Source of the DNA: Nocardioides marmoribigeumensis
Lineage (GTDB): Bacteria; Actinomycetota; Actinomycetes; Propionibacteriales; Nocardioidaceae
Direction: 5' to 3'
Length of the DNA stretch: 64,000 bases
NCBI RefSeq assembly: GCF_031458325.1
Contig: NZ_JAVDYG010000001.1
Coordinates: forward strand, 434,001-498,000
Of the stretch, positions 1 through 64,000 are shown one piece after another; the first letter of the stretch is position 1; each line of letters starts with the position of its first letter. The notes under the pieces were generated by a model. It had not been told where the DNA came from. It saw only the letters and a program-made list of their open reading frames with translations, and searched no databases. A program made the translations under genes and the position numbers.

Positions 1-474
1 CTCGGACGCGAGCTCGGCGCCGGCGCCGGGCCCCTGCGCTGGCTCAAGCGCGGCACCATGCGCAAGGAGGCGGCCACGATGGTCGGCGCGCTGGCGGTCA
101 ACGTGCCGTCGGTCGACGCCCGAGTCAACGGCCTGTCCGGCGGTCAGCGCCAAGCCGTGGCCCTCGCCCGGGCGGCCGGCTGGGGCTCCGACCTGGTCAT
201 CCTCGACGAGCCCACCGCGGCGCTCGGCGTGCAGGAGACCGCCAAGGTCGAGGAGATGATCCTCGGACTCCGTCAGCAGGGCCTCGGCATCGTGCTGATC
301 AGCCACAACTTCGACCAGGTGCTGCGGGTCGCCGACGACGTGTTCGTCATGCGCTCCGGCCGCACCGTCGCCCGCCGCGAGACCGAGGGCACGACCGGCC
401 AGGAGCTGGTCGGCCTGGTCACCGGCGCCGTGATCGACCCGCACCCGTTCGGCAACCAGACAGGACAGTCATGA
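1..474 (+). CDS. Sugar ABC transporter ATP-binding protein (3' part)
   Basis: The reading frame is open from base 1, so the N-terminal part, including Walker A, lies outside the window. The visible 157 residues hold the ABC signature (LSGGQRQ, near residue 43), Walker B (LVILDEPTAAL) and the H-loop (ISHN). The form LSGGQRQAVALARAA and the C-terminal end resemble the second half of sugar-import ATPases of the RbsA/FrcA type. It would energise uptake of a monosaccharide together with a permease and binding protein encoded upstream. The stop overlaps the next start by 4 bp (ATGA), so it is co-transcribed with the epimerase and kinase that follow. Confidence 0.9.
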   Translation, partial: LGRELGAGAGPLRWLKRGTMRKEAATMVGALAVNVPSVDARVNGLSGGQRQAVALARAAGWGSDLVILDEPTAALGVQETAKVEEMILGLRQQGLGIVLISHNFDQVLRVADDVFVMRSGRTVARRETEGTTGQELVGLVTGAVIDPHPFGNQTGQS

Positions 475-1340
475 CCTCCGCCCGCCAGCCCCTCCAGCTC
501 GGCCTCCACGCCCTCGTCTGGGTCGGCGACTGGACACCCCGGTCGGCCGAGCACGCGATCTCCTCGACCGCCGCGCTCGGGTTCGACCTGATCGAGGTGC
601 CGTTGCTCGACCCGTCCACGGTGGACGGCGCCATGACCCGCAGGCTGCTCGACGAGCACGGGCTCGGCGCCGCGTGCTCCCTCGGGCTCGACCCGTCGGC
701 CGACGTCTCCAGCGAGGACCCGGCCGTCGTCGCCCGGGGCCGCGACCTGCTCGGCCAGGCCGTCGACGCCGCCGCCGAGATGGGCGCGACCGACCTGTGC
801 GGCGTGCTCTACTCCGTGCTCGCGAAGTACCCCGCTCCCCTGACCGACCGCTCCCGCGCCCACGTCGTGGAGTCGATGGCCTGGCTGGCCGACCGCGCCG
901 CCGGCAGCGGCCTGCGGGTCAACCTCGAGGTGGTCAACCGCTACGAGACCAACGTGGTCAACACCACCGCCGACATGCTCACCCTCATCGGCGACACCGG
1001 CGCGGACCTCGGCGTGCACCTGGACACCTACCACATGCACATCGAGGAGAACGGGATGACGGAGGCGGTCCACCAGGCCGTCGACGCGGGCCGTCTGCGC
1101 TACGTCCACGTCGGGGAGTCCCACCGCGGCTACCTCGGCACCGGCAACGTCGACTTCGACACCTTCTGCGCGACCCTGCGCGAGGTGGAGTACGCCGGCC
1201 CCGTGGTCTTCGAGAGCTTCAGCTCCGCCGTGGTGCACCCGACGCTGTCCAACCAGCTCGCCGTGTGGCGCAACCTCTGGGACGACTCGGAGGACCTCGC
1301 CAAGCACGCGATGGCCTTCCTCGCCGAGCGGCTGCGATGA
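471..1340 (+). CDS. Sugar phosphate isomerase/epimerase, ketose 3-epimerase type
   Basis: A 289-residue TIM-barrel protein of the AP-endonuclease-2 fold. Likely metal ligands E153, D185, H213 and E248 fall at almost the same spacing as the Mn-binding Glu/Asp/His/Glu of D-tagatose 3-epimerase, and [15 protein letters not shown] and FESF are typical of that family. It would interconvert free ketoses such as fructose/psicose or tagatose/sorbose at C3. It overlaps the transporter ATPase upstream and the kinase downstream by 4 bp each, so it probably acts on the sugar brought in by this transporter. The exact substrate cannot be read from sequence. Confidence 0.88.
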
Positions 1341-1909
1341 CCTCGGTGCCCCGCCGGATCATCGGCATCACCGGGCCGCCCGGCGTCGGCAAGACGACGT
1401 ACGCCGTGCAGGTGGCCACCGACCTCGGTGGCGTCCACCTGCCGATGGACGGCTTCCACCTGGCCGACGTCTCGCTCGACCGGCTCGGCCTGCGGGAGCG
1501 CAAGGGGGCGCCGGAGACCTTCGACGCCTGGGGGTACGCCGCCCTGCTCGCGCGGCTGCGGGCCCGTCCCGCCGAGGTCGTCTACGCCCCGGCCTTCGAG
1601 CGCGACCTCGAGCAGCCGCTGGCCGGTGCGATCGCGATCGGCCCGTCGGCCGACGTGGTGGTGACCGAGGGCAACTACCTGCTGCTGGACACCCCGGAGT
1701 GGCGTGCGGTGCGCGCCCAGGTCGACGAGGTCTGGTACCTCGACCAGGACGACGACCTGCGCCACGAGCGCCTGGTCGAGCGGCACGTGCGGTTCGGGAA
1801 GAGCCTCGACCAGGCACGCGCCTGGGTGGCGCGCGTCGACGACGTCAACGCCGAGCTGATCGCACGCACGCGTGCGCAGGCCGACCGGGTGGTCGACCTG
1901 CGCGCGTGA
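1337..1909 (+). CDS. Nucleoside/sugar kinase-like P-loop protein
   Basis: A 190-residue P-loop protein. Walker A is GPPGVGKTT near residue 14. DGFHLAD and the later [11 protein letters not shown] and ERHVRFGKS segments match the phosphoribulokinase/uridine-kinase-like family often annotated as nucleoside/nucleotide kinase. Relatives in fructose ABC operons (FrcK-type) sit in the same position. The start is the ATG overlapping the epimerase stop by 4 bp; the longer frame upstream lies inside the epimerase and is not real. It probably phosphorylates the epimerised sugar, completing an import-epimerise-phosphorylate route. The substrate is inferred from context only. Confidence 0.82.
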
Positions 1910-1927
1910 CCCCAGCCCGTGGGTCGG

Positions 1928-2197
1928 TCAGCTGTGGCTGTTGAGCTTGTGCCCCTCGACGCCCTCGTCGTCGTCCGGCACGGCCTGGTTCCAGGAGATC
2001 CGGTGACCCTCGGTCTCCTCGTCACCGACCACGGTGTGGCTGGTGTGCTTGTGGCCCTCGGTCTCCTCGTCGACGAGCGTGTGGCTGGTCAGCTTGTGGC
2101 CCTCGGTCTCCTCGTCGTCGACGAGCGTGTGACTGGTCAGCTTGTGACCGGAGACGTCGTCGAAGGTCTCCTCGCCGGGCTGGAACTTGCTGCTCAT
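1928..2197 (-). CDS. Small His/Asp/Glu-rich tandem-repeat peptide
   Basis: An 89-residue protein with no family that I recognise. After a 16-residue N-terminal part it consists of five repeats opening with GH at residues 17, 33, 48, 64 and 82. The consensus is GHKLTSHT followed by an acidic spacer (LVDDEETE). The fourth unit has diverged (GHRISWNQ) and the fifth stops after GHKLNSHS. It has ten histidines, no cysteine, no signal peptide and no membrane segment. The start is fixed by an AGGAGG ribosome site just upstream. It lies 134 bp downstream of a subtilisin-like protease gene on the same strand. Repeated cores with acidic linkers beside a cytosolic S8 protease suggest a multi-core ribosomal peptide precursor; a histidine-rich metal-binding protein is the main alternative. 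Confidence 0.8.
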
Positions 2198-2231
2198 GGC
2201 TGCCTCCTGTGGCTGGTGAACGGTGTGTCCG

Positions 2232-2266
2232 CGGTCCACTCTCGCCCCCCGTGGGCCGAGAGACCG
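2232..2266 (-). other. Hairpin between protease and repeat-peptide genes
   Basis: The arms CTCTCG (2239-2244) and CGAGAG (2257-2262) are inverted, and flanking CGGT/ACCG can extend the stem across a small bulge. It lies in the 134-bp gap between the protease stop and the peptide start. It could be an attenuating terminator, an mRNA stability element, or chance in GC-rich DNA. There is no U-tract. Confidence 0.3.
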
Positions 2267-2275
2267 TTCGCTGCC

Positions 2276-2307
2276 CGACACAAGCACCGTCGGATCGGCG
2301 ACACAAG
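2276..2307. promoter_or_regulatory. Direct repeat CGACACAAG x2 upstream of the repeat peptide
   Basis: The 9-mer CGACACAAG occurs exactly twice, at 2276-2284 and 2299-2307, with a 23-bp period (about two helical turns). This is the gap upstream of the repeat-peptide gene. Tandem sites of this spacing are typical of regulator binding, so it may control the peptide separately from the protease. No clear -10/-35 pair was recognised. Confidence 0.35.
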
Positions 2308-2331
2308 AAGACAAGGTCCTGCCACGTCGGG

Positions 2332-3162
2332 TCAGTCGGCGTTGCGGGCCACCGCGTGGAGGACCGACTTGACCTGGAACGGGGTGAGGCCGGGGTGCTT
2401 GCTCAGCACCCGCGCCACCATGCCCGCGACGTGCGGGGTCGCGAAGGAGTTGCCGCTGGCGTTGATCGTCGTGCCGTTGGTCCACGCCACGTCGAGGTCG
2501 ATGCCGCGTGCCCCGAACTCGACCGGCGGTGAGGTGTTGTAGGCCAGGGCCTCGGGGTCGTCGCCGGGGAGTGCCGCCACCGAGAAGACCGAGGCGAACT
2601 GCGAGGGGTAGGTCGGACCGGGCAGGTTGTTGGCCGCGCAGACGAGCATGAGGTTGGCGAAGTACGCCTCGTCGGCCGCCTCGTGCAGGATCGCGTACCA
2701 CTGGTCGCTCTTGGACGACAGGCTCATGTTGGCCACGTGCATGCCGTTGGCGATCGCCCACTGGATGCCGCCGTAGAACGCCGAGGTCTTGCCCTTGAGG
2801 TTGCTGCCCAGGACCCGCACGCTCCACAGCTCCACCCCCGGCGCGAGGGCGCGGACGATCGCCGCGCAGGCCGTGCCGTGTCCGTAGAGGTCCTCGTGCG
2901 GTCCCTCCACGACGCGGTAGCCCTCCTCGGCGTCGGGGGCGGGCTCGATCGCCACGGCGCCGGCCACACCGCCGACCGCGGGGTGGTCGGCGTCGACGCC
3001 GCTGTCGATGATCGCGACCTTGACCCCGGTCCCGTCGCCGCCGGCCCACGCCCAGTCGCGCCGCGGCTCGGGCAGCGGGAGCCCGGTGACCCGGCCCGGT
3101 CCCTGGCCGGTGAACGCGCCGGACCACGCGGGGAGACCCGGCCCCCCGGCCTCGTCGCTCAT
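2332..3162 (-). CDS. S8 (subtilisin-like) serine peptidase, no signal peptide
   Basis: A 276-residue peptidase with a complete subtilase triad: Asp53 in IIDSGVD, His95 in YGHGTACAA, Ser239 in GNSFATPHVAGM, and the oxyanion Asn in CAANN (about 178). The N-terminal 40 residues are short and Gly/Pro-rich. There is no signal peptide and no cleavable propeptide of usual size, so it should act in the cytosol, as do S8 enzymes that process peptide precursors. The start is the ATG overlapping the GAF gene stop by 4 bp, implying coupled translation. The histidine-rich repeat peptide follows on the same strand and is the obvious candidate substrate; that link is inference. Confidence 0.92.
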   Translation of the reverse strand: MSDEAGGPGLPAWSGAFTGQGPGRVTGLPLPEPRRDWAWAGGDGTGVKVAIIDSGVDADHPAVGGVAGAVAIEPAPDAEEGYRVVEGPHEDLYGHGTACAAIVRALAPGVELWSVRVLGSNLKGKTSAFYGGIQWAIANGMHVANMSLSSKSDQWYAILHEAADEAYFANLMLVCAANNLPGPTYPSQFASVFSVAALPGDDPEALAYNTSPPVEFGARGIDLDVAWTNGTTINASGNSFATPHVAGMVARVLSKHPGLTPFQVKSVLHAVARNAD

Positions 3163-3893
3163 CGGCGCCCGCGCTCCGACCGCGCGAAGGTGGCCACCTG
3201 CTGCAGCACGCCCTGCGCGAGCCGGGCGCTCGCCGGGCCCGCGGCGGCGACCGATCGGAACGACTCGGCCAGCTCCCGCAGGGCGAGGCCCGCCTCGGGG
3301 TCGACCAGCGAGGCCAGCGCCTCGTCGAACTGCCCGGTGGCCTCGGGGTCGGCGAGCGTGCGCAGCAGGCCGGAGCCGAGGGCGTCGTACATCGCGGAGA
3401 GCCGGATTATCGCCGTCAGCTGCGAGGCGACCAGGCCGAGGAGGCCGAGGTCGCGCGCGGACTCCCCCACGCCGGGGTCGAGCACCTCGATCACGCCGGC
3501 GGGCTCGCCGTCGGCGTCGACCAGGGGCGCGGCCAGGATGGTGGTGGGGACGTAGTCGGTGGACTCCGCGACGTCGCGGGCGAAGCGCGTGTCGGTGGCG
3601 ACGTCGGCGATGCGGATCGGCTCGCCCGCCATCGCCACCCAGCCGGCGATCCCCCGGCTGACCGGCATGGTGACCCCGATGATCGCCTCGCTGCCGATGC
3701 CGTCGGCGGCGACGAACCGCAGGGTCGCGCCGTCGGGCTCGACCAGGGCGACGGAGCACGCGGCGGCGTCGAAGGTCGCGCGGACCCCCGCCGTCGCAGC
3801 GGCCAGCTCCTGCTCGAGCCGGGAGGGTCGCGCGGCCTCCCCGAGTGCGTCCCCCAGTGCGGCGACGAGCGCCGCGGTGTCCCGGTCCGTCAT
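3159..3893 (-). CDS. GAF domain protein
   Basis: A 244-residue protein with one GAF domain at about residues 30-170 (VTMPVSRGIAGWVAMAGEPIRI and the ILAAPLVDADGEPAGVIEV strand pair are diagnostic). A helical C-terminal part of about 75 residues has no recognised domain. There is no kinase, cyclase or DNA-binding module, so it is a stand-alone sensor or adaptor. It is the first gene of the leftward GAF-protease unit and overlaps the protease by 4 bp. It diverges from a Crp/Fnr gene across 54 bp. GAF domains bind cyclic nucleotides, haem or small molecules; the neighbouring cyclic-nucleotide-binding domains make a nucleotide ligand plausible but unproven. Confidence 0.88.
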   Translation of the reverse strand: MTDRDTAALVAALGDALGEAARPSRLEQELAAATAGVRATFDAAACSVALVEPDGATLRFVAADGIGSEAIIGVTMPVSRGIAGWVAMAGEPIRIADVATDTRFARDVAESTDYVPTTILAAPLVDADGEPAGVIEVLDPGVGESARDLGLLGLVASQLTAIIRLSAMYDALGSGLLRTLADPEATGQFDEALASLVDPEAGLALRELAESFRSVAAAGPASARLAQGVLQQVATFARSERGRR

Positions 3894-3947
3894 GGCGCGC
3901 AGTCTGGCACGCTTGGCGGGCGGCAGCGCTGTGATACACCTGCGCCC

Positions 3948-4604
3948 ATGGAGTGGCCCCTGCTCGCGTCCCTGCCGGACGAGGCCCGCGAGGCCGTGCT
4001 GCGAGCCGCCCGCCGACGCCGCTTCGCCCGCGGCGAGGTCGTCTTCCACGAGGGCGACCCGGCCGACTCCCTCCACCTGGTCCTCACCGGCCACGTCGCG
4101 GTCCAGGTCGCCACGCCCGGCGGTGACCGGGCCACCCTCAACGTGCTGGGACCCGGTGCGCACGTCGGCGAGCTCGCGCTCCTGCCCGACCGTCACGAGC
4201 GCTCCGCGACCGTGACCGCCCTCGACCAGGCCGAGACGCTCGTGCTGTCGGCCTCGTCCTTCGACCAGCTCAGGCTCGCGCACCCCGAGGTCAACGAGAT
4301 GCTCGTCCTGCTGCTGGCCGAGCGCGTGCGTGAGCTGAGCGCACGGCTCCTCGAGGCGATGTACGACGGCCTCGACCGTCGGCTGCACCGCTGCCTCTAC
4401 CGCCTCGGCCGGGTCTACGTCGACGGACCGGGCCCGGTGACCATCCCGATGACGCAGGACCAGCTCTCCGACCTCGTGGGCGGCACCCGCCCCTCGGTCA
4501 ACCAGGTCCTGCAGCGGCTCGTCGACGAGGGCGTCGTCGAGCTCGGCCGTGGCCGCGTGGTCCTGCACGACATACGCACGCTGCGCCGCAAGGCCGCGCT
4601 CTGA
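3948..4604 (+). CDS. Crp/Fnr family transcriptional regulator
   Basis: A 218-residue protein with an N-terminal cyclic-nucleotide-binding domain (about 5-120) and a C-terminal winged helix-turn-helix (about 140-215, with QDQLSDLVGGTRPSVNQVLQRL as the recognition region). The phosphate-binding cassette keeps its key residues (GELALL ... RSATV), so real cNMP binding is likely. It is divergent from the GAF-protease unit and 16 bp upstream of an MFS gene that carries its own cNMP-binding domain. It probably controls both directions from the 54-bp intergenic region. A weak promoter (TTGGCG, 16 bp, TACACC) ends close to the ATG. Confidence 0.92.
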   Translation: MEWPLLASLPDEAREAVLRAARRRRFARGEVVFHEGDPADSLHLVLTGHVAVQVATPGGDRATLNVLGPGAHVGELALLPDRHERSATVTALDQAETLVLSASSFDQLRLAHPEVNEMLVLLLAERVRELSARLLEAMYDGLDRRLHRCLYRLGRVYVDGPGPVTIPMTQDQLSDLVGGTRPSVNQVLQRLVDEGVVELGRGRVVLHDIRTLRRKAAL

Positions 4605-4620
4605 GCAGCCCGGGGGGACC

Positions 4621-6321
4621 ATGACGACCGTGACCACCAAGCCGACGCTGCGCTCGAGCCTGCGGCACCGCGACTACCGGCTGTTCATCGGGGCGTTCAC
4701 CACCTCGTGCATCGGGTCGTGGGCCTACAACGTGGCGCTCGCGGTGTGGCTGATCGAGGCCACCGGGTCGGCGGGGTGGGTCGCCGGGTCGACGGTCGCG
4801 CGCTTCGCCCCGGCCCTGGTGATGAGCGCCTACGGCGGGGTGCTGGCCGAGCGCTTCGAGCGCGTGCGGCTGATGGTGCGCGTGGACTGGCTGTGCGCCG
4901 CCCTCATGGCCGTGATGGCCGGGCTCATGGCCCTCGGGGCGCCGGCGATCGCGGTGGTCCTGGTGGCGATGCTGACCTCGAGCCTGGGCCCGGTCTACCA
5001 GCCGGCGGCCGCGGCGATGACCCCGCAGCTGGTGCCCGAGCGCGACCTCGCCTCGGCCAACGCGCTGCGCAACACCGTCGACAACATCTGCGTGATCGCG
5101 GGTCCCGGCCTGGGGGCCCTGCTCCTCCTCGTGGCCGACCCCTGGCTGGCGGTCCTGGCCAACGCCCTGACCTTCGCCGTCTCCGCCCTCCTGGTCTCGG
5201 CGGTGCGCCAGCGCAGCGAGCCGGTCGACGTCACCGAGGGCGGGCAGGCAGGTCCGCTCGCGCAGATGCTGGTCGGCGTCCGCACGATCGGGGACTCCAC
5301 GACCACCGCGGTGCTGGTCGGGTTCAGCGTGCTCGCCACGTTCGTCTACGGCACGGACACCGTGCTCTTCGTCGTGCTGTCGGAGGAGCGGCTCGGCACG
5401 GGCCCGGAGGGCTACGGCTACCTCCTCGCGGGTCTCGGTGTCGGTGGCGTGGCGGCGGCCGGCGTGGTCGCCCGCATGGAGCGGCTGCCGCGCCTCGGTC
5501 CGGTGATCGTGGCCGGGCTCGCGCTCTACTGCCTCCCCACGCTGCTCTTCCTCGTCATGGGGTCGCCGGCGCTGGCGTTCGCCGCGCAGGTCGTGCGCGG
5601 CGCCTCGACCCTGGTGGTCGACGTCCTGGCGATCACGGCGCTGCAGCGCGCGGTCCCCTCCGACCGCCTGGCGCGGGTCTTCGGCGCCTTCGACGGGCTG
5701 TGCCTGCTGGCGATCCTGGTCGCCTCGGTCCTCACGCCCGTCTCGCTCCACCTCGTCGGGCTCGACGTCACGCTGTGGGTCGTGGGGCTCGCGGTGCCGG
5801 TGCTCGGCCTCGCGGCCTGGCCGCTCCTGGCGCGGATGGACGCCGAGTCCGCCGGCCGCCGGGCGGCACTGGCGCCGCGCGTCCGGCTGCTGTCCGGGAT
5901 CGGGCTGTTCGCGGAGGTCCGCGAGGGCGCGCTGGAGCAGTTGGCCGGCCAGGCCGAGGAGGTCTCGGTCCCGGCCGGGACGGCCGTGGTGACCCAGGGC
6001 GAGCCGGCCGACGCGTTCTACGTCATCGAGTCCGGCGACCTGGCCGTGAGCTCCACCGGGGAGGACGGGGTGGCGCGCGAGTTGCCCGAGATGGGGGCCG
6101 GCACCGGCTTCGGCGAGATCGGCCTGATCGAGGCCATCCCCCGCACGGCCACCGTGACCGCACGGACCGACGCCGCGCTGCTCAAGGTGTCCGGCCAGGC
6201 GTTCCTCGCCGCCCTCACCGCCGACCAGCCGTCGGCGGCGCTCCTCGACGGCGCCTCGGTGCGCCTGGGCCGCACGCACCCCGGCCGGTCGCTGACCCGC
6301 GCCGGCCTCGCCGAGGGGTGA
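4621..6321 (+). CDS. MFS transporter fused to a C-terminal cNMP-binding domain
   Basis: A 566-residue fusion. Residues about 15-410 form an MFS transporter with some 12 hydrophobic segments. Residues about 430-545 form a cyclic-nucleotide-binding domain with an intact cassette (GEIGLIEAIPRTATV). The start is the ATG after GGGGGACC, 16 bp after the Crp/Fnr stop; the longer frame upstream lies inside that gene. Actinobacteria do have MFS proteins with appended cNMP domains. The domain suggests transport gated by cAMP or a similar nucleotide, and the neighbours suggest a role in exporting a product of the cluster. The transported substrate is unknown. Confidence 0.9.
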   Translation: MTTVTTKPTLRSSLRHRDYRLFIGAFTTSCIGSWAYNVALAVWLIEATGSAGWVAGSTVARFAPALVMSAYGGVLAERFERVRLMVRVDWLCAALMAVMAGLMALGAPAIAVVLVAMLTSSLGPVYQPAAAAMTPQLVPERDLASANALRNTVDNICVIAGPGLGALLLLVADPWLAVLANALTFAVSALLVSAVRQRSEPVDVTEGGQAGPLAQMLVGVRTIGDSTTTAVLVGFSVLATFVYGTDTVLFVVLSEERLGTGPEGYGYLLAGLGVGGVAAAGVVARMERLPRLGPVIVAGLALYCLPTLLFLVMGSPALAFAAQVVRGASTLVVDVLAITALQRAVPSDRLARVFGAFDGLCLLAILVASVLTPVSLHLVGLDVTLWVVGLAVPVLGLAAWPLLARMDAESAGRRAALAPRVRLLSGIGLFAEVREGALEQLAGQAEEVSVPAGTAVVTQGEPADAFYVIESGDLAVSSTGEDGVARELPEMGAGTGFGEIGLIEAIPRTATVTARTDAALLKVSGQAFLAALTADQPSAALLDGASVRLGRTHPGRSLTRAGLAEG

Positions 6322-6364
6322 GGCCGCCCCGAGGGCCGCGGTCCGGCTCGGGAACAATCGGCCC

Positions 6365-7201
6365 ATGAGCCTCTCGATGTTCACCGCCGACGGCGACCAG
6401 CTCGTCCCGACCGACATCGCCCGCAGCATGTGGAGCCGGGACCAGATGCACGGCGTCGCGGTCAGCGGAGCCCTGGCGCGGGCGCTCGAGCAGCACCTGC
6501 AGGGGCTCGGCCGCGACGACCTGGTGCCGACGCGCTACCGCGTCGACCTGTTCAAGGCCGCCCGCATGGAGCCGTGCACGGTCACGGTCGAGGAGGTGCG
6601 TCAGGGGCCGCGGCTGTGCCTCCTCGACGCGACCCTGGTGCAGGGCGAGGTCCGCGTGGCCCGCGCGTCCTGCCTCTTCCTGCTCCCGACCGAGAACCCC
6701 TCGGGTCGCGCCTGGGAGCCGAGCGAGCGCACGGGTCCGCCGCCGCTGGACGTCGTTCCCGTCAGCGACGAGCCGCGCGTGCCGTTCTTCGCCAGCGACT
6801 CCCCGTGGAGCCAGGACTTCGCGGCCCACCAGAACGCCGGCCGCAAGCGCACCTGGCAGGCAGGGCTCCCGGTCGTCGAGGGCGAGCGGCCCACGCCGTT
6901 CCAGGTCGTCGCCGCCGTCGCCGACGCCACCAGCATGGTCGTCAACTGGGGCACCGAGGGCGTGCAGTACATCAACACCGACATCGACCTCGCGATCGCC
7001 CGTCTGCCCGAAGGTCTGGAGATCGGCTTCGCCGCGTTCGACCGGGTCGAGGTCGACGGGCTCGCAGTCGGGTCCGCCACGGTCTTCGACCGACGGGGCC
7101 CCGTCGGGGTCGCGTCGGTCACCGCGCTGGCCAACGCCAAGCGACCGGTGGACTTCGAGCAGGTCAGGTACGACGACGACGGGACCCGTCACGCGACCTG
7201 A
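6365..7201 (+). CDS. Acyl-CoA thioesterase-like (double hotdog) protein
   Basis: A 278-residue protein resembling actinobacterial thioesterase-family proteins of the TesB/double-hotdog type. The first half contains a hotdog-like RYRVDLFKAARMEP and the second WGTEGVQYINTDIDLAIARLPEG. It has no signal peptide or membrane segment. It would hydrolyse acyl-CoA thioesters; chain preference is unknown. It starts 43 bp after the MFS gene, and a possible -10 (ACAATC) in that gap could give it its own promoter. Membership in the upstream cluster is therefore uncertain. It ends convergent with the next gene. Confidence 0.75.
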   Translation: MSLSMFTADGDQLVPTDIARSMWSRDQMHGVAVSGALARALEQHLQGLGRDDLVPTRYRVDLFKAARMEPCTVTVEEVRQGPRLCLLDATLVQGEVRVARASCLFLLPTENPSGRAWEPSERTGPPPLDVVPVSDEPRVPFFASDSPWSQDFAAHQNAGRKRTWQAGLPVVEGERPTPFQVVAAVADATSMVVNWGTEGVQYINTDIDLAIARLPEGLEIGFAAFDRVEVDGLAVGSATVFDRRGPVGVASVTALANAKRPVDFEQVRYDDDGTRHAT

Positions 7202-7227
7202 CCGGGGCCACCGGTGTCGCCGTCGGG

Positions 7228-7866
7228 TCAGCCGACCACGCCGATGTGGGCGCGATGGTGCTGCGGGTCCTCGATCTCGTCGACGATCGCCGCGGCGAAG
7301 TCGGCGCCGGAGACGAACGAGTGGCCCTGCTCGTCGAGGATCGCCACCTCGCCGCCCACCCGCTGGCCGCCGGTGCGCTCGCCGGGCACCCACGCGCCGT
7401 ACTCCGCGGCCGGGCTGACGAAGACCCAGTCGAGGTCCTCGGGCGCGTAGTCGGCCAGCAGCACGCGGGTCGCCTCGCCCTCCAGCGCCTCGTCGCGGTA
7501 CTCCGCCGCGATCTCGCCCTCGACGAACCGTGGTGCGTCCGGAGCCGGTCGCAGCGAGCTGAACCCGCCGACCTGGAGGTAGCGGGCTCCGGCGTCGGAG
7601 GCCTCGCGGACCAGCGTGCCGTAGATGTCGACCAGGCGACCGGCGGTCTCCCCGCGGGGTGACAGGGCCGCCACCACGGCATCGGCACCCGGCACGACCC
7701 GGCCGGCGACGTCCTCGGCCGGACCGGTCTCGTAGCGCACCCCGGCCACCGGGTCCTGCACCTGCGAGCGGCTCACCGCCACGACCTCGTGGCCCCGGGA
7801 CGCGGCCTCCTTCACGACGTGGGAACCGGTGTAGCCGGTGCCACCGAAGACGACGACCTTGGCCAT
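7228..7866 (-). CDS. NAD(P)-dependent oxidoreductase, NmrA-like
   Basis: A 212-residue atypical short-chain dehydrogenase with the N-terminal dinucleotide motif FGGTGYTGSHV (residues 6-16) of NAD(P)H-binding/NmrA-like proteins, ending in an NAD-binding-10-type region (VSPAAEYGAWVPGERTGG). The canonical YxxxK is absent, as in NmrA relatives, which are often redox sensors or quinone/flavin reductases. The ATG chosen has an AGGGGGT ribosome site 7 bases upstream; a TTG two codons earlier is a poorer choice. It is monocistronic between a convergent gene and the isoprenyl transferase. Confidence 0.82.
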   Translation of the reverse strand: MAKVVVFGGTGYTGSHVVKEAASRGHEVVAVSRSQVQDPVAGVRYETGPAEDVAGRVVPGADAVVAALSPRGETAGRLVDIYGTLVREASDAGARYLQVGGFSSLRPAPDAPRFVEGEIAAEYRDEALEGEATRVLLADYAPEDLDWVFVSPAAEYGAWVPGERTGGQRVGGEVAILDEQGHSFVSGADFAAAIVDEIEDPQHHRAHIGVVG

Positions 7867-7933
7867 GAGCAACCCCCTGGGGGACGGGACGACGGATGCT
7901 CCGGGAACCTCCGCAGGGCGCCGACTATTCCGC

Positions 7934-8683
7934 CTACTCCGCGCCGCCGTACCTCCGGTCGCGGCGGGCGTAGGTGTCGATCGCCTCCCACAGGTGTCGG
8001 CGGCGCACGTCGGGCCACAGCACGTCGCTGAACACCATCTCGGAGTAGGCCGCCTGCCACAGCATGAAGTTGGAGAGCCGCTGCTCCCCCGACGTGCGCC
8101 ACACCAGGTCGGCGTCGGGCAGCTCGGGGACGTAGAGGTAGCGGGCGAACAGCTTCTCGTCGACCTTGCCCGGCTTGAGCCGGCCCTCGGCCACGTCGCG
8201 GGCGATGGCCGCGGCGGCGTCGGCGAGCTCGGCCCGGCCGCCGTAGTTGACGCACATCGTCAGCGTGAGCGTGGTGTTGTGCCGGGTCAGCTCCTCGGCG
8301 ACCTGGAGCTCCTTGATCACCGACCGCCACAACCGGGGCGCGCGACCCGCCCAGCGGACCCGGACCCCGAGGGCGTGCATCTCGTCGCGGCGGCGCCGGA
8401 TCACGTCGCGGTTGAAGCCCATCAGGAAGCGGACCTCGTCGGGCGAGCGTGACCAGTTCTCGGTCGAGAACGCGTAGGCCGAGACCGCCTTCACCCCGAT
8501 CTGGATGGCCCCCTCGACCACGTCGAACAGCGCGTGCTCGCCCTGCTCGTGACCCGCCGTGCGGGGCAACCCGCGCTCCTTGGCCCACCGCCCGTTGCCG
8601 TCCATGATCACCGCGACGTGGGCCGGCACGAGCTCGCGCGGGATGCTCGGCGGAGATTGGTCGTCTCCCTCAGGTTTACTCAC
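7934..8683 (-). CDS. uppS: Isoprenyl transferase (polyprenyl diphosphate synthase)
   Basis: A cis-prenyltransferase. The family signature [17 protein letters not shown] is present with the catalytic Asp, followed by GHEQGE, AFSTENW and [11 protein letters not shown], and the C-terminal [19 protein letters not shown] ... YSE. It condenses isopentenyl diphosphate onto an allylic primer to build the C50/C55 lipid carrier for peptidoglycan and arabinogalactan-type polymers at the membrane. The 249-residue form starts at GTG (8683). A TTG at 8761 is an alternative, and no strong ribosome site decides between them. Confidence 0.93.
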
Positions 8684-8820
8684 CCCAAGGGGTGGGTAGT
8701 CTCGACCGTCTGATCCGCGTCGTCCAGGCACTCCCAAGGCTCCTCTCGCCGCCGGGGTCAATCTAGACGCAACGGTTCGGGGGCCATGTCGGTGCTGGGG
8801 ACGAGACGGGTGGATCGACC

Positions 8821-9327
8821 ATGCGGGGCGCTGAGCACGAGCAGCTGATCGAGCGACAGCTCACGCTGCTGCTGCGGCGGGTGCAGCACCTGCACGGGCT
8901 CTCCGCCCCCGACCGCACCGACCGCACCGACAGCGCCGACAGCGCCGACGGCACCGACCTCGACCGGTCCGGCTACGGCATCCTGAGCCGCATCGCCGAC
9001 AGCGGCCCGCAGCGCCTGAGCGCGCTGGCCCTCGCCTTCGGGCTCGACCCGTCCACGATCACCCGCCAGGTGCAGGCCCTGGAGAGCCAGGGCCTGCTCG
9101 AGCGGCAGCGCGACCCGCGCGACCGCCGCGCCTCCCTGCTGAGGCTGACCGAGGCGGGGCACGCCCGGCTCGGCGACACCCGGAGGCTGCGCGTCCAGCG
9201 CCTGCGCGACGCGATGTCGGCGTGGTCGGCGGAGGACCGCAGCACCTTCGGCCGCCTCCTGGCCGACTTCAACGAGGCCGTGGGGCGCACGGTCCCGGCG
9301 CACGGCGGGGACCCCGAGCCGTCCTGA
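8821..9327 (+). CDS. MarR family transcriptional regulator
   Basis: A 168-residue winged-helix regulator. The recognition region [27 protein letters not shown] and the wing [17 protein letters not shown] are classic MarR. Between the first helix and the DNA-binding core sits a repetitive acidic loop of Asp/Thr/Ser/Ala units (about residues 31-46), made from near-identical 9-base repeats at about 8911-8959. Such a tract is unusual in MarR proteins. It diverges from uppS and ends 7 bp from recO (convergent), so no obvious target operon adjoins it; it may be autoregulated. Confidence 0.9.
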
Positions 9328-9334
9328 CCGGCGC

Positions 9335-10063
9335 TCAGCGCTCCATCACGGCGAGCGAGGTCAGCCCCCGCTCGAGGTGCCAGGAGAGGTAGGCCGCCAC
9401 CAGGCCACTGGCCTGGCGCAGGTGACGGGGGTCGGCGGCCTCGACCACCGGCCACTCCCCCGACAGCAGCGCACCGAGCACCTGCACGGTCTCGGCCGAC
9501 GGACGCGCGGACCCCGGCAGACGGCAGTCGGGGCAGAGCATCCCGCCGGCGGAGGCGTGGAAGGCCTGGTGGGGTCCGGGAGCGCCGCACCGGGCGCACT
9601 CCTCGAAGGACGGGGCGTAGCCCGCCACCGCCAGCGACCGCAGCAGGAACGCGTCGAGCACCTGCGAGGGCGAGCGCCCCTGGTCGCAGATCGCCCGCAG
9701 GCCCCCGAGCAGCAGCAGGAACTGCTGGAGCGCGGGCTCGCCGTCCTCCACGACCAGCCGGTCGGCGGCCTCGAGCATCGCGCTCACCGCGGTGAACGCG
9801 GCGTAGTCGCCGACGGCGTGGGCGCCGTACGCCCCCCGCGACTCGGCCTGGGTGACGATGTCGAGCGTGCGTCCCTTGGCGAACATGACGTCGACATGGC
9901 CGCCGGGCTCGAGGCGGGCGCCGAAGCGCGAGGTCGTGCGACGCACGCCCTTGGCGACCGCGCGGACCCGGCCGTGCTCGCGGGTCAGCAGGGTGATGAT
10001 GCGGTCGGCCTCACCCAGCTTGTGGGTGCGCAGCACCAGGCCCTCGTCACGGTAGGACGGCAC
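9335..10063 (-). CDS. recO: DNA repair protein RecO
   Basis: A 242-residue RecO. It has the N-terminal OB-fold (YRDEGLVLRTHKLGEADRIITLLTREHG), the central helical part, and the zinc-binding cysteines CARCG and CPDC (about residues 153-183). RecO loads RecA on SSB-coated gaps in the RecFOR pathway. It starts at GTG and overlaps the upstream hydrolase gene by 17 bp, so the two are co-transcribed, together with the histidine kinase further upstream. Confidence 0.95.
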   Translation of the reverse strand: MPSYRDEGLVLRTHKLGEADRIITLLTREHGRVRAVAKGVRRTTSRFGARLEPGGHVDVMFAKGRTLDIVTQAESRGAYGAHAVGDYAAFTAVSAMLEAADRLVVEDGEPALQQFLLLLGGLRAICDQGRSPSQVLDAFLLRSLAVAGYAPSFEECARCGAPGPHQAFHASAGGMLCPDCRLPGSARPSAETVQVLGALLSGEWPVVEAADPRHLRQASGLVAAYLSWHLERGLTSLAVMER

Positions 10064-10952
10064 CGCCGACCTCCTCCAGGTGCGTGTCCCCTGGCTGCGC
10101 GGTGCCGCGCCCCCACACCTCGTCGACGAAGTCGACCGTGCGAGCGGTCAGGCGCTGGGGGCGCAGGCGCCACTCCAGGATGCTGCTCGCCTCGACGTAC
10201 GACGCCCGCGCGAGCTCGTCGGCCACCATGCGGGCGTCGGCCGCGAGGTGGATCGGGTCGCCGGGGTGGCCCACGACCAGCGCGGGGTGGGGCAGGGTGC
10301 GCCGGGTGCGGGCGGGCGGGGCGATGCGGCCGAAGAACAGCCCGTGCACGGCGGCGGCCATCGGGCCGGGGCGCTGGTCGAGGGTGTCGAGCACGACCCT
10401 GCCCCAGTGGGTGGCGAAGCGCCGTGGCACCAGGCGCGAGGAGGCCGCGACCAGGGTGATCACGAACGGCGCGAAGCGGGCCGTGAACAGCAGCGGGGCG
10501 AAGGCGAGGATGCCGGCCTCCACGGCGTTGTCGAGCACCGGCATCTCCAGCAGCAGCCCCTGCACCCGGTCGGGGGCGAGCACGGCGACCTCGAGCCCGA
10601 CGTTGGCGCCGAGCGAGGTGCCGCCGACCACGGCGGTCTCGGCGCCGAGGTGGTCCAGCAGCGCGACGACCTGCTCGGCGAACGCGGTCATGGAGTAGTC
10701 CCGCGGGTCCTCGGGCCGGTCGGAGCGACCGTGCCCCAGCAGGTCGACGGTGACCACGTGGTTGCCGTGGGCGGCGAGCACGCGGGCCAGGGGGTCGTGC
10801 ATCGACCGCGGCATGAGCTGGCCGTGGACCAGGACGACCCAGCGGTCGCCCCCACGGCCGGCAGAGCCGAACTCGGTGTACTCCAGGCGGTCGTCACCGA
10901 TGAAGAACTGCCCCACCCGCTCGGCGACGTGGGGTCCGGGGTGCGAGCTCAT
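10047..10952 (-). CDS. Alpha/beta hydrolase
   Basis: A 301-residue alpha/beta hydrolase fold. The oxyanion segment is LVHGQLMPR, the strand-4 motif is DLLGHGRSDRP, the nucleophile elbow is GGTSLGANV (Ser about 113), and GHPGDPIH supplies the likely acid. It has no signal peptide. The substrate is unknown; small esters, epoxides or thioesters are all possible. It lies between a histidine kinase (12 bp gap) and recO (17 bp overlap) in one leftward unit. Confidence 0.88.
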   Translation of the reverse strand: MSSHPGPHVAERVGQFFIGDDRLEYTEFGSAGRGGDRWVVLVHGQLMPRSMHDPLARVLAAHGNHVVTVDLLGHGRSDRPEDPRDYSMTAFAEQVVALLDHLGAETAVVGGTSLGANVGLEVAVLAPDRVQGLLLEMPVLDNAVEAGILAFAPLLFTARFAPFVITLVAASSRLVPRRFATHWGRVVLDTLDQRPGPMAAAVHGLFFGRIAPPARTRRTLPHPALVVGHPGDPIHLAADARMVADELARASYVEASSILEWRLRPQRLTARTVDFVDEVWGRGTAQPGDTHLEEVGGAVLP

Positions 10953-10964
10953 GCCCCCACTGTC

Positions 10965-12650
10965 TCAGATCCGGGTGGTGCCGCCGGTGACCGCGACGGG
11001 GAGCCGCACGGTGAACGTGGTGCCCTTGCCGCGTGCGCTCTCGACCGTGATCGTGCCGCCGTGCGCCTCGACCAGGGACTTGCAGATCGAGAGCCCGAGC
11101 CCGGCTCCCTGGATGGCGCGCTCGGTGGCCTCCTGCGCGCGGAAGAACCGGGTGAACAGGCGCTGCTGGTCCTCGTGCGAGATGCCGATGCCCTCGTCCT
11201 TGATCGCCAGGGTCATCGTCGAGGCCGACCCCGGCTCGTCGCCCTCGGCCGGGTGCAGCACGAGCGCGACCTCGACCAGCCCGCCGGGCAGGGAGTACTT
11301 GATCGCGTTGGTCAGCAGGTTGTCGACCACCTGGCTCAGGCGCAGCGGGTCGCCGTCGACCCAGGCCACCTCGGGCAGCTCCATCTCGACGTGGACCTCG
11401 CCCTCCCGCGCGCGCTCGGCCACCTCCACGACCGACTCCCGCACGATCGTGACCAGGTCGACCAGCGTGCGGTCGAGCGCGAGCCTCCCCTGGTCGGTCT
11501 GGGCGGTGAAGAGCAGGTCGTTGACCAGGCGGAGCAGGCGACCGGTGTTCTTGCGGGCCACCTCCAGCTGCCGGCGTGAGCGCGGGCCGAGCTCCTGGTC
11601 GAGCAGGGTGAGGTCGATGTAGCCCATGATCGAGGTCAGCGGGGTGCGCAGCTCGTGGGACACCGAGGCGACGAAGTCGTCCTTGACCCGGAGCGCCCCG
11701 ACCAGGTCGGTGACGTCCTTGTAGACCAGCACCTGGCCGTTGTCGTGGCCGTCCACGCCGGTGATGCGGCGCGAGGAGATGGCCAGCGCGCGCCGGAGGT
11801 CGGGGTCCTCGCCCACCCAGATCAGGTAGTCGCGCAGGTCCCCCTGAGCCGCCCGGATCGTCGGCATGTCCTCGTGGGACAGGAAGGTGTGACCGTCGGC
11901 GGCGAACACCCAGCCGAGCTGTCCCGCCTGGCCGTCGTGACCATCGGGGTAGGCCAGCGCCATGAACTCCTCGTGCCGGGGGTTCATCGAGCGGTAGGAC
12001 CCGTCGGGGGCGAGGCTGAGGAGCCCCACGTCGACGGCCTCGACGATGGCGCCGGTCAACGCGCGGTTGGTGCGCTCGGCCTCGAGCAGGTCGGAGATCA
12101 CCTGCTGCTGCGCCGCGGCCTCGCGCTCGCGCCGCTGCCACAGCCGCGAGGTGATCGCCATGGACAGCGACGCCAGCGTCGCCATCAGCAGGATCTGGGC
12201 GTAGCGCCCGAGCAGCACCACCGACGGGTCGACGTAGAGCATGACCGGCAGGCACACCAGCAGGGAGGTGTAGAGCGCGGTCAGCGCCACCCCGCGCCCG
12301 CGCAGGTCGATGCCGAGCCACATGGCGGGGAAGACCACGAGCAGTCCGACGCCGTTGGGCTCCGGCACCAGGCGCAGCATCCCGATCGCGAGGAAGTCGA
12401 GCACGGGCAGCAGGTGGACCAGGCCCGTGCGCACCCGGCTGGACCCCTCGTCGAGCGTGGACACCGCGACGGCCAGCGCGACGGTCGCGACCCCGAGGGG
12501 ATACCACGGCCCGAGCGCCCAGAGCTGGCCCGCTCCGGCCTGGAACGCCACGTCGATGGCGACCGGCACCGCCAGGAACATCTGGCGCAGGAGGAGGTTG
12601 GACCACACGGCGTCCGCGCGGTCCAGCAAGGGGGTGGACTCGACGCGCAC
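10965..12650 (-). CDS. Membrane sensor histidine kinase with PAS domain
   Basis: A 561-residue kinase. About five to six hydrophobic segments lie in residues 20-165, a coiled linker follows, then a PAS domain (about 195-315), HisKA with His332 in SVSHELRTPLTS, and a HATPase with N, G1 (DEGIGI) and G2 (GAGLGLSICKSLVEAHGG) boxes. The GTG start lies just after AGGAGG; longer frames run into noncoding DNA. No response regulator adjoins it, so it is an orphan whose partner must be elsewhere. It heads the unit with the hydrolase and recO. Confidence 0.9.
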   Translation of the reverse strand: MRVESTPLLDRADAVWSNLLLRQMFLAVPVAIDVAFQAGAGQLWALGPWYPLGVATVALAVAVSTLDEGSSRVRTGLVHLLPVLDFLAIGMLRLVPEPNGVGLLVVFPAMWLGIDLRGRGVALTALYTSLLVCLPVMLYVDPSVVLLGRYAQILLMATLASLSMAITSRLWQRREREAAAQQQVISDLLEAERTNRALTGAIVEAVDVGLLSLAPDGSYRSMNPRHEEFMALAYPDGHDGQAGQLGWVFAADGHTFLSHEDMPTIRAAQGDLRDYLIWVGEDPDLRRALAISSRRITGVDGHDNGQVLVYKDVTDLVGALRVKDDFVASVSHELRTPLTSIMGYIDLTLLDQELGPRSRRQLEVARKNTGRLLRLVNDLLFTAQTDQGRLALDRTLVDLVTIVRESVVEVAERAREGEVHVEMELPEVAWVDGDPLRLSQVVDNLLTNAIKYSLPGGLVEVALVLHPAEGDEPGSASTMTLAIKDEGIGISHEDQQRLFTRFFRAQEATERAIQGAGLGLSICKSLVEAHGGTITVESARGKGTTFTVRLPVAVTGGTTRI

Positions 12651-12771
12651 GTCCCTCCTGGTCCAGGGGTCACCGACGCGGCAAGCCTGCCACGGATGGC
12701 GGGCGCTCGGGCCGGACCGGGGACGAATCACCCTCGGCCGGGACGGTGGTCCCGGGTGCCCCGGACCGGGG

Positions 12772-14713
<1,942 letters not shown>

Positions 14714-14723
14714 CGCCGCCAGC

Positions 14724-16388
14724 CTACCCGACCTGGGCAGCCGCCGCGCGGCCCGCCGTACGCCCGGAGAAGAGGCAGCCGCCGAGGAAGGTGCCCTCGA
14801 GGGCGTTGTAGCCCATCATCCCGCCGCCGCCGAAGCCGTTGACCTCGCCCGCGGCGTAGAGCCCCTCGAGCGGGGTGCCGTCGCTGCGCAGGCAGCGCCC
14901 CTGCAGGTCGGTCTCCAGCCCGCCGAGGGTCTTGCGGGTCAGGATGTTGAGGCGCACGGCGATCAGCGGGCCGTTCCTGGGGTCGAGCATCTTGTGCGGG
15001 CTGGCCGTGCGGACGATCTTGTCGCCGCGGTGCTGCCGGTGGCTGCGGACGAACGTGACCTGGGCGTCCTTGCTGTAGGCGTTGTCGAGCTCGCGGTCGC
15101 GGCACTCGAGCAGGTGGCGCAGGGGCGCCTCCTCGATGAGCGGCTCGTCACCGACCCGGTTCATCCCCTCGACGAGCCCGGCGAGGTCGTCGGCGACGAC
15201 GAAGTCCTCGCCGTGCTGCTTGAACTTCTCGATCGGGCCGGGGGCCCCGTCGCCGACCACGCGGCTGAGCAGGAGCTTGACGTCCTTGCCGGTGAGGTCG
15301 GGGTTCTGCTCGGAGCCCGACAGGGCGAACTCCTTCTCGATGATCTTCTGCGTGAGCACGAACCAGCTGTAGTCGTGGCCGGTCGTGCGCAGGTGCTTCA
15401 GCGTGCCGAGGGTGTCGAAGCCCGGGAAGTACGGCGCGGGGAGGCGCTTGCCGGTCGCGTCCAGCCAGAGACTGCTCGGGCCGGGGAGGATCCGGATGCC
15501 GTGGTTGGCCCAGATCGGGTCCCAGTTGCGGATGCCCTCGACGTAGTGCCACATCCGGTCGGGGTTGATGATCCGCGCACCGGCCTCCTCGGTGAGGCGC
15601 ATCATCCGGCCGTCCACGTGGGCCGGGACGCCGGCGACCATCGTGCGCGGCGGCTCGCCCAGGCGCGCCGGCCACGCCTTGCGGACCAGGTCGTGGTCGC
15701 CACCGATCCCGCCGCTGCTCACGACCACCGCCTGCGCGCGGATCTCGAAGTCGCCGGTCACGTCGCGGTTGGACGCGACGCCGCGCGGCATGCCGTCGGG
15801 GGCGAGGACCGCTCCCCGCACCCCGACCGCCGCACCGCCCTCCACGAGCAGCTCGTCCACGCGGTGGCGGAACGCCAGCCGGATGCGCCCCCCGCTGACG
15901 TGCTCGCGCACGCGCCGCTCGAACGGCTCGACGACTCCGGGCCCGGTCCCCCAGGTCAGGTGGAAGCGCGGGACCGAGTTGCCGTGCCCCTCCGCGCGGC
16001 CGTCCCCGCGCTCGGCCCAGCCGACGACGGGGAAGATGCGGTGGCCCATCTCGCGCAGCCAGGCGCGCTTCTCGCCGTGGGCGAAGTGCAGGTAGGCCTC
16101 GGCCCACTGCCGCGGCCAGTGGTCCTCCTCGCGGTCGAACTGCGCGCTGCCCATCCAGTCCTGCCGGGCCAGCTCGAACGAGTCCTTGATGCCCATCCGC
16201 CGCTGCTCGGGGGTGTCGACCATGAACAGCCCGCCCAGGCTCCAGAACGCCTGGCCGCCGAGCGACTGCTCCGGCTCCTGCTCGACCAGCACGACGCTGC
16301 GGCCCGCGTCGGCGGCCTCGGCAGCCGCGACCAGACCGGCGAGACCGGCTCCCACCACGACGACGTCGGTCTTCTCCACGTTCGACAT
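14724..16388 (-). CDS. FAD-binding dehydrogenase, 3-ketosteroid-dehydrogenase-like
   Basis: A 554-residue flavoprotein of the FAD-binding-2 family. The N-terminal Rossmann motif is VVVVGAGLAGLVAAAEAADAG with the acidic strand end VVLVEQE. A long substrate domain follows, and the C-terminal FAD motif is GLYAAGEVNGFGGGGMMGYNALEGT. It resembles fumarate-reductase/3-ketosteroid-delta-1-dehydrogenase relatives usually annotated only as FAD-binding dehydrogenase. The start at 16388 fits the Rossmann fold; the longer frame runs over the divergent flavodoxin gene. The substrate is unknown. It is divergent from the flavodoxin gene across 41 bp, and that pairing could mean a shared redox role. Confidence 0.88.
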   Translation of the reverse strand: MSNVEKTDVVVVGAGLAGLVAAAEAADAGRSVVLVEQEPEQSLGGQAFWSLGGLFMVDTPEQRRMGIKDSFELARQDWMGSAQFDREEDHWPRQWAEAYLHFAHGEKRAWLREMGHRIFPVVGWAERGDGRAEGHGNSVPRFHLTWGTGPGVVEPFERRVREHVSGGRIRLAFRHRVDELLVEGGAAVGVRGAVLAPDGMPRGVASNRDVTGDFEIRAQAVVVSSGGIGGDHDLVRKAWPARLGEPPRTMVAGVPAHVDGRMMRLTEEAGARIINPDRMWHYVEGIRNWDPIWANHGIRILPGPSSLWLDATGKRLPAPYFPGFDTLGTLKHLRTTGHDYSWFVLTQKIIEKEFALSGSEQNPDLTGKDVKLLLSRVVGDGAPGPIEKFKQHGEDFVVADDLAGLVEGMNRVGDEPLIEEAPLRHLLECRDRELDNAYSKDAQVTFVRSHRQHRGDKIVRTASPHKMLDPRNGPLIAVRLNILTRKTLGGLETDLQGRCLRSDGTPLEGLYAAGEVNGFGGGGMMGYNALEGTFLGGCLFSGRTAGRAAAAQVG

Positions 16389-16429
16389 GGCGTCACGCTC
16401 CCACACCCGGCGGCGCCTACGGTGGCGGC

Positions 16430-16921
16430 ATGGCCCGGTTGCTCGTCGTGCACCACGCGCCCACCCGTTCGCTGCAGGCACTGCTGGACGCGGTGCTGGA
16501 CGGGGCACGGGACCCGGTGATCGAGGGCGTGGAGGTCGTCGACCGGGCCGCCCTCGGGACGACCGCCGAGGACCTGCTCGCCGCCGACGGCTACCTCCTG
16601 CTCACCACGGCGAACTTCGGCTACATGTCGGGCGCGCTCAAGCACATGTTCGACTCCACGTTCCTGCACATCGGGGGCGCCCTGTCCGACGACGGGTCGG
16701 CCGCCGAGGGCGAGGGCGGATCGACGGCGGGGCGGCCGTTCGGTCTGCTGGTCCACGGCCGCTACGACACCGAGGGGGCGGTGCGCTCGGTCCTGTCGAT
16801 CGTCTCCGCGCTGCGGTGGCGCCGGTCGGCCGAGGTGCTCGAGGTGAGGGGCGAGGTCACCGACCAGGACCGCGAGGCGGCGTACGAGCTGGGGGGCACT
16901 TTGGCGGCGCTGCTGTCGTGA
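16430..16921 (+). CDS. Flavodoxin-family (FMN reductase-like) protein
   Basis: A 163-residue flavodoxin-fold protein. The phosphate-binding loop region is HHAPTRSLQALLDAV, and TTANFGYMSGALKHMFD with the following STFLHIGG fits the FMN-contact loop of NAD(P)H-dependent FMN reductases. It is shorter than typical NADPH:FMN reductases. It is divergent from the FAD dehydrogenase and 20 bp upstream of a lipoprotein gene, so it may share a transcript with the next two genes. Confidence 0.8.
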   Translation: MARLLVVHHAPTRSLQALLDAVLDGARDPVIEGVEVVDRAALGTTAEDLLAADGYLLLTTANFGYMSGALKHMFDSTFLHIGGALSDDGSAAEGEGGSTAGRPFGLLVHGRYDTEGAVRSVLSIVSALRWRRSAEVLEVRGEVTDQDREAAYELGGTLAALLS

Positions 16922-16940
16922 GGTCGCCTAGCCTGGACCG

Positions 16941-17738
16941 GTGACCCGCCTCCTCGCCGTCGCCGCGCTGCTGCTCGCGGTCCTGCTGAGCGGCTGCGAG
17001 GCCAAGGACGTGGTGCCCGGGGGTGGCGGGGGCAGGGCCGCGGACCTCAGCGCCCCGGGCAACGGGCTGTGCCGCGACCTGGACGTCGAGGCGGTCGACG
17101 CCCCGTCCGACGCCAGCGAGCCGGTCGCGTGCACCGCCACGCACACCGCGCAGACCTTCTTCGTGGGCAGCTTCGACAAGGCGGCGACCAAGGACACGGC
17201 GTACGACGACGAGGCGCTCGGCGCGACCGTCGCGCGGTCGTGCCGCCCGAGGTTCACCCGGTTCACCGGCGCGACCGACAGCCTGGTGCTGCGCACGGTC
17301 GTGACGTGGGCGTGGTGGCGGCCGAGCAAGGAGGCGTGGGAGCAGGGCGCCCGGTGGTTCCGCTGCGACGTGGTCGCGCGCAGCTCCGCCGACGCCCTCG
17401 CCCCGCTGCCCCGCACGGCCAAGGGGCTGCTCCTCGGCATCCCGCCGGCCAGGTGGATGGTGTGCGCCGACGGGGCCAAGGTGGCCGATGCGCCTCGTGT
17501 GGCGTGCACCGAGAAGCACACCTGGCGCGCTGTGAGCGCCGTCTCCATCGGCACCAGGCGCGACCGGTGGCCGGGCTCACGTTTGGTGGAGGTCCGGTCT
17601 CGGGACTTTTGCTCCGACTGGGTGGGCGCGTGGACGAACTACTCGCTCGACTACGAGTACGCCTACACCTGGTTCGGCAAGGACGACTGGGCGTCCGGCA
17701 ACCGGCTGTCGGTGTGCTGGGCGCGGACCGAGGAGTGA
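16941..17738 (+). CDS. Septum-formation family lipoprotein (first copy)
   Basis: A 265-residue exported protein starting at GTG. The signal peptide ends in the lipobox LLSGC (Cys about 18). The body has paired cysteines and the motif VACTATHTAQTFFVG, repeated later as VACTEKHTWRAVS; both match the C-x(n)-HTAQ-type repeats of the actinobacterial septum-formation (Septum_form) domain. GARWFRCDVV occurs in both this and the following gene, so the two are tandem paralogues. It should be anchored on the outer face of the membrane. The molecular role is not known beyond family naming. Confidence 0.82.
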   Translation: MTRLLAVAALLLAVLLSGCEAKDVVPGGGGGRAADLSAPGNGLCRDLDVEAVDAPSDASEPVACTATHTAQTFFVGSFDKAATKDTAYDDEALGATVARSCRPRFTRFTGATDSLVLRTVVTWAWWRPSKEAWEQGARWFRCDVVARSSADALAPLPRTAKGLLLGIPPARWMVCADGAKVADAPRVACTEKHTWRAVSAVSIGTRRDRWPGSRLVEVRSRDFCSDWVGAWTNYSLDYEYAYTWFGKDDWASGNRLSVCWARTEE

Positions 17739-17745
17739 CCCACGC

Positions 17746-18597
17746 ATGACCCCGCGACGACGAACCTGGTCCCGGCTGGGCACGACCACCTCGGTGGTCC
17801 TGCTCCTGGCCGCCGGGCTGGCCGCCTGCAGCGGCGGGAGCGACGGCGGGAGCGGCGAGCCCGCCGTGCAGCCCCCGAGCAAGGCCTCCTCCTCCAGCCT
17901 CGACTCGATCGAGGCGGCGCGCCCGCAGCCGGGCGACTGCCACTCGATGACGCTGTCGCAGGTCACCGCGACCTCCGCCGACGACACCTCCACCGACTGC
18001 CTCCACCGGCCCACGACGATCACGGTCGCCGTCGGCTCGCTCGAGGTGAAGGGCCGCGAGGTCGCACCCGGGTCCCGCGCCGCGCAGGACCTGATGCGAC
18101 GGACGTGCGAGCCCAGGGCCGCCGCGTGGCTGGGGGCCGACTCGCTGCGGCTGAGCCGGCTCACCGCGGTCTGGTTCGTCCCGAGCCCCGAGCAGGTGGC
18201 GGCGGGCGCGCGGTGGTTCCGCTGCGACGTGGTCGGCTTCGACCGCGGCGACCACCTGCTGCCGCTGCCTGCCCCGCACCAGCTGCGCGGGTCGCTCGAA
18301 GGTGCCGGCGCGAGGCGCTACGCGCTGTGCGGCACGGCCAGGCCGGGCGACAAGAGGTTCCAGCGCGTCATCTGCTCGCTCACGCACTCCTGGCGGGCGA
18401 TCGCGACGATCGACCTGCCCGGCGGCAAGGCCTACCCCGGCCCGGCCGCGGTGCGGGACAAGGGCGACGACGCCTGCTCGGCCAAGGCCCGCTCCGCCTC
18501 CGGCAACGCCCTCACCTACGACTACGGCTGGGAGTGGCCGACCGCGCAGCAGTGGGCCGCCGGCCAGCACTACGGCTTCTGCTGGGCGCCCGCCTGA
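17746..18597 (+). CDS. Septum-formation family lipoprotein (second copy)
   Basis: A 283-residue paralogue of the preceding gene, 7 bp downstream. The signal peptide has lipobox LAAC (Cys about 27) followed by a Ser/Gly-rich linker. The shared segments GARWFRCDVV, ALCGTA and VICSLTHSWRA align with the first copy, as does the C-terminal tryptophan-rich ending with a Cys (YGFCWAP). The first half has diverged more. The arrangement indicates an old tandem duplication, with both copies on one mRNA. Confidence 0.82.
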   Translation: MTPRRRTWSRLGTTTSVVLLLAAGLAACSGGSDGGSGEPAVQPPSKASSSSLDSIEAARPQPGDCHSMTLSQVTATSADDTSTDCLHRPTTITVAVGSLEVKGREVAPGSRAAQDLMRRTCEPRAAAWLGADSLRLSRLTAVWFVPSPEQVAAGARWFRCDVVGFDRGDHLLPLPAPHQLRGSLEGAGARRYALCGTARPGDKRFQRVICSLTHSWRAIATIDLPGGKAYPGPAAVRDKGDDACSAKARSASGNALTYDYGWEWPTAQQWAAGQHYGFCWAPA

Positions 18598-18630
18598 GCC
18601 GCGTGCCGTCCCGACCGGCATGATCGCCGC

Positions 18631-21165
18631 ATGAGGCTGGTCGTTCCGGACACGTCGGACCCCGACGAGGTGTACGACGCGTTCTCGGCCTGGGCGGACG
18701 AGCGCGGCACGTCCTTCTACCCCCACCAGGACGAGGCCCTCGTCGCGCTGCTCGAGGGCAGCAACGTCGTCCTGGCGACGCCGACCGGGTCGGGCAAGTC
18801 GCTGGTCGCGCTCGGGGCGCACTTCACCGCCCTCGCGACCGACCGGGTCAGCTTCTACACCGCGCCGATCAAGGCGCTGGTCAGCGAGAAGTTCTTCGAC
18901 CTGTGCGACGTGCTCGGCGCCGACAACGTCGGCATGCTCACCGGCGACGCGTCGGTCAACCCCGACGCCCCGGTCATCTGCTGCACCGCCGAGGTGCTGG
19001 CCAACCTCGCCCTGCGCGAGGGCAGCCGGGGCGACGTGGGCCTGGTGGTGATGGACGAGTTCCACTTCTACGCCGAGCCCGACCGCGGGTGGGCGTGGCA
19101 GGTGCCGCTCCTCGAGCTCCCGCAGGCCCAGTTCCTGCTGATGTCGGCGACCCTCGGCCCGATGGACCGGATCGCCGACGACCTCACCCGTCGTACGGGT
19201 CGGGAGACGGTGGTCGTCGACGACGCCGAGCGTCCCGTCCCGCTGGTCTTCTCGTGGGCCCTGACCCCCCTCACCGAGACCGTCGAGGAGCTGGTGAGCA
19301 CCCAGCAGGTGCCGGCGTACGTCGTGCACTTCACCCAGGCGGCCGCTGTGGAGCACGCGCAGTCCCTGCGGGGGTCGTTCAAGCTGACCAAGGAGCGCAA
19401 GGAGCAGATCGCCGAGGCGCTGGCCGGGGTGCGGTTCGGGGCGGGCTTCGGGCGCACCCTCTCGGCGCTGCTGCGCGCCGGCGTGGGGGTGCACCACGCC
19501 GGGATGCTGCCGCGCTACCGCCGGCTGGTCGAGCAGTTCGCGCAGCGCGGCCTGCTCACGGTCATCTGCGGCACCGACACCCTCGGGGTCGGCATCAACG
19601 TGCCGATCCGCACGGTGCTGATGACCGGCCTGGTGAAGTTCGACGGCACCCGGCAGCGGGTGCTGCGCACGCGCGAGTTCCACCAGATCGCCGGGCGCGC
19701 GGGGCGGGCCGGCTTCGACACCGTCGGGTACGTCGTCGTGCAGGCCCCCGAGCACGTCATCGACAACGAGCGCGCACTGACCAAGGCCGGTGACGACCCC
19801 AAGAAGCGGCGCAAGGTGCAGCGCAAGAAGCCGCCCGAGGGCACCGTGGTGTGGACCGAGCAGACCTTCGACAAGCTGGTCAACGGGGACCCCGAGCCGC
19901 TGCCCTCACGGATGCGGGTGACCAACGCGATGCTGGTCAACGTCCTCGCCCGCGAGGAGGACGCCTTCCCGGTGGTGCGGCGGTTGCTGACCGAGAACCA
20001 CGAGGACCGGCGCCGGCAGCTGCGCCTGGCGCGGCGCGCGCTGCGGCTGACCCGGTCCCTCGTGCACTCCGGGGTCGTGACCCGGCTCGACGAGCCGGAC
20101 CGCTTCGGGCGGACCTACGTGCTCACCGTCGACCTGCCGGTCGACTTCGCGCTCAACCAGCCGCTCGCCCACTTCGCGCTCGCCGCCCTCGACCTCCTCG
20201 ACCCCGACAGCCCCGACCACGCGCTCGACGTCGTGTCGGTCGTCGAGGCCGTCCTCGAGCAGCCCCGACAGGTGCTGATGGCCCAGCAGTTCGCCGCGCG
20301 CGGGGAGGCCGTCCAGCAGATGAAGGCCGACGGGGTCGACTACGAGGAGCGCATGGAGCGGCTCGAGGAGGTCACCTGGCCGCAGCCGCTCGCCGAGCTG
20401 CTGGTGCCGGCGTACGAGACCTACCGGCAGCGCCACCCGTGGCTGCCCGAGGACGCACTGGCCCCGAAGTCCGTGGTCCGCGAGATGTACACCCACGGCA
20501 TGACGTTCACCGACCTGGTCTCCCGCTACGGCCTGAGCCGGTCCGAGGGGCTCGTCCTGCGCTACCTCAGCGACGCCTACCGCACGTTGCGCCGCACGGT
20601 CCCCGAGGCCCACCGCAGCGAGGAACTGGACGACCTGGTCGAGTGGCTCGGCGCGACCGTGCGCCACACCGACTCCTCGCTGGTCGACGAGTGGGAGGCG
20701 CTGTCCGACCCCGCCCACGTCGTCGAGCGCCACGAGGCCCCGCCGCCCCCGGTCTCGCTCGCCCAGCAGGAGCGGGTGCTGCGGGTGATGGTCCGCAACG
20801 CGATGTTCCGCCGCGTCGAGCTCGTCGCCCGCGACGACGTCGACGGCCTCGCCGCGCTCGACGCCGCCGACGCCGAGCGCACGGACCCGCCGCGAGCGCC
20901 CGTGTGGACGGCGGCCGACTGGGACGCCGCCATCGGGGAGTACTACGACGAGCACGACCGGGTCGGCACCGGGCCGGACTCCCGCGGGCCGGACCTGCTG
21001 GCGGTCGAGGTCGAGGGACGGGTCTGGCGGGTGCGCCAGACGCTCGACGACCCCGAGGGCCACCACGACTGGGTGGTCGAGGCCGAGGTCGACCTCGACG
21101 CCACCGCCGAGGTGGGTGAGCCGGTGCTGCAGGTGCGGCGGTTCGGCCGCCTGGGTGACATCTGA
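18631..21165 (+). CDS. Ski2-like DEAD/DEAH-box helicase with DUF3516 C-terminus
   Basis: An 844-residue helicase. Motif I is ATPTGSGKS (about 50-58), Walker B/motif II is VMDEFHFY, motif III is MSATLG, and motif VI is HQIAGRAGRAGFD. The variant DEFH box and the C-terminal half (from about 400) match the actinobacterial DEAD/DEAH helicases carrying DUF3516, relatives of Ski2/Mtr4 RNA helicases. It probably unwinds structured RNA. The stop is followed in the same frame by a further 60 open codons (see the next entry). Confidence 0.93.
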   Translation: MRLVVPDTSDPDEVYDAFSAWADERGTSFYPHQDEALVALLEGSNVVLATPTGSGKSLVALGAHFTALATDRVSFYTAPIKALVSEKFFDLCDVLGADNVGMLTGDASVNPDAPVICCTAEVLANLALREGSRGDVGLVVMDEFHFYAEPDRGWAWQVPLLELPQAQFLLMSATLGPMDRIADDLTRRTGRETVVVDDAERPVPLVFSWALTPLTETVEELVSTQQVPAYVVHFTQAAAVEHAQSLRGSFKLTKERKEQIAEALAGVRFGAGFGRTLSALLRAGVGVHHAGMLPRYRRLVEQFAQRGLLTVICGTDTLGVGINVPIRTVLMTGLVKFDGTRQRVLRTREFHQIAGRAGRAGFDTVGYVVVQAPEHVIDNERALTKAGDDPKKRRKVQRKKPPEGTVVWTEQTFDKLVNGDPEPLPSRMRVTNAMLVNVLAREEDAFPVVRRLLTENHEDRRRQLRLARRALRLTRSLVHSGVVTRLDEPDRFGRTYVLTVDLPVDFALNQPLAHFALAALDLLDPDSPDHALDVVSVVEAVLEQPRQVLMAQQFAARGEAVQQMKADGVDYEERMERLEEVTWPQPLAELLVPAYETYRQRHPWLPEDALAPKSVVREMYTHGMTFTDLVSRYGLSRSEGLVLRYLSDAYRTLRRTVPEAHRSEELDDLVEWLGATVRHTDSSLVDEWEALSDPAHVVERHEAPPPPVSLAQQERVLRVMVRNAMFRRVELVARDDVDGLAALDAADAERTDPPRAPVWTAADWDAAIGEYYDEHDRVGTGPDSRGPDLLAVEVEGRVWRVRQTLDDPEGHHDWVVEAEVDLDATAEVGEPVLQVRRFGRLGDI

Positions 21166-21210
21166 CCTGCGTCCGTCGCGCTCGCCCCCTCGGCGGAGGC
21201 GGTCCGCGAC

Positions 21211-21348
21211 GTGCAGGCCGACCGTCGCGCCGCCAAGACCGCGTGGGACGAGGCCAAGCAGGCGCTGCGCGACCTGCGCGCCGCCGTCGAGGACTGCGCC
21301 GCAGCCGACGACACAACCGACCCGGTGGCGCTGCCCGCCGGGGCGTGA
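21211..21348 (+). CDS. Possible small helical protein after the helicase gene
   Basis: A 45-residue ORF from GTG (21211). It lies in the same frame as the helicase and 15 codons after its stop, and the frame is open throughout the gap. The sequence is rich in Ala/Arg/Asp/Lys, predicts one amphipathic helix, and has third-position GC like a real gene. It is either a small independent gene or a former C-terminal extension cut off by the TGA. A GGAGG lies about 13 bases upstream, which is far. No family is recognised. Confidence 0.35.
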   Translation: MQADRRAAKTAWDEAKQALRDLRAAVEDCAAADDTTDPVALPAGA

Positions 21349-21378
21349 CCTCGCCCCAGACCTGTCGTTGGGTCAGGT

Positions 21379-22914
21379 ATGAGCCCCACGCAGAAGCGCG
21401 CCGTCCTGGCGCTGGTCCCCACCGCCGCGGTCGCGGCGGCCGCGCTCGTCGGCACCGTCGGCGGACCCGCGCAGGCCGACACCGACAGCCTGCGGCTGCA
21501 CGAGCAGAGCCTCGCCGCCTCCGGCACGGCCGCGCCGCTGCAGAGCGGCAACGTGACGTCCGTGGGGAGCTTCCCCGGCCAGGCCGGGATCTCGGGGTGC
21601 TTCCTGCGGACCGCTCCGATCCTGGTCACCAGCGGCGCCGACAGCCTGCAGGTCTGGAACGTCAGCAAGCCCGCCGCGCCCCGACTGGTCGGCACGCTGC
21701 CCGACGCGCTCTTCGAGAACGAGGCGATGAACTGCGGGGAGCGACGCACGTCGACGGGCACCCAGCGGTTCGCGCTGATCGGGGTGGACTCGGTCCAGGC
21801 CTCCCCCGACGACCCCCAGCACGTCAACGTCGGCGGCAACGAGCTGATCGTGGTCGACGTGACCAGGCCCTCGGACCCGACGATCCGCTCGCGCACCCCC
21901 GGCCTGACCAGCACGCACACGGTGGCCTGTGCCGACCGCGACTGCAGCTACGCCTACAGCGCCGGCGACTCGGGTTCGGGCACGTTCAGCGTCTTCGACC
22001 TGCGCCACCTCGACAAGCCGCGCGAGGTCGACGGCAAGCCCGGCAAGGCCGGCCTCCAGGCCTTCAGCTCGCCCACCGCCGGCCACAAGTGGAACTTCGA
22101 CAACGCCGGCTACGGCACCCACACCGGCTTCGACGGCGCCTCGATCTGGGATGTCCGCAAGCCGGCTCGCCCCCGCCTGGTGACCACGACCGGCGCGGCC
22201 GGCAAGGGCAACGACCCGCGCTACCCCGGCTGGAACGACTTCATCCTGCACAACTCCTTCCGTCCCAACGCCACGGCGTTCAGGCCCGACGCCACCCCCT
22301 CCTTCGCCCACGGCAACGTGCTGCTGGTGACCGAGGAGGACTACGAGCAGGTCGACTGCAGCAAGGCCGGGTCGTTCCAGACCTGGTGGGTCAAGCGTCT
22401 CGACGGCACCCCAGGCGCGATCCGCCCGCTCGACAAGGTCGAGCTGTCCGACCTGGGCAGCTACCCCCTGCCCGTGGGTGGATTCTGCTCGTCGCACTGG
22501 TTCGACTTCCGCCCCGGCGGCCTGGTCGCGGCCGGCTTCTACGGCGGCGGCACGCAGGTCCTCGACGTGCGCAACCCCCGCGACATCAAGCCCTACGGCC
22601 ACTCGGTGTGGGGAGGCTCGGAGGTCTGGGACGCGATGTGGGCGCCGGTCTACAAGGACGGTCGGCAGACCGGGCGGAAGACCAGCTACGTCTACTCCAT
22701 CGACCTGGTGCGCGGCCTCGACGTCTCCCGCGTCGCCCTGCCCGGTACGACGGCCGCGCGCTCCGCGGCGAGCACCCCGGCCGCTCCCGCGGGCGGCCGC
22801 GTCCCGGGTGCGCCGCTGGGCCTCGTGGGTGCGGCGCTGGTGAGCGCCGCGCTGCTCCGGGTGGCCGCCCGGAAGGCCGGTCAGCGGAACGCGGAGATCC
22901 CCGTCAGCGCCTGA
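21379..22914 (+). CDS. Secreted LVIVD-repeat beta-propeller-like protein with C-terminal anchor
   Basis: A 511-residue exported protein. The signal peptide (about 1-34) ends near QAD. Repeats of the LVIVD kind follow: LQVWNVSKPAAPRLVG, LIVVDVTRPSDPTI, FSVFDLRHLDKPRE, ASIWDVRKPARPRLV and TQVLDVRNPRDIKPY. Each combines a V-D/W-N strand with a Pro-rich turn, which suggests a beta-propeller. A linker of Ala/Thr/Pro precedes a hydrophobic segment at about 475-497 and a basic tail, so the protein is probably anchored with its propeller outside. It overlaps the convergent acyl-CoA dehydrogenase by 34 bp. The ligand is unknown. Confidence 0.82.
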   Translation: MSPTQKRAVLALVPTAAVAAAALVGTVGGPAQADTDSLRLHEQSLAASGTAAPLQSGNVTSVGSFPGQAGISGCFLRTAPILVTSGADSLQVWNVSKPAAPRLVGTLPDALFENEAMNCGERRTSTGTQRFALIGVDSVQASPDDPQHVNVGGNELIVVDVTRPSDPTIRSRTPGLTSTHTVACADRDCSYAYSAGDSGSGTFSVFDLRHLDKPREVDGKPGKAGLQAFSSPTAGHKWNFDNAGYGTHTGFDGASIWDVRKPARPRLVTTTGAAGKGNDPRYPGWNDFILHNSFRPNATAFRPDATPSFAHGNVLLVTEEDYEQVDCSKAGSFQTWWVKRLDGTPGAIRPLDKVELSDLGSYPLPVGGFCSSHWFDFRPGGLVAAGFYGGGTQVLDVRNPRDIKPYGHSVWGGSEVWDAMWAPVYKDGRQTGRKTSYVYSIDLVRGLDVSRVALPGTTAARSAASTPAAPAGGRVPGAPLGLVGAALVSAALLRVAARKAGQRNAEIPVSA

Positions 22915-24056
22915 CCCACCACCAGCTGGTGCACCTCCGAGGTGCCTTCGTAGGTCAGCACCGACTCGAGGTTGTTGGCGTGCCGCAGGACGGGGTACTC
23001 CAGCGTGATCCCGTTGGCCCCCAGCAGCGTGCGGCACTCCCGTGCGATCGCGAGGGCCTCGCGCACGCTGTTGAGCTTGCCCATCGAGACCTGCTCGGGG
23101 CGGATCGTCCCGGCGTCCTTGAGCCGGCCCAGGTGCAGCGCGAGCAGCATCGCCTTGTCCAGCTCGAGGGCCATGTCGGCGAGCTTGGCCTGGGTGAGCT
23201 GGAAACCCGAGAGCGGGCGGCCGAACACCTGCCGCTCGGCGACGTAGTCCAGCGTGGTCTCGAGGCAGTCGCGCGCCGAGCCGAGCGGGCCGAAGACGAT
23301 GCCGAACCGCGCCTCGCTCAGGCACGACAGCGGGCCGGCCAGCCCCGCGGCCTCGGGCAGCATCGCGTCGGCCGGCAGCCGGACGCCCTCGAGGACGACC
23401 TCGCCGGTGACCGACGCCCGCAGCGAGAGCTTGCGCGTGATCTCCGGCGTGCTCACCCCGGGGGTGTCGGTCGGGACGACGAAGCCGCGGATGTCGCGCG
23501 AGGACTCCCCCGTCCGTGCCCACACGACCGCCACGTCGGCGATGGGCGAGTTGGTGATCCACATCTTGGTGCCGTCGAGGACCCAGTCGTCGCCGTCGCG
23601 GCGGGCGCGGGTGCGCATCGCCCCCGGGTCGGAGCCGGCGTCGGGCTCGGTCAGCCCGAAGCACCCGATCACCTCGCCGGTCGCCATCCGCGGCAGCCAC
23701 TGCTCACGCTGCTCCTCGCTGCCCCAGCGGTGGATCGCGAACATCGCCAGCGAGCCCTGCACCGAGACCAGCGAGCGGATGCCGGAGTCGGCGGCCTCGA
23801 GCTCGAGGCAGGCCAGGCCGTACGCCGTCGCGGTCGTCCCCGCGCAGCCGTAGCCCTCCAGGTGCATCCCGAGCAGCCCGAGGTCCCCGAAGACCCGGGC
23901 GAGGTCGCGCGCCGGGAGCGACCCCTCGTCGTACCACCGGGCGAGGTGGGGGCGGACCTCGCGCTCGAGGACGGCGCGGACGCTGGCACGCATGGCCAGG
24001 TCGTCGTCGCTGACGAGGTCGTCGAGGTCGAGGAGGGCGAACGGGTGGGTGCTCAC
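22881..24056 (-). CDS. Acyl-CoA dehydrogenase, glutaryl-CoA-dehydrogenase-like
   Basis: A 391-residue flavoenzyme. ACAD signatures are CFGLTEPDAGSD (about 132-143), a FAD/substrate region with KMWITNS, and the catalytic Glu in the C-terminal YEGTSEVHQLVVG. The N-terminal TATAYGLACLELEAADSGIRSLVSVQGSL with its Arg closely resembles glutaryl-CoA dehydrogenases, which decarboxylate glutaryl-CoA to crotonyl-CoA in lysine and tryptophan breakdown. It starts at GTG. No electron-transfer flavoprotein gene is near. Confidence 0.88.
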   Translation of the reverse strand: MSTHPFALLDLDDLVSDDDLAMRASVRAVLEREVRPHLARWYDEGSLPARDLARVFGDLGLLGMHLEGYGCAGTTATAYGLACLELEAADSGIRSLVSVQGSLAMFAIHRWGSEEQREQWLPRMATGEVIGCFGLTEPDAGSDPGAMRTRARRDGDDWVLDGTKMWITNSPIADVAVVWARTGESSRDIRGFVVPTDTPGVSTPEITRKLSLRASVTGEVVLEGVRLPADAMLPEAAGLAGPLSCLSEARFGIVFGPLGSARDCLETTLDYVAERQVFGRPLSGFQLTQAKLADMALELDKAMLLALHLGRLKDAGTIRPEQVSMGKLNSVREALAIARECRTLLGANGITLEYPVLRHANNLESVLTYEGTSEVHQLVVGQALTGISAFR

Positions 24057-24124
24057 CCACCCACCCTGCCAGGTCCACCGGGACGCCCGGACGGTCCGGA
24101 CCGGAGCGTGGCTAGCCTGGGGCC

Positions 24125-24907
24125 ATGGAGACCGACGAGGTGCTGCGGCTGCTGCAGGACGTGGCGGCCGAGGTGGTCAACCCGCGGTTCCGCTCCCTGG
24201 ACGAGGCCGAGATCGCCGAGAAGCAGCCCGGCGACCTGGTCACCGCCGCCGACCACGAGTCCGAGGAGCTCCTCACCGCCGCGCTCCTGGAGGCCTACCC
24301 CGACGCGGTGGTGCTGGGCGAGGAGGCCTACGCCACCGACCCGCACCTGATCCAGCGCTTCGTCGACGCCGAGCACGCCTTCACCGTCGACCCGGTCGAC
24401 GGCACCCGCAACTTCGTCCACGGCTCCCCCGACCACGCCGTCATGTGCGCCGAGGTGGTCGGCGGCGAGACCACGCGGGCGTGGGTGTGGCAGCCCCAGC
24501 ACGAGACGGCGTACGTCGCGGAGCGCGGCGGCGGCACGTGGCGCAACGGCGAGCGCCTGACCCGGCCGCCGGTGGTCGGCGACCCGGTCGGCGCGACCTC
24601 GCGGCGGCGGTGGCGCACCGGCCGGCTGGGCGACCTCCCGCAGCTGCGCAACACGTGGTGGTGCTGCGGGGTCGACTACCCCCACCTGATCGAGGGCGAC
24701 ACCGACTACCTGCTCTACGGCCACCCCAAGCCGTGGGACCACGCCCCGACCGGGCTGCTGGTCACCGAGGCCGGCGGCGTCGTGGGCGACCTCGAGGGCA
24801 ACGCCTACACCGCGTGGACGCACACCTCGCTCATCGTCGCCGCCGCCGACCGCACGACCTACGACCGGGTGCGTCAGGCGGTCGCCGCGGACTCACGGCT
24901 CGGCTGA
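24125..24907 (+). CDS. Inositol monophosphatase family protein
   Basis: A 260-residue Mg-dependent phosphatase fold. The metal sites are GEE (about 74-76), DPVDGTRNFVHG (about 95-106) and the C-terminal WDHAPTGLLVTEAGG. Actinobacteria carry several paralogues acting on inositol phosphate, histidinol phosphate, fructose bisphosphate or PAP; the sequence does not settle which. It diverges from the acyl-CoA dehydrogenase over 68 bp and overlaps the convergent MFS gene by 34 bp. Confidence 0.88.
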   Translation: METDEVLRLLQDVAAEVVNPRFRSLDEAEIAEKQPGDLVTAADHESEELLTAALLEAYPDAVVLGEEAYATDPHLIQRFVDAEHAFTVDPVDGTRNFVHGSPDHAVMCAEVVGGETTRAWVWQPQHETAYVAERGGGTWRNGERLTRPPVVGDPVGATSRRRWRTGRLGDLPQLRNTWWCCGVDYPHLIEGDTDYLLYGHPKPWDHAPTGLLVTEAGGVVGDLEGNAYTAWTHTSLIVAAADRTTYDRVRQAVAADSRLG

Positions 24908-26163
24908 GGATCCGTGGCGGGCGCCTCGCGCGCCGCGACCCAGTAGAGCGGGGCGCCGAGCGCGAGCACCGCACCGCCGACCCACATCGCGGCACTGACC
25001 GAGACACCGCCGGCCAGCGCCGTGAGGCAGATCAGGCCGAGCGCGCCGGCCGGCTGGGAGAACAGCGAGTTGAGCGAGACGACAGTGGCTCGCACGTCGC
25101 TCGTGGCGTTGCGGTGCAGCAGCGTGCTGTGCGCCGCGCCGCCGATGCCGTGGAAGGAGTAGCAGGCGAGGTAGACCGCGAGCACGCCGGCCAGGCCACC
25201 CAGCACACCCATCATCACGACCGTCAGGCCGAGCAGGACCCGCGAGACGACCCCCGCGGTGCCGATGCCCAGGCGCCGGCCGAGCCACGGCATCGCCGCG
25301 GACCCTGCCGCGGCGGCGACCCAGGCAGCGGTCGCCGCCGGGCCGGTGATGGCGGCCGCGGCCTGGGGCCCGCTGGTCACCTCGGCCAGCCGCACGGGCA
25401 GCAGCGACTCGTAGGTGCCGACGCCCAGCCCCCACAGCAGCTCGAGCAGGACCAGGGCGACCAGGGCACGCGACCCCCGCAGCAGGCGGGCGCCGGACAC
25501 GACCGTGCGGGGCACCGCGCGGATGGAGGCGCGGAGCCCCTCGGCGTCGTGCCGCGGCGGCTCGGACATCAGCGCGAGCACCGCGACGAGGCTCAGGACG
25601 TGGACCACCAGGGACGCCACGACCGGCAGGGTCAGCGCGTCGACCCGTGAGGTCGGGTCCCAGGCGATGAGGCCACCGGCCACGACCGACCCGGTGGCGA
25701 TCGCCAGCGACACGACCGTGCCGTAGAGGCTCATGCCACGGTCGATGCGCGCGGCCGGGTCCGCCGCCTGCGCCGCGTCGACGTACCACGCGTCGAGCGG
25801 GCCGCTGTCGAGCGCGCGGTAGACACCCAGGAGGGCGAACACCGCGGCGAAGGCGACGAACGAGTGGGCGACGACGAGCAGCCCGATCGAGGCCATGGCG
25901 AAGAGCACCGCGGCCGCCTGCACCGGACGCCGGCCGATGCTGTCGGCGAAGCCCCCGGTGGGCAGCTCGAGGGCGAAGACCACCCAGCCCTGCATCGAGG
26001 CGGCGACACCGATCTGGGCCAGCGTCAGGCCGCGGTCGAGGGGCAGCAGGACGAAGACCGGGATGAGGAACCCGACCGACAGCCATCGCAGGGCGGCCAG
26101 GAACAGGAAGCGGCGCAGGACGGTGCGCTCGGACATCACGTGCGCTGCGTCCACCGCGCTCAC
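24874..26163 (-). CDS. MFS transporter
   Basis: A 429-residue transporter with about 12 hydrophobic segments and the loop 2-3 motif GGFADSIGRRPVQ typical of MFS drug exporters. The start chosen is the GTG overlapping the ArsR stop (GTGA); an ATG nine codons inside (26136) is also possible. Co-transcription with the ArsR-like regulator, whose promoter carries a strong operator, suggests inducible efflux. The substrate is unknown. Confidence 0.87.
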   Translation of the reverse strand: MSAVDAAHVMSERTVLRRFLFLAALRWLSVGFLIPVFVLLPLDRGLTLAQIGVAASMQGWVVFALELPTGGFADSIGRRPVQAAAVLFAMASIGLLVVAHSFVAFAAVFALLGVYRALDSGPLDAWYVDAAQAADPAARIDRGMSLYGTVVSLAIATGSVVAGGLIAWDPTSRVDALTLPVVASLVVHVLSLVAVLALMSEPPRHDAEGLRASIRAVPRTVVSGARLLRGSRALVALVLLELLWGLGVGTYESLLPVRLAEVTSGPQAAAAITGPAATAAWVAAAAGSAAMPWLGRRLGIGTAGVVSRVLLGLTVVMMGVLGGLAGVLAVYLACYSFHGIGGAAHSTLLHRNATSDVRATVVSLNSLFSQPAGALGLICLTALAGGVSVSAAMWVGGAVLALGAPLYWVAAREAPATDPQPSRESAATA

Positions 26164-26756
26164 AGCGGCCACTCCCCCCGGATCGGGACGGTGTGGAACA
26201 GGACGACGACGCGCTCGGCGCCGTCGACCCCGGCCTGACGGCCCGCGGCGACGGACCGCTCACGGAAGCGCTGGACGGTGTCCCACAGCTCGGTGCCCAG
26301 CGCCTCGGCCTCTGCCGGGGTGAGCACGACCATGTCGTCGCTCGAGGCGGCGACGTCGACCCACTCCGGCTCCCAGTCGCGCTCCTCGGCCATCCACTGG
26401 TCGAGCAGGCGCTGCTGCCAGCGGTACCACTCGCGTCGCACGCTCACCGACGCCTTGTGCGCCTCGGGGTCGCCGAGGAAGTCCGAGGGCGACCACGAGG
26501 TCGCGGTGTGGGCGGCCCGCCACCAGCGCTCCCGCTTGGTGCCGCGGTCGGTCTCCTCCTCGACGAAGCCGACCTCGGCCAGCTTGCGCAGGTGGTAGCT
26601 GGTGACGCCGCTGGACTCCCCCACCCGCTCGGCCAGCCCGCTGGCGGTGGCCGGGCCGTCGGCCCGCAGGAGGCTCAGGAGCCGGCCGCGCAGCGGGTGG
26701 GCGAGGGCCGCGAGGGCCTCGGGGTCCTGGACACGGATGGTCGGACGCTCGGTCAT
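26160..26756 (-). CDS. ArsR-like winged-helix regulator
   Basis: A 198-residue regulator. The N-terminal winged helix (about 12-85: ALAHPLRGRLLSLLRADGPATASGLAERVGESSGVTSYHLRKL) is of the ArsR/HTH-20 kind. A Trp-rich C-terminal part of about 110 residues follows (REWYRWQQRLLDQWM), as in proteins fused to a helical ligand domain. There is no Cys metal site. The ATG lies 6 bases after a TACGGT -10, so the mRNA is probably leaderless. The -35 and spacer lie inside the nested palindrome just upstream, so it should repress itself and the MFS gene behind it. Confidence 0.88.
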   Translation of the reverse strand: MTERPTIRVQDPEALAALAHPLRGRLLSLLRADGPATASGLAERVGESSGVTSYHLRKLAEVGFVEEETDRGTKRERWWRAAHTATSWSPSDFLGDPEAHKASVSVRREWYRWQQRLLDQWMAEERDWEPEWVDVAASSDDMVVLTPAEAEALGTELWDTVQRFRERSVAAGRQAGVDGAERVVVLFHTVPIRGEWPL

Positions 26757-26762
26757 GCGACC

Positions 26763-26805
26763 ACCGTAGTCCCATGCAAAGGCTCTTTGCAAACATCCTT
26801 TGCAT
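26763..26805 (-). promoter_or_regulatory. arsR-MFS promoter and nested-palindrome operator
   Basis: On the minus strand, -35 TTGCAA (26792-26787), an 18-bp spacer, then -10 TACGGT (26768-26763). Overlaid is a 32-bp dyad centred at 26789.5: outer arms ATGCAAAGG (26774-26782) and CCTTTGCAT (26797-26805), inner palindrome TTTGCAAA (26786-26793). Twenty-six of 32 positions are symmetric. The AT content stands out from its surroundings. This is a convincing regulator site covering -35 and spacer, most simply for the ArsR-like protein encoded downstream. Confidence 0.8.
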
Positions 26806-26810
26806 CTTGC

Positions 26811-27653
26811 TCAGCAGCGACCCTGCCCCACTGCCCGGAGCCCCGTGCGGTCACCGATGCCGAAGTCGGTGCGGCCGACGTTCTCCCCGTGCATGAGCTG
26901 CGTGACGTCGTCGGTGTGCCCCAGGCCGACCAGGTGGCCGAGCTCGTGCAGCACGACCGCCTTCACCGCGGCCCGGCCGTCGCGGTCGAGGATCTCCCCC
27001 AGCTGCGGGGCGTCCAGCGCCACCTGCCCGCTGACGTAGCGCGAGCGGAACGACCCACCCACGGCCGTGCTGCCCCCCAGGCCGGCCACGTCGCCCTCGA
27101 GCTCGGGGATCCGGTCGGGGGTCGTCCAGGCGACCAGGACCGGCTGGCGCTCGCCGCGGGCCTGGTCAGGGACGGGCTGCTCCCCCGTGGTGCCCGCCAG
27201 CCGCAGCCGGAGCCCGGTCAGGCGCCCCACCTCGGCGAGCGACTCCTCGACGATCCCGTCGGTGCCCTTCGGCGCGATCGTGTCGTTCTCGACGACCACG
27301 ATCTCCTTGCAGGGCGAGTAGGTCACCGGCAGGCGCGGGTTGACCGGCTGGGTCGCCATGAACTCATAGCTCCCCGCCGACTTCTCGTCGTTGCCGCCCG
27401 GGCGGAACGCGTCGCCCAGCACGCTCACGTCGTAGCCCATCACCCGCACGAGGAACGACCAGAGCCCCAGCGCGACCACCACGAGCAGGATGACCGCCGT
27501 GCCCAGGCGACCGCCCGCACGGCGCCGAGACGGCGGTGGGCCCGTCCAGGCGGCCTGGGCGTCGAGCCGGTCCAGCTCACGCAGCTGCCGCATCATCGCG
27601 CGGCGCCGCCGCCGCGGGCCGAGGGTCAGCGAGTCGAGGAACCGTCCGCGCAC
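26811..27653 (-). CDS. Membrane-anchored matrixin-type zinc metalloprotease
   Basis: A 280-residue protein. A basic N-terminus (about 1-48) is followed by one membrane segment (about 50-70), so the catalytic part lies outside the cell. The zinc site is HELGHLVGLGH (His236, Glu237, His240, His246) with a likely Met-turn at Met254 (QLMHG), as in matrixins and related metzincins. It starts at GTG directly abutting the stop of the upstream hydrolase gene and is probably the last gene of a leftward unit of three exported hydrolases. Confidence 0.85.
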   Translation of the reverse strand: MRGRFLDSLTLGPRRRRRAMMRQLRELDRLDAQAAWTGPPPSRRRAGGRLGTAVILLVVVALGLWSFLVRVMGYDVSVLGDAFRPGGNDEKSAGSYEFMATQPVNPRLPVTYSPCKEIVVVENDTIAPKGTDGIVEESLAEVGRLTGLRLRLAGTTGEQPVPDQARGERQPVLVAWTTPDRIPELEGDVAGLGGSTAVGGSFRSRYVSGQVALDAPQLGEILDRDGRAAVKAVVLHELGHLVGLGHTDDVTQLMHGENVGRTDFGIGDRTGLRAVGQGRC

Positions 27654-29495
27654 TCAGCCCACCCGGGCGGGGAGCGTGAACGTCGACCCCGGCCCGGTCC
27701 GGACGGTGAGCACGTCGGCCACCTTGGCGTTGTACGACGTGGCGTCGGTCGAGCACAGCACCAGCCGGACCCGGTGGCCCTTGCCGAAGCGGTGGGCGAA
27801 GCCGAGCAGCTTGATCCGGACCGGGTCCCCCACCGCACTCGCCGGGACCCGCACGGGCGCGACCAGCCGGTGGATGAGGGTCGCCCCGCCGCCGGGCGCG
27901 ACGTCGTACACCTTGGCGAAGAAGACCATGTCCTGCCCGTTGCTGTTGGTGATCCGCAGGCGGGCCGACGGGACACCGACGGCGTGGACGGCCTGGCCGA
28001 ACCGACCCGAGGTGAACGCGGCGAACTGCCCCTGCTGCTCGGTCGGCGGGGTCGTCACCTGCGGTGACGCGTCGGGTCCGGAGAAGTTCGAGGTCTCGGA
28101 GTAGGCCGCCGGCTGGCCGCCGGGCGGGTTGAGGAAGGTCGCCGACCCCGCGACCGGGTCGGCCCGCACCAGCCGGTCGGTGGACGAGAGCGTGAACATC
28201 GTGGCCCGGTGGCGGATCGGGAAGCTCGCGGCCGCGCCGTACTGCTCGTCGTCGGGACCGCGGCCGTCGTACCTCACCCACGAGCGGTAGTAGGTGAACG
28301 CGGGCCCACGCCCTGCTCGGGTGTGGCGCAGCCAGTGGTCCATCCAGCCCAGGGAGCGCAGCGGGAGGTAGCAGCGGTCGAGCTTGCGCACGCGGCGCAG
28401 CGTGCCGTCGTAGGCCTCGCACTCGCCGGGCTCGGAGGAGTAGCCGCCGTGGCCACCGGAGTTCCAGATCATCCCGACGGGCACCCCGCGGCGCGCGAGC
28501 GCGCGGTAGGTCGAGGCGGCGTCGTTGAGGTTGAACAGGGTGTCGCTCTGCCCCTGCACGAGCAGGACGGGGACCTCGACCTTCGAGAGGAAGGAGGAGG
28601 CCGAGGCGCGCGCGACCAGCCGTCGACCGGCGGCGTCGGAGTCACCGGTCGCGGTGAGCCGGGAGTAGAGCTCGCACACCGCGAGGTAGAAGCCGGGGCA
28701 GCCCGTGGCGCCGATCTCGGCCGGGTCGCCGGAGGCCTGCTTGGCCGCAGCGCAGCCGCCGTGCCCGTTGGCCGGCTCGGAGTTGCCCGAGGCGAAGAAC
28801 AGCGAGGTCCACTCCTGCTTGAAGACGCCCTGCAGGTTGAGCGTGTGCGTGAAGCCGGTGCGGTCGCCCGGGACCACGCGGTTGTTGGGGTCGAGGGAGT
28901 AGCGCAGGTTGTTCCAGGTCCGGCCGACGATGCTCGTGCGCACCCGCCGGTCGGCGGCAGCGAGCGGGAGCTGGATGCCGCCGCCGTACGACCCGCCGAT
29001 CGTGCCGACGACGACGCCCCGCCGGTCGTGACGCACGTAGCGCTTGGTGCCGAGGACCTTGGTGATCAGCTGCCGTGCGGCCTTGACGTCCCAGTCGGCC
29101 GACTGGAGCGTGATGCACCCGCCGCTGGCACCGAAGCCGGACGAGGTGTAGGTCAGCACGACGTAGCCGTGCGCGGCGAAGAAGCGCGCGGTCGTCGCCA
29201 CCTCGTTGGAGGTCTTGTCCAGGCCGAAGCCGTGGGTCATGAGGATCGCCGGCTGGGGCGTGCGCCGCGTGGCGTTGTCGGGCACGTAGAGGCGCGTGTC
29301 GATGTCGATCGCGACGTCCCGGTCGGGTCCGGTCCGCACCGGCACCATCCGGTCGTAGGTCTTCCAGCTGTGGGTCCCGTTGCGGACCCGCACGTGGTCG
29401 GACGCCGCGTCGGCCGTGGTCGGAGGGGCGAGCAGCGCGAGCACCAGGCCCGCCAGCAGCGCCGCCGGGACGCGGCCCCACGTGTGTCGCCCCAT
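27654..29495 (-). CDS. Secreted S15/CocE-like alpha/beta hydrolase
   Basis: A 613-residue exported protein. The signal peptide (1 to about 31) ends in ADA. The hydrolase core has THGFGLDKTS, the nucleophile elbow GTIGGSYGGG (Ser169), the acid in VQGQSDTLFN and His in NSGGHGG. The C-terminal jelly-roll (from about 400) is of the X-Pro dipeptidyl-peptidase type (FAHRFGKGHRVRLVL). This fits the S15 peptidase/CocE esterase group. It follows the phosphoesterase gene with only 3 bases between and abuts the metalloprotease gene. Confidence 0.87.
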   Translation of the reverse strand: MGRHTWGRVPAALLAGLVLALLAPPTTADAASDHVRVRNGTHSWKTYDRMVPVRTGPDRDVAIDIDTRLYVPDNATRRTPQPAILMTHGFGLDKTSNEVATTARFFAAHGYVVLTYTSSGFGASGGCITLQSADWDVKAARQLITKVLGTKRYVRHDRRGVVVGTIGGSYGGGIQLPLAAADRRVRTSIVGRTWNNLRYSLDPNNRVVPGDRTGFTHTLNLQGVFKQEWTSLFFASGNSEPANGHGGCAAAKQASGDPAEIGATGCPGFYLAVCELYSRLTATGDSDAAGRRLVARASASSFLSKVEVPVLLVQGQSDTLFNLNDAASTYRALARRGVPVGMIWNSGGHGGYSSEPGECEAYDGTLRRVRKLDRCYLPLRSLGWMDHWLRHTRAGRGPAFTYYRSWVRYDGRGPDDEQYGAAASFPIRHRATMFTLSSTDRLVRADPVAGSATFLNPPGGQPAAYSETSNFSGPDASPQVTTPPTEQQGQFAAFTSGRFGQAVHAVGVPSARLRITNSNGQDMVFFAKVYDVAPGGGATLIHRLVAPVRVPASAVGDPVRIKLLGFAHRFGKGHRVRLVLCSTDATSYNAKVADVLTVRTGPGSTFTLPARVG

Positions 29496-29498
29496 GGC

Positions 29499-30668
29499 TC
29501 ACCCCTGCCAGTCGCTGTTGTAGACGTCCAGCCCGAAGGTACGTCGCCCAGGGGTCGCTGCGTAGCCGATCTTGCCCAACCCGAAGATCTCCTCGACCGA
29601 CCCGAGCAGCGCGTAGTGGTTGTAGCCGTAGGACGACGACGTGCCCGGCCTGGTCCACCGCGAGATCGCGAGCAGCCCGATCCGGCCGCCGCCCGGTCCG
29701 GCGATGCCCGGCTGGGCGCTGTTGGCGGTGCCCGCGTCGCCGCAGCACGCGCGGGAGTCCTTCCTGGGCCCGTCGGACTCGTCGGCGGTGATCAGCAGGA
29801 GCCCGTCCTGGCGGAACGCCGGCGAGGCCAGGATCCGCGGGACCCACGTGCGCATCCAGCGGTTGACGCTGGCCAGGCCGCCGGGCTCGCCGTCGGCGCA
29901 GGGCGAGTCGTGCCCGTCGTGGCACAGGTCGGGCGTGACGTAGCTCAGGTGGGGCGTGGTGCTCACGCTCTGCAGGTCGACGGTCAGGTCCTTCAAGGGC
30001 CGCACGTGGCGGGCGCAGTAGCGCGGCCGGTCGATGATGTCGTGGAAGTAGACGAACGGGTTGTGCTTGGTCGCATAGGCGCGCGTCGCGGTCGCCCGCT
30101 GCCACGGGTCCGTCGTACCGACCCTGGGGTGCTGGCACGGCGTGCCCATGCCCTCCATGTAGCCCTTCCACGACAGGCCGTGCGCACTCAGCTGGCCGGC
30201 CACCGTGCGGACCCCGGCCGGGAAGACGCACCCTCTGTTGCCGACCGCCTGTCCGGGACTCTGCGTGGCGGTGCGCAGGAAGTCGGCGAAGACGTGGCAG
30301 TCGCGCTGCATGTCCGCGTTGACGCCCTGCCCGCTGACCTGCGCGACGTAGTTGCCCTGCGAGTTGTGCGCGGTTGCGTAGTAGCTCGTCAGGAGCACGC
30401 CCTTGCTCCGAAGGGTCGTGGCGAGGTACGGCGCGCGCGACTCCGCGCCCCACGTGCGGGCGAAGCCCTTGTTCTCGATGTTCACCACGAACACGTGCCC
30501 CACCGGCGGCACCCTCGTCAGCCGGGCCGTCGCCTGGCTGAGCGCGAGCGTCCCGCCGGGGTCGTCGGACCCGGCGGTCTCGTGCACGAACGCGACCAGC
30601 GCGGTCAGGGTGATCAGCGCCGCCACCAGGACGGCCGCCACCCGGGGGAAGGAGGGGTGCGAGCTCAC
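29499..30668 (-). CDS. Exported acid-phosphatase/phospholipase-C-type phosphoesterase
   Basis: A protein of about 389 residues. A hydrophobic N-terminal anchor or signal (about 8-30) precedes a phosphoesterase domain with FVVNIENKGFARTWG (metal Glu/Asn pair), the central HNSQGNYVAQVSG, and the late LLLITADESDG and NHYALLGSVEEIFGLG. These are hallmarks of the AcpA/phospholipase C phosphoesterase family, which acts on phosphate esters outside the cell. The GTG start at 30668 follows a GATAGT -10-like box by 6 bases (possible leaderless mRNA); an ATG at 30707 would add 13 residues. It is probably the first gene of the three-hydrolase unit. Confidence 0.82.
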   Translation of the reverse strand: MSSHPSFPRVAAVLVAALITLTALVAFVHETAGSDDPGGTLALSQATARLTRVPPVGHVFVVNIENKGFARTWGAESRAPYLATTLRSKGVLLTSYYATAHNSQGNYVAQVSGQGVNADMQRDCHVFADFLRTATQSPGQAVGNRGCVFPAGVRTVAGQLSAHGLSWKGYMEGMGTPCQHPRVGTTDPWQRATATRAYATKHNPFVYFHDIIDRPRYCARHVRPLKDLTVDLQSVSTTPHLSYVTPDLCHDGHDSPCADGEPGGLASVNRWMRTWVPRILASPAFRQDGLLLITADESDGPRKDSRACCGDAGTANSAQPGIAGPGGGRIGLLAISRWTRPGTSSSYGYNHYALLGSVEEIFGLGKIGYAATPGRRTFGLDVYNSDWQG

Positions 30669-30786
30669 CGGCCCACTATCCCCCGCCCTCTCGCCTCCCA
30701 CGGTCATTTCCCGCCACCGATGGCGAGGCCAGGAGTCGCCTGTGCACCGGAGAGAAAGTGTCGGAGCTCGGTGGTGGGATGAGGTC

Positions 30787-31044
30787 ATGACAGCGACCGC
30801 CGGGTTCACCGCCCCCGCCCCTGAGGACCTGACCTCCCAGGGCCGTGGGTGGCGCCGTGAGGTGCTGCTGTCCGGGGTCCGTGCCGAGCAGCGCACGATC
30901 GAGGCCGCCGAGGCCCGCAAGCTGTCCCTGGTCACCGAGTGGGCCGACCTGATCAGCGCCGCCGACCGCGGCGGACCACCCGCCGCCTACCGCTGGGACT
31001 CACCCCTCGGCCACGCCTACCTCGTCACCTACCCCCTGGACTGA
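30787..31044 (+). pseudogene. Short DUF222/HNH-family N-terminal remnant
   Basis: An 85-residue ORF. The helix LLSGVRAEQRTIEAAEARKLSLVTEWAD resembles the N-terminal part of the DUF222/13E12-type HNH endonucleases that are abundant in Nocardioides relatives. Those proteins run several hundred residues, and nothing after this ORF resembles the rest. It ends with a stop 16 bp inside the convergent NifU-like gene. It is either a truncated remnant or a small protein in its own right. Confidence 0.5.
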
Positions 31045-31568
31045 GGCACGCCGTCGCGGCGGGTGGGCGAGAGCTCGAGCAGGGTCGGCGGGGCGACCAC
31101 CTCGACCATGACGGAGGCGGCGTCGGGCAGGGCAGCCAGGAGCCGTTCCTCGACCTCGGGGACCACGCCGGCCGAGCCTGCGGCGACGGACAGGCGGACG
31201 TGCACGGTGCCCGACGCCTCGACCCCGACCAGCTCCAGGGCGAGTGCGGGCGCCGTCTCGTGCAGCCGTCGTACGGCGTGCGCGGCGCGGGTCGGGAGGT
31301 CGAGCGGGTGCAGGTCGTGCAGCACGAGCAGGCCGTCCACCGACGGGTCGTCCGCGAGCTCGACCAGCACGCTCCGATCGACCCCGGCGACCAGGCGCCC
31401 GAGGCCCTCCCGGTGCAGGGCGAGGACGGCCCGCACCAGCTCCTGCGCCGTCGCGGCGACCTGGGGCGAGGCCGTGGCGACGAGCTGGTCGAGCAGCTCG
31501 TCGATGCGCGCGTGCGGGTCGTCCGGCGGCGCGGCCCCGCCTTGGGTGGGGATCCCCTGCTCGCTCAT
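31029..31568 (-). CDS. NifU-like domain protein lacking cysteines
   Basis: A 179-residue protein. The layout (HARIDELLDQL ... AQELVRAVLALHREGLGRLV ... GLLVLHDLHPLDLPTRAAHAVRRL) matches actinobacterial proteins with a NifU C-terminal domain, including the HDLHP stretch just before it. Where NifU domains carry a GSCxGCPSS iron-sulfur site, this protein reads VRLSVAAGSAGVVPEVE, and it has no cysteine at all. It probably no longer binds an Fe-S cluster. The neighbours give no metabolic clue. Confidence 0.65.
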   Translation of the reverse strand: MSEQGIPTQGGAAPPDDPHARIDELLDQLVATASPQVAATAQELVRAVLALHREGLGRLVAGVDRSVLVELADDPSVDGLLVLHDLHPLDLPTRAAHAVRRLHETAPALALELVGVEASGTVHVRLSVAAGSAGVVPEVEERLLAALPDAASVMVEVVAPPTLLELSPTRRDGVPQSRG

Positions 31569-31649
31569 GCCCGGCAACCTACTGTCCGGCCGACGCCTCG
31601 CGCGAGAGCGGCACGGTTCGCGCCGATCGTGCCGTGGCAGCATCGGCCC

Positions 31650-32699
31650 ATGGACCGGCTCGAGACCCGCCTGCGCGACCTGCTGAGCGGGTGGGTCGCC
31701 GAGGGCCGCGAGCCCGGCGGCGCCGTCGCCGTGGCCCGCGACGGAGAGCTCGTCGAGGTCCTCGCCGGCACCGTCGACGGCACGCACCCATGGGCCTCCG
31801 GCACGCTGGTGATGACCTGGTCGGTGGCCAAGCCGTTCGCCGCCCTCACGGTCCTGGGCGTCGTGGCCGAGGGGGCCCTGGGGCTCGACCAGCCGGTGGC
31901 CGACCTCTGGCCGGCGTACGCCGCGCGGGGGAAGGAGGCCACCACCGTCCGCCACGTGCTCAGCCACGCCGCGGGGGTGCCGGTCTTCCCCGAGGCAGCC
32001 GCCCACCTCGAGCACGACGACCGCGAGGGCCTGGTCGCGCTCCTCGCCGGGGCCGAGCCCTGGCACGCGCCGGGGGCGGGTGTCGCCGAGCACGCGCTGA
32101 CCTACGGCCACCTCTGCGACGAGCTCGTGCGCCGCGCGACCGGTGAGGACCTGGCCGACCGCTTCGCCACCCTGGCCGCTGCGCACGACTGGGACCTCCA
32201 CCTGCGGGTCGGCCCGGCCGACCTGAGCCGTGTCGCGGACGTGGTGCCGCTGGCGGGCTGGCCGCAGACCTACACCGAGGACCCGCGCTGGGGACCGGCC
32301 CTGACGCGGCCGCCGGGGCTGCTGGAGCCCGGCACCATGAACAGCGAGCGCTTCCGCACGAGCTCGTTCCCCGCGGTGGCCCTGCACGCGAGCGCCCGCG
32401 GGCTGGCCAGGTTCTACGCCGGCCTGCTGCCCGAGGACGGCCCGGTCGCGCGGCTGCTCGGACCCGAGCTCCACCGGGCTTTCGTCACCGCCCAGGCCAG
32501 CGGCCACGACCTCGTGCTCGACCGCGAGGTCGCCTGGACCCTGGGGTTCCAGGTCGACGGCGAGGCGGTGGGCATGGGCGGCGCCGGCGGCTGCAGCGCC
32601 TGGGTCGCGCACGACGGCACCGCCGTCGGCTGGGTCACCCGCGGCCTCGGCGACCACGACCGCGTCGACGCGCTCTGGGACGCCCTCGCCCAGGGGTGA
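31650..32699 (+). CDS. Serine hydrolase of the class C beta-lactamase/esterase fold
   Basis: A 349-residue penicillin-binding-like hydrolase. The catalytic SxxK is SVAK (Ser58, Lys61), the family motif HVLSHAAGVP (about 109-118) is present, and a YGH takes the place of YxN. It has no signal peptide, so it is likely an intracellular esterase (EstB-like), not a secreted beta-lactamase. The ATG lies 81 bp from the divergent NifU-like gene. It ends convergent with the oxidoreductase. Confidence 0.87.
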   Translation: MDRLETRLRDLLSGWVAEGREPGGAVAVARDGELVEVLAGTVDGTHPWASGTLVMTWSVAKPFAALTVLGVVAEGALGLDQPVADLWPAYAARGKEATTVRHVLSHAAGVPVFPEAAAHLEHDDREGLVALLAGAEPWHAPGAGVAEHALTYGHLCDELVRRATGEDLADRFATLAAAHDWDLHLRVGPADLSRVADVVPLAGWPQTYTEDPRWGPALTRPPGLLEPGTMNSERFRTSSFPAVALHASARGLARFYAGLLPEDGPVARLLGPELHRAFVTAQASGHDLVLDREVAWTLGFQVDGEAVGMGGAGGCSAWVAHDGTAVGWVTRGLGDHDRVDALWDALAQG

Positions 32700-32705
32700 A
32701 CGCCC

Positions 32706-33962
32706 TCAGGCGGTGGCGACCAGGCGGGCTCGGCGCCGCCGCGCGGACAGACCCCGCACGGCCTCGCCGGCCACGAACCCCGTGGCGGCCCTGACCGGGT
32801 GCAGACCCCGGTGCGGGTCACGGCCGGCGCCCAGCCGGCCGAGCTGGGTCTCGTACCACTCCGACTCCCCCGCGATGCCCGCCAAGCCCATCAACGACGG
32901 GAGGCGGTAGGCCGGGAGCTGCTCCCCCTCGCCGCCCTCGAGCAGCCGCCGGGGCAGGTCGGGGTCGATCGCGATCGGGCGCCCCAGACCGATGAGGTCC
33001 ACCGCACCGGAGCCCAGGAGCGCCTCCATCGCGGCCCGTGTGCGGATGCCTCCGGTGAGCATCACGGGCAAGTCGGGCGCAGCGGCGCGGGCCCGCGTCG
33101 CGAAGGCGGCGAAGTAGGCCTCCTTGGCCCCGACCGGCGTCCCCTCCTCCTCGGCCTCGGGCACGTCGATGCCGAACAGCGCGGGGTTCTCGTAGGTGCC
33201 GCCGGAGACCTCCAGGAAGTCGATCCCCTCCTCGGCGAGCAGCCGGACCACCTGCTCCGCGTCGTCCTGGGTGAAGCCGCCGTGGCGGAAGTCCGAGGCG
33301 TTGAGCTTGACCGAGACCGAGAAGCCGTCGCCGGTCGCGGCCTTGGCCGCTCGCACCGCCTCGAGGAGCGCGCGGGCACGCCCGGCGACGTCGCCGCCCC
33401 ACCGGTCGGTGCGCCGGTTGACGTGCGGGGACAGGAACTGCGCGAGCAGGTAGCCGTGGGCGGCGTGGACCTGGACCCCGTCGAGACCGGCCTGCTCCAC
33501 CAGGGCCGCAGCGGTGCCGAACGCCGCGACCACGGCCTCGACCTCGTCGGCCGACAGCTCACGCGGCTTGCCGAACAGGCCGAGCATCGGGACCGCCCCG
33601 CCCGCGCTCGGCGCGACCGGCGTGCTCGCCACGAACCGGTTGGTCTGGCGTCCGGGGTGGTTGAGCTGGGCGACCATCGGCGTGCCCGCCGCGGCCTCGC
33701 GCACCCGCGCGAGCCGGCGTACGTCGAGGTGCCGGTCGGCGACCACGTTGCGGCTGCGCTCGAGGAAGCGACGGTCGACCATGAGGTTGCCGGTGACCAG
33801 CAGGCCGGAGCCCCCCTCGGCCCAGCGGCGGTAGAGCCGCTCGAGCCGCTCGGTGGGCTGGTTGTCGGCGTCGGCGAGGTTCTCGGTCATCGCCGCCTTG
33901 ACGATGCGGTGGGGCAGGGCCAGGCCGCTGGGCAGGACGAGCGGCTCGTCGAGTCGGGTCAC
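32706..33962 (-). CDS. NADH:flavin oxidoreductase, Old Yellow Enzyme family
   Basis: A 418-residue FMN barrel. Family marks are VAQLNHPGRQTNR, GVQVHAAHGYLLAQFLSPHVNRRTDRWGG and LTGGIRTRAAMEALLGSG ... IGLGRPIAIDPD. It would reduce activated alkenes (enones, nitro-olefins) with NAD(P)H. It lacks the extra Fe-S and FAD domains of 2,4-dienoyl-CoA reductase. The start is GTG, 4 bases after the TetR stop, so it is co-transcribed with and probably controlled by that regulator. Confidence 0.9.
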   Translation of the reverse strand: MTRLDEPLVLPSGLALPHRIVKAAMTENLADADNQPTERLERLYRRWAEGGSGLLVTGNLMVDRRFLERSRNVVADRHLDVRRLARVREAAAGTPMVAQLNHPGRQTNRFVASTPVAPSAGGAVPMLGLFGKPRELSADEVEAVVAAFGTAAALVEQAGLDGVQVHAAHGYLLAQFLSPHVNRRTDRWGGDVAGRARALLEAVRAAKAATGDGFSVSVKLNASDFRHGGFTQDDAEQVVRLLAEEGIDFLEVSGGTYENPALFGIDVPEAEEEGTPVGAKEAYFAAFATRARAAAPDLPVMLTGGIRTRAAMEALLGSGAVDLIGLGRPIAIDPDLPRRLLEGGEGEQLPAYRLPSLMGLAGIAGESEWYETQLGRLGAGRDPHRGLHPVRAATGFVAGEAVRGLSARRRRARLVATA

Positions 33963-33966
33963 CGGC

Positions 33967-34569
33967 TCAGGCCCCCGCCCCCGTGTCGACGATCGCGCGG
34001 ACGATCTCCTCCGGGGTCGCCCGGATCTCCCCGGACAGCCACGCCACCACGATGTCGGTGGTGCCGGAGACGAGCAGGCGGCAGGCGAGGTACTTCGTGG
34101 TCTCGGTCTCCCCCGGCAGCAGCGGCGGGGGGAGCACGACCGAGCAGACGAAGCCGGTGAACTCCTCGACCGCCTCGGCGCGCCGCGGCCCCAGGGCGGG
34201 GTGGCCGGCACTCTCGGCGTAGAGCCTGGCCCGGCGGGAGTCCCGGCCGAGCACCTCCAGGAGCATGCGCACGACCGCCTCGGACCTCGCCCGCCGGCCG
34301 CCGGTGTCCGGCATCGCGACCTCCATGGCCACCCGGATGTCGGTGTAGAGGTCGTCGGCGAGGGCGACCAGCAGCGTGTCCCGGTCGGCGAAGCTCTCGT
34401 AGAAGTAGCGCTTGCCGAGCTGGGCCTCGCTGCAGATCAGGTCGACCGTCACGGCCGCGACGCCGTGCTCCCCGATGATCGCCAGGGTCGCGTCCATCAG
34501 CCGGGCCCGGCGTGCCGCGACCCGGTCCACTGCACTCACACCGCCGTAGGGGCGTCGGGCGATCGGCAT
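33967..34569 (-). CDS. TetR/AcrR family regulator
   Basis: A 200-residue regulator. The N-terminal HTH is at about 22-66 (LMDATLAIIGEHGVAAVTVDLICSEAQLGKRYFYESFADRD), followed by an all-helical ligand domain. It is immediately upstream of the Old Yellow Enzyme gene in the same unit, the usual setting for an autoregulated repressor of a xenobiotic reductase. No clear palindromic operator was seen in the 140 bp upstream. Confidence 0.9.
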   Translation of the reverse strand: MPIARRPYGGVSAVDRVAARRARLMDATLAIIGEHGVAAVTVDLICSEAQLGKRYFYESFADRDTLLVALADDLYTDIRVAMEVAMPDTGGRRARSEAVVRMLLEVLGRDSRRARLYAESAGHPALGPRRAEAVEEFTGFVCSVVLPPPLLPGETETTKYLACRLLVSGTTDIVVAWLSGEIRATPEEIVRAIVDTGAGA

Positions 34570-34709
34570 GGCCCCATTGTCGTGCGTCACCGGCCGCCGG
34601 TCACCTCGGGGGCCCGCCCACCCGGACGTCTTTGCCGTGGCTCGCCCGCAGGGGTGGGGCTCAGCGTGTTCCGCGACGACGGTCCGTCGAGTCCTGGAGC
34701 CGCCCCGGC
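34570..34709. other. Intergenic, nothing recognised
   Basis: 140 bp between the TetR start and the end of the larger PH-domain gene. It should hold the TetR promoter (minus strand) and the end of the PH-domain transcript. No convincing promoter boxes, operator or terminator hairpin with a T-run were found. Confidence 0.4.
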
Positions 34710-36188
34710 TCAGGCCACGAACGGCAGGACCATCTCCGGCGTCGCGTCCAGGGCGAGGGCGGTCGCGTCGGCCAGCGGCAGGTCGAGGACGCGCACGGAC
34801 TCGCGGCCGGCCGCGGTCGTGGCGACCAGCGTCGCCAGGCCCACACGCCGCTGGAACACGGTCTGGGTGAGCACCCATCCGATGATCCCGTCCCGCTCGA
34901 GGACCGTGCGGCGACGGTCGAGCAGCCCTCCCCCGACGACCAGGTGGCCCGGGGTGAGGCGGTGGCCCAGGTGGCGGTACGACGCCTCCGCGAGCCAGGC
35001 GCCCAGCGCCGGCAGCGCGAGCACGACGAGCCACGGCCACCAGCCGGTGAGCACGCCGGACCCCGCCAGGACGGCGACCACGACCGCCGCGAGCACCGTC
35101 GGCACCAGCCCCCGCACGTGACGCCGGCGCCGGGCGGCGGGCCCGTGCCGGAGCAATGTGGTGGCGAACGCCCCGCCGACGCCGAGCAGCCGGTCACCCA
35201 CCTGCTCGGCCACCTCCAGCGGGCAGGGCGGCAGCACCTTGGTCGTGCCGCCCTTGCCGACACCGGTCGACAGGGCGTTGAGCTCGGCACCGCGGACGAG
35301 CCGCATGAGGACGGGCTCGACCAGCTCGACCCCGCGCACCCGCGCCTCCTCCACGGTCGTGGAGCGCGTGGTGAGCAGGCCCGCGCTCACGTGCACCGCA
35401 CCGCCCTCACGGGCGACCACCAGCTCACCCCACTGCAGGACGTAGCCGGCGCAGGCGATGAGCACCCAGCCGACGGTGCCCCCCACGACGAGCAGGACCA
35501 CGACGAGGAGGATGCCGAGCCGCACCACCTCGTCGTAGGTCCCCTGGACCACGCCCTCGAGGTCGACGCCGATGTCGTCGCCCAGTTGGGCCAGGACGCC
35601 GAGGGCCGCGGCGACGACCGCGAGCCGGCCGAGGCTGAACGGCGCGAACCGCACCCACGACCAGTCGAGCTCGGCGAGCAGCTCGCGCTGCGGTGCCGGC
35701 GCGGGCACGGCCTGCACCTGCGGGGCCGCCGGCGCGCCCGTGCGGGAGCGTTCGAGCAACCAGGTGCGCAGCGCCAGTGCGTCGGCCGCCGCGAGCGAGT
35801 CGAGCGTGATGCGCTCGTCGTCGACGCCGGTGCCGATGTCGACCTTGGCCAGGCCGAGGACCCGGTGGAACAGCGTGGCCTCGAGGTCGACGCTGCGGAC
35901 CCGGTCGAGGGAGACCGTGACCAGGCGCTGGCCGATGAAGCGGCGACGCCAGACCAGGCGCCCGTCGCCGATGCGCCAGCGGGTCGTGGCCCACGGCACG
36001 ACACCGGCCACCGCCGCGACGACGAGCACGACGATGCCCAGCAGGACCCCCGGCAGGCCGTCGCCCCTGCCGATGCCGATGGCCGCGATGACGAGGGGGA
36101 GGACCAGCCGACCGCCCGACCGCACCGGGTCCATGAGCATGATGCGGGGGTCCAGCCGTCGCCACTCCTCGAGGTCGGGCGTGCTCAC
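34710..36188 (-). CDS. Bacterial PH-domain membrane protein, YdbT-like
   Basis: A 492-residue membrane protein with three paired-hydrophobic stretches, each followed by a bacterial PH (bPH_2) unit: about 75-150 (WRIGDGRLVWRRRFIGQRLVTVSLDRVRSVD), about 265-340, and about 405-480. It matches the YdbT family, which is encoded next to YdbS-type proteins as here. The start is GTG, 7 bp after the small PH protein. The role is poorly known; YdbST in Bacillus has been linked to resistance to certain bacteriocins. Confidence 0.85.
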   Translation of the reverse strand: MSTPDLEEWRRLDPRIMLMDPVRSGGRLVLPLVIAAIGIGRGDGLPGVLLGIVVLVVAAVAGVVPWATTRWRIGDGRLVWRRRFIGQRLVTVSLDRVRSVDLEATLFHRVLGLAKVDIGTGVDDERITLDSLAAADALALRTWLLERSRTGAPAAPQVQAVPAPAPQRELLAELDWSWVRFAPFSLGRLAVVAAALGVLAQLGDDIGVDLEGVVQGTYDEVVRLGILLVVVLLVVGGTVGWVLIACAGYVLQWGELVVAREGGAVHVSAGLLTTRSTTVEEARVRGVELVEPVLMRLVRGAELNALSTGVGKGGTTKVLPPCPLEVAEQVGDRLLGVGGAFATTLLRHGPAARRRRHVRGLVPTVLAAVVVAVLAGSGVLTGWWPWLVVLALPALGAWLAEASYRHLGHRLTPGHLVVGGGLLDRRRTVLERDGIIGWVLTQTVFQRRVGLATLVATTAAGRESVRVLDLPLADATALALDATPEMVLPFVA

Positions 36189-36195
36189 CGGCGGC

Positions 36196-36705
36196 TCACG
36201 TCGCGTCGCCGCCCGTGGCCGCGGTGTCCCGGGTCAGGTCGGCGACCACGTCGCGGGCCAGTCCGGCGTCGAGGCCCTCGACTCGCACGGCCCCGGCCGA
36301 GGAGGCGGTCGTGACCAGCAGCGAGGCGAGGCCGAAGGCACGCATGAGCGCGGTCTGCGAGGTCGAGATCGTCTGGACCCGGCTGAGCGGGACGATGCGC
36401 ACGTCGCGACGCAGCCAGCCCGACCGCGTGTAGACGGCCTCGTGGGTCACCTCCCAGCGGTGCACGCGGTAGCGCAGCCCCGGCATGACCAGCACGACGG
36501 CGAGCGAGGCGAGGAGCAGCCCCACCGCCACCACCCACGCCCACCACGCGGCGTCGCCGAGGGTCAGCACCGCGCCGCCGGCGACCAGCGCCAGCACCAC
36601 GGACGGCACCGCCGAGAGCCGCCAGTAGCCCACGGCCCGGGGTGAGACCTGCTCCGACGGCTCGCGGAGCACCAGCTCGGGGGTGCGGGTCGGCTGCTCG
36701 GTCAA
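36196..36705 (-). CDS. Small bacterial PH-domain membrane protein, YdbS-like
   Basis: A 169-residue protein. Two membrane segments (about 28-48 and 53-73) are followed by one bPH_2 unit (VHRWEVTHEAVYTRSGWLRRDVRIVPLSRVQTIS). The start is TTG with GAGG 5-6 bases upstream. It is 7 bp upstream of the larger PH-domain gene, forming the conserved YdbS-YdbT pair. Confidence 0.85.
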   Translation of the reverse strand: MTEQPTRTPELVLREPSEQVSPRAVGYWRLSAVPSVVLALVAGGAVLTLGDAAWWAWVVAVGLLLASLAVVLVMPGLRYRVHRWEVTHEAVYTRSGWLRRDVRIVPLSRVQTISTSQTALMRAFGLASLLVTTASSAGAVRVEGLDAGLARDVVADLTRDTAATGGDAT

Positions 36706-36799
36706 GGCGTCCTCACGGACCCGAGCCTAGGTGCAGCGCGGGCGGCCACAAGTCGACGGGCCGGCCACGGGGCCGGCCCGACGTCATACCCTCGCGTCC

Positions 36800-37720
36800 A
36801 TGAGCGAGTCGGCCGGGTGGTCCCTGAGCACCGTGGTCCTCCCCCACCGACGCTGGGCCGACGGGGCGCGCGAGGACTGGCGCCTGGTCGAGGAGCTCGG
36901 CTTCGACACGGCCTACACCTACGACCACCTGTCGTGGCGCTCCTTCCGCGGCGGACCCTGGTTCGGCGCCGTCACCACGCTGGCGGCCGCGGCCGCGGTG
37001 ACCTCGAGGATCCGCCTCGGCACGCTGGTGATCTCGCCCAACTTCCGCCACCCCGTCCCGCTGGCCAAGGAGCTCGTCGGGCTCGACGACCTCTCCGGTG
37101 GCAGGATCACCGCCGGGGTCGGGGCCGGCGGCACCGGCTTCGACGCGACCGCGCTGGGCCAGGAGCCCTGGTCCGCACGCGAGCGGGGCGAGCGCTTCGA
37201 GGAGTTCGTCGCGCTCCTCGACCGTCTGCTCACCGAGCCGGTGGTGACCCACGAGGGCCGGTTCTACTCCGCCCACGAGGCCGAGAACGTCCCCGGCTGC
37301 GTGCAGCGCCCGCGCCTGCCGCTCGCCGTCGCGGCCACCGGTCCGCGGGGGCTCGCGCTGGCCGCGCGGCACGGCCAGGCCTGGGTGACCTACGGCGACC
37401 CGCGGCTCGGGGCCGACGCGACGCCGGAGGAGTCCACCCGCGCCCTGGCCGGGCAGCTCGCCCGGGTCAGGGGGGCCTGCGAGGCACAGGGGCGGGACCC
37501 CGCCACGCTGCACCCGGTGCTGCTCACCGGCTCCACGCCCGAGGGCGCCGGCGTGCTGTCGTCGTACGACGCGTTCCTCGACTTCGCCGGACGCCACCTC
37601 GCGCTCGGCTTCCGGGAGGTCGTCGTCCACCTGCCGGTGCCGGAGTCCGTGCACGCCGCCGATCCCGCGGTCTTCGAGCGAGTCGCGCTCGAGGCGCGGC
37701 GCGACCTCGCGGGAGCCTGA
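36800..37720 (+). CDS. LLM-class F420/FMN-dependent oxidoreductase
   Basis: A 306-residue luciferase-like monooxygenase fold. Family marks are LGFDTAYTYDHLSW, RIRLGTLVISPNFRHPVPLAKELVGLDDLSGGRITAGVGAGG and the central RGERFEEFVALLDRLLTEP ... GRFYS. Many actinobacterial members use F420, but the cofactor cannot be decided here. The start is the ATG at 36800. The TRIC-channel gene begins 1 base after its stop. Confidence 0.88.
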   Translation: MSESAGWSLSTVVLPHRRWADGAREDWRLVEELGFDTAYTYDHLSWRSFRGGPWFGAVTTLAAAAAVTSRIRLGTLVISPNFRHPVPLAKELVGLDDLSGGRITAGVGAGGTGFDATALGQEPWSARERGERFEEFVALLDRLLTEPVVTHEGRFYSAHEAENVPGCVQRPRLPLAVAATGPRGLALAARHGQAWVTYGDPRLGADATPEESTRALAGQLARVRGACEAQGRDPATLHPVLLTGSTPEGAGVLSSYDAFLDFAGRHLALGFREVVVHLPVPESVHAADPAVFERVALEARRDLAGA

Positions 37721-37721
37721 G

Positions 37722-38405
37722 GTGGTGCCCCTGCCCCAGGACACGGTGCTCGACGCCCTGCGGTTCGTCGACCTGGTCGGCGTGCTCGCCAACGCCCTGC
37801 TCGGCGGCCTCGTCGCCCGCACGGCGCGGCTCGACCCGGTCGGCTTCGCCGTGCTCGCGATCGTGTCCGGACTCGGCGGCGGCCTGATCCGCGACACGCT
37901 GCTGCAGCGCGGCACACCCGTGGCCCTGATCGACGAGGCCTACGTCCTGACCGCGCTGGCCGGCGCCACCATCGCGTTCCTCCTGCCGGTCGAGGGCCGG
38001 CTGTGGGCCCGCGTCTTCCCGTACGTCGACGCGCTGGCCCTGGGCGCCTGGGCGGCGGCCGGCGCCCAGAAGACGCTGGTGCTGGGCCTCGGCTGGCTGC
38101 CGGCGATCCTGCTCGGCACGATCACCGCGGTGGGCGGCGGCCTCGTGCGCGAGGTGCTGCTCAACCGGGTGCCGTCGATCTTCGGCGGCAACACGCTCTA
38201 TGCGACCTCGGCCCTCCTGGCCAGCGGCGTGATGGTCCTGCTCCACCAGGCGGGGCACGGCACGGCCGGGCTCGTCGTGACGACCGTGGTGGGGGCGGGG
38301 CTCACCCTCGCCGCGCGCTGGCGGGGCTGGCAGCTCCCCGACGCCTACGCCTGGCAGGGACGGCTGGCCACGCTGGCCCGACCACGCTGGCGTCGCCGGA
38401 GGTGA
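37722..38405 (+). CDS. TRIC/UPF0126 (YadS-like) cation channel protein
   Basis: A 227-residue membrane protein with about seven hydrophobic segments and the duplicated signature GGGLIRDTLL (about 52-61) and GGGLVREVLL (about 138-147), which define bacterial TRIC/UPF0126 proteins. Homologues form trimeric monovalent-cation channels. The start is GTG, 1 base after the LLM gene, so it is co-transcribed. It is convergent with the TetR gene, with 9 bp between stops. Confidence 0.88.
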   Translation: MVPLPQDTVLDALRFVDLVGVLANALLGGLVARTARLDPVGFAVLAIVSGLGGGLIRDTLLQRGTPVALIDEAYVLTALAGATIAFLLPVEGRLWARVFPYVDALALGAWAAAGAQKTLVLGLGWLPAILLGTITAVGGGLVREVLLNRVPSIFGGNTLYATSALLASGVMVLLHQAGHGTAGLVVTTVVGAGLTLAARWRGWQLPDAYAWQGRLATLARPRWRRRR

Positions 38406-38414
38406 GAAGCCCGC

Positions 38415-38957
38415 TCAGCGCAGCAGCCCGTCGGCGATGACCGCCAGCATCGGGCGGACCGCCGGGGCCGGCAGGTCGCCGTTGTCGGCGACGGTCGCGA
38501 CGCCGCCGGCCAGCCGGGCCATCTGGAGCGAGTCGACGTCGGGACGCAGGTCGCCGGCGAGCTTGTCGATCACCTGCTGGTTGGCCCCGCGCAACACCTC
38601 GCACTTGGTCCGGATCGGTGAGGCCGCGTCGTCGAGGGCGCCGGTGATGCGGGCGGCCCCGCCCTTGTGCACGGTGATCAGCCCGACGTAGGTCTCCAGC
38701 CAGCGCAGCAGCACCTCGCGCGCGTCGCCTCCGCCGGTGAGGACGTCCTCGACCGACCGGTTGACCCGGTCGACCCAGGCCTGCATGACGGCGTCGACCA
38801 GGTCGTCCCGGGTCGGGAAGTGACGGTAGAGCGTGCCGGGGCCGACCCCGGCTCGCTTGGCGATGTCGTCGAGGGGCGCGTCGTAGCCCTTCTCACGGAA
38901 GAGCTCGCGCGCGGCGTCCACGATCCTGGCGCGGTTGCGGACGGCATCGGCACGCAC
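38415..38957 (-). CDS. TetR family repressor of the adjacent efflux gene
   Basis: A 180-residue regulator. The HTH is at about 8-52 (ARIVDAARELFREKGYDAPLDDIAKRAGVGPGTLYRHFPTRDDLVDAVM), typical of repressors controlling MFS pumps. The GTG at 38957 sits 8 bases from GGAGGAGG, an ideal spacing; a GTG three codons upstream (38966) lies too close to it. Divergent from the DHA2-type exporter; two copies of an inverted repeat lie between them. Confidence 0.9.
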   Translation of the reverse strand: MRADAVRNRARIVDAARELFREKGYDAPLDDIAKRAGVGPGTLYRHFPTRDDLVDAVMQAWVDRVNRSVEDVLTGGGDAREVLLRWLETYVGLITVHKGGAARITGALDDAASPIRTKCEVLRGANQQVIDKLAGDLRPDVDSLQMARLAGGVATVADNGDLPAPAVRPMLAVIADGLLR

Positions 38958-39002
38958 GAGCGGCACCTCCTCCAGGGACGGGTCGACATCGGGACTTGCT
39001 AA

Positions 39003-39053
39003 ACGGAGACACTCTCCGTATCGTCGGAGAGGTTAACCGGAGCAACTCTCCGC
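39003..39053. promoter_or_regulatory. Two-copy TetR operator between tetR and DHA2 exporter
   Basis: Copy 1, ACGGAGACACTCTCCGT (39003-39019), is a perfect 7-bp dyad around CAC. Copy 2, CCGGAGCAACTCTCCGC (39037-39053), is the same site with small changes. They are 34 bp apart, about three helical turns. Copy 2 falls in the spacer of a plausible rightward promoter (TTAACC 39033-39038, 16 bp, TAAGTC 39055-39060). This explains mutual repression of the exporter and the regulator. Confidence 0.8.
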
Positions 39054-39098
39054 ATAAGTCTATCCCCGTCCCCCGGACCAGAACAGGACTGCACCTCC

Positions 39099-40553
39099 AT
39101 GTCTTCCACCCTCGTCCCGCGCGCCCGGACGGCGGCGGCTCCGGGCGCGCCGGAGCGGGTCGACCGTCGCGACCCGGCGCTCGGCACCGCGATCGTCCTG
39201 GTCGCCCAGCTCATGCTCATCCTCGACGCCGCGGTCATGAACGTCGCGCTCCCCCAGATCGGCCACGACCTCGACTTCAGCCCCGCCGGGCTGTCGTGGG
39301 TGCTCAACGGCTACGGCCTCGCCTTCGGCGGGCTCCTCCTGCTCGGCGGACGGCTCGGCGACGTCCTCGGCCGCCTCCGCGTCTTCTGGACCGGCGTCGC
39401 GGTCTTCACCTTCTTCTCGCTGCTCGGCGGCTTCGCCACCACCGCCTGGGAGCTGGTCGCCGCGCGCGTCCTCCAGGGCGCCGGCGCGGCGCTGGCCGCC
39501 CCCTCGGTGCTCGCCCTGCTCACCACCTCGGCCAAGGACGCGACCGCCCGCAACCGCGCGCTCGCCCTCTTCGCCGCGGTGTCCTCCGGTGGCGCCACGC
39601 TCGGCTTGCTGCTCGGGGGCGTGGTCACCGACCTCGGCTCGTGGCGCTGGACGCTGTTCATCAACGTGCCGTTCGGGCTCGCGGTCCTGCTGACGGTGCG
39701 CCGTCACGTCGTGGAGACCGAGCGTCGTCCGGGACGCTTCGACGTGATCGGGGCGGTCGCCTCGACCGGCGCCGCGGTCAGCGTCGTGTGGGCGCTCATC
39801 GGCGCCCCCGAGCACGGCTGGGACTCGCTGCGCACCGTCGGCGGCCTCGCCCTCGGCGTGGTGCTGCTCGCCGTCCTGGTCGTCACCGAGGCCAAGGTCG
39901 CCCACCCCCTGCTGCAGCTCTCCCTCTTCCGCAGCCGCCACCGCGTCGCCGGCCTGCTCACGATGGCCACCCTGGTCGCCGCGCAGTTCCCCCTGTTCTT
40001 CCTCGGCGTGCAGTACCTCGAGGTGCAGCTCGGCTACGGGCCGGTCGCGACCGGACTGGCATTCCTGCCGGTCTCGCTGGGCATCTTCACGATGTCGCGC
40101 ATCACCCCGCGGCTGGTGGCTCGCTTCGGCACCGCCCCGCTCATGGTGCTCGGCACGACCGGTGTCGGACTGAGCTCGCTGTGGCTGACCCAGCTGCCGG
40201 CGGGCGGCTCCTACGCCGCCACGGTGTTCCTCCCGTTCCTGCTCAACGGCCTCTCCGCCGGCCTCACCTTCATGCCGACGACCTTGACCGTGCTGGCCGA
40301 CGTCGAGCCGGTGCACGCGGGCTCGGCCTCGGGACTCCTGCAGACCATGCAGCAGCTCGGCGGCGCGGTCGGCGTCGCCGTGGTCGCCAGCGTGTACGCC
40401 GCGCACCACGCCCCGGGTGCCGCGTTCGTCTCCGGGACGTCGGCTGCCTTCACCGTCTCGGCGCTCACCGCGACCCTCGCCGTCGCCGCGGCGCTGACGC
40501 TCCTGCTCCGCCGTACGCCGGCAGTGCCTGAGCGGAGCCCCCACCTGAGATAG
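39099..40553 (+). CDS. MFS exporter, DHA2 (14-TM drug:H+ antiporter) type
   Basis: A 484-residue transporter with about 14 hydrophobic segments. The TM1 motif LMLILDAAVMNVALPQIG, loop 2-3 GGRLGDVLGRLRVF, and motif C-like SSGGATLGLLLGGVVTDLGSWRW are typical of EmrB/QacA exporters. It would expel lipophilic drugs or metabolites with proton exchange. It is divergent from its TetR regulator over a 141-bp region with two operators. Confidence 0.92.
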   Translation: MSSTLVPRARTAAAPGAPERVDRRDPALGTAIVLVAQLMLILDAAVMNVALPQIGHDLDFSPAGLSWVLNGYGLAFGGLLLLGGRLGDVLGRLRVFWTGVAVFTFFSLLGGFATTAWELVAARVLQGAGAALAAPSVLALLTTSAKDATARNRALALFAAVSSGGATLGLLLGGVVTDLGSWRWTLFINVPFGLAVLLTVRRHVVETERRPGRFDVIGAVASTGAAVSVVWALIGAPEHGWDSLRTVGGLALGVVLLAVLVVTEAKVAHPLLQLSLFRSRHRVAGLLTMATLVAAQFPLFFLGVQYLEVQLGYGPVATGLAFLPVSLGIFTMSRITPRLVARFGTAPLMVLGTTGVGLSSLWLTQLPAGGSYAATVFLPFLLNGLSAGLTFMPTTLTVLADVEPVHAGSASGLLQTMQQLGGAVGVAVVASVYAAHHAPGAAFVSGTSAAFTVSALTATLAVAAALTLLLRRTPAVPERSPHLR

Positions 40554-40637
40554 GTGGGCGCCACACCCGGCTGCCCCGGTGGAGAGCTGGTCCGTCGGGG
40601 GCGGGAACCGCTCCCCCACGCAGGGCGTCACAGGAGC

Positions 40638-41108
40638 ATGACCCGGCTCCTGCTCACCGCGCTCCTGCTCCTCCTCGCCGGCTGCGGCGCCCCCGCGGCC
40701 TCGACCCCCGCCACGGACGGCCCTGTCGTCACGGTGCTGGAGGTCTCACGCAGCGGCGGGCTGTGTGCGCAGGGCGCGTGCGCCCACCCGCACCTCGTGG
40801 TGCGGTCCGACGGGTCCTGGACGGTCACCGTGCCCTCGGGCCAGGACGGCGCCGAGCCCACGACCACGGAGGGCACGCTCACCGCCGCGCAGCGCGACGC
40901 GCTCGACGAGGGACGACGCGAGACGACCCTCGCCGACCACGAGCGACCCGAGCGGTCCTGCGCCTCGTGGGTCGACGGCTTCGACGTCGAGGTGCGGTGG
41001 CGTGCGGAGTCGGGCGAGCCGCACGAGGTCAGCAGCTGCGACCACGTCCTGTCTGCCCGGGACCCCCTGCTCGGACTGGCCAAGCAGCTGACCACGACGG
41101 CCGGCTGA
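40638..41108 (+). CDS. Putative lipoprotein
   Basis: A 156-residue protein. The signal peptide ends in the lipobox LLAGC (Cys16). The mature part has four more cysteines (two near residues 43-48, one about 97, one about 137), probably in disulfides, and no recognised domain. CAGGAG lies just before the ATG. It ends 6 bp from the convergent Ig-like/PH-like gene. Confidence 0.75.
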   Translation: MTRLLLTALLLLLAGCGAPAASTPATDGPVVTVLEVSRSGGLCAQGACAHPHLVVRSDGSWTVTVPSGQDGAEPTTTEGTLTAAQRDALDEGRRETTLADHERPERSCASWVDGFDVEVRWRAESGEPHEVSSCDHVLSARDPLLGLAKQLTTTAG

Positions 41109-41114
41109 CGAGGG

Positions 41115-43064
41115 TCAGACCCAGGCGGACAGGTCGACCGGCTCCTCACCGGAGGTGGGTTCCGCCAGCTCGGCGCGGCGGGCCTCGAGGTGCTCGGCCC
41201 CCCGGCCCTGGATCTCGGCCGTGAGCTGGTCGAGGTGGAGCCGCGTGAGCTCGGGCTCGCCGTAGGAGAGGACGGTCCAGCGCTCGTCGTCCCCGGTGTG
41301 GTGGACCACCGACTCGTCGTCACTGACGTGCACCAGGTCGCGCACGTCCTCGAGCGGCCACTCCTGCTGGCCGTCGCCGATGAGCACCAGCCGCTCGCCG
41401 GTGACCAGCAGGGCACCCTCCGACGTGGTGACGTGGTCGGCGGGGCCGGAGCCCTGCGACTCGTAGACCGTCGCGACCGTCATGTGCCGCACGATCTCGC
41501 CCGGGTGCGGCACGAAGCCCGGCAGCGACCCGACGTCCCAGCCGGCGGTGACGCCGTACAGGAAGTCGCTGACCACCGAGGCCCGGCCCTGCCAGGCGTC
41601 GTGCACCGCCACCTGCTCGGCCTGGTGCTCACGTCGCGCCAGGTCGGCGGCCTCGAGCCGGCGCCGCTCGCGACGGGTGGAGACGGTGGGGGCGACGAGT
41701 CCGAAGAGCCACTTGAGGAGCAGCGGCACGAGGAAGACCGCGAGGATGCCGCCGACCGCGACCCCCAGCCCGGTCAGCACGATCAGCCAGATCGGGGTCG
41801 GGTCCGTGGCGACGCTGGCCTCGGCGCTCCGCTTCACGGTGCGGTCGTACTGGTCCGTCGCCACGACCTCGAGGCGGTAGGTGCCCGCGTCGACGTCCCG
41901 GGAGATGGTGGTCTCCTTCTCCTTGGCCGTGAACGTCCCGGCCTCGGCGGTCACGCCGTCCGCGGAGGTCAGCGTCCACCTCACCTCGACCCCGGGCTCG
42001 GTGCGCACCGTCGCGACCACGCTGCCCCCTGCGGCGGCGCGGCTGTCGGTGTCGAGCCCCAGCAGGGGCGGGGTGGTGTCGACCTCGAACGCGTCGACCC
42101 TCCCGACCCCCCGGCGGCCCTGGCTGTCGCGCACCGTGACGCTCATCCCGCCGTAGGTGTCGTCGGGCAGTCGGACGCGCACCAGAGCCTTGCCGCCCTT
42201 CAGCGTGAAGTCCTTGGGCGCGGCCCCCGACATCGTGACCCTGCCCGTCCTGGAATTGGGGGTGGCGCTCACGCGCACCACCTGGACGTGCGTCGTCGGC
42301 TTGCTGACCAGCTCGGCGCCCACCGCCAGGGACGGGATCCGGACGTCGAGCCGGCGGCTGCGCCGGGCGACGTTGCCGACGTCGTCGACGGCCTCCACGG
42401 CGACGTCGTGCGCCCCGTTGCCGAGGTCGAGCCAGCGCTTGACCGCGCTCGACTCCGCGGTGCCCTCGGCGACCACGCCACCGTCGACCAGGACCTGGTA
42501 GGACGCACCGGCCGCGGTCCGGAACCGCACCGTCGTGCGGGTGTCCTCCCGGGTGCCCGGCGTCCATGTCGCGCGGCTCAGCCGCGGCGGATCGGCATCG
42601 GCCTCGGCGGTGAACCCCGCGGGCCTGCTGGTGTTGCCGGCCTTGTCGGTGGCCCGCGCGGCGTAGGAGTGGGCGCCCGTGCTGGTCGTCCAGCTCAGCG
42701 TCACCGAGCCCCCGGTCGCCCGCCCGGACGCCACGACCGCGCCCTGCTCGCGCACGACGACGTCGGAGCCCTTCTCGGCGCCGATGGTCACCGTGACCCG
42801 TCCGTCAGCCCCCTGCTGGGGGGTGCCGACCTGCGGAGTCCCCGGAGCCTTGCGGTCCGGCTTCTTCTTCGGCTTCGGCTTCGGCGTAGGGGTCGGCGTG
42901 GCCGTCGGCCCGCTCGTGGGCGTCGGCGACGAGGCCGGCCCCGGCGGTCCGGGGGTGCCGGGGGCGGACCACGCGGGGACCGCGCCGCTCAGCGGCAGCA
43001 GCACCGCGACGGCAGCCGTCGCCGCCACCCGCGTCGCGCTCCGCGACCAGCTCCACCTGCGCAC
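41115..43064 (-). CDS. Secreted Ig-like repeat protein with TM and cytosolic domain
   Basis: A 649-residue protein in four parts. There is a signal peptide (1 to about 33), and a Pro/Thr/Lys-rich linker (about 34-75). Extracellular beta-sandwich repeats (about 78-430) include Ig-like strands such as HSYAARATDKAGNTSRPAGF and HDVAVEAVDDVGNVARRSRRL. One membrane segment (about 435-460) leads to a cytosolic region with a basic helix and a beta-rich C-terminal domain (EGALLVTGERLVLIGDGQQEWPLEDVRDLVHV) that looks PH-like. The start is GTG. It may be a surface sensor or adhesin that couples to the cytosol; no exact family is recognised. Confidence 0.75.
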   Translation of the reverse strand: MRRWSWSRSATRVAATAAVAVLLPLSGAVPAWSAPGTPGPPGPASSPTPTSGPTATPTPTPKPKPKKKPDRKAPGTPQVGTPQQGADGRVTVTIGAEKGSDVVVREQGAVVASGRATGGSVTLSWTTSTGAHSYAARATDKAGNTSRPAGFTAEADADPPRLSRATWTPGTREDTRTTVRFRTAAGASYQVLVDGGVVAEGTAESSAVKRWLDLGNGAHDVAVEAVDDVGNVARRSRRLDVRIPSLAVGAELVSKPTTHVQVVRVSATPNSRTGRVTMSGAAPKDFTLKGGKALVRVRLPDDTYGGMSVTVRDSQGRRGVGRVDAFEVDTTPPLLGLDTDSRAAAGGSVVATVRTEPGVEVRWTLTSADGVTAEAGTFTAKEKETTISRDVDAGTYRLEVVATDQYDRTVKRSAEASVATDPTPIWLIVLTGLGVAVGGILAVFLVPLLLKWLFGLVAPTVSTRRERRRLEAADLARREHQAEQVAVHDAWQGRASVVSDFLYGVTAGWDVGSLPGFVPHPGEIVRHMTVATVYESQGSGPADHVTTSEGALLVTGERLVLIGDGQQEWPLEDVRDLVHVSDDESVVHHTGDDERWTVLSYGEPELTRLHLDQLTAEIQGRGAEHLEARRAELAEPTSGEEPVDLSAWV

Positions 43065-43130
43065 GGCCCCTCCTGCTCCCGACGTCTGACACCCACGGTA
43101 AAGAGTGCAGCCACGCGCGGCAAAAACGTC

Positions 43131-43325
43131 TCAGGCCGCGCGGTCCTCGTGGCCCGGCCCGTGCGGGTGCGCTTCGTCGCGAGGCACCTCGCGCAGGAAC
43201 GCCGGGGCCGGGTCCGTCCGGCGCTGGTCGGCCAGGTACATCCAGGTCACCGCGCCGAAGGTCGTGCCGTAGGCCACCAGCGCCACCACGATCAGCAGCA
43301 GCGTGGCGGCGATCGAGTCCGTCAT
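43131..43325 (-). CDS. Small single-pass membrane protein
   Basis: A 64-residue protein with one membrane segment (about 6-30) and a polar, His/Asp-rich tail. GAGGAGG sits 5 bases before the ATG, and a -10 TACACT (43359-43354) lies upstream inside the operator. It is divergent from a TetR gene, so it is probably its regulated partner. It is too small to be a transporter alone, and no family is recognised. Confidence 0.7.
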   Translation of the reverse strand: MTDSIAATLLLIVVALVAYGTTFGAVTWMYLADQRRTDPAPAFLREVPRDEAHPHGPGHEDRAA

Positions 43326-43343
43326 AACGCCCTCCTCATGTTT

Positions 43344-43363
43344 CGATACATCTAGTGTAGCGT
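43344..43363. promoter_or_regulatory. Operator and divergent promoters, tetR / small membrane protein
   Basis: A 19-bp imperfect dyad CGATACATCTAGTGTAGCG (43344-43362; arms CGnTACA/TGTAnCG) covers both -10 boxes: TACACT on the minus strand and TAGCGT (43358-43363) on the plus strand. The plus -10 is 7 bases before the tetR GTG, so that mRNA is probably leaderless. The region is AT-rich compared with its surroundings. Confidence 0.65.
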
Positions 43364-43370
43364 TATCTGC

Positions 43371-43946
43371 GTGCCAGATGTTCCCGCCGTACGACGACCC
43401 GGCCGCCCGCGTGAGGCGTCGGTCGACCGCCGGCTCGTCGAGGCGGTGCTCGCCCTCGTGCGCGAACGCGGGCCGCGAGCGGTGACCATCGCCGCGGTCT
43501 CCGCCCGGAGCGGGGTCGCGCGGACGACGGTCTACCGCCGCTTCCCCGACCGGCGGGCGCTGCTGGTGGCCGCCCTCTCCCCCTTGACGGACCGGGGCGC
43601 GCCCCCGCAGGACCTCCCGGTGAGGGGCAAGCTGGCCTGGTTCCTCGCCGCGACCGACGAGGTCCTCCACCGCGGCATCGGCCCCGGCGGGATCGCCGCA
43701 CTGCTCACCGAGGACGACCCCGACTTCACCTCCGTGCTGCGCGAGGCCCTCGAGGCCGGGCTGGCGCCGGTGCGGTCGGAGATGGCAGCCGACATGGCGG
43801 AGGGCCGCCTCGCTCTCCGGGACCCGGACCTCGTCCTCGACCTGCTCCTGGGGCTGCACCTCGCGCGGCGGCTCCGCGGAGTCGCGGCGGTGGCGGGAGA
43901 CGACAAGACCGCCGAGCAGCTCGAACAGCTGCTGGGCGGTCGCTGA
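43371..43946 (+). CDS. TetR/AcrR family regulator
   Basis: A 191-residue regulator starting at GTG. The HTH is at about 18-65 (RLVEAVLALVRERGPRAVTIAAVSARSGVARTTVYRRFPDRRAL). The C-terminal part resembles TetR_C members with a large helical domain. It is divergent from the 64-residue membrane protein, with a shared operator between them, so autorepression and control of that gene are likely. Confidence 0.9.
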   Translation: MPDVPAVRRPGRPREASVDRRLVEAVLALVRERGPRAVTIAAVSARSGVARTTVYRRFPDRRALLVAALSPLTDRGAPPQDLPVRGKLAWFLAATDEVLHRGIGPGGIAALLTEDDPDFTSVLREALEAGLAPVRSEMAADMAEGRLALRDPDLVLDLLLGLHLARRLRGVAAVAGDDKTAEQLEQLLGGR

Positions 43947-43961
43947 CCTGCCGATCTTCTG

Positions 43962-44035
<74 letters not shown>

Positions 44036-44094
44036 TGGCGTCCCCGGCGACGAGGACCGGAGCACATTATCGCAGCGCCGCGGCGGCTTCCGCG

Positions 44095-44448
44095 TCAGGG
44101 TCGGGGCTGCTCGCGGGTCCGCTTGAGCAGCCAGTCCTCCCCCGTGTCGATCAGCGCGTAGCGCACGCTGTCCTCTCGACCGTGCAGCACGAACAGCAGC
44201 CGCCGTTCGTTGCTCCCGACGTCCTCCCACCAGCCGATGTCGGCGATGGACTTGTCCGCGTCGGTGTAGGTCAGGTGGTCCAGGTCGTGGTCGGGCACGG
44301 CGATCGCGAGCCGCTGGTCCCGGGCGGTGGGCGGGAGACCGCGCGGGACGGCCCAGGAGCGCAGCACCCCCTCCATCTCCAGGCGCAGGTCGAAGTGGGG
44401 TCGCGGCTTGCGATGGTCGTGCAGGACGAACGCAGGCCGGTCGGTCAT
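44095..44448 (-). CDS. LigD-type 3'-phosphoesterase domain protein
   Basis: A 117-residue stand-alone phosphoesterase (PE) domain. The sequence FVLHDHRKPRPHFDLRLEMEG followed by LRSWAVPRGLP carries the conserved His/His/Asp/Arg of the PE domain of the end-joining ligase LigD, which trims 3' phosphates and ribonucleotides. At this length it is only that domain. It is the last gene of a five-gene chain and overlaps the SDR gene by 4 bp. No ku or ligase gene is in the window, so a link to end joining is not shown. Confidence 0.85.
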   Translation of the reverse strand: MTDRPAFVLHDHRKPRPHFDLRLEMEGVLRSWAVPRGLPPTARDQRLAIAVPDHDLDHLTYTDADKSIADIGWWEDVGSNERRLLFVLHGREDSVRYALIDTGEDWLLKRTREQPRP

Positions 44449-45257
44449 CGGTTGAGGGCCGGGTGGGCGCGACGCAGGAGCGTGACCAGCGCGCGCGTGG
44501 GCGCGACCTGGGCGACCGTGGCGGCCACCCGGTTGGCGATGCCCGGGATGGCGTGGAGGCGGCCCTTGTCGAGGGCGTCGAGACCCACGCGCGCCACCTC
44601 GGCCGTCGGCACCCACATCACCGAGGGCAGCGCCTTGTCGAACTCGTGCGGCGTGAAGCCCGCCCGCTCACCGAACCCGGTCTCCACCGGCCCCGGGCAC
44701 AGGCAGGTCGCGGTGACCCCCGTCCCGTGCAGCTCCCCGGCCAGCGACTGGGTGTAGGACAGGACGAACGCCTTGCTGCCGCCGTACGCCGCCTGGCCGG
44801 GCAAGGGCTGGAAGGCGGCGGTGGAGGCGACGTTGAGGATCGCGCCGCGCCCTCGCGCGACCATGCCCGGCAGGAAGCGGGTGCAGAGGTCGGCCACCGC
44901 GACGACGTCGAGCTCGACCATCGCCATCTCCTCCTCGGGGTCGGCCTCGTGGACCAGCCCGAGCGTGGACCAGCCCGCGTTGTTGACCAGCACGTCGACG
45001 GTGACCCCGAGCGCCTCCGCCCGGTCGAGCAGCTCGGCCCGCGTGGCCCGGTCGGAGAGGTCGCCGGCGAGCACGTGCGCCACGCCTCCGTCGGCGCGCA
45101 GCTCCTCGGCGAAGGCCTCGAGCCTGTCCTCCGAACGGGCGACGAGGATGACGCCGTGGCCGCGGCGCACCAGCTCGCGTGCGATCTCCGCGCCGATGCC
45201 GGACGACGCCCCCGTCACGAGGCAGGCGCGGTCGGGAGCGGGAGCGGGGATCGTCAT
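44445..45257 (-). CDS. Short-chain dehydrogenase/reductase
   Basis: A 270-residue classical SDR. The cofactor motif is TGASSGIGAEIA (about 15-26), NNAG is at about 91-94, and the catalytic Ser in VAST with YGGSK (Tyr-x-x-x-Lys, about 158-162) is present. It is probably NADP-dependent given the Arg after strand 2. The substrate is unknown. Four-base overlaps with both neighbours place it in the TetR-headed chain. Confidence 0.9.
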   Translation of the reverse strand: MTIPAPAPDRACLVTGASSGIGAEIARELVRRGHGVILVARSEDRLEAFAEELRADGGVAHVLAGDLSDRATRAELLDRAEALGVTVDVLVNNAGWSTLGLVHEADPEEEMAMVELDVVAVADLCTRFLPGMVARGRGAILNVASTAAFQPLPGQAAYGGSKAFVLSYTQSLAGELHGTGVTATCLCPGPVETGFGERAGFTPHEFDKALPSVMWVPTAEVARVGLDALDKGRLHAIPGIANRVAATVAQVAPTRALVTLLRRAHPALNR

Positions 45258-45817
45258 GAGCCGACCCTAGAGCCGGCCCTCGAGCGGGGGCGGTCGGGCT
45301 GGACACGCAGTGTCCCGAGCGTGGTCGCGAGCATCTCGTAGTGGCCGACGAGCATCACCAGCTCGACCAGCGTCGCCTCGTCGTACGACGCCCGCAGGTC
45401 GGCCCACACCTCGTCGCCGAGGTCGCGCGTCTCGTGCAGCTCGTCGACCGCGCGCAGGAGCAGGTCGTCCGGGCCGGACCACCCGGACAGCTCCGGCTGC
45501 TGGGCCCGCTCGACCTCCTCGGCGCTCAGCCCGGCGCGGCGGCCGAGCCGGCGGTGCTGGGTGAGCTCGTACTCGCTGCCGCAGCGGGTCGCCACCCGCA
45601 GGATCACCAGCTCGGCCTCGCGGCGAGGCAGCCGCCCGCCGGGCATGAGCGTGCCGGCGAAGTGCAGCCACCCCCAGAACAGGCGCCGCTGCCTCCCCAG
45701 GGTGAGGAACACCGCGGGCGGCTCGGTGCCGGTGACCCGGCCGGCCAGCCGGGCGAACCCGGCGACGAGGAGGCCGACGTCGCGACGGGTGCCGGGCTCG
45801 ATCCGCGGGGTGCTCAT
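45254..45817 (-). CDS. Carboxymuconolactone-decarboxylase-like (AhpD fold) protein
   Basis: A 187-residue all-helical protein. The segment EAELVILRVATRCGSEYELTQHRRLGRRAGLSAEEV is the CMD/AhpD core, with one Cys and a downstream His. Only one cysteine of the CxxC of AhpD is present (CGSE), so a peroxidase-reductase role is unlikely and the CMD-like group fits better. It is translationally coupled to SDR genes on both sides. Confidence 0.82.
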   Translation of the reverse strand: MSTPRIEPGTRRDVGLLVAGFARLAGRVTGTEPPAVFLTLGRQRRLFWGWLHFAGTLMPGGRLPRREAELVILRVATRCGSEYELTQHRRLGRRAGLSAEEVERAQQPELSGWSGPDDLLLRAVDELHETRDLGDEVWADLRASYDEATLVELVMLVGHYEMLATTLGTLRVQPDRPRSRAGSRVGS

Positions 45818-46722
45818 CGCGACGCCACCAGGTCCGAGCGGCGCGCCCGTCGTACGTCGGGCAGGACGCGGTTGGCGCCGACGTTCATCACCCGCATCGC
45901 CAGGACGTACGCCGGCGGGCAGACCCGCTGGAGCAGGTGGACCAGCCGGATGTCGTTGCTCGTGTAGACCCAGTAGCGGTTGTGCCGCACGCCGCGCAGG
46001 ATCGACTCGGCTGCCTCCTCCGGCGTCACCGCCCGCTTGCGGAAGCGCGCGTGCGCCTTGAGGAACGCCGGGCTGGCCTTGTCGACCCCGGCGATCCGCA
46101 CGGTCTCGGTCAGCGGGGTCGCGACCCCACCGGGGCACACCAGGCTGACGCCGATGCCGTACGCCGCGAGGTCGAACCGCAGCACCTCGGAGACCCCACG
46201 GAGCCCGAACTTGGACGCGGAGTAGGCCGCGTGCCAGGGCATCCCGATGATCCCGGCGGCGGACGAGACGTTGACGACGTGGCCGCCCCGACGGCCGTCG
46301 ACCATCGCGGGCACGAGGGTCTCCAGCACGTGGATGGGCCCCATCAGGTTGACGTCGACGAGGCGGCGCCAGTCCTCGTGCTCGAGCCCGGAGACCGTGC
46401 CCCACGTGGAGATGCCGGCGACGTTGAGCACGAGGTCCATCGGGCCGGAGGCGTCGGTGACCCGCTGGGCCAGCGCGCGGACGGCCTCGTAGTCGGAGAC
46501 GTCGACCGGCTCCGCCACGACGACCTCGGCCCCCCGCGCCCGCAGCCCGGAGGCGACCTCCGCGAGCAGCGGGGCGTTGACGTCGGTCAGGTGCAGCCTG
46601 GCACCGTCGGCGGCCAGCTGCTCGGCGACCGCGCGACCGATGCCGCTGGCGGCGCCGGTGACGAACACCGACGCCCCGCGGAAGTCGCGGAAGCGTCGGA
46701 CTCGTGAGCGGAAGGGGTTCAT
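45814..46722 (-). CDS. Short-chain dehydrogenase/reductase
   Basis: A 302-residue classical SDR. Cofactor motif TGAASGIGRAVA (about 22-33), N-AG as NVAG, catalytic VSSAAG and YSASK (about 166-170), then CPGGVATPL. An extended C-terminal helix region of about 50 residues includes a hydrophobic VHLLQRVCPPAYVLAMRVM stretch that may associate with membrane. It is coupled by 4-bp overlaps to the TetR upstream and the CMD gene downstream. Confidence 0.9.
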   Translation of the reverse strand: MNPFRSRVRRFRDFRGASVFVTGAASGIGRAVAEQLAADGARLHLTDVNAPLLAEVASGLRARGAEVVVAEPVDVSDYEAVRALAQRVTDASGPMDLVLNVAGISTWGTVSGLEHEDWRRLVDVNLMGPIHVLETLVPAMVDGRRGGHVVNVSSAAGIIGMPWHAAYSASKFGLRGVSEVLRFDLAAYGIGVSLVCPGGVATPLTETVRIAGVDKASPAFLKAHARFRKRAVTPEEAAESILRGVRHNRYWVYTSNDIRLVHLLQRVCPPAYVLAMRVMNVGANRVLPDVRRARRSDLVASR

Positions 46723-47351
46723 GCATCCTCCTCGGGAGCGGTGACGAGTCCTGACAGGACCCGGAGAAGCGTGTCGCGGGTGATCAGCGGCCCGGCGGCA
46801 CCGACCTGCTCGAGCCCGAGCCCGTTGACCAGGGCGACCAGCACGGTGGCAGCCTCCTCGGCGGGCACGGCGAGGGCGAGGCCGGCGGCGGCGACCTCGG
46901 CTGCGAGCCGCGCGGCCATGGACGCGACCAGCCGTCGTCGTACGACGGCCACGCGGGCGGCGGTGTCGCGGTCCTGCGACGCGGCGGCGCGGAACTCGGC
47001 GAAGACGAGGCCCGCCCGGTCTCCGCGGGTCAGCCCGAGGAGGCCGTCGACGAGGTCGTCCAGGCTCACCGTGCCGGTGCGGCCGGGGACCGAGAGCTGC
47101 TCGACCCGAGCGGTGGCCTCCTGCTCGACGAGTGCGAGGAAGAGGTCCTCCTTGCCGCCGAAGTTGGAGTAGAGGGCGCCCTTGGTGAACCCGGCCCGCG
47201 ACGCGATCTCGGTGGTGGAGGCCTGGTGGTAGCCGTGCTCGAGGAAGACCTCGGCCGCCGCGCCCAGCACCCGGGCGCGCACGTCCTCCCTGGTCGGTCG
47301 CACCCGCTCGCGGGTCTTGCCCTCCGCCGGGCCGGCGCTTACCTTCTGCAT
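46719..47351 (-). CDS. TetR family regulator heading the SDR chain
   Basis: A 210-residue regulator. The HTH is at about 28-72 (VLGAAAEVFLEHGYHQASTTEIASRAGFTKGALYSNFGGKEDLFLAL). The ATG at 47351 lies only 15 bp from the divergent esterase ATG, with a dyad ATACC-GAT-GGTAT between them. A GTG at 47303 is an alternative start giving 194 residues and more room for promoters. It probably represses itself, the SDR chain and perhaps the esterase. Confidence 0.87.
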   Translation of the reverse strand: MQKVSAGPAEGKTRERVRPTREDVRARVLGAAAEVFLEHGYHQASTTEIASRAGFTKGALYSNFGGKEDLFLALVEQEATARVEQLSVPGRTGTVSLDDLVDGLLGLTRGDRAGLVFAEFRAAASQDRDTAARVAVVRRRLVASMAARLAAEVAAAGLALAVPAEEAATVLVALVNGLGLEQVGAAGPLITRDTLLRVLSGLVTAPEEDA

Positions 47352-47355
47352 GTGG

Positions 47356-47368
47356 ATACCGATGGTAT
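47356..47368. promoter_or_regulatory. Dyad ATACC-GAT-GGTAT between divergent starts
   Basis: A perfect 5-bp dyad with a 3-bp spacer fills most of the 15-bp space between the TetR and esterase ATGs. It is the likely TetR operator. If both annotated ATGs are right, promoters must extend into the opposite coding regions, or true starts lie further inside. Confidence 0.55.
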
Positions 47369-48737
47369 GGAGTTGCGACGTCCCCCGTCCAGTGCGACCG
47401 CGGTGATCGTCCTGACCCTGCTGGCCGCCGCGCTGGCCCTCACCGGCCAGCCCCCGGCGCGAGCCGTCCAGTCCGCCCGCCCCGCCTGGGCGACCTCGGG
47501 GCAGGGACTCACCGTCCGGTCCGCCGAGCGCGTCGACCGCCGGCTGGTGCGGCTGGTCGTGTCGACCAGGGCCCTGTCCCAGCCGGTCCGCGTCAACGTC
47601 CTCCTCCCCCGCGGCTACGCCGGCAGCGGGCGTCGCTATCCCGTGCTCCACCTCCTGCACGGCACCAGCGGCGGGGCGGACGACTGGGTCCGCAACGGCG
47701 AGGTACGCCGGGCCACCGCCCGCCGCGACGTCATCGTGGTGATGCCGGACGGCGGCTACGACTCCAACGGCGGCGGCTGGTGGACCGACTGGGTCGACCA
47801 GCACACGTCCCTCGGTGCGGCGAGGTGGGAGACCTTCCACGTCCGGCAGCTGGTGCCGTGGGTCGACGCCCACCTGCGCACCGTCCCGCGGCGCGGGGCG
47901 CGGGCGATCGCCGGGCTCTCCCAGGGAGGGTTCGGCTCGTTCAGCTACGCCGCCCGCCACCCCGACCTCTTCGTGTCCGCCGCCTCGTTCTCCGGCGCAC
48001 CCGACATCGCCCGTGCGCCCGCGGCCCGCACCCTCGGCGCGACGATCGTCGGCGGCATCATGACCGGCCTCAACCACGTCCAGCCCAACGCGCCGTTCGG
48101 CGACCCGGTGAGCGATGCGGTCGTCTGGCGCGGCCACAACCCGGCCAGCCTGGTCACCAACCTGCGGCACACGGACCTGCGGCTGTGGACCGGCGACGGC
48201 ACCAACGGCCCGTACGACGACCCCGCGAGCGACCCGTCCTTCGCGACGCCCGACCCGATCGAGACGATGACCCACCGGTCCACGCTCTACTTCACCGAGG
48301 CCGCGACCACCGACCACGTCGCCTACCGGCTGACCGACTACGGCCCCGGCCGGCACCGTTGGCCCTACTGGGCTCGCGACCTCCGCCAGTACCTCCCGTC
48401 GCTGACGCGGGTCTTCGCCGAGCACCGGGGCCGCCCCGCGGTCGTCGGCTACCGCAGCATCGACCGCCGCTACGCCCAGTGGGGCTGGAGCGTCCGGGTC
48501 GACCGCACCGAGGTCCAGCGCTTCAGCGGCCTCTCCCGCGCCGGGCGAGGGGGCTTCACCTTCTCCGGGTCCCGAGCGGCGACGGTCCGCACGGCCCGCC
48601 TCTACGTCCCCCGCCGGGCGTACGCCGTGCGCGTCGGCAGCGGGCGGGTGCGGCACCTGCGCGCCGACGCTCGCGGCCGGCTGACCGTGGGGGTCCCGGC
48701 GCGCACCGGGCCGGTCAGGGTGACGGTGCGCCGCTGA
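47367..48737 (+). CDS. Secreted esterase (antigen-85/esterase D-like fold)
   Basis: A 456-residue exported alpha/beta hydrolase. Signal segment at about 12-33. The core has LHLLHGTSGGADDWVRNG, VMPDGGYDSNGGGWWTDW and the nucleophile elbow AGLSQGGFGSF (Ser about 182), as in the esterase D/antigen 85 superfamily. The C-terminal 110 residues form a beta-rich extra region of unknown role (RGGFTFSGSRAATVRTARLYVP). It is divergent from the TetR of the SDR chain; its stop abuts that of der. Confidence 0.85.
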   Translation: MELRRPPSSATAVIVLTLLAAALALTGQPPARAVQSARPAWATSGQGLTVRSAERVDRRLVRLVVSTRALSQPVRVNVLLPRGYAGSGRRYPVLHLLHGTSGGADDWVRNGEVRRATARRDVIVVMPDGGYDSNGGGWWTDWVDQHTSLGAARWETFHVRQLVPWVDAHLRTVPRRGARAIAGLSQGGFGSFSYAARHPDLFVSAASFSGAPDIARAPAARTLGATIVGGIMTGLNHVQPNAPFGDPVSDAVVWRGHNPASLVTNLRHTDLRLWTGDGTNGPYDDPASDPSFATPDPIETMTHRSTLYFTEAATTDHVAYRLTDYGPGRHRWPYWARDLRQYLPSLTRVFAEHRGRPAVVGYRSIDRRYAQWGWSVRVDRTEVQRFSGLSRAGRGGFTFSGSRAATVRTARLYVPRRAYAVRVGSGRVRHLRADARGRLTVGVPARTGPVRVTVRR

Positions 48738-50069
48738 TCAGCGCCGCTTGCGCTTCTCGCGAGGCTTGACCTGGATGTGGACGGGCGTGCCCACGAAGCC
48801 GAAGTCCTCGCGCAGCCGCCGCTCGACGTAGCGGACGTAGGACGCCTCGAGCGGGCCGGAGGTGAACAGCACGAAGGTTGGCGGTGCGGTCGAGGCCTGC
48901 GTGCCGAACAGGATCCGCGACTGCTTGCCGCCCCGGACCGGGTGCGGGTGCTCGGCGACGAGACGGCCGAGGAACGCGTTGAGCTGGCCGGTCGTCACCC
49001 GGGTCTCCCAGCCGGCGAGGGCGGCGTCGAGGGCGGGCACGAGCTTGTCGACGTGCCAGCCGGTGCGGGCGGTGATGTTGACCCGCGGCGCCCACTGCAC
49101 CCGGACCAGGTCGCGCTCGACCTCGCGGTCGATGTAGTAGCGACGCTCCTCGTCGACCAGGTCCCACTTGTTGAACGCGATCACCAGCGCGCGGCCCTCC
49201 TCGGCCACGGAGGTGATGATGCGCTGGTCCTGCTCGCTCAGCGGCTGGGAGGCGTCGACGACCATGACGCACACCTCGGCGCGCTCGATCGCGGCGCTGG
49301 TGCGCAGCGAGGCGTAGTACTCGTGGCCGGAGGCCTCCTTGACCCGCTTGCGGATGCCGGCGGTGTCGATGAAGCGCCACAGCCGGCCGCCCAGGGTCAC
49401 CAGCTCGTCGACCGGGTCCACGGTCGTGCCGGCGACGTTGTCGACGACGACGCGGTCCTCCTTGGCCAGCTTGTTGAGCAGGCTGGACTTGCCGACGTTG
49501 GGCTTGCCGACGATCGCGACGCGACGCGGTCCGCCGGCCTCGGGGTCGGTCTCGGGCGGGGCGTCGGGCAGCGCCGCCAGCACCGCGTCGAGCATGTCGC
49601 CCGAGCCGCGGCCGTGCAGCGCCGAGACGGCGTAGGGCTCGCCCAGCCCGAGGTTCCACAACGCGGCGGCCTCGGCCTCCTGGCGCAGGTCGTCGACCTT
49701 GTTGGCCACGAGCACGACCGGCTTGCCGGCCTTGCGCAGGATGCGCACGACCGCCTCGTCCGCGTCGGTGATGCCGATCGTGCCGTCGACCACGAACAGG
49801 ACGGCGTCGGCCACCGAGACCGCGATCTCGGCCTGGGCCGCGATGCGCTCGGCGAGGCCGCGCGCGTCCGGGTCCCAACCGCCGGTGTCGACGACGGTGA
49901 ACGCGCGGCCGTTCCAGTTGGCGTCGTAGGAGACGCGGTCGCGGGTGACGCCCGGGACGTCCTGCACCACCGCCTCGCGGCGACCGATGATCCGGTTGAC
50001 CAGGGTGGACTTGCCCACGTTGGGGCGGCCCACGACCGCCAGGACCGGTGCGCCGGCGACCGCTGTCAT
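48738..50069 (-). CDS. der: Ribosome biogenesis GTPase Der
   Basis: A 443-residue protein with two tandem GTPase domains: the first with GRPNVGKS (about 14-21), DTGGW and NKVD; the second with GKPNVGKS (about 187-194), DTAGI and NKWD. A KH-like C-terminal domain ends in basic residues. Der is needed for 50S subunit assembly. The start overlaps the cmk stop by 4 bp, the usual actinobacterial cmk-der pair. Confidence 0.97.
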
Positions 50070-50752
50070 GATCCCGCCTTCTCGACCAGCCCGACGACGA
50101 GGTCGATGACCTCGTCGAGGGTGAGGTCGGTGGTGTCGATGTGGACCGCGCCGTCGGCCATGGTGAGGGGCGCGGTCGCCCGGCCCGAGTCGATCCGGTC
50201 ACGCTCACGCAGCCCGGCCTCGGCCGAGGCCGCGTCACCGAGGTGGGCGTGCTCGGCGATGCGGCGACGTGCCCGGGCGGCGGGGTCGGCGGAGAGGTAG
50301 ACCTTGACCTCGGCCTGGGGCCACACCACCGAGCCGATGTCACGGCCCTCCACGACGATCCCGCCCCCACCGATCAGCTCGCGCTGGAGCTGCAGCAGGC
50401 GCTTGCGGACCTCGGGCACCGTGCTGACCGGGCTCACCGCCGCGGTCACCTCGGCGGAGCGGACGGCTGCCGAGGCGTCGGCACCGTCCACGGTGATCGT
50501 CGGGTCGGAGGGGTCGGTGCCCGACACGATCGCCGGCTCAGCGCACCGCGCCGCCACGGCCGCGGCGTCGTGCACGTCGACGCCGTGCTCGAGCATGAAC
50601 CACGTCATCGCGCGGAACTGCGCACCGGTGTCGAGGTAGCGCAGCCCCAGCCGTGCGGCCACGCCGCGGCAGGTGCTCGACTTGCCGGAGCCGGAGGTGC
50701 CGTCGACGGCCACCACCACGGACTCGGGTCGGCTCTGTGGGGCGCTGGACAC
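50066..50752 (-). CDS. cmk: Cytidylate kinase
   Basis: A 228-residue NMP kinase. The P-loop is [16 protein letters not shown] (about 17-32), [13 protein letters not shown] follows, then [31 protein letters not shown], all Cmk signatures. It phosphorylates CMP and dCMP. The GTG at 50752 has GGGAG 8 bases upstream. It is translationally coupled to der. In related genomes tyrA usually lies directly upstream; here a plus-strand island separates them. Confidence 0.95.
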
Positions 50753-50836
50753 GCGCGTCACTCCCAGAAGGGTCGTCGGAAGGGGAACGCCCGATTCTAC
50801 CGGCGCCAGCCGGGTGCCCCGACCTACCATCCTCGG

Positions 50837-51490
50837 ATGGAGTGGATCCTGCTGCTTGCTCTCGGGGCCGGCGCTGCCGGCGCAGGCCGGCGCCTCGTCG
50901 TACGCCGGGGCGCGCGACGCGACGCCCGGGCCGAGCTGGCCGGCGTACGCCACCTCGCGGAGGAGGACGTCGTCGTGTTCGGCGAGGAGCTCCAGCGCCT
51001 CGACGAGGTGGTCGGGGACCATCCGCTCGACGCCGACGCACGTCGGGACTACCAGACCGCCCTCGACGCCTACGAGTCCGCGCAGCGAGCCGTCGAACGG
51101 CTCGAGGAGGTCGCGCAGGTCAGCCGGGTCGCCGACGTGCTGACGACCGGGCGCTACGCGCTCGCGTGCGTCCGCGCCCGGGTCGAGGGCACGCCGATGC
51201 CGGCGATGCGCACCCCGTGCTTCTTCAACCCGCAGCACGGACCGGCCGCGACCGAGGTGCTGTGGACGACCGGCCGTCTGGGGACCAAGCGCGTCCCCGC
51301 CTGCTCCCAGTGCTCGGCACGCGTCGCCAACCGCGAGACCCCCGAGGTGCGGACGGTCTACGACGGCTCGACCACGGTGCCCTACTGGGAGGCCGGCGCG
51401 GCCTACGAGCCCTACCGCAGCGGCTACGTCGTGGCCGACCTCGCCCGCGCGATGCGCGCCGGCTACGGCGGCGGTGGGGGCGCGTTCTGA
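50837..51490 (+). CDS. Unknown membrane-anchored protein with Cys motif
   Basis: A 217-residue protein. A short hydrophobic N-terminal segment (about 3-17) precedes a charged helical region (about 25-105, coiled-coil like). Then comes a conserved-looking module with TPCFFNPQHGPAATEVLW, VPACSQC (a possible zinc knuckle with the earlier Cys) and VPYWEAGAAYEPY, and a Gly-rich end. The family is not known to me by name. A truncated second copy follows. Both sit as a plus-strand island between tyrA and cmk. Confidence 0.7.
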   Translation: MEWILLLALGAGAAGAGRRLVVRRGARRDARAELAGVRHLAEEDVVVFGEELQRLDEVVGDHPLDADARRDYQTALDAYESAQRAVERLEEVAQVSRVADVLTTGRYALACVRARVEGTPMPAMRTPCFFNPQHGPAATEVLWTTGRLGTKRVPACSQCSARVANRETPEVRTVYDGSTTVPYWEAGAAYEPYRSGYVVADLARAMRAGYGGGGGAF

Positions 51491-51546
51491 GCCGGTCGTC
51501 CGGACCGGGACCAAGGCACCGACCCGCCCCCACCGGCCAGGAACGT

Positions 51547-51762
51547 GTCCACGATGCCCGGACCCCCGAGGAGCTGGTCGCGGCGCTCGGGGTGCTCGCC
51601 GCGGGGCGGCAGCGTCTCGCGCACGTGGAGGCGTACGTCGCGGGTGAGCCTCGCCCGGAGGACCGACCCGCGTGCTTCTTCGACTCCGCCCACGGCCCGT
51701 CGACCGCTACCTCGTGGGGTACTTCCACCGACGGGAGACGGCCTGCGGCGGCTTCGTCCCCT
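51547..51762 (+). pseudogene. Truncated duplicate of the preceding unknown gene
   Basis: In frame 1, about 70 codons align with residues about 93-160 of the intact neighbour. LVAALGVLAAGRQRLAHVEAYVAGEPRPEDRP matches its VLTTGRYALACVRARVEGTPMPAMRT, and CFFDSAHGPSTATSW matches CFFNPQHGPAATEVLW. No suitable start lies upstream, and similarity is lost after the Trp, where the CxxC part should follow. It reads as a decayed tandem copy. The rest of 51491-51789 holds nothing else I recognise. Confidence 0.6.
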
Positions 51763-51789
51763 GAGCAGCCGCGGTCCCGGCGGGACGGT

Positions 51790-52857
51790 TCAGCCGTGGA
51801 CCGACCAGCCCCGCTCCCCCAGCGAGTGCACCAGCACGGCGGCGGCGGACTCGGCCACCACGAGCTCCACCTGACCGACCGGACGGCCCGGGTCGTGGTC
51901 GATCCGGACGTCCTCGATGTTGACCTCGCTGCGACCCACGTCGCCGAACAGTCGCCCGAGCTCGCCCGGGTGGTCCGGCAGGGCGACGTACACCGACGCC
52001 GTGGCGACGGCAGGCCCGCCGTGCTTGCCCGGGATCGCCGCCGTGCCCGCGACCCCGCTGGACAGCAGCGAGGACACCGCCGGGCGGGCGTCGGAGTCGA
52101 GCGCCTCGAGCATGCGGTCGAGGTCCTCGCGCACCTCGCGCAGCAGCCCGGCCACGGCACCGCGGTTGGCGGTGAGGATCTGCTCCCACAGCGCCGGGTC
52201 GCCGGCCGCGATGCGGGTGACGTCGCGGACCCCCTGACCCGAGAGCGCCAGGTGGTCCGCCGGCGCCTGAGCGAGACGGCCGGCCACGAGCGCGGCCATC
52301 ACGTGGGGCACGTGGGAGGTGCGCGCGACGGCCTCGTCGTGAGCCTCGGGCGAGAACGTGAACGCCTGCGCGCCGCAGGCCCGCACCAGCGCGGTCACCG
52401 CGTCGACGGCCTCGGGCGAGGACGTGGCGTGCGGGGTCACCGCCCAGGGACGGCCGTCGAACAGCGTCGCGGCCGCGGCCAGCGGACCGGACCGCTCGCT
52501 GCCGGCCATCGGGTGGCTGCCGACGTAGCGCCTCAGGTCCTCCGCGCCGACGGACGCCGCGACCTCCGCGAGCGGTGCCGACTTGACGCTGCCGACGTCG
52601 GTCACGACGCCGGCGGTCTGATGCAGAGCCGCGACCACGGCGGACCCCACGTGGTCGGGGGGTACGGCGACCACGACGAGCCGCGCCGCCGACCGGTCCA
52701 CGACCGGGACGCCGGCACCGAGCCCGGTCGCGGTGCGCAGGTGCTCGGGGTTGAGGTCGTCGAGCCACACCTCGACCCCCTGCGCCCGCAGGGCGAGGCC
52801 GAGCGAGGTGCCGAGCAGCCCGCAGCCGACCACGAGCACCGGCCCGGGGACGCTCAC
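51790..52857 (-). CDS. tyrA: Prephenate dehydrogenase
   Basis: A 355-residue enzyme. The NAD site is VLVVGCGLLGTSLGLALRA (about 8-26), the substrate region SHPMAGSERSG carries the catalytic His, and the helical dimer domain has HVPHVMAALVA. A C-terminal ACT domain (about 288-355, ALPDHPGELGRLF) indicates feedback control by tyrosine. It converts prephenate to 4-hydroxyphenylpyruvate. The GTG overlaps the chorismate mutase stop by 4 bp, so consecutive pathway steps are coupled. Confidence 0.95.
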   Translation of the reverse strand: MSVPGPVLVVGCGLLGTSLGLALRAQGVEVWLDDLNPEHLRTATGLGAGVPVVDRSAARLVVVAVPPDHVGSAVVAALHQTAGVVTDVGSVKSAPLAEVAASVGAEDLRRYVGSHPMAGSERSGPLAAAATLFDGRPWAVTPHATSSPEAVDAVTALVRACGAQAFTFSPEAHDEAVARTSHVPHVMAALVAGRLAQAPADHLALSGQGVRDVTRIAAGDPALWEQILTANRGAVAGLLREVREDLDRMLEALDSDARPAVSSLLSSGVAGTAAIPGKHGGPAVATASVYVALPDHPGELGRLFGDVGRSEVNIEDVRIDHDPGRPVGQVELVVAESAAAVLVHSLGERGWSVHG

Positions 52858-53237
52858 GAGTCGGGCACCTCGCGCACGCGCGCCAGGTCGCGCCGCAGGT
52901 GCGCCGCCCCGTGCAGATAGACGTGGGTGACCTCCGACCGGGTCAGGTGGGTCTCGACGTGGGCGAGCATCCGCACCACCCGGGGCATCGATCCCTCGAT
53001 CTCCAGCTCGCGGGCGCAGATCAGCGGCACGTCGTCGAAGCCGAGCTGCCGCGCGGCGTACGCCGGGAACTCCGAGACCAGGTCGCTGGTCGCGGTGAAC
53101 ACGATGCTGATGAAGTCGTCGACGGTGAGGCCGTTGGCCTGCATCACGTCGGAGACCATCTCGGCGACCCGCTCGAGCATGTGCTCCCGGGAGTCGTGCT
53201 CCAGCTGGGTCGCGCCCCGCACCGCCCGCACGCGCAC
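52854..53237 (-). CDS. aroH: Chorismate mutase, AroH type
   Basis: A 127-residue monofunctional chorismate mutase of the Bacillus AroH fold. RAVRGATQLEHDSREHMLE carries the active-site Arg, and FTATSDLVSEFPAYAARQLG, PLICARELEIEGSMPRVVRML and VYLHGAAHLRRDL are all family marks. It makes prephenate for TyrA. The GTG start follows AGGAGGCAGCC. Confidence 0.95.
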   Translation of the reverse strand: MRVRAVRGATQLEHDSREHMLERVAEMVSDVMQANGLTVDDFISIVFTATSDLVSEFPAYAARQLGFDDVPLICARELEIEGSMPRVVRMLAHVETHLTRSEVTHVYLHGAAHLRRDLARVREVPDS

Positions 53238-53305
53238 GGCTGCCTCCTGACTGATCGCCCCGGCCCGACCGACCCCGACCGGGTCACCCTAGTCGCGCGC
53301 CGACC

Positions 53306-54043
53306 TCACAGCCGCGCCGCGTCCAGCAGGGTGCCGAGCTCGTCGCTGGTGAGGTCACGCATCTGCCCCGGCTTGAGGCCGCGGAGCACGACGGGCCCGA
53401 CGACGGTCCGGGTCAGCCGGGTGACCGGGTGCCCGACCTCGTCCATCAGCTTGCGCACGATGCGGTTGCGCCCCTCGTGGATGGTGAGCTCGACGATCGA
53501 CCGGTCGCGGGCGGTCGACAGCACCTTGGCGCGGTGCACCTCGACCGGCTGCCCCTCGACCGGCACCCCCGCCTCGAGCCGCTTGACCAGGTCGCGCTCG
53601 GCCACCCCGCTCACCTCGGCGACGTAGGTCTTCTCCAGCTCGTACGACGGGTGCGCGACCCGCTGGGCGAAGTCGCCGTCGTTGGTGAGCAGGATCAGCC
53701 CCTCGGTCTCGGTGTCGAGCCGGCCCACGTGGAAGAGCCTCTCGGGCCGGTCGGCGACCAGGTCGCCCAGCGTGCGGCGACCCTGCGGGTCCGACATCGT
53801 GGAGACGACCCCGCGCGGCTTGTTGAGCGCGAGGTAGACGTGCTCGCTGACCGGCGGCAGCCGCCTGCCCTCGACGCGGATGACCGCGGTGCGGGGATCG
53901 ACCTTGGTGCCGAGGCGGGTGACCACCTCGCCGTCGACCTCGACGAGCCCGTCGAGCATGAGCTCCTCGCACTTGCGCCGCGAGGCGACGCCGGACTGGG
54001 CCAGCAGCTTCTGCAGCCGGACCAGGTGCTCGTCCTCGCTCAT
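53306..54043 (-). CDS. rluB: rRNA pseudouridine synthase, RluB/RsuA family
   Basis: A 245-residue enzyme. The N-terminal S4 domain (about 6-60: VRLQKLLAQSGVASRRKCEELMLDGLVEVDGE) precedes the catalytic domain with Asp in HVGRLDTETEGLILLTNDG and the late HEGRNRIVRKLMDEVGHPVTRL. It modifies 23S rRNA. It is coupled to scpB by a 4-bp overlap, the common scpA-scpB-rluB order. Confidence 0.94.
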   Translation of the reverse strand: MSEDEHLVRLQKLLAQSGVASRRKCEELMLDGLVEVDGEVVTRLGTKVDPRTAVIRVEGRRLPPVSEHVYLALNKPRGVVSTMSDPQGRRTLGDLVADRPERLFHVGRLDTETEGLILLTNDGDFAQRVAHPSYELEKTYVAEVSGVAERDLVKRLEAGVPVEGQPVEVHRAKVLSTARDRSIVELTIHEGRNRIVRKLMDEVGHPVTRLTRTVVGPVVLRGLKPGQMRDLTSDELGTLLDAARL

Positions 54044-54696
54044 GCCTCCTCGAGGTCGACCTCGGCGACCGGCTCGGCCGGCGCGGCCTCCTCCAGCACC
54101 TCGGGGTGGTCGAGGTCCTCCAGGTCGGCCATCTCGGGCAGGAAGGGCGCGAGCTCGGGCAGGTCGGACAACGCCGTGATGCCGATGCGCTCGAGGAAGT
54201 AGCCGGTCGTGCGGTAGAGCGTGGCGTGGGTCTCCAGGTCGTGCCCGGCCTCCTCGACCAGTCCGCGGGTGACCAGGGTGCGCATGACGCCGTCGACGTT
54301 GACCCCACGGATCGCCGAGACCCGGGCGCGGCTGACCGGCTGCTTGTAGGCCACGACCGCGAGCGTCTCGAGGGCAGCCTGCGTCAGCCGGGTCTGCTGG
54401 CCGTCGGTGACGAACCGCTCCACCACGGGGGCGAGGGCGTCGCGGGTGTAGAACCGCCAGCCACCGGCCACGTTGCGCAGGTCGAAGCCGCGCCCCTGCT
54501 CGTCGTACTCCGCGGAGAGGGCGGCGAGCTCCTGGCGCACCCGCTCGGGCGGGTAGCCGACCGCGGTGGCGAGGGTCAGGTGGTCCAGCGGCTGGTCGGC
54601 CACCATGAGCACCGCCTCGAGGGCCGGGCGCAGCTCCGCCAGGGGGACCTCGAGCATCTCCTCGAGCTCCTCGAGCTCCTCGCTGCTCACCGTCAT
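54040..54696 (-). CDS. scpB: Segregation and condensation protein B
   Basis: A 218-residue ScpB with tandem winged helices. LRPALEAVLMVADQPL ... YPPERVRQELAALSAEYDEQGRGFDLRNVAGGWRFYTR, then LTQAALETLAVVAYKQPVSRARVSAIRGVNVDGVMRTLVTRGLVEE, are diagnostic. The tail is acidic. It binds ScpA as part of the SMC condensin. ATG overlaps the scpA stop by 4 bp. Confidence 0.95.
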   Translation of the reverse strand: MTVSSEELEELEEMLEVPLAELRPALEAVLMVADQPLDHLTLATAVGYPPERVRQELAALSAEYDEQGRGFDLRNVAGGWRFYTRDALAPVVERFVTDGQQTRLTQAALETLAVVAYKQPVSRARVSAIRGVNVDGVMRTLVTRGLVEEAGHDLETHATLYRTTGYFLERIGITALSDLPELAPFLPEMADLEDLDHPEVLEEAAPAEPVAEVDLEEA

Positions 54697-55625
54697 GCCT
54701 GCTCCTCCTCGTCGGGCTCGTCGGCCGGCTCGTCGCCGCCCTCGGGCTCGCCGTCGAACTCGTCGGTGATCTCGACCTCGGTGTCGTCGGTCCCGGTCCA
54801 CCGCACCGTCAGCTCGCCGAGCGGCGTCACCTGGTCGAAGCCGACCACGCCCTCCCGGAACAGCTCGAGCAGCGCGAGGAAGCGGGCCACCCTGGTCATC
54901 ACGTCGGCACCGTCGGAGCACAGCGACCGGAAGGTCGCCGTGCCGTGGGTGCGCAGCCGCGACACCATGATGCCCGCCTGCTCGCGCACGCTCACGGTCG
55001 GGGCGTGCAGGTGGTCCAGCGTGACCGTGGGCGGCGCCGGCTTGGGCGACATCGCCTTGGCGGCCAGGGCGGCGAACTCCTCCAGCCCCAGACCGATCAG
55101 CACCTCGGGCAGCAGGGTGGCGTAGCGCTCCTCCAGCCCGACGGACCGCGGGTGACGCAGCGCCTCGGCCTGCAGGCGCTCCTCGAGCACGGAGGCGACC
55201 TGCTTGAACGCGCGGTACTGCAGCAGCCGCGCGAACAGCAGGTCGCGCGCCTCGAGCAGGGCGAGGTCCTCCTCGTCCTCGACCTCCGCCTTGGGCAGCA
55301 GCCTGGCTGCCTTGAGGTCGAGCAGGGTCGCGGCGACCAGGAGGAACGACGAGGTCTGCTCCAGGTCGTCCGCGGCGGCCGCGCCCGACCGGATGTGCGC
55401 GATGAACTCGTCGGTCACCTGCGACAGCGCGACCTCGGTGATGTCGAGCTTGTGCTTGGCGATCAGGCTCAGCAGGAGGTCGAAGGGCCCCTCGAAGTTG
55501 GCCAGCGTGAGCATGAAGCCGCCGGTCGGCTCCTGCTCCAGCACGAGGTCGGGCCCGTCCGCGGGCCCAGCCACCGGCTCGGACGGCTCCTCGGTGCTCA
55601 CCGGCGGCTCCAGCGTCGTGGTCAC
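54693..55625 (-). CDS. scpA: Segregation and condensation protein A
   Basis: A 310-residue kleisin subunit of SMC-ScpAB. The N-terminal LANFEGPFDLLLSLIAKHKLDITEVALSQVTDEF and LEQTSSFLLVAATLLDLKAARLLP bind the SMC neck, and the C-terminal winged helix binds SMC heads. An acidic tail ends the protein. GTG (55625) starts 4 bases after the RHH gene stop. Confidence 0.95.
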   Translation of the reverse strand: MTTTLEPPVSTEEPSEPVAGPADGPDLVLEQEPTGGFMLTLANFEGPFDLLLSLIAKHKLDITEVALSQVTDEFIAHIRSGAAAADDLEQTSSFLLVAATLLDLKAARLLPKAEVEDEEDLALLEARDLLFARLLQYRAFKQVASVLEERLQAEALRHPRSVGLEERYATLLPEVLIGLGLEEFAALAAKAMSPKPAPPTVTLDHLHAPTVSVREQAGIMVSRLRTHGTATFRSLCSDGADVMTRVARFLALLELFREGVVGFDQVTPLGELTVRWTGTDDTEVEITDEFDGEPEGGDEPADEPDEEEQA

Positions 55626-55629
55626 GCGG

Positions 55630-55938
55630 TCAGTCCTGCGCCAGGCGGGCGACCAGCGCGCTGTCGGCCCCGTGCTGGTCGAGGTCGGCCAGCGCCATGG
55701 CGATGGCCGCGCGCACGATGCGACCGCGGTCGACGCCGAGCCCGTGGTGGCGGCGCAGCTCGAGCCGTGCATGCTCCAGGTCGAGCAGCTCGTCGGAGGT
55801 GACGTAGACAGTCATCTTCTCGTCGTGCTTGACCCGGCCCGAGGACTGGCGTCCCTTCGAGGAGCCGGGCGTCTCGACCGGCTCCTCGACGACCGCGACC
55901 GCCGGCTCGGCCGGGACCGCGGCCGCCGGCGGGGGCAC
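55630..55938 (-). CDS. Ribbon-helix-helix-like protein between parA and scpA
   Basis: A protein of about 102 residues. A Pro/Ala/Val-rich N-terminal half precedes a KMTVYVTSDELLDLEHARLELRRHHGLGVDRGRIVRAAIAMALADL unit that reads as a ribbon-helix-helix DNA-binding fold. The start is uncertain: GTG at 55938 is used here, but a CTG at 55974 would overlap the parA stop as CTGA, mirroring the ATGA/GTGA overlaps of this operon. With ParA upstream, it may be its DNA-binding partner. Confidence 0.75.
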   Translation of the reverse strand: MPPPAAAVPAEPAVAVVEEPVETPGSSKGRQSSGRVKHDEKMTVYVTSDELLDLEHARLELRRHHGLGVDRGRIVRAAIAMALADLDQHGADSALVARLAQD

Positions 55939-55970
55939 CGCGGTCGGCCGGAAGATGTCGTCGGGGACCG

Positions 55971-57056
55971 TCAGACGTCGAGGCACCGGGCCAGCACCTC
56001 CTTGGCGAGCGTGCGGTAGGACTCCGCGCCCGCCGACGTGCCGGCGTACGTCGTGATCGGCTCGCCGGCGACCGTGGAGTCGGAGAACTTCACGGTGCGG
56101 CGGATGACGGTGTGGAACACGTCGTCGCCCCAGGCCTCGACCAGCCGCTGCATGACCTCGCGGCCGTGCAGGGTGCGCCCGTCGAACATGGTGCCGAGCA
56201 CGCCGTCGATCTTCAGGCGCGGGTTGAGCCGCTCCTGCACCTTGTCGATGGTGTTCTTGAGCAGCGCGACGCCGCGCAGGGCGAAGTACTCGCACTCCAG
56301 CGGCACGATGACGCCGTCGGCGGCGGTCAGGGCGTTGACCGTGAGCAGGCCGAGCGAGGGCTGGCAGTCGATGAGGATCACGTCGTAGGCGTTGATCGCG
56401 TCCTGGAGCACCCGCGACAGCGTCTGCTCGCGGGCGACCTCGTGGACCAGCTGCACCTCGGCGGCGGAGAGGTCGATGTTGGAGGGCAGCAGGTCGACGC
56501 CCTCGACGTGCGTGGGCACGACCACGTCCTCGAGCGACACGTCGCGCTGCATGAGCAGGTTGTAGACGGTCATGTCCATGGTGTGCGGGTTCATCCCGAG
56601 GCCCACCGAGAGCGAGCCCTGCGGGTCGAAGTCGACCAGGAGCACCTTGCGGCCGTGCTCGGCCAGCGCGGCACCGAGGTTGATCGTGGTCGTGGTCTTG
56701 CCGACCCCGCCCTTCTGGTTGCACATCGCGATGATGCGCGCGTTGCCGTGGATGCCGATCGGCCGCGGCTCGGGCAGGTCGGGCCAGGGACGCCCGGTCG
56801 GGCCGGTCTCACCGGGCACCGGTCCGGAGGGCGCCGTCCGCGGGCGAGGGGTGGTGGCCGGCGCCTGCGTGACAGGCGCTGCGGCGACCGGCGCTGCCGG
56901 TGCCGGTGCTGCGGCGACCGGCGCTGCCGGTGCCGACGGTGCCGACGGCGCCGACGGTGCCGACGGCGCGGGGACCCTCACCATCGGAGGCATGGTCGGG
57001 GCGCTGGACCCCGAGGAGTAGGAGGAGCCGAAGATCCCAAATCCCTGGTCTGCCAC
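55971..57056 (-). CDS. ParA-family chromosome partitioning ATPase
   Basis: A 361-residue protein. A disordered N-terminal tail with an Ala/Pro/Ser tract (about 29-70) precedes the ParA core: deviant Walker A QKGGVGKTTT (Lys120), LVDFDPQGSLSVGLG, DCQPSLGLLTVNAL. This is the ParA copy of the scpAB locus, not the one next to parB at the origin; no parB or parS was seen. It starts at GTG. Confidence 0.92.
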   Translation of the reverse strand: MADQGFGIFGSSYSSGSSAPTMPPMVRVPAPSAPSAPSAPSAPAAPVAAAPAPAAPVAAAPVTQAPATTPRPRTAPSGPVPGETGPTGRPWPDLPEPRPIGIHGNARIIAMCNQKGGVGKTTTTINLGAALAEHGRKVLLVDFDPQGSLSVGLGMNPHTMDMTVYNLLMQRDVSLEDVVVPTHVEGVDLLPSNIDLSAAEVQLVHEVAREQTLSRVLQDAINAYDVILIDCQPSLGLLTVNALTAADGVIVPLECEYFALRGVALLKNTIDKVQERLNPRLKIDGVLGTMFDGRTLHGREVMQRLVEAWGDDVFHTVIRRTVKFSDSTVAGEPITTYAGTSAGAESYRTLAKEVLARCLDV

Positions 57057-57199
57057 GTCAGCCTGCTCTCGTCGTACCGGTCGGACGACTCGAAACTAGG
57101 TCGGCGGACTGGTCCGGGACGGACGCCACGCCGTAGACATGTCGACATTTTGTCGGACGCCGAGGCACCCCCACCGGCTCGCCCACGGAAGGAGCCACC
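57057..57199. promoter_or_regulatory. Divergent promoter region, parA / PAP2 gene
   Basis: 143 bp. A perfect 10-bp palindrome ATGTCGACAT lies at 57139-57148. On the minus strand TAGTTT is the best -10 for parA. The plus-strand gene has GGAAGGAG 6 bases before its ATG. No parS-like TGTTTCACGTGAAACA is present. Confidence 0.45.
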
Positions 57200-58435
57200 A
57201 TGTCCCGCAGCCCCCGAACCCGAGTCCTCGCCCCGGCCGCCTGCCTCTGCCTGGCCTGGTCGGCGGTCGCGCTCACCCCGGCGGTGAGCGCGTCCGCGGA
57301 GACCGGCGACGCTCGAGCCCGCGTCGTCCGCGACTGGAACGCGATCGCGGTCCGCACGATCGCGACCGAGGCCGCCCTGGGCCCGCCCCCGGCCCAGCTC
57401 CACCTCGGGCTCGTCTCCTCCGCCGTGTACGACGCGGTCACCCACGCGCCCCCTGGCCGGGCGTCGGTGAGCGCGGCGGTGGCGACCGCGGCGCACGACG
57501 TGCTGTCGGCGTCCTTCCCCGGCGCGGCCGGCCACCTCGACGCCGACCTGGCCACGACCCTGGCCGCCGTGCCGGACGGACCTCTCGAGGACCGGGGCGT
57601 CGCGGTCGGTGCAGCCGCGGCGGACCGCCTGCTGGCCTCCCGCGCGCCGCTGAGCACCAGCATCACCCTGCCGGTCGACCCCGCCCCCGGCCCCGGTGAG
57701 TGGCGCCCGACTCCCCCGGCGTTCGCGCCCATGGCGTTCGCCTGGCTGGGCTTCGTCGACCCGCTGCTGCTGCCGTCCCCGACGAGCATCGACGTGGGCG
57801 GGCCCGACGCGATCACGAGCACGGAGTACGCCGCGGACGTGGACGAGGTGCGGCGGATCGGCAGGCTCGACAGCACCGACCCGGACGCCGACGCCGCCAA
57901 CGGGCACTTCTGGAACGCGCCCGTGGGCGTCGTGTTCAACACCGCCCTGCGCGAGTGGGCGGACCGGAGCGGTCTCGGGGCACGCGCGACCGCGCGCATG
58001 TTCGCCCTGCTCAACATGACCACGGCCGACGCGATCATCACCTGCTGGCGGATGAAGTACGACCACAGGTTCTGGCGGCCGATCACCGCGGTCCGCGAGG
58101 CCGACACGGACGGCAACGACGCCACCACCGCAGTCCCGACGTGGTCGCCCGTGGTCGCCACCCCGCCGTACCCGGAGTGGCCGACCGGACACGGCTGCCT
58201 GACCAGCAGCTTCGTGCGGGGACTGACCCGCCTGACCGGGTCGGACGCCATCGACCTCGACATCTCCAACCCCGTGACGGGCGAGACCCGGCACTACTCG
58301 AGCGCCGCGGCGTTGAGGCGGTCGGCGTTCATCAGCCGGATCCAGCTCGGCATCCACTTCCGTGACGCCATGGAGGACGGCTACCGGGTCGGCCGGATCG
58401 CCTCCGACCGCGGGTTCGCGGCGTTCGACCGCTGA
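57200..58435 (+). CDS. Secreted vanadium-haloperoxidase-like PAP2 protein
   Basis: A 411-residue exported protein. The signal peptide (1 to about 33) ends in ASA. The vanadate/phosphate site shows KYDHRFWRP (Lys/Arg), PEWPTGHG (Pro-x-Trp-Pro-Thr-Gly-His) and RIQLGIHFRDAMEDGYRVG (Arg and His), as in the vanadium-dependent haloperoxidase/acid phosphatase group. Halide oxidation cannot be told from phosphatase activity by these motifs. It lies as a single plus-strand gene between xerD and parA. Confidence 0.87.
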   Translation: MSRSPRTRVLAPAACLCLAWSAVALTPAVSASAETGDARARVVRDWNAIAVRTIATEAALGPPPAQLHLGLVSSAVYDAVTHAPPGRASVSAAVATAAHDVLSASFPGAAGHLDADLATTLAAVPDGPLEDRGVAVGAAAADRLLASRAPLSTSITLPVDPAPGPGEWRPTPPAFAPMAFAWLGFVDPLLLPSPTSIDVGGPDAITSTEYAADVDEVRRIGRLDSTDPDADAANGHFWNAPVGVVFNTALREWADRSGLGARATARMFALLNMTTADAIITCWRMKYDHRFWRPITAVREADTDGNDATTAVPTWSPVVATPPYPEWPTGHGCLTSSFVRGLTRLTGSDAIDLDISNPVTGETRHYSSAAALRRSAFISRIQLGIHFRDAMEDGYRVGRIASDRGFAAFDR

Positions 58436-58463
58436 GGCCGGCGCACCCCGCGGGCCCCGCAGC

Positions 58464-59426
58464 TCAGCCCAGGGCCCGCGGGTGCGCGGTCGCGTAGACC
58501 TCGCGCAGCCCGTCGACGGTGACCAGCGTGTAGACCTGCGTCGTGGTGACCGAGGCGTGCCCGAGCAGCTCCTGCACGACCCGGACGTCCGCACCGCCCT
58601 CGATCAGGTGGGTGGCGAAGGAGTGCCGCAGCGTGTGCGGCGAGACCTCCGCGGTGGCGCCGGCGCGGTCGGCCGCGCGGACCAGCACCGCCCACGCGCT
58701 CTGCCGCGAGAGCCGTCCACCGCGGGAGTTGAGGAACACCGCCGGCGTGCCCGACCCGGCGGTGACCAGGTCCCGCCGCGCACGCACGAGGTAGGCCGAG
58801 AGCGCCTCGCGCGCCATCGAGCCGAACGGGACGACCCGCTCCTTGCTGCCCTTGCCGCGCAGCCGCACGGCCGCCGACTCCAGGTCGAGGTCGTCGACGT
58901 CGAGACCGACCGCCTCGGAGATCCGCGCCCCGGAGGAGTACAGCAGCTCCAGCAGCGCGCGGTCGCGCAGCGCCAGGACCGTGCCGGGCGCACCGGCGGC
59001 GTCGAGGATGCGCTCGATGTCGGCCAGGGGCAGTGCCTTCGGCAGCCGCTTGGCCGGTGCCGGCGGGCGTACGCCGGCGGCGGGGTCCGCCTCGGTCCAC
59101 CCGTCGCGCACGGCGAAGCGGTGCAAGCCGCGGACCGCGACGACCGCCCTCCCCGCGCTCGCGGCCGAGAGCGGCGGGTGGTCCGCGTCGCCCTCGCGCA
59201 GGTGCATGAGGAACTCCGAGACCGACGACTCCCCCACCCCGGCCAGGTCGGTGACGCCGCGGCCGGCGAGGAAGGCGGCGTAGCGCCGCAGGTCGCGTCG
59301 GTACGACGACAGCGTGTTCGGGGCGAGCCCGCGCTCGACGGCGAGGTGGTCGAGGTAGGTCCGCAGCGCGCGCTGGACGGCCGTCGGCCCGGTCGGGCCC
59401 GCGGGGGCGGCGACCTCGGCGGTCAC
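58464..59426 (-). CDS. xerD: Site-specific tyrosine recombinase XerD
   Basis: A 320-residue recombinase. The SAM-like N-terminal domain covers about 15-100. Catalytic residues: Arg in SSGARISEA, Lys in [11 protein letters not shown], His-x-x-Arg in [11 protein letters not shown], His in LLGHAS, and Tyr in TQVYT. This is the chromosomal XerD that resolves dimers at dif. It is coupled to the NUDIX gene by a 4-bp overlap. Confidence 0.94.
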
Positions 59427-60058
59427 GACGCGGTGTCCCGGTGGCGCCGGTCCAGCAGGACGTGGGTCAGGACGGCGACGGCGAGCGGCCCGTCGGTCAG
59501 TCGACGCTCGAGGACGGCGTCGACCAGGTCGTCGAACGGCACCCAGTGGACCGTCATGTCGGCCTCCTCGTGCTCCGGCTCGAAGCCGCCGCGGTCGGGC
59601 ACGGCGCGCAGGCCCTGGGCGAGGTAGACCTCGATCAGCTCCGCGCTGATCCCGGGCGAGGTGTGCATCGACGACAGGTGCGTCCAGTGGCCCGCCTCGA
59701 GCCCCGCCTCCTCCAGCAGCTCGCGCTGCGCGGCCACCAGCGGGTCCTCGCCGGGGACGTCGAGCAGCCCGGCGGGGAGCTCGACCATGCGGCGGCCGAT
59801 CGGGTGGCGGTACTGCCGGAGCACCAGCGCCCGCCCGTCCTCGTCCAGGGCCAGCACGACGACCGCGCCGGGGTGCTCGACGACGACGCGGCCGAACTGC
59901 TCGGCGTGCCCAGGTCGGCTGATCTCGTCCCGGCGTACGGCGAAGGGGGCGCTCCCGCGCCAGATGTCGGCCGAGGCGTGCACGGGCCAGACCTGCGGCT
60001 CGTCGACCAGGTCGGGGGCGCCGAGCTCGGTCGTCCCGTCCCCGAGGTGCGCGGTCAC
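59423..60058 (-). CDS. NUDIX hydrolase, ADP-ribose pyrophosphatase-like
   Basis: A 211-residue enzyme with the NUDIX box at about 95-120 ([24 protein letters not shown]) and the preceding ADPRase-type [19 protein letters not shown] Pro lies about 16 residues after the box ([11 protein letters not shown]), as in ADP-ribose pyrophosphatases. GTG start. It sits 4 bases after pyrG. Confidence 0.92.
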
Positions 60059-60062
60059 GCGC

Positions 60063-61784
<1,722 letters not shown>

Positions 61785-61846
61785 CCAACGATCTGCCGGT
61801 TGGCGACAACCCACGCCGACAGTGCCCGTGATCGAGGCGGTCGAGA

Positions 61847-62782
61847 TCACTTCGCGCCGGGGAAGGCCCCGTCCGCCGAGGAGGAGCTGCCCAGCTGGAG
61901 GGTGTCACCGTCGGCCTGGGCGCGCAGGGCCAGCACCGACAGGATCGCCCCCGCCCCGAGCTCCGAGACGTCGACGGTGGAGACCAGCTGCGCGGTCGGC
62001 GAGGCGCGCAGGGCGCCCAGCACCCCGTCCTTGGCCCCGCTCGCCAGCGGACCGGCCACGACGACCCCGTCACTGGCCTCGTCGAGGGAGCGTGCGACGG
62101 CCGTGACGATGTCGCCGGCTCCCTGCCGCTGGTCGGCGGTCCCGGTCGGCTCCCCCGCCACCACGAGGACGAGGCTCCCCCGCCGCTGCACCTGCCCGGT
62201 GACCGAGACCAGGCCCGCGGTGGTGAGGCTGGCCAGCACGGGCGCGGCGCCCCTGGCCGGCGGGGCGCCCTTGTCCTTGCTCGTCGTGAGGACGAAGCCG
62301 AGCAGCTGGCCGACACGCACGTAGCCGCTGGAGGCCTGGCCTCCGGGCAGCGGCTGGTCCTCCGAGGAGAGCAGCTGGTCGGTCAGCTCCTCCACCAGCT
62401 TGCGGTTGGCCACGTCGACGAGCTTGTCGGTGAGCTCCACCCGAGCGGCGAGGGTCCCGCCGGCGCGCTGGACGAGCGCCACGGCCCGGGTGACCTGGTC
62501 GGGGTCGGCGCCCGGCAGGGTCACGACCGTGACCGCCCGCCGGCGCAGGCTGTCGCCGACCAGCTCGTCGGCCGTGGCGCGCGCGAAGGCGTCGTTGAAG
62601 CTCCGCCCCCGCTGCAGCTCGGCGATGCGCTGGTCGGCGGCGGCGAGGGCCTCGGCGTCGGTGTCGCCCGCGCCGACGGCGGCCTCGTCGCGCTGGAGGG
62701 GGCCGGCACCGAGCACGACCCCGATGGCGAGCGCGAGGAAGACCGCGACGAGCGAGACGACGTGGGAGCGGAAGGAGATCAC
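61847..62782 (-). CDS. MctB-family copper transporter-like protein
   Basis: A 311-residue protein. One N-terminal membrane segment (about 8-27, VVSLVAVFLALAIGVVLGAG) is followed by a short coiled coil (LAAADQRIAELQ) and a periplasm-side domain. It matches the MctB (copper transport outer membrane protein) family, always found beside SteA and PyrG in actinobacteria. Despite the name the copper role was shown only in mycobacteria. GTG start, 4-bp overlap with SteA. Confidence 0.9.
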   Translation of the reverse strand: MISFRSHVVSLVAVFLALAIGVVLGAGPLQRDEAAVGAGDTDAEALAAADQRIAELQRGRSFNDAFARATADELVGDSLRRRAVTVVTLPGADPDQVTRAVALVQRAGGTLAARVELTDKLVDVANRKLVEELTDQLLSSEDQPLPGGQASSGYVRVGQLLGFVLTTSKDKGAPPARGAAPVLASLTTAGLVSVTGQVQRRGSLVLVVAGEPTGTADQRQGAGDIVTAVARSLDEASDGVVVAGPLASGAKDGVLGALRASPTAQLVSTVDVSELGAGAILSVLALRAQADGDTLQLGSSSSADGAFPGAK

Positions 62783-64000
62783 GGGAGCAGTCCTCGGATC
62801 CAGTCGATGAGGGGCTGGGCCTGGTCCTGCAGGTCACGCAGGAGGGCAGCGCCGTCGGGCGAGGTGGACAGGGCGGCAGCGAGGGCCACGAGGCCCGCGA
62901 GCAGCACGAGGGCGAGGTGCCACGGGCGCACGCGCCCGGCGTACACCACGGGGACCGCCTTGGCGTCGACCAGCCTCGGCCCCACCCGCAGCCGGGTGAG
63001 GAACGTCGAGGCCAGGCCGGAGCGCTGCCGGTCGAGGAACTCGTCGAGGCTCGCGTGGGTCCCGACCGTCACGATCAGCGAGGCGCCCTTGAGGTCGGCC
63101 AGGAGCAGGGCGAGGTCCTCGCTGGTGCCGCTGGTGGCCACCCGCTGGGGGCGGACGCCGATGCGGTCGAGCCGGTCGGCCCCGACCGCCCGGTCGGTGG
63201 CGTCGGCGTGCACGACGACCTCGCGGGCCGAGCGCAGTGCGGCGTCGCTGACCACGCGCTCCCCCGCCCCGCCGGCGACGCGCGCGAGACCCTCCTCACC
63301 GATCACCACGATGTCGGGGCGCAGTCGCGCCTCGCGCAGCGCGTCGGCCCCGGCGTCGACACCGACCAGGACCGGGTGCTGCTCGCGGATGAAGCGACGG
63401 ATCCGACGCAGGTCGGACTCGTGGTCGAAGGCCCGGACCACCACGACCACCGGACGGCCGGCGATCCGGGTCGCGACGTCCGGCACGCCGCGGCCGTGCA
63501 GCAGCAGCTCCTGCTCGCGGCGGAGGTACTCGGTCGTGCTGTGGGTGAAGCTCTCCAGCTGGGTGGCCAGCCCGGCGCGCGCCTCGTCCATCTGCACGAG
63601 CACGGCGTCCAGGTCGAGCCGCGTGCCGCGGGCGACCTCCTTGCCGTCGACGAGGAGCCGGTCGCCCTCGACGCGTCCCGACGCGCCGTTCCTGGCCGCG
63701 AGCACGCCGGTGCCGGCGTCGTCGAGCAGCACCACGCCGGCTTTGGCGAGGACCTCCGCGCCGAGCGCGGGGTAGCGACCCGAGACGAACCGCCCCGCGT
63801 TGACCACCGCGGCGACCTGCTGGGCGACCAGCTGCTCGGCCGTGCGCCGGTCGAGGTCCAGGTGGTCGAGGACCGCGATGTCGCCGGGGCGGAGCCGCGC
63901 CAGCAGCGAGGAGGTACGCCGGTCCACGCGGACCGTGCCCTGCACCGCGCCGGCCGGGTCGCTCCGGGCGCTGGCGCGCGCGCTGCCTCGTCCGGTGAAC
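62779..64000 (-). CDS. steA: SteA-like cytokinetic-ring protein (5' end outside window)
   Basis: About 407 residues are visible. The thiamine-pyrophosphokinase-like core has VRVDRRTSSLLARLRPGDIAVLDHLDLDR at the N-terminus, a middle FTHSTTEYLRREQELLLHG, and RPDIVVIGEEGL later. A C-terminal membrane segment (last 60 residues, WHLALVLLAGLVALAAALS) fits SteA, shown in Corynebacterium to work at the cytokinetic ring with SteB. A GTG at 63945 could be a start, but the frame stays open to 64000, and homologues begin some 15-25 residues earlier, so the true start is probably upstream. Confidence 0.88.
   Translation of the reverse strand, partial: FTGRGSARASARSDPAGAVQGTVRVDRRTSSLLARLRPGDIAVLDHLDLDRRTAEQLVAQQVAAVVNAGRFVSGRYPALGAEVLAKAGVVLLDDAGTGVLAARNGASGRVEGDRLLVDGKEVARGTRLDLDAVLVQMDEARAGLATQLESFTHSTTEYLRREQELLLHGRGVPDVATRIAGRPVVVVVRAFDHESDLRRIRRFIREQHPVLVGVDAGADALREARLRPDIVVIGEEGLARVAGGAGERVVSDAALRSAREVVVHADATDRAVGADRLDRIGVRPQRVATSGTSEDLALLLADLKGASLIVTVGTHASLDEFLDRQRSGLASTFLTRLRVGPRLVDAKAVPVVYAGRVRPWHLALVLLAGLVALAAALSTSPDGAALLRDLQDQAQPLIDWIRGLLP

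Follow-up and report, generated by a model that had tools for sequence, protein, structure and literature searches.

A candidate multi-core peptide system with a cytosolic S8 protease and putative cyclic-nucleotide-binding partners

A locus near the start of the window, by which the whole 64-kb stretch of DNA is meant, probably encodes a multi-core ribosomal peptide system whose products would be matured by a protease, controlled by a cyclic nucleotide (cNMP) and exported by an MFS transporter. The co-occurrence of the genes, the conserved motif of the precursor, the pattern of the operator and the kinships of the proteins are established by sequence.

Genes of the locus and a proposed pathway

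All five genes of the original prediction, arranged in two divergent units, were found in the window. An acyl-CoA thioesterase-like gene downstream is listed as a possible member because two operator copies lie upstream of its homologue in a related locus (L022).

1928..2197, minus strand: repeat precursor, 89 aa, with five GH repeats and an acidic stretch before each
2203..2208, minus strand: Shine-Dalgarno AGGAGG of the precursor gene, from sequence
2262..2283, minus strand: predicted operator copy 1 (TTGTGTCGGGCAGCGAACGGTC), score 11.3
2285..2306, minus strand: predicted operator copy 2, 23 bp from copy 1
2332..3162, minus strand: S8 (subtilisin-like) protease, 276 aa, triad Asp53-His95-Ser239, no prodomain or signal seen
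3159..3893, minus strand: GAF protein, 244 aa, overlapping the S8 gene via ATGA, kin of cyclic-nucleotide GAFs
3948..4604, plus strand: Crp/Fnr regulator with cNMP domain (Pfam)
4621..6321, plus strand: MFS transporter with C-terminal cNMP domain (Pfam), putative exporter
6365..7201, plus strand: acyl-CoA thioesterase-like gene (4HBT_3, Pfam), possible member

Pfam assigns Peptidase_S8 to the protease (1.5e-28; 100.4 bits against a gathering score of 21.8), GAF to its neighbour (6.8e-14), cNMP_binding (7.5e-24) and HTH_Crp_2 to the Crp/Fnr protein, and both MFS_1 (3.9e-23) and cNMP_binding (3.5e-18) to the transporter. The Asp-His-Ser triad is invariant in 11 S8 sequences, as expected of an S8 subtilase. 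No prodomain was recognisable in the protease by Pfam, and inspection by eye found no hydrophobic N-terminal signal in the precursor or the protease, in agreement with the earlier claim that neither carries a signal peptide.

In the pathway proposed here, the Crp/Fnr regulator with bound cNMP would act at TGTC-N8-GACA operators before the precursor gene and, in some relatives, also before the GAF-S8/cyclase or MFS gene. The precursor would consist of short, mostly basic segments divided by acidic D-D-[V/T]-[E/Q]-G-H sites. Each site would be cleaved by the cytosolic S8 protease, itself coupled to a GAF protein that senses cNMP, and the products would leave the cell through the MFS pump, whose own cNMP domain would gate it; they may serve as signals or as antimicrobials. 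Cleavage is most likely to occur directly after His, since this fits the usual subtilisin pattern of Val or Thr at P4, a small residue at P2 and His or Tyr at P1. A protease cutting only there would leave acidic tails on the inner repeats, and a second trimming step would therefore be needed.

If correct, this pathway would define a large class of bacterial peptides, apparently still without a name, which could be predicted by means of a short motif and an operator but which genome mining based on tailoring enzymes would overlook. It would also provide candidate roles for orphan pieces, including prodomain-less S8 proteases, GAF-only proteins, cNMP-domain MFS pumps and cyclase-AAA-TPR proteins. 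A search of titles and abstract openings among published open-access papers returned no description of the D[VT]xGH motif or of the gene layout.

Recurrence across genomes and loci

Counts in both genomes and loci supported two expectations of the original prediction, namely that the genes act as a unit and that the protease and the repeat peptide recur side by side. Among 149 genomes of the same family, the S8 protease occurs in 11, the repeat in 10 by profile search, and both in 9 (p = 7e-12), that is, the repeat profile matches 9 of 11 S8-positive genomes versus 1 of 138 S8-negative ones; when the loci were read directly, a strict precursor was present in 10 of these 11 genomes and a weak one in the eleventh. 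The single profile match outside the S8-positive family genomes (G005, 6e-4) consists of one motif within a single reading frame and resembles a chance match. At class level, in a genome set that overlaps with that of the family, the repeat was found in 5 of 27 genomes with the protease versus none of 367 without it. Precursors numbered 36 in 971,948 test bases versus 1 in 769,553 control bases, the 36 including those of two second regions (L192 of G130 and L193 of G006) that stand outside the loci described below.

A small ORF with at least two D[VT]xGH-type motifs is present in 33 of 63 loci of the S8 clade versus none of 27 loci with other S8 proteases. A GAF gene is adjacent to the protease in 58 of the 63, an MFS-cNMP gene is nearby in 26 and a class III cyclase lies within 6 kb in 18, all three being absent from the 27 control loci, and Crp is nearby in 37 versus 3 of the controls. 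The 63 loci span Actinomycetota, Chloroflexota and kin; the original prediction had suggested a search of actinobacterial genomes, but recurrence is not confined to them. The original prediction had named as adverse outcomes protease loci without the peptide, or a peptide widespread elsewhere; the counts did not refute it on either point, though 30 of the 63 loci lack a strict precursor. An MFS-cNMP gene is missing nearby in 37, and contig ends explain some of these absences. Three loci (L033, L045 and L038) were excluded as duplicates, since they share their contigs with L024, L181 and L174, respectively; for L038 and L174 this identity was judged from the length of the contig. L075 is counted among the 63 and is absent from the tree, in which L029, L031 and L181 carry the label EGHrepeat with weaker support, and L057, whose contig starts at S8, carries the label LanL_NHLP by likeness to L055.

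The precursors are gene-encoded and combine a recognition part, the conserved motif, with a core, the variable segments, as a RiPP precursor does. The gene groups recurring in at least four loci are only S8, the Crp/MFS cNMP group, GAF and the cyclase, and the tailoring enzyme also asked of a RiPP is not among them, a negative that concerns recurrent groups rather than every single neighbour. A RiPP pathway with an unlinked or unrecognised tailoring enzyme, in which the repeats would be cores of a modified product, is nevertheless suggested by some relatives. In Ktedonobacteria, an S8 of the same clade adjoins class IV lanthipeptide synthetases (LanL), with DVAGY-type precursors, although LanL stands alongside a clade S8 only in L052 and L055; in L190 and L191, S8 has radical-SAM-like genes in its vicinity. 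Set against the lack of any tailoring gene in the four recurrent groups, these cases leave a modified product quite improbable.

Precursor motif, predicted operator and putative nucleotide partners

Where five GHKLTSH-like cores had been described, the window precursor does contain five GH repeats (four GHK and one GHR), and a degenerate two-copy DNA pattern gave 2 matches in the window versus 0 in 100 dinucleotide shuffles; however, the unit conserved across relatives is the acidic D[VT]xGH, and KLTSH is not kept. The segments that follow it are species-specific and mostly basic, with acidic linkers, and their identity amounts to 47% inside one precursor versus 11% between precursors. Identity within repeats did not mark the core border, and the final motif of the window, GVEGH, escaped the detection rule, so its tail was scored 24 instead of 6. 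The pN/pS between repeats was 0.31, a value biased by the restriction of the comparison to pairs with a likeness of 60% or more; cleaner cases are L034 (10 synonymous, 0 non-synonymous) and L177 (15 synonymous, 0 non-synonymous).

Binding of metal by the repeats, either GHK-like or by an amino-terminal Cu/Ni motif after a cut before E-G-H, would agree with the EGHK repeats of the window and with a His that is nearly universal among the listed precursors, though the detection rule itself demanded His. Against it, the residue following GH is not conserved among relatives, His is replaced by Asn in L174 and by Tyr in the LanL-associated precursors, and no metal-uptake gene group recurs in at least four loci, which makes it very improbable. 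The GHKLTSH core of the original prediction and metal binding of the GHK kind were both rejected because the residues after GH vary and His is replaced in some members.

The repeat protein could also be an inhibitor, chaperone or decoy, its acidic GH repeats filling the active site of the prodomain-less S8 and a cNMP/GAF signal then releasing the enzyme to act on some other, unseen substrate. Such a role, suggested by the missing prodomain, the tight co-occurrence of precursor and protease, and motifs that suit a protease cleft, is unlikely: segments between motifs that are species-specific and alike inside a precursor are not expected of a general inhibitor, and at LanL loci a matching motif stands ahead of the C-terminal part in leader-type precursors.

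Control of the precursor gene by Crp/Fnr, as the multi-core pathway would require, is suggested by a putative palindromic Crp-like operator, of pattern TGTC-N8-GACA, upstream of 32 of the 36 precursor genes, with 16.6 bits versus 7.8-9.0 in shuffled sets, which too yield 19-28 nominal sites, from weaker matrices. When the window was left out of the training of the matrix, copies 1 and 2 were the two best matches in the 64 kb; copy 1 scores only 4.7 under a matrix trained outside the window's clade, and the reverse test recovers 5 of 18. Close operator pairs, in relatives and window together, are spaced by 23 bp in 8 of 9 cases, and 14 of 22 sites outside the training set precede system genes (22 of 23 such sites were assessed, leaving out a tandem partner in L181). 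Some relatives have the operator also upstream of the GAF-S8/cyclase or MFS gene; in the window, none scoring at least 7.5 precedes GAF-S8, Crp or MFS.

The nucleotide theme of the locus is strengthened by the operator, by the cyclases near relatives' loci and by the GAF protein, for which 12 of the 13 relatives of solved structure bear the name of a cNMP phosphodiesterase or an adenylate cyclase, a matter of kinship only, as not all GAFs of this kind bind a nucleotide. Members of the Crp family that bind cNMP follow a rule of a phosphate-binding cassette with Arg-Ser/Thr, and stretches resembling it were read in Crp (GEL...ERSA) and MFS (GEI...PRTA). The initial 14 kb of the window contain no cyclase, and a family search placed none beside the locus, all 8 class III cyclases that it gave being located elsewhere. 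Neither the cyclase nor the operator figured in the original prediction, nor did the connection with lanthipeptides.

Comparison with known systems

Pycsar or another cNMP-based defence, in which a pyrimidine cyclase would be matched with a toxic effector gated by cNMP, was rejected, the PADLOC matches being limited to the cNMP domain portion and a general subtilase model; Pfam gave no TIR domain. By name, TIGR03896 (bacteriocin-type transport cNMP protein) and TIGR03903 (TOMM kinase/cyclase fusion) likewise place cNMP domains or cyclases near peptide systems, although their scores are far under the cut-offs and their partner genes are different.

Among NCBIfam models, QhpE (NF049966) matches the window S8 best, an identity rejected at 109.4 bits versus a cut-off of 165. 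Comparably to the pathway proposed here, QhpE is a cytoplasmic subtilisin-like enzyme which, for quinohemoprotein amine dehydrogenase, removes a leader before a dedicated pump exports the substrate; that substrate is, however, one protein subunit and not a repeat chain, and the available text of the source names no GAF or cNMP genes (PMC7876137). Mycosin was ruled out by NCBIfam profile comparison, and cyanobactin PatA/PatG by 26.6 bits with the PatA profile TIGR03895 versus a cut-off of 421. Precursors of PatE type have a multi-core layout. In cyanobactins too an S8 protease, PatA/PatG, cuts at repeated recognition sequences, whereas the cores are cyclised and modified and no cNMP genes appear in the available part of the source (PMC10885120).

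The Ktedonobacteria LanL loci resemble the repeat loci in their S8 clade, in a cyclase nearby and, in L055, in a GAF beside S8, and their precursors carry D/E-V-x-G/A-Y ahead of the C-terminal part. They differ in having a LanL tailoring enzyme, NHLP-like leaders and one segment per precursor, whereas no LanL is among the recurrent gene groups of the repeat loci. A protease clade common to repeat precursors and leader-core lanthipeptides bears on the origin of multi-core precursors.

The yeast alpha-factor precursor consists of tandem short-peptide copies with acidic spacers and is processed by Kex2, a protease of the S8 family. Likened by description, the repeat loci share with it the tandem copies, the acidic spacers and the S8-family protease, whereas alpha-factor is eukaryotic, passes through the secretory pathway and has basic cut sites. 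A bacterial logic of this kind, found across phyla, may tentatively be envisaged, in which one cyclic nucleotide would set the transcription (Crp and operator), maturation (GAF and S8) and export (MFS and its cNMP domain) of short peptides that are encoded in tandem, stay unmodified and act as signals or weapons, by means of a protease held in common with lanthipeptide leader peptidases.

Genes of the window cluster and their relatives

The five genes of the original prediction were all found as described, and Pfam confirmed the S8, GAF, cNMP plus HTH_Crp and MFS plus cNMP domains. The source genome is one contig of 4.44 Mb, of which the window covers bases 434001-498000.

1928-2197, minus strand, repeat precursor peptide
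2332-3162, minus strand, S8 protease
3159-3893, minus strand, GAF protein
3948-4604, plus strand, Crp/Fnr protein
4621-6321, plus strand, MFS transporter with cNMP domain

The peptide had no family match in Pfam, NCBIfam or PADLOC. Its gene is probably a separate transcription unit, since 134 bases separate it from the S8 stop and copies of a putative operator lie inside that gap.

The expectation that a repeat peptide recurs beside the protease was borne out. Among 149 same-family genomes, the S8 was present in 11 (E<=1e-30; 61-100% identity), and A2, a repeat profile built from ten repeat pairs, matched 10, nine of them S8-positive (Fisher p=7e-12); the tenth showed a weak match with a single motif only. 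In an overlapping set of 394 class-level genomes, the S8 was found in 27 (E<=1e-60) and the repeat in 5, all within the 27 (p=1e-6). The sensitivity of the profile was low, with 22 of the 27 S8-positive class genomes giving no match. A strict precursor was defined by at least two [DEN][DEN]?[VTAI][EQA][GA]H motifs and at least 15% acidic residues. Reading 18 of these loci revealed strict precursors in 6, of which the profile had missed 4; missed precursors include DDTQGHNRLHS (four times) and DDVAGHHREPPG (three times). When loci were read, 10 of the 11 S8-positive family genomes held a strict precursor; in G100, the remaining genome, the precursor was weak. The strict precursor of genome G130 (L192:9929-10327) lies about 12 kb from its S8, and G006 carries a second copy (L193:7459-8691); a precursor missing near the S8 is therefore not necessarily missing from the genome.

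Species genomes were also scanned with the S8 alignment. Among the best 80 loci of a longer list, 38 showed 42-71% identity and belonged to Actinomycetota, Chloroflexota, Thermomicrobiota, Dormibacterota and one Acidobacteriota; one Spirochaetaceae-titled locus seems to be the same contig as L174, from an actinobacterial-class genome. With the strict rule, 35 of 65 loci yielded a total of 36 precursors; the controls (51 stretches, 769,553 bases) gave one, and the reversed motif also gave one in the test loci. When 63 S8-clade loci were set against 27 loci with other S8 proteases, an adjacent GAF gene was found in 58 vs 0, Crp in 37 vs 3, MFS-cNMP in 26 vs 0, a class III cyclase within 6 kb in 18 vs 0 and a strict precursor in 33 vs 0. 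Search queries had been drawn from some of these same loci, a bias towards higher clade counts.

In a separate branch of the clade (L187-L191; genome families f18 and f20) no repeat precursor was seen. Radical-SAM-like genes lie near the S8 in L190 and L191, and one small ORF of L190 contains EVEAH and has a Cys end. Near an acidobacterial S8 relative (44%), a small ORF (L067:3306-3569) carries DVQAY and then a Cys/Trp/Tyr-rich end.

Precursor motif and proposed cut site

The 129 motif copies have mostly D/E at P6-P5, V/T at P4, E/Q at P3, G at P2 and H at P1, a pattern that the rule itself largely dictates. Mean charge was -2.6 over the five residues preceding the motif and +1.3 over the six residues following the H (127 segments). 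Segment identity over the first five residues reached 47% inside one precursor vs 11% across precursors, and motif spacing was 16 in 26 of 93 cases. In 18 of 36 precursors the stop falls 2-6 residues past the last matched H, with the ends HRVLR, HNRLHS, HTRLNHG, HLRAPGR, HRRKGMY and HRLRGTT among them, which hints that the residues after H are the functional core. The identity profile along the repeat unit was flat and gave no proof of such a core. Two Chloroflexota precursors (L053:8660-9166, L054:4974-5513) show an inner repeat level (QRAPQRDA..., IAKIAKI...) between VEGH motifs, and the L054 segment IAKIAKIAKIAKI looks cationic-amphipathic.

A LANTHIPEPTIDE link was found in the Ktedonobacteria loci L052 and L055, where class IV lanthipeptide synthetases adjoin the S8 (47-52% identical). 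The L052 synthetase scored 675.9 bits with NF038150, above the cut-off of 650; that of L055 scored 573.2, below the cut-off, with NF038150 still its best family. Both loci have a cyclase nearby, and in L055 a GAF adjoins the S8. Their small ORFs resemble NHLP leaders, at sub-cut-off scores, and carry DVAGY, EVTGY, DVQGY, EVSAY or EVSGY ahead of a short C-terminal part. In a 77-row S8 tree (quick method, SH-aLRT support only), L052, L055 and L057 form one branch within a six-row group with Thermomicrobiales, inside the 62-row clade; L044, a Thermomicrobiales member of that group, has a VEGH repeat precursor. A single EDEVEGH follows a leader-like stretch in L050. From these precursors, D-V-x-G-H/Y occurs once per leader-type precursor and ahead of every segment in repeat precursors. 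Subtilisins usually prefer a hydrophobic P4, a small P2 and an aromatic residue or His at P1; as the motif matches this preference, a cut directly after its H/Y is proposed.

A putative Crp-like operator

Expectation-maximisation over the 220 bases upstream of each of the 36 precursor genes found the palindrome nTcTGTCgGCtaGCcGACAgAn in 32, beginning 70-132 bases before the start codon. Its matrix reached 16.6 bits; ten shuffled sets gave 7.8-9.0 bits, along with 19-28 nominal sites from weaker matrices. Crp-family sites have a 5-6-5 shape, which the palindrome shares. At scores of at least 10, the 937,946 bases of clade sequence, with training regions counted, contained 53 sites and the 618,356 control bases 1. 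Among close pairs, 8 of 9 were spaced by exactly 23 bp. Of 22 sites outside the training regions (20 loci), 8 do not precede system genes and 14 do:

before precursors: L024, L031, L050, L174, L181, L182, L184 (twice)
in the gap between GAF-S8 and cyclase: L025
before MFS-cNMP genes: L026, L037
before a cNMP-domain protein: L036
before the thioesterase: L022 (twice)

The motif search had missed the precursor of L174, which consists of three DVEGN repeats. With a matrix trained outside the window's clade, 12 of the 18 held-out upstream regions reached a score of at least 7, compared with 31 among 2000 random windows, and the window's own site scored only 4.7; the reverse cross-validation gave 5 of 18 vs 21 of 2000. 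With the window, or the window and L022, left out of training, the copies at 2262 and 2285 were the top two of the 64 kb. We infer that the operator is bound by the cluster's own Crp protein.

At L184:10593-10643, two copies 29 bp apart precede a 287-residue minus-strand ORF with one DDVEAH at its start and then a long Ala/Gly-rich chain. The two L022 copies (4264-4308) lie ahead of an acyl-CoA thioesterase-like gene whose window homologue (6365-7201) comes immediately after the MFS gene, so the system may have a tie to lipid or acyl chemistry.

Cyclic nucleotides, proposed mechanism and known systems

Both the Crp and the MFS protein of the window carry cNMP domains. Among solved structures, the GAF profile matched best the GAF of a cGMP phosphodiesterase (5w10, 1.7e-33), the HD phosphohydrolase 4mcw and 1ykd, a GAF pair from an adenylate cyclase; PDE5, PDE2A and PDE10A came next, with DevS GAFs much lower. 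As a single query, the window GAF gave 13 matches, 12 named phosphodiesterase or adenylate cyclase. Relatives' clusters are flanked by Guanylate_cyc-AAA_16-TPR proteins, and in L188 and L191 cyclase, S8 and GAF are consecutive genes on the same strand. None of the 8 class III cyclases encoded in the window's genome adjoins the cluster.

In the proposed mechanism, a rise in cNMP would lead Crp to switch on the precursor gene, GAF-S8 would cleave the precursor chain inside the cytosol, and the products would be exported through the cNMP-gated MFS pump. Roles of the peptides as signal or as antimicrobial are both possible. No description of the motif or gene layout was found in the literature searched. 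The system is rated as a variant of an already known kind, the multi-core ribosomal peptide systems. A precedent for cytosolic S8 cleavage ahead of pump export is offered by QhpE, a cytoplasmic S8 which takes off a leader before a dedicated pump exports the product (PMC7876137).
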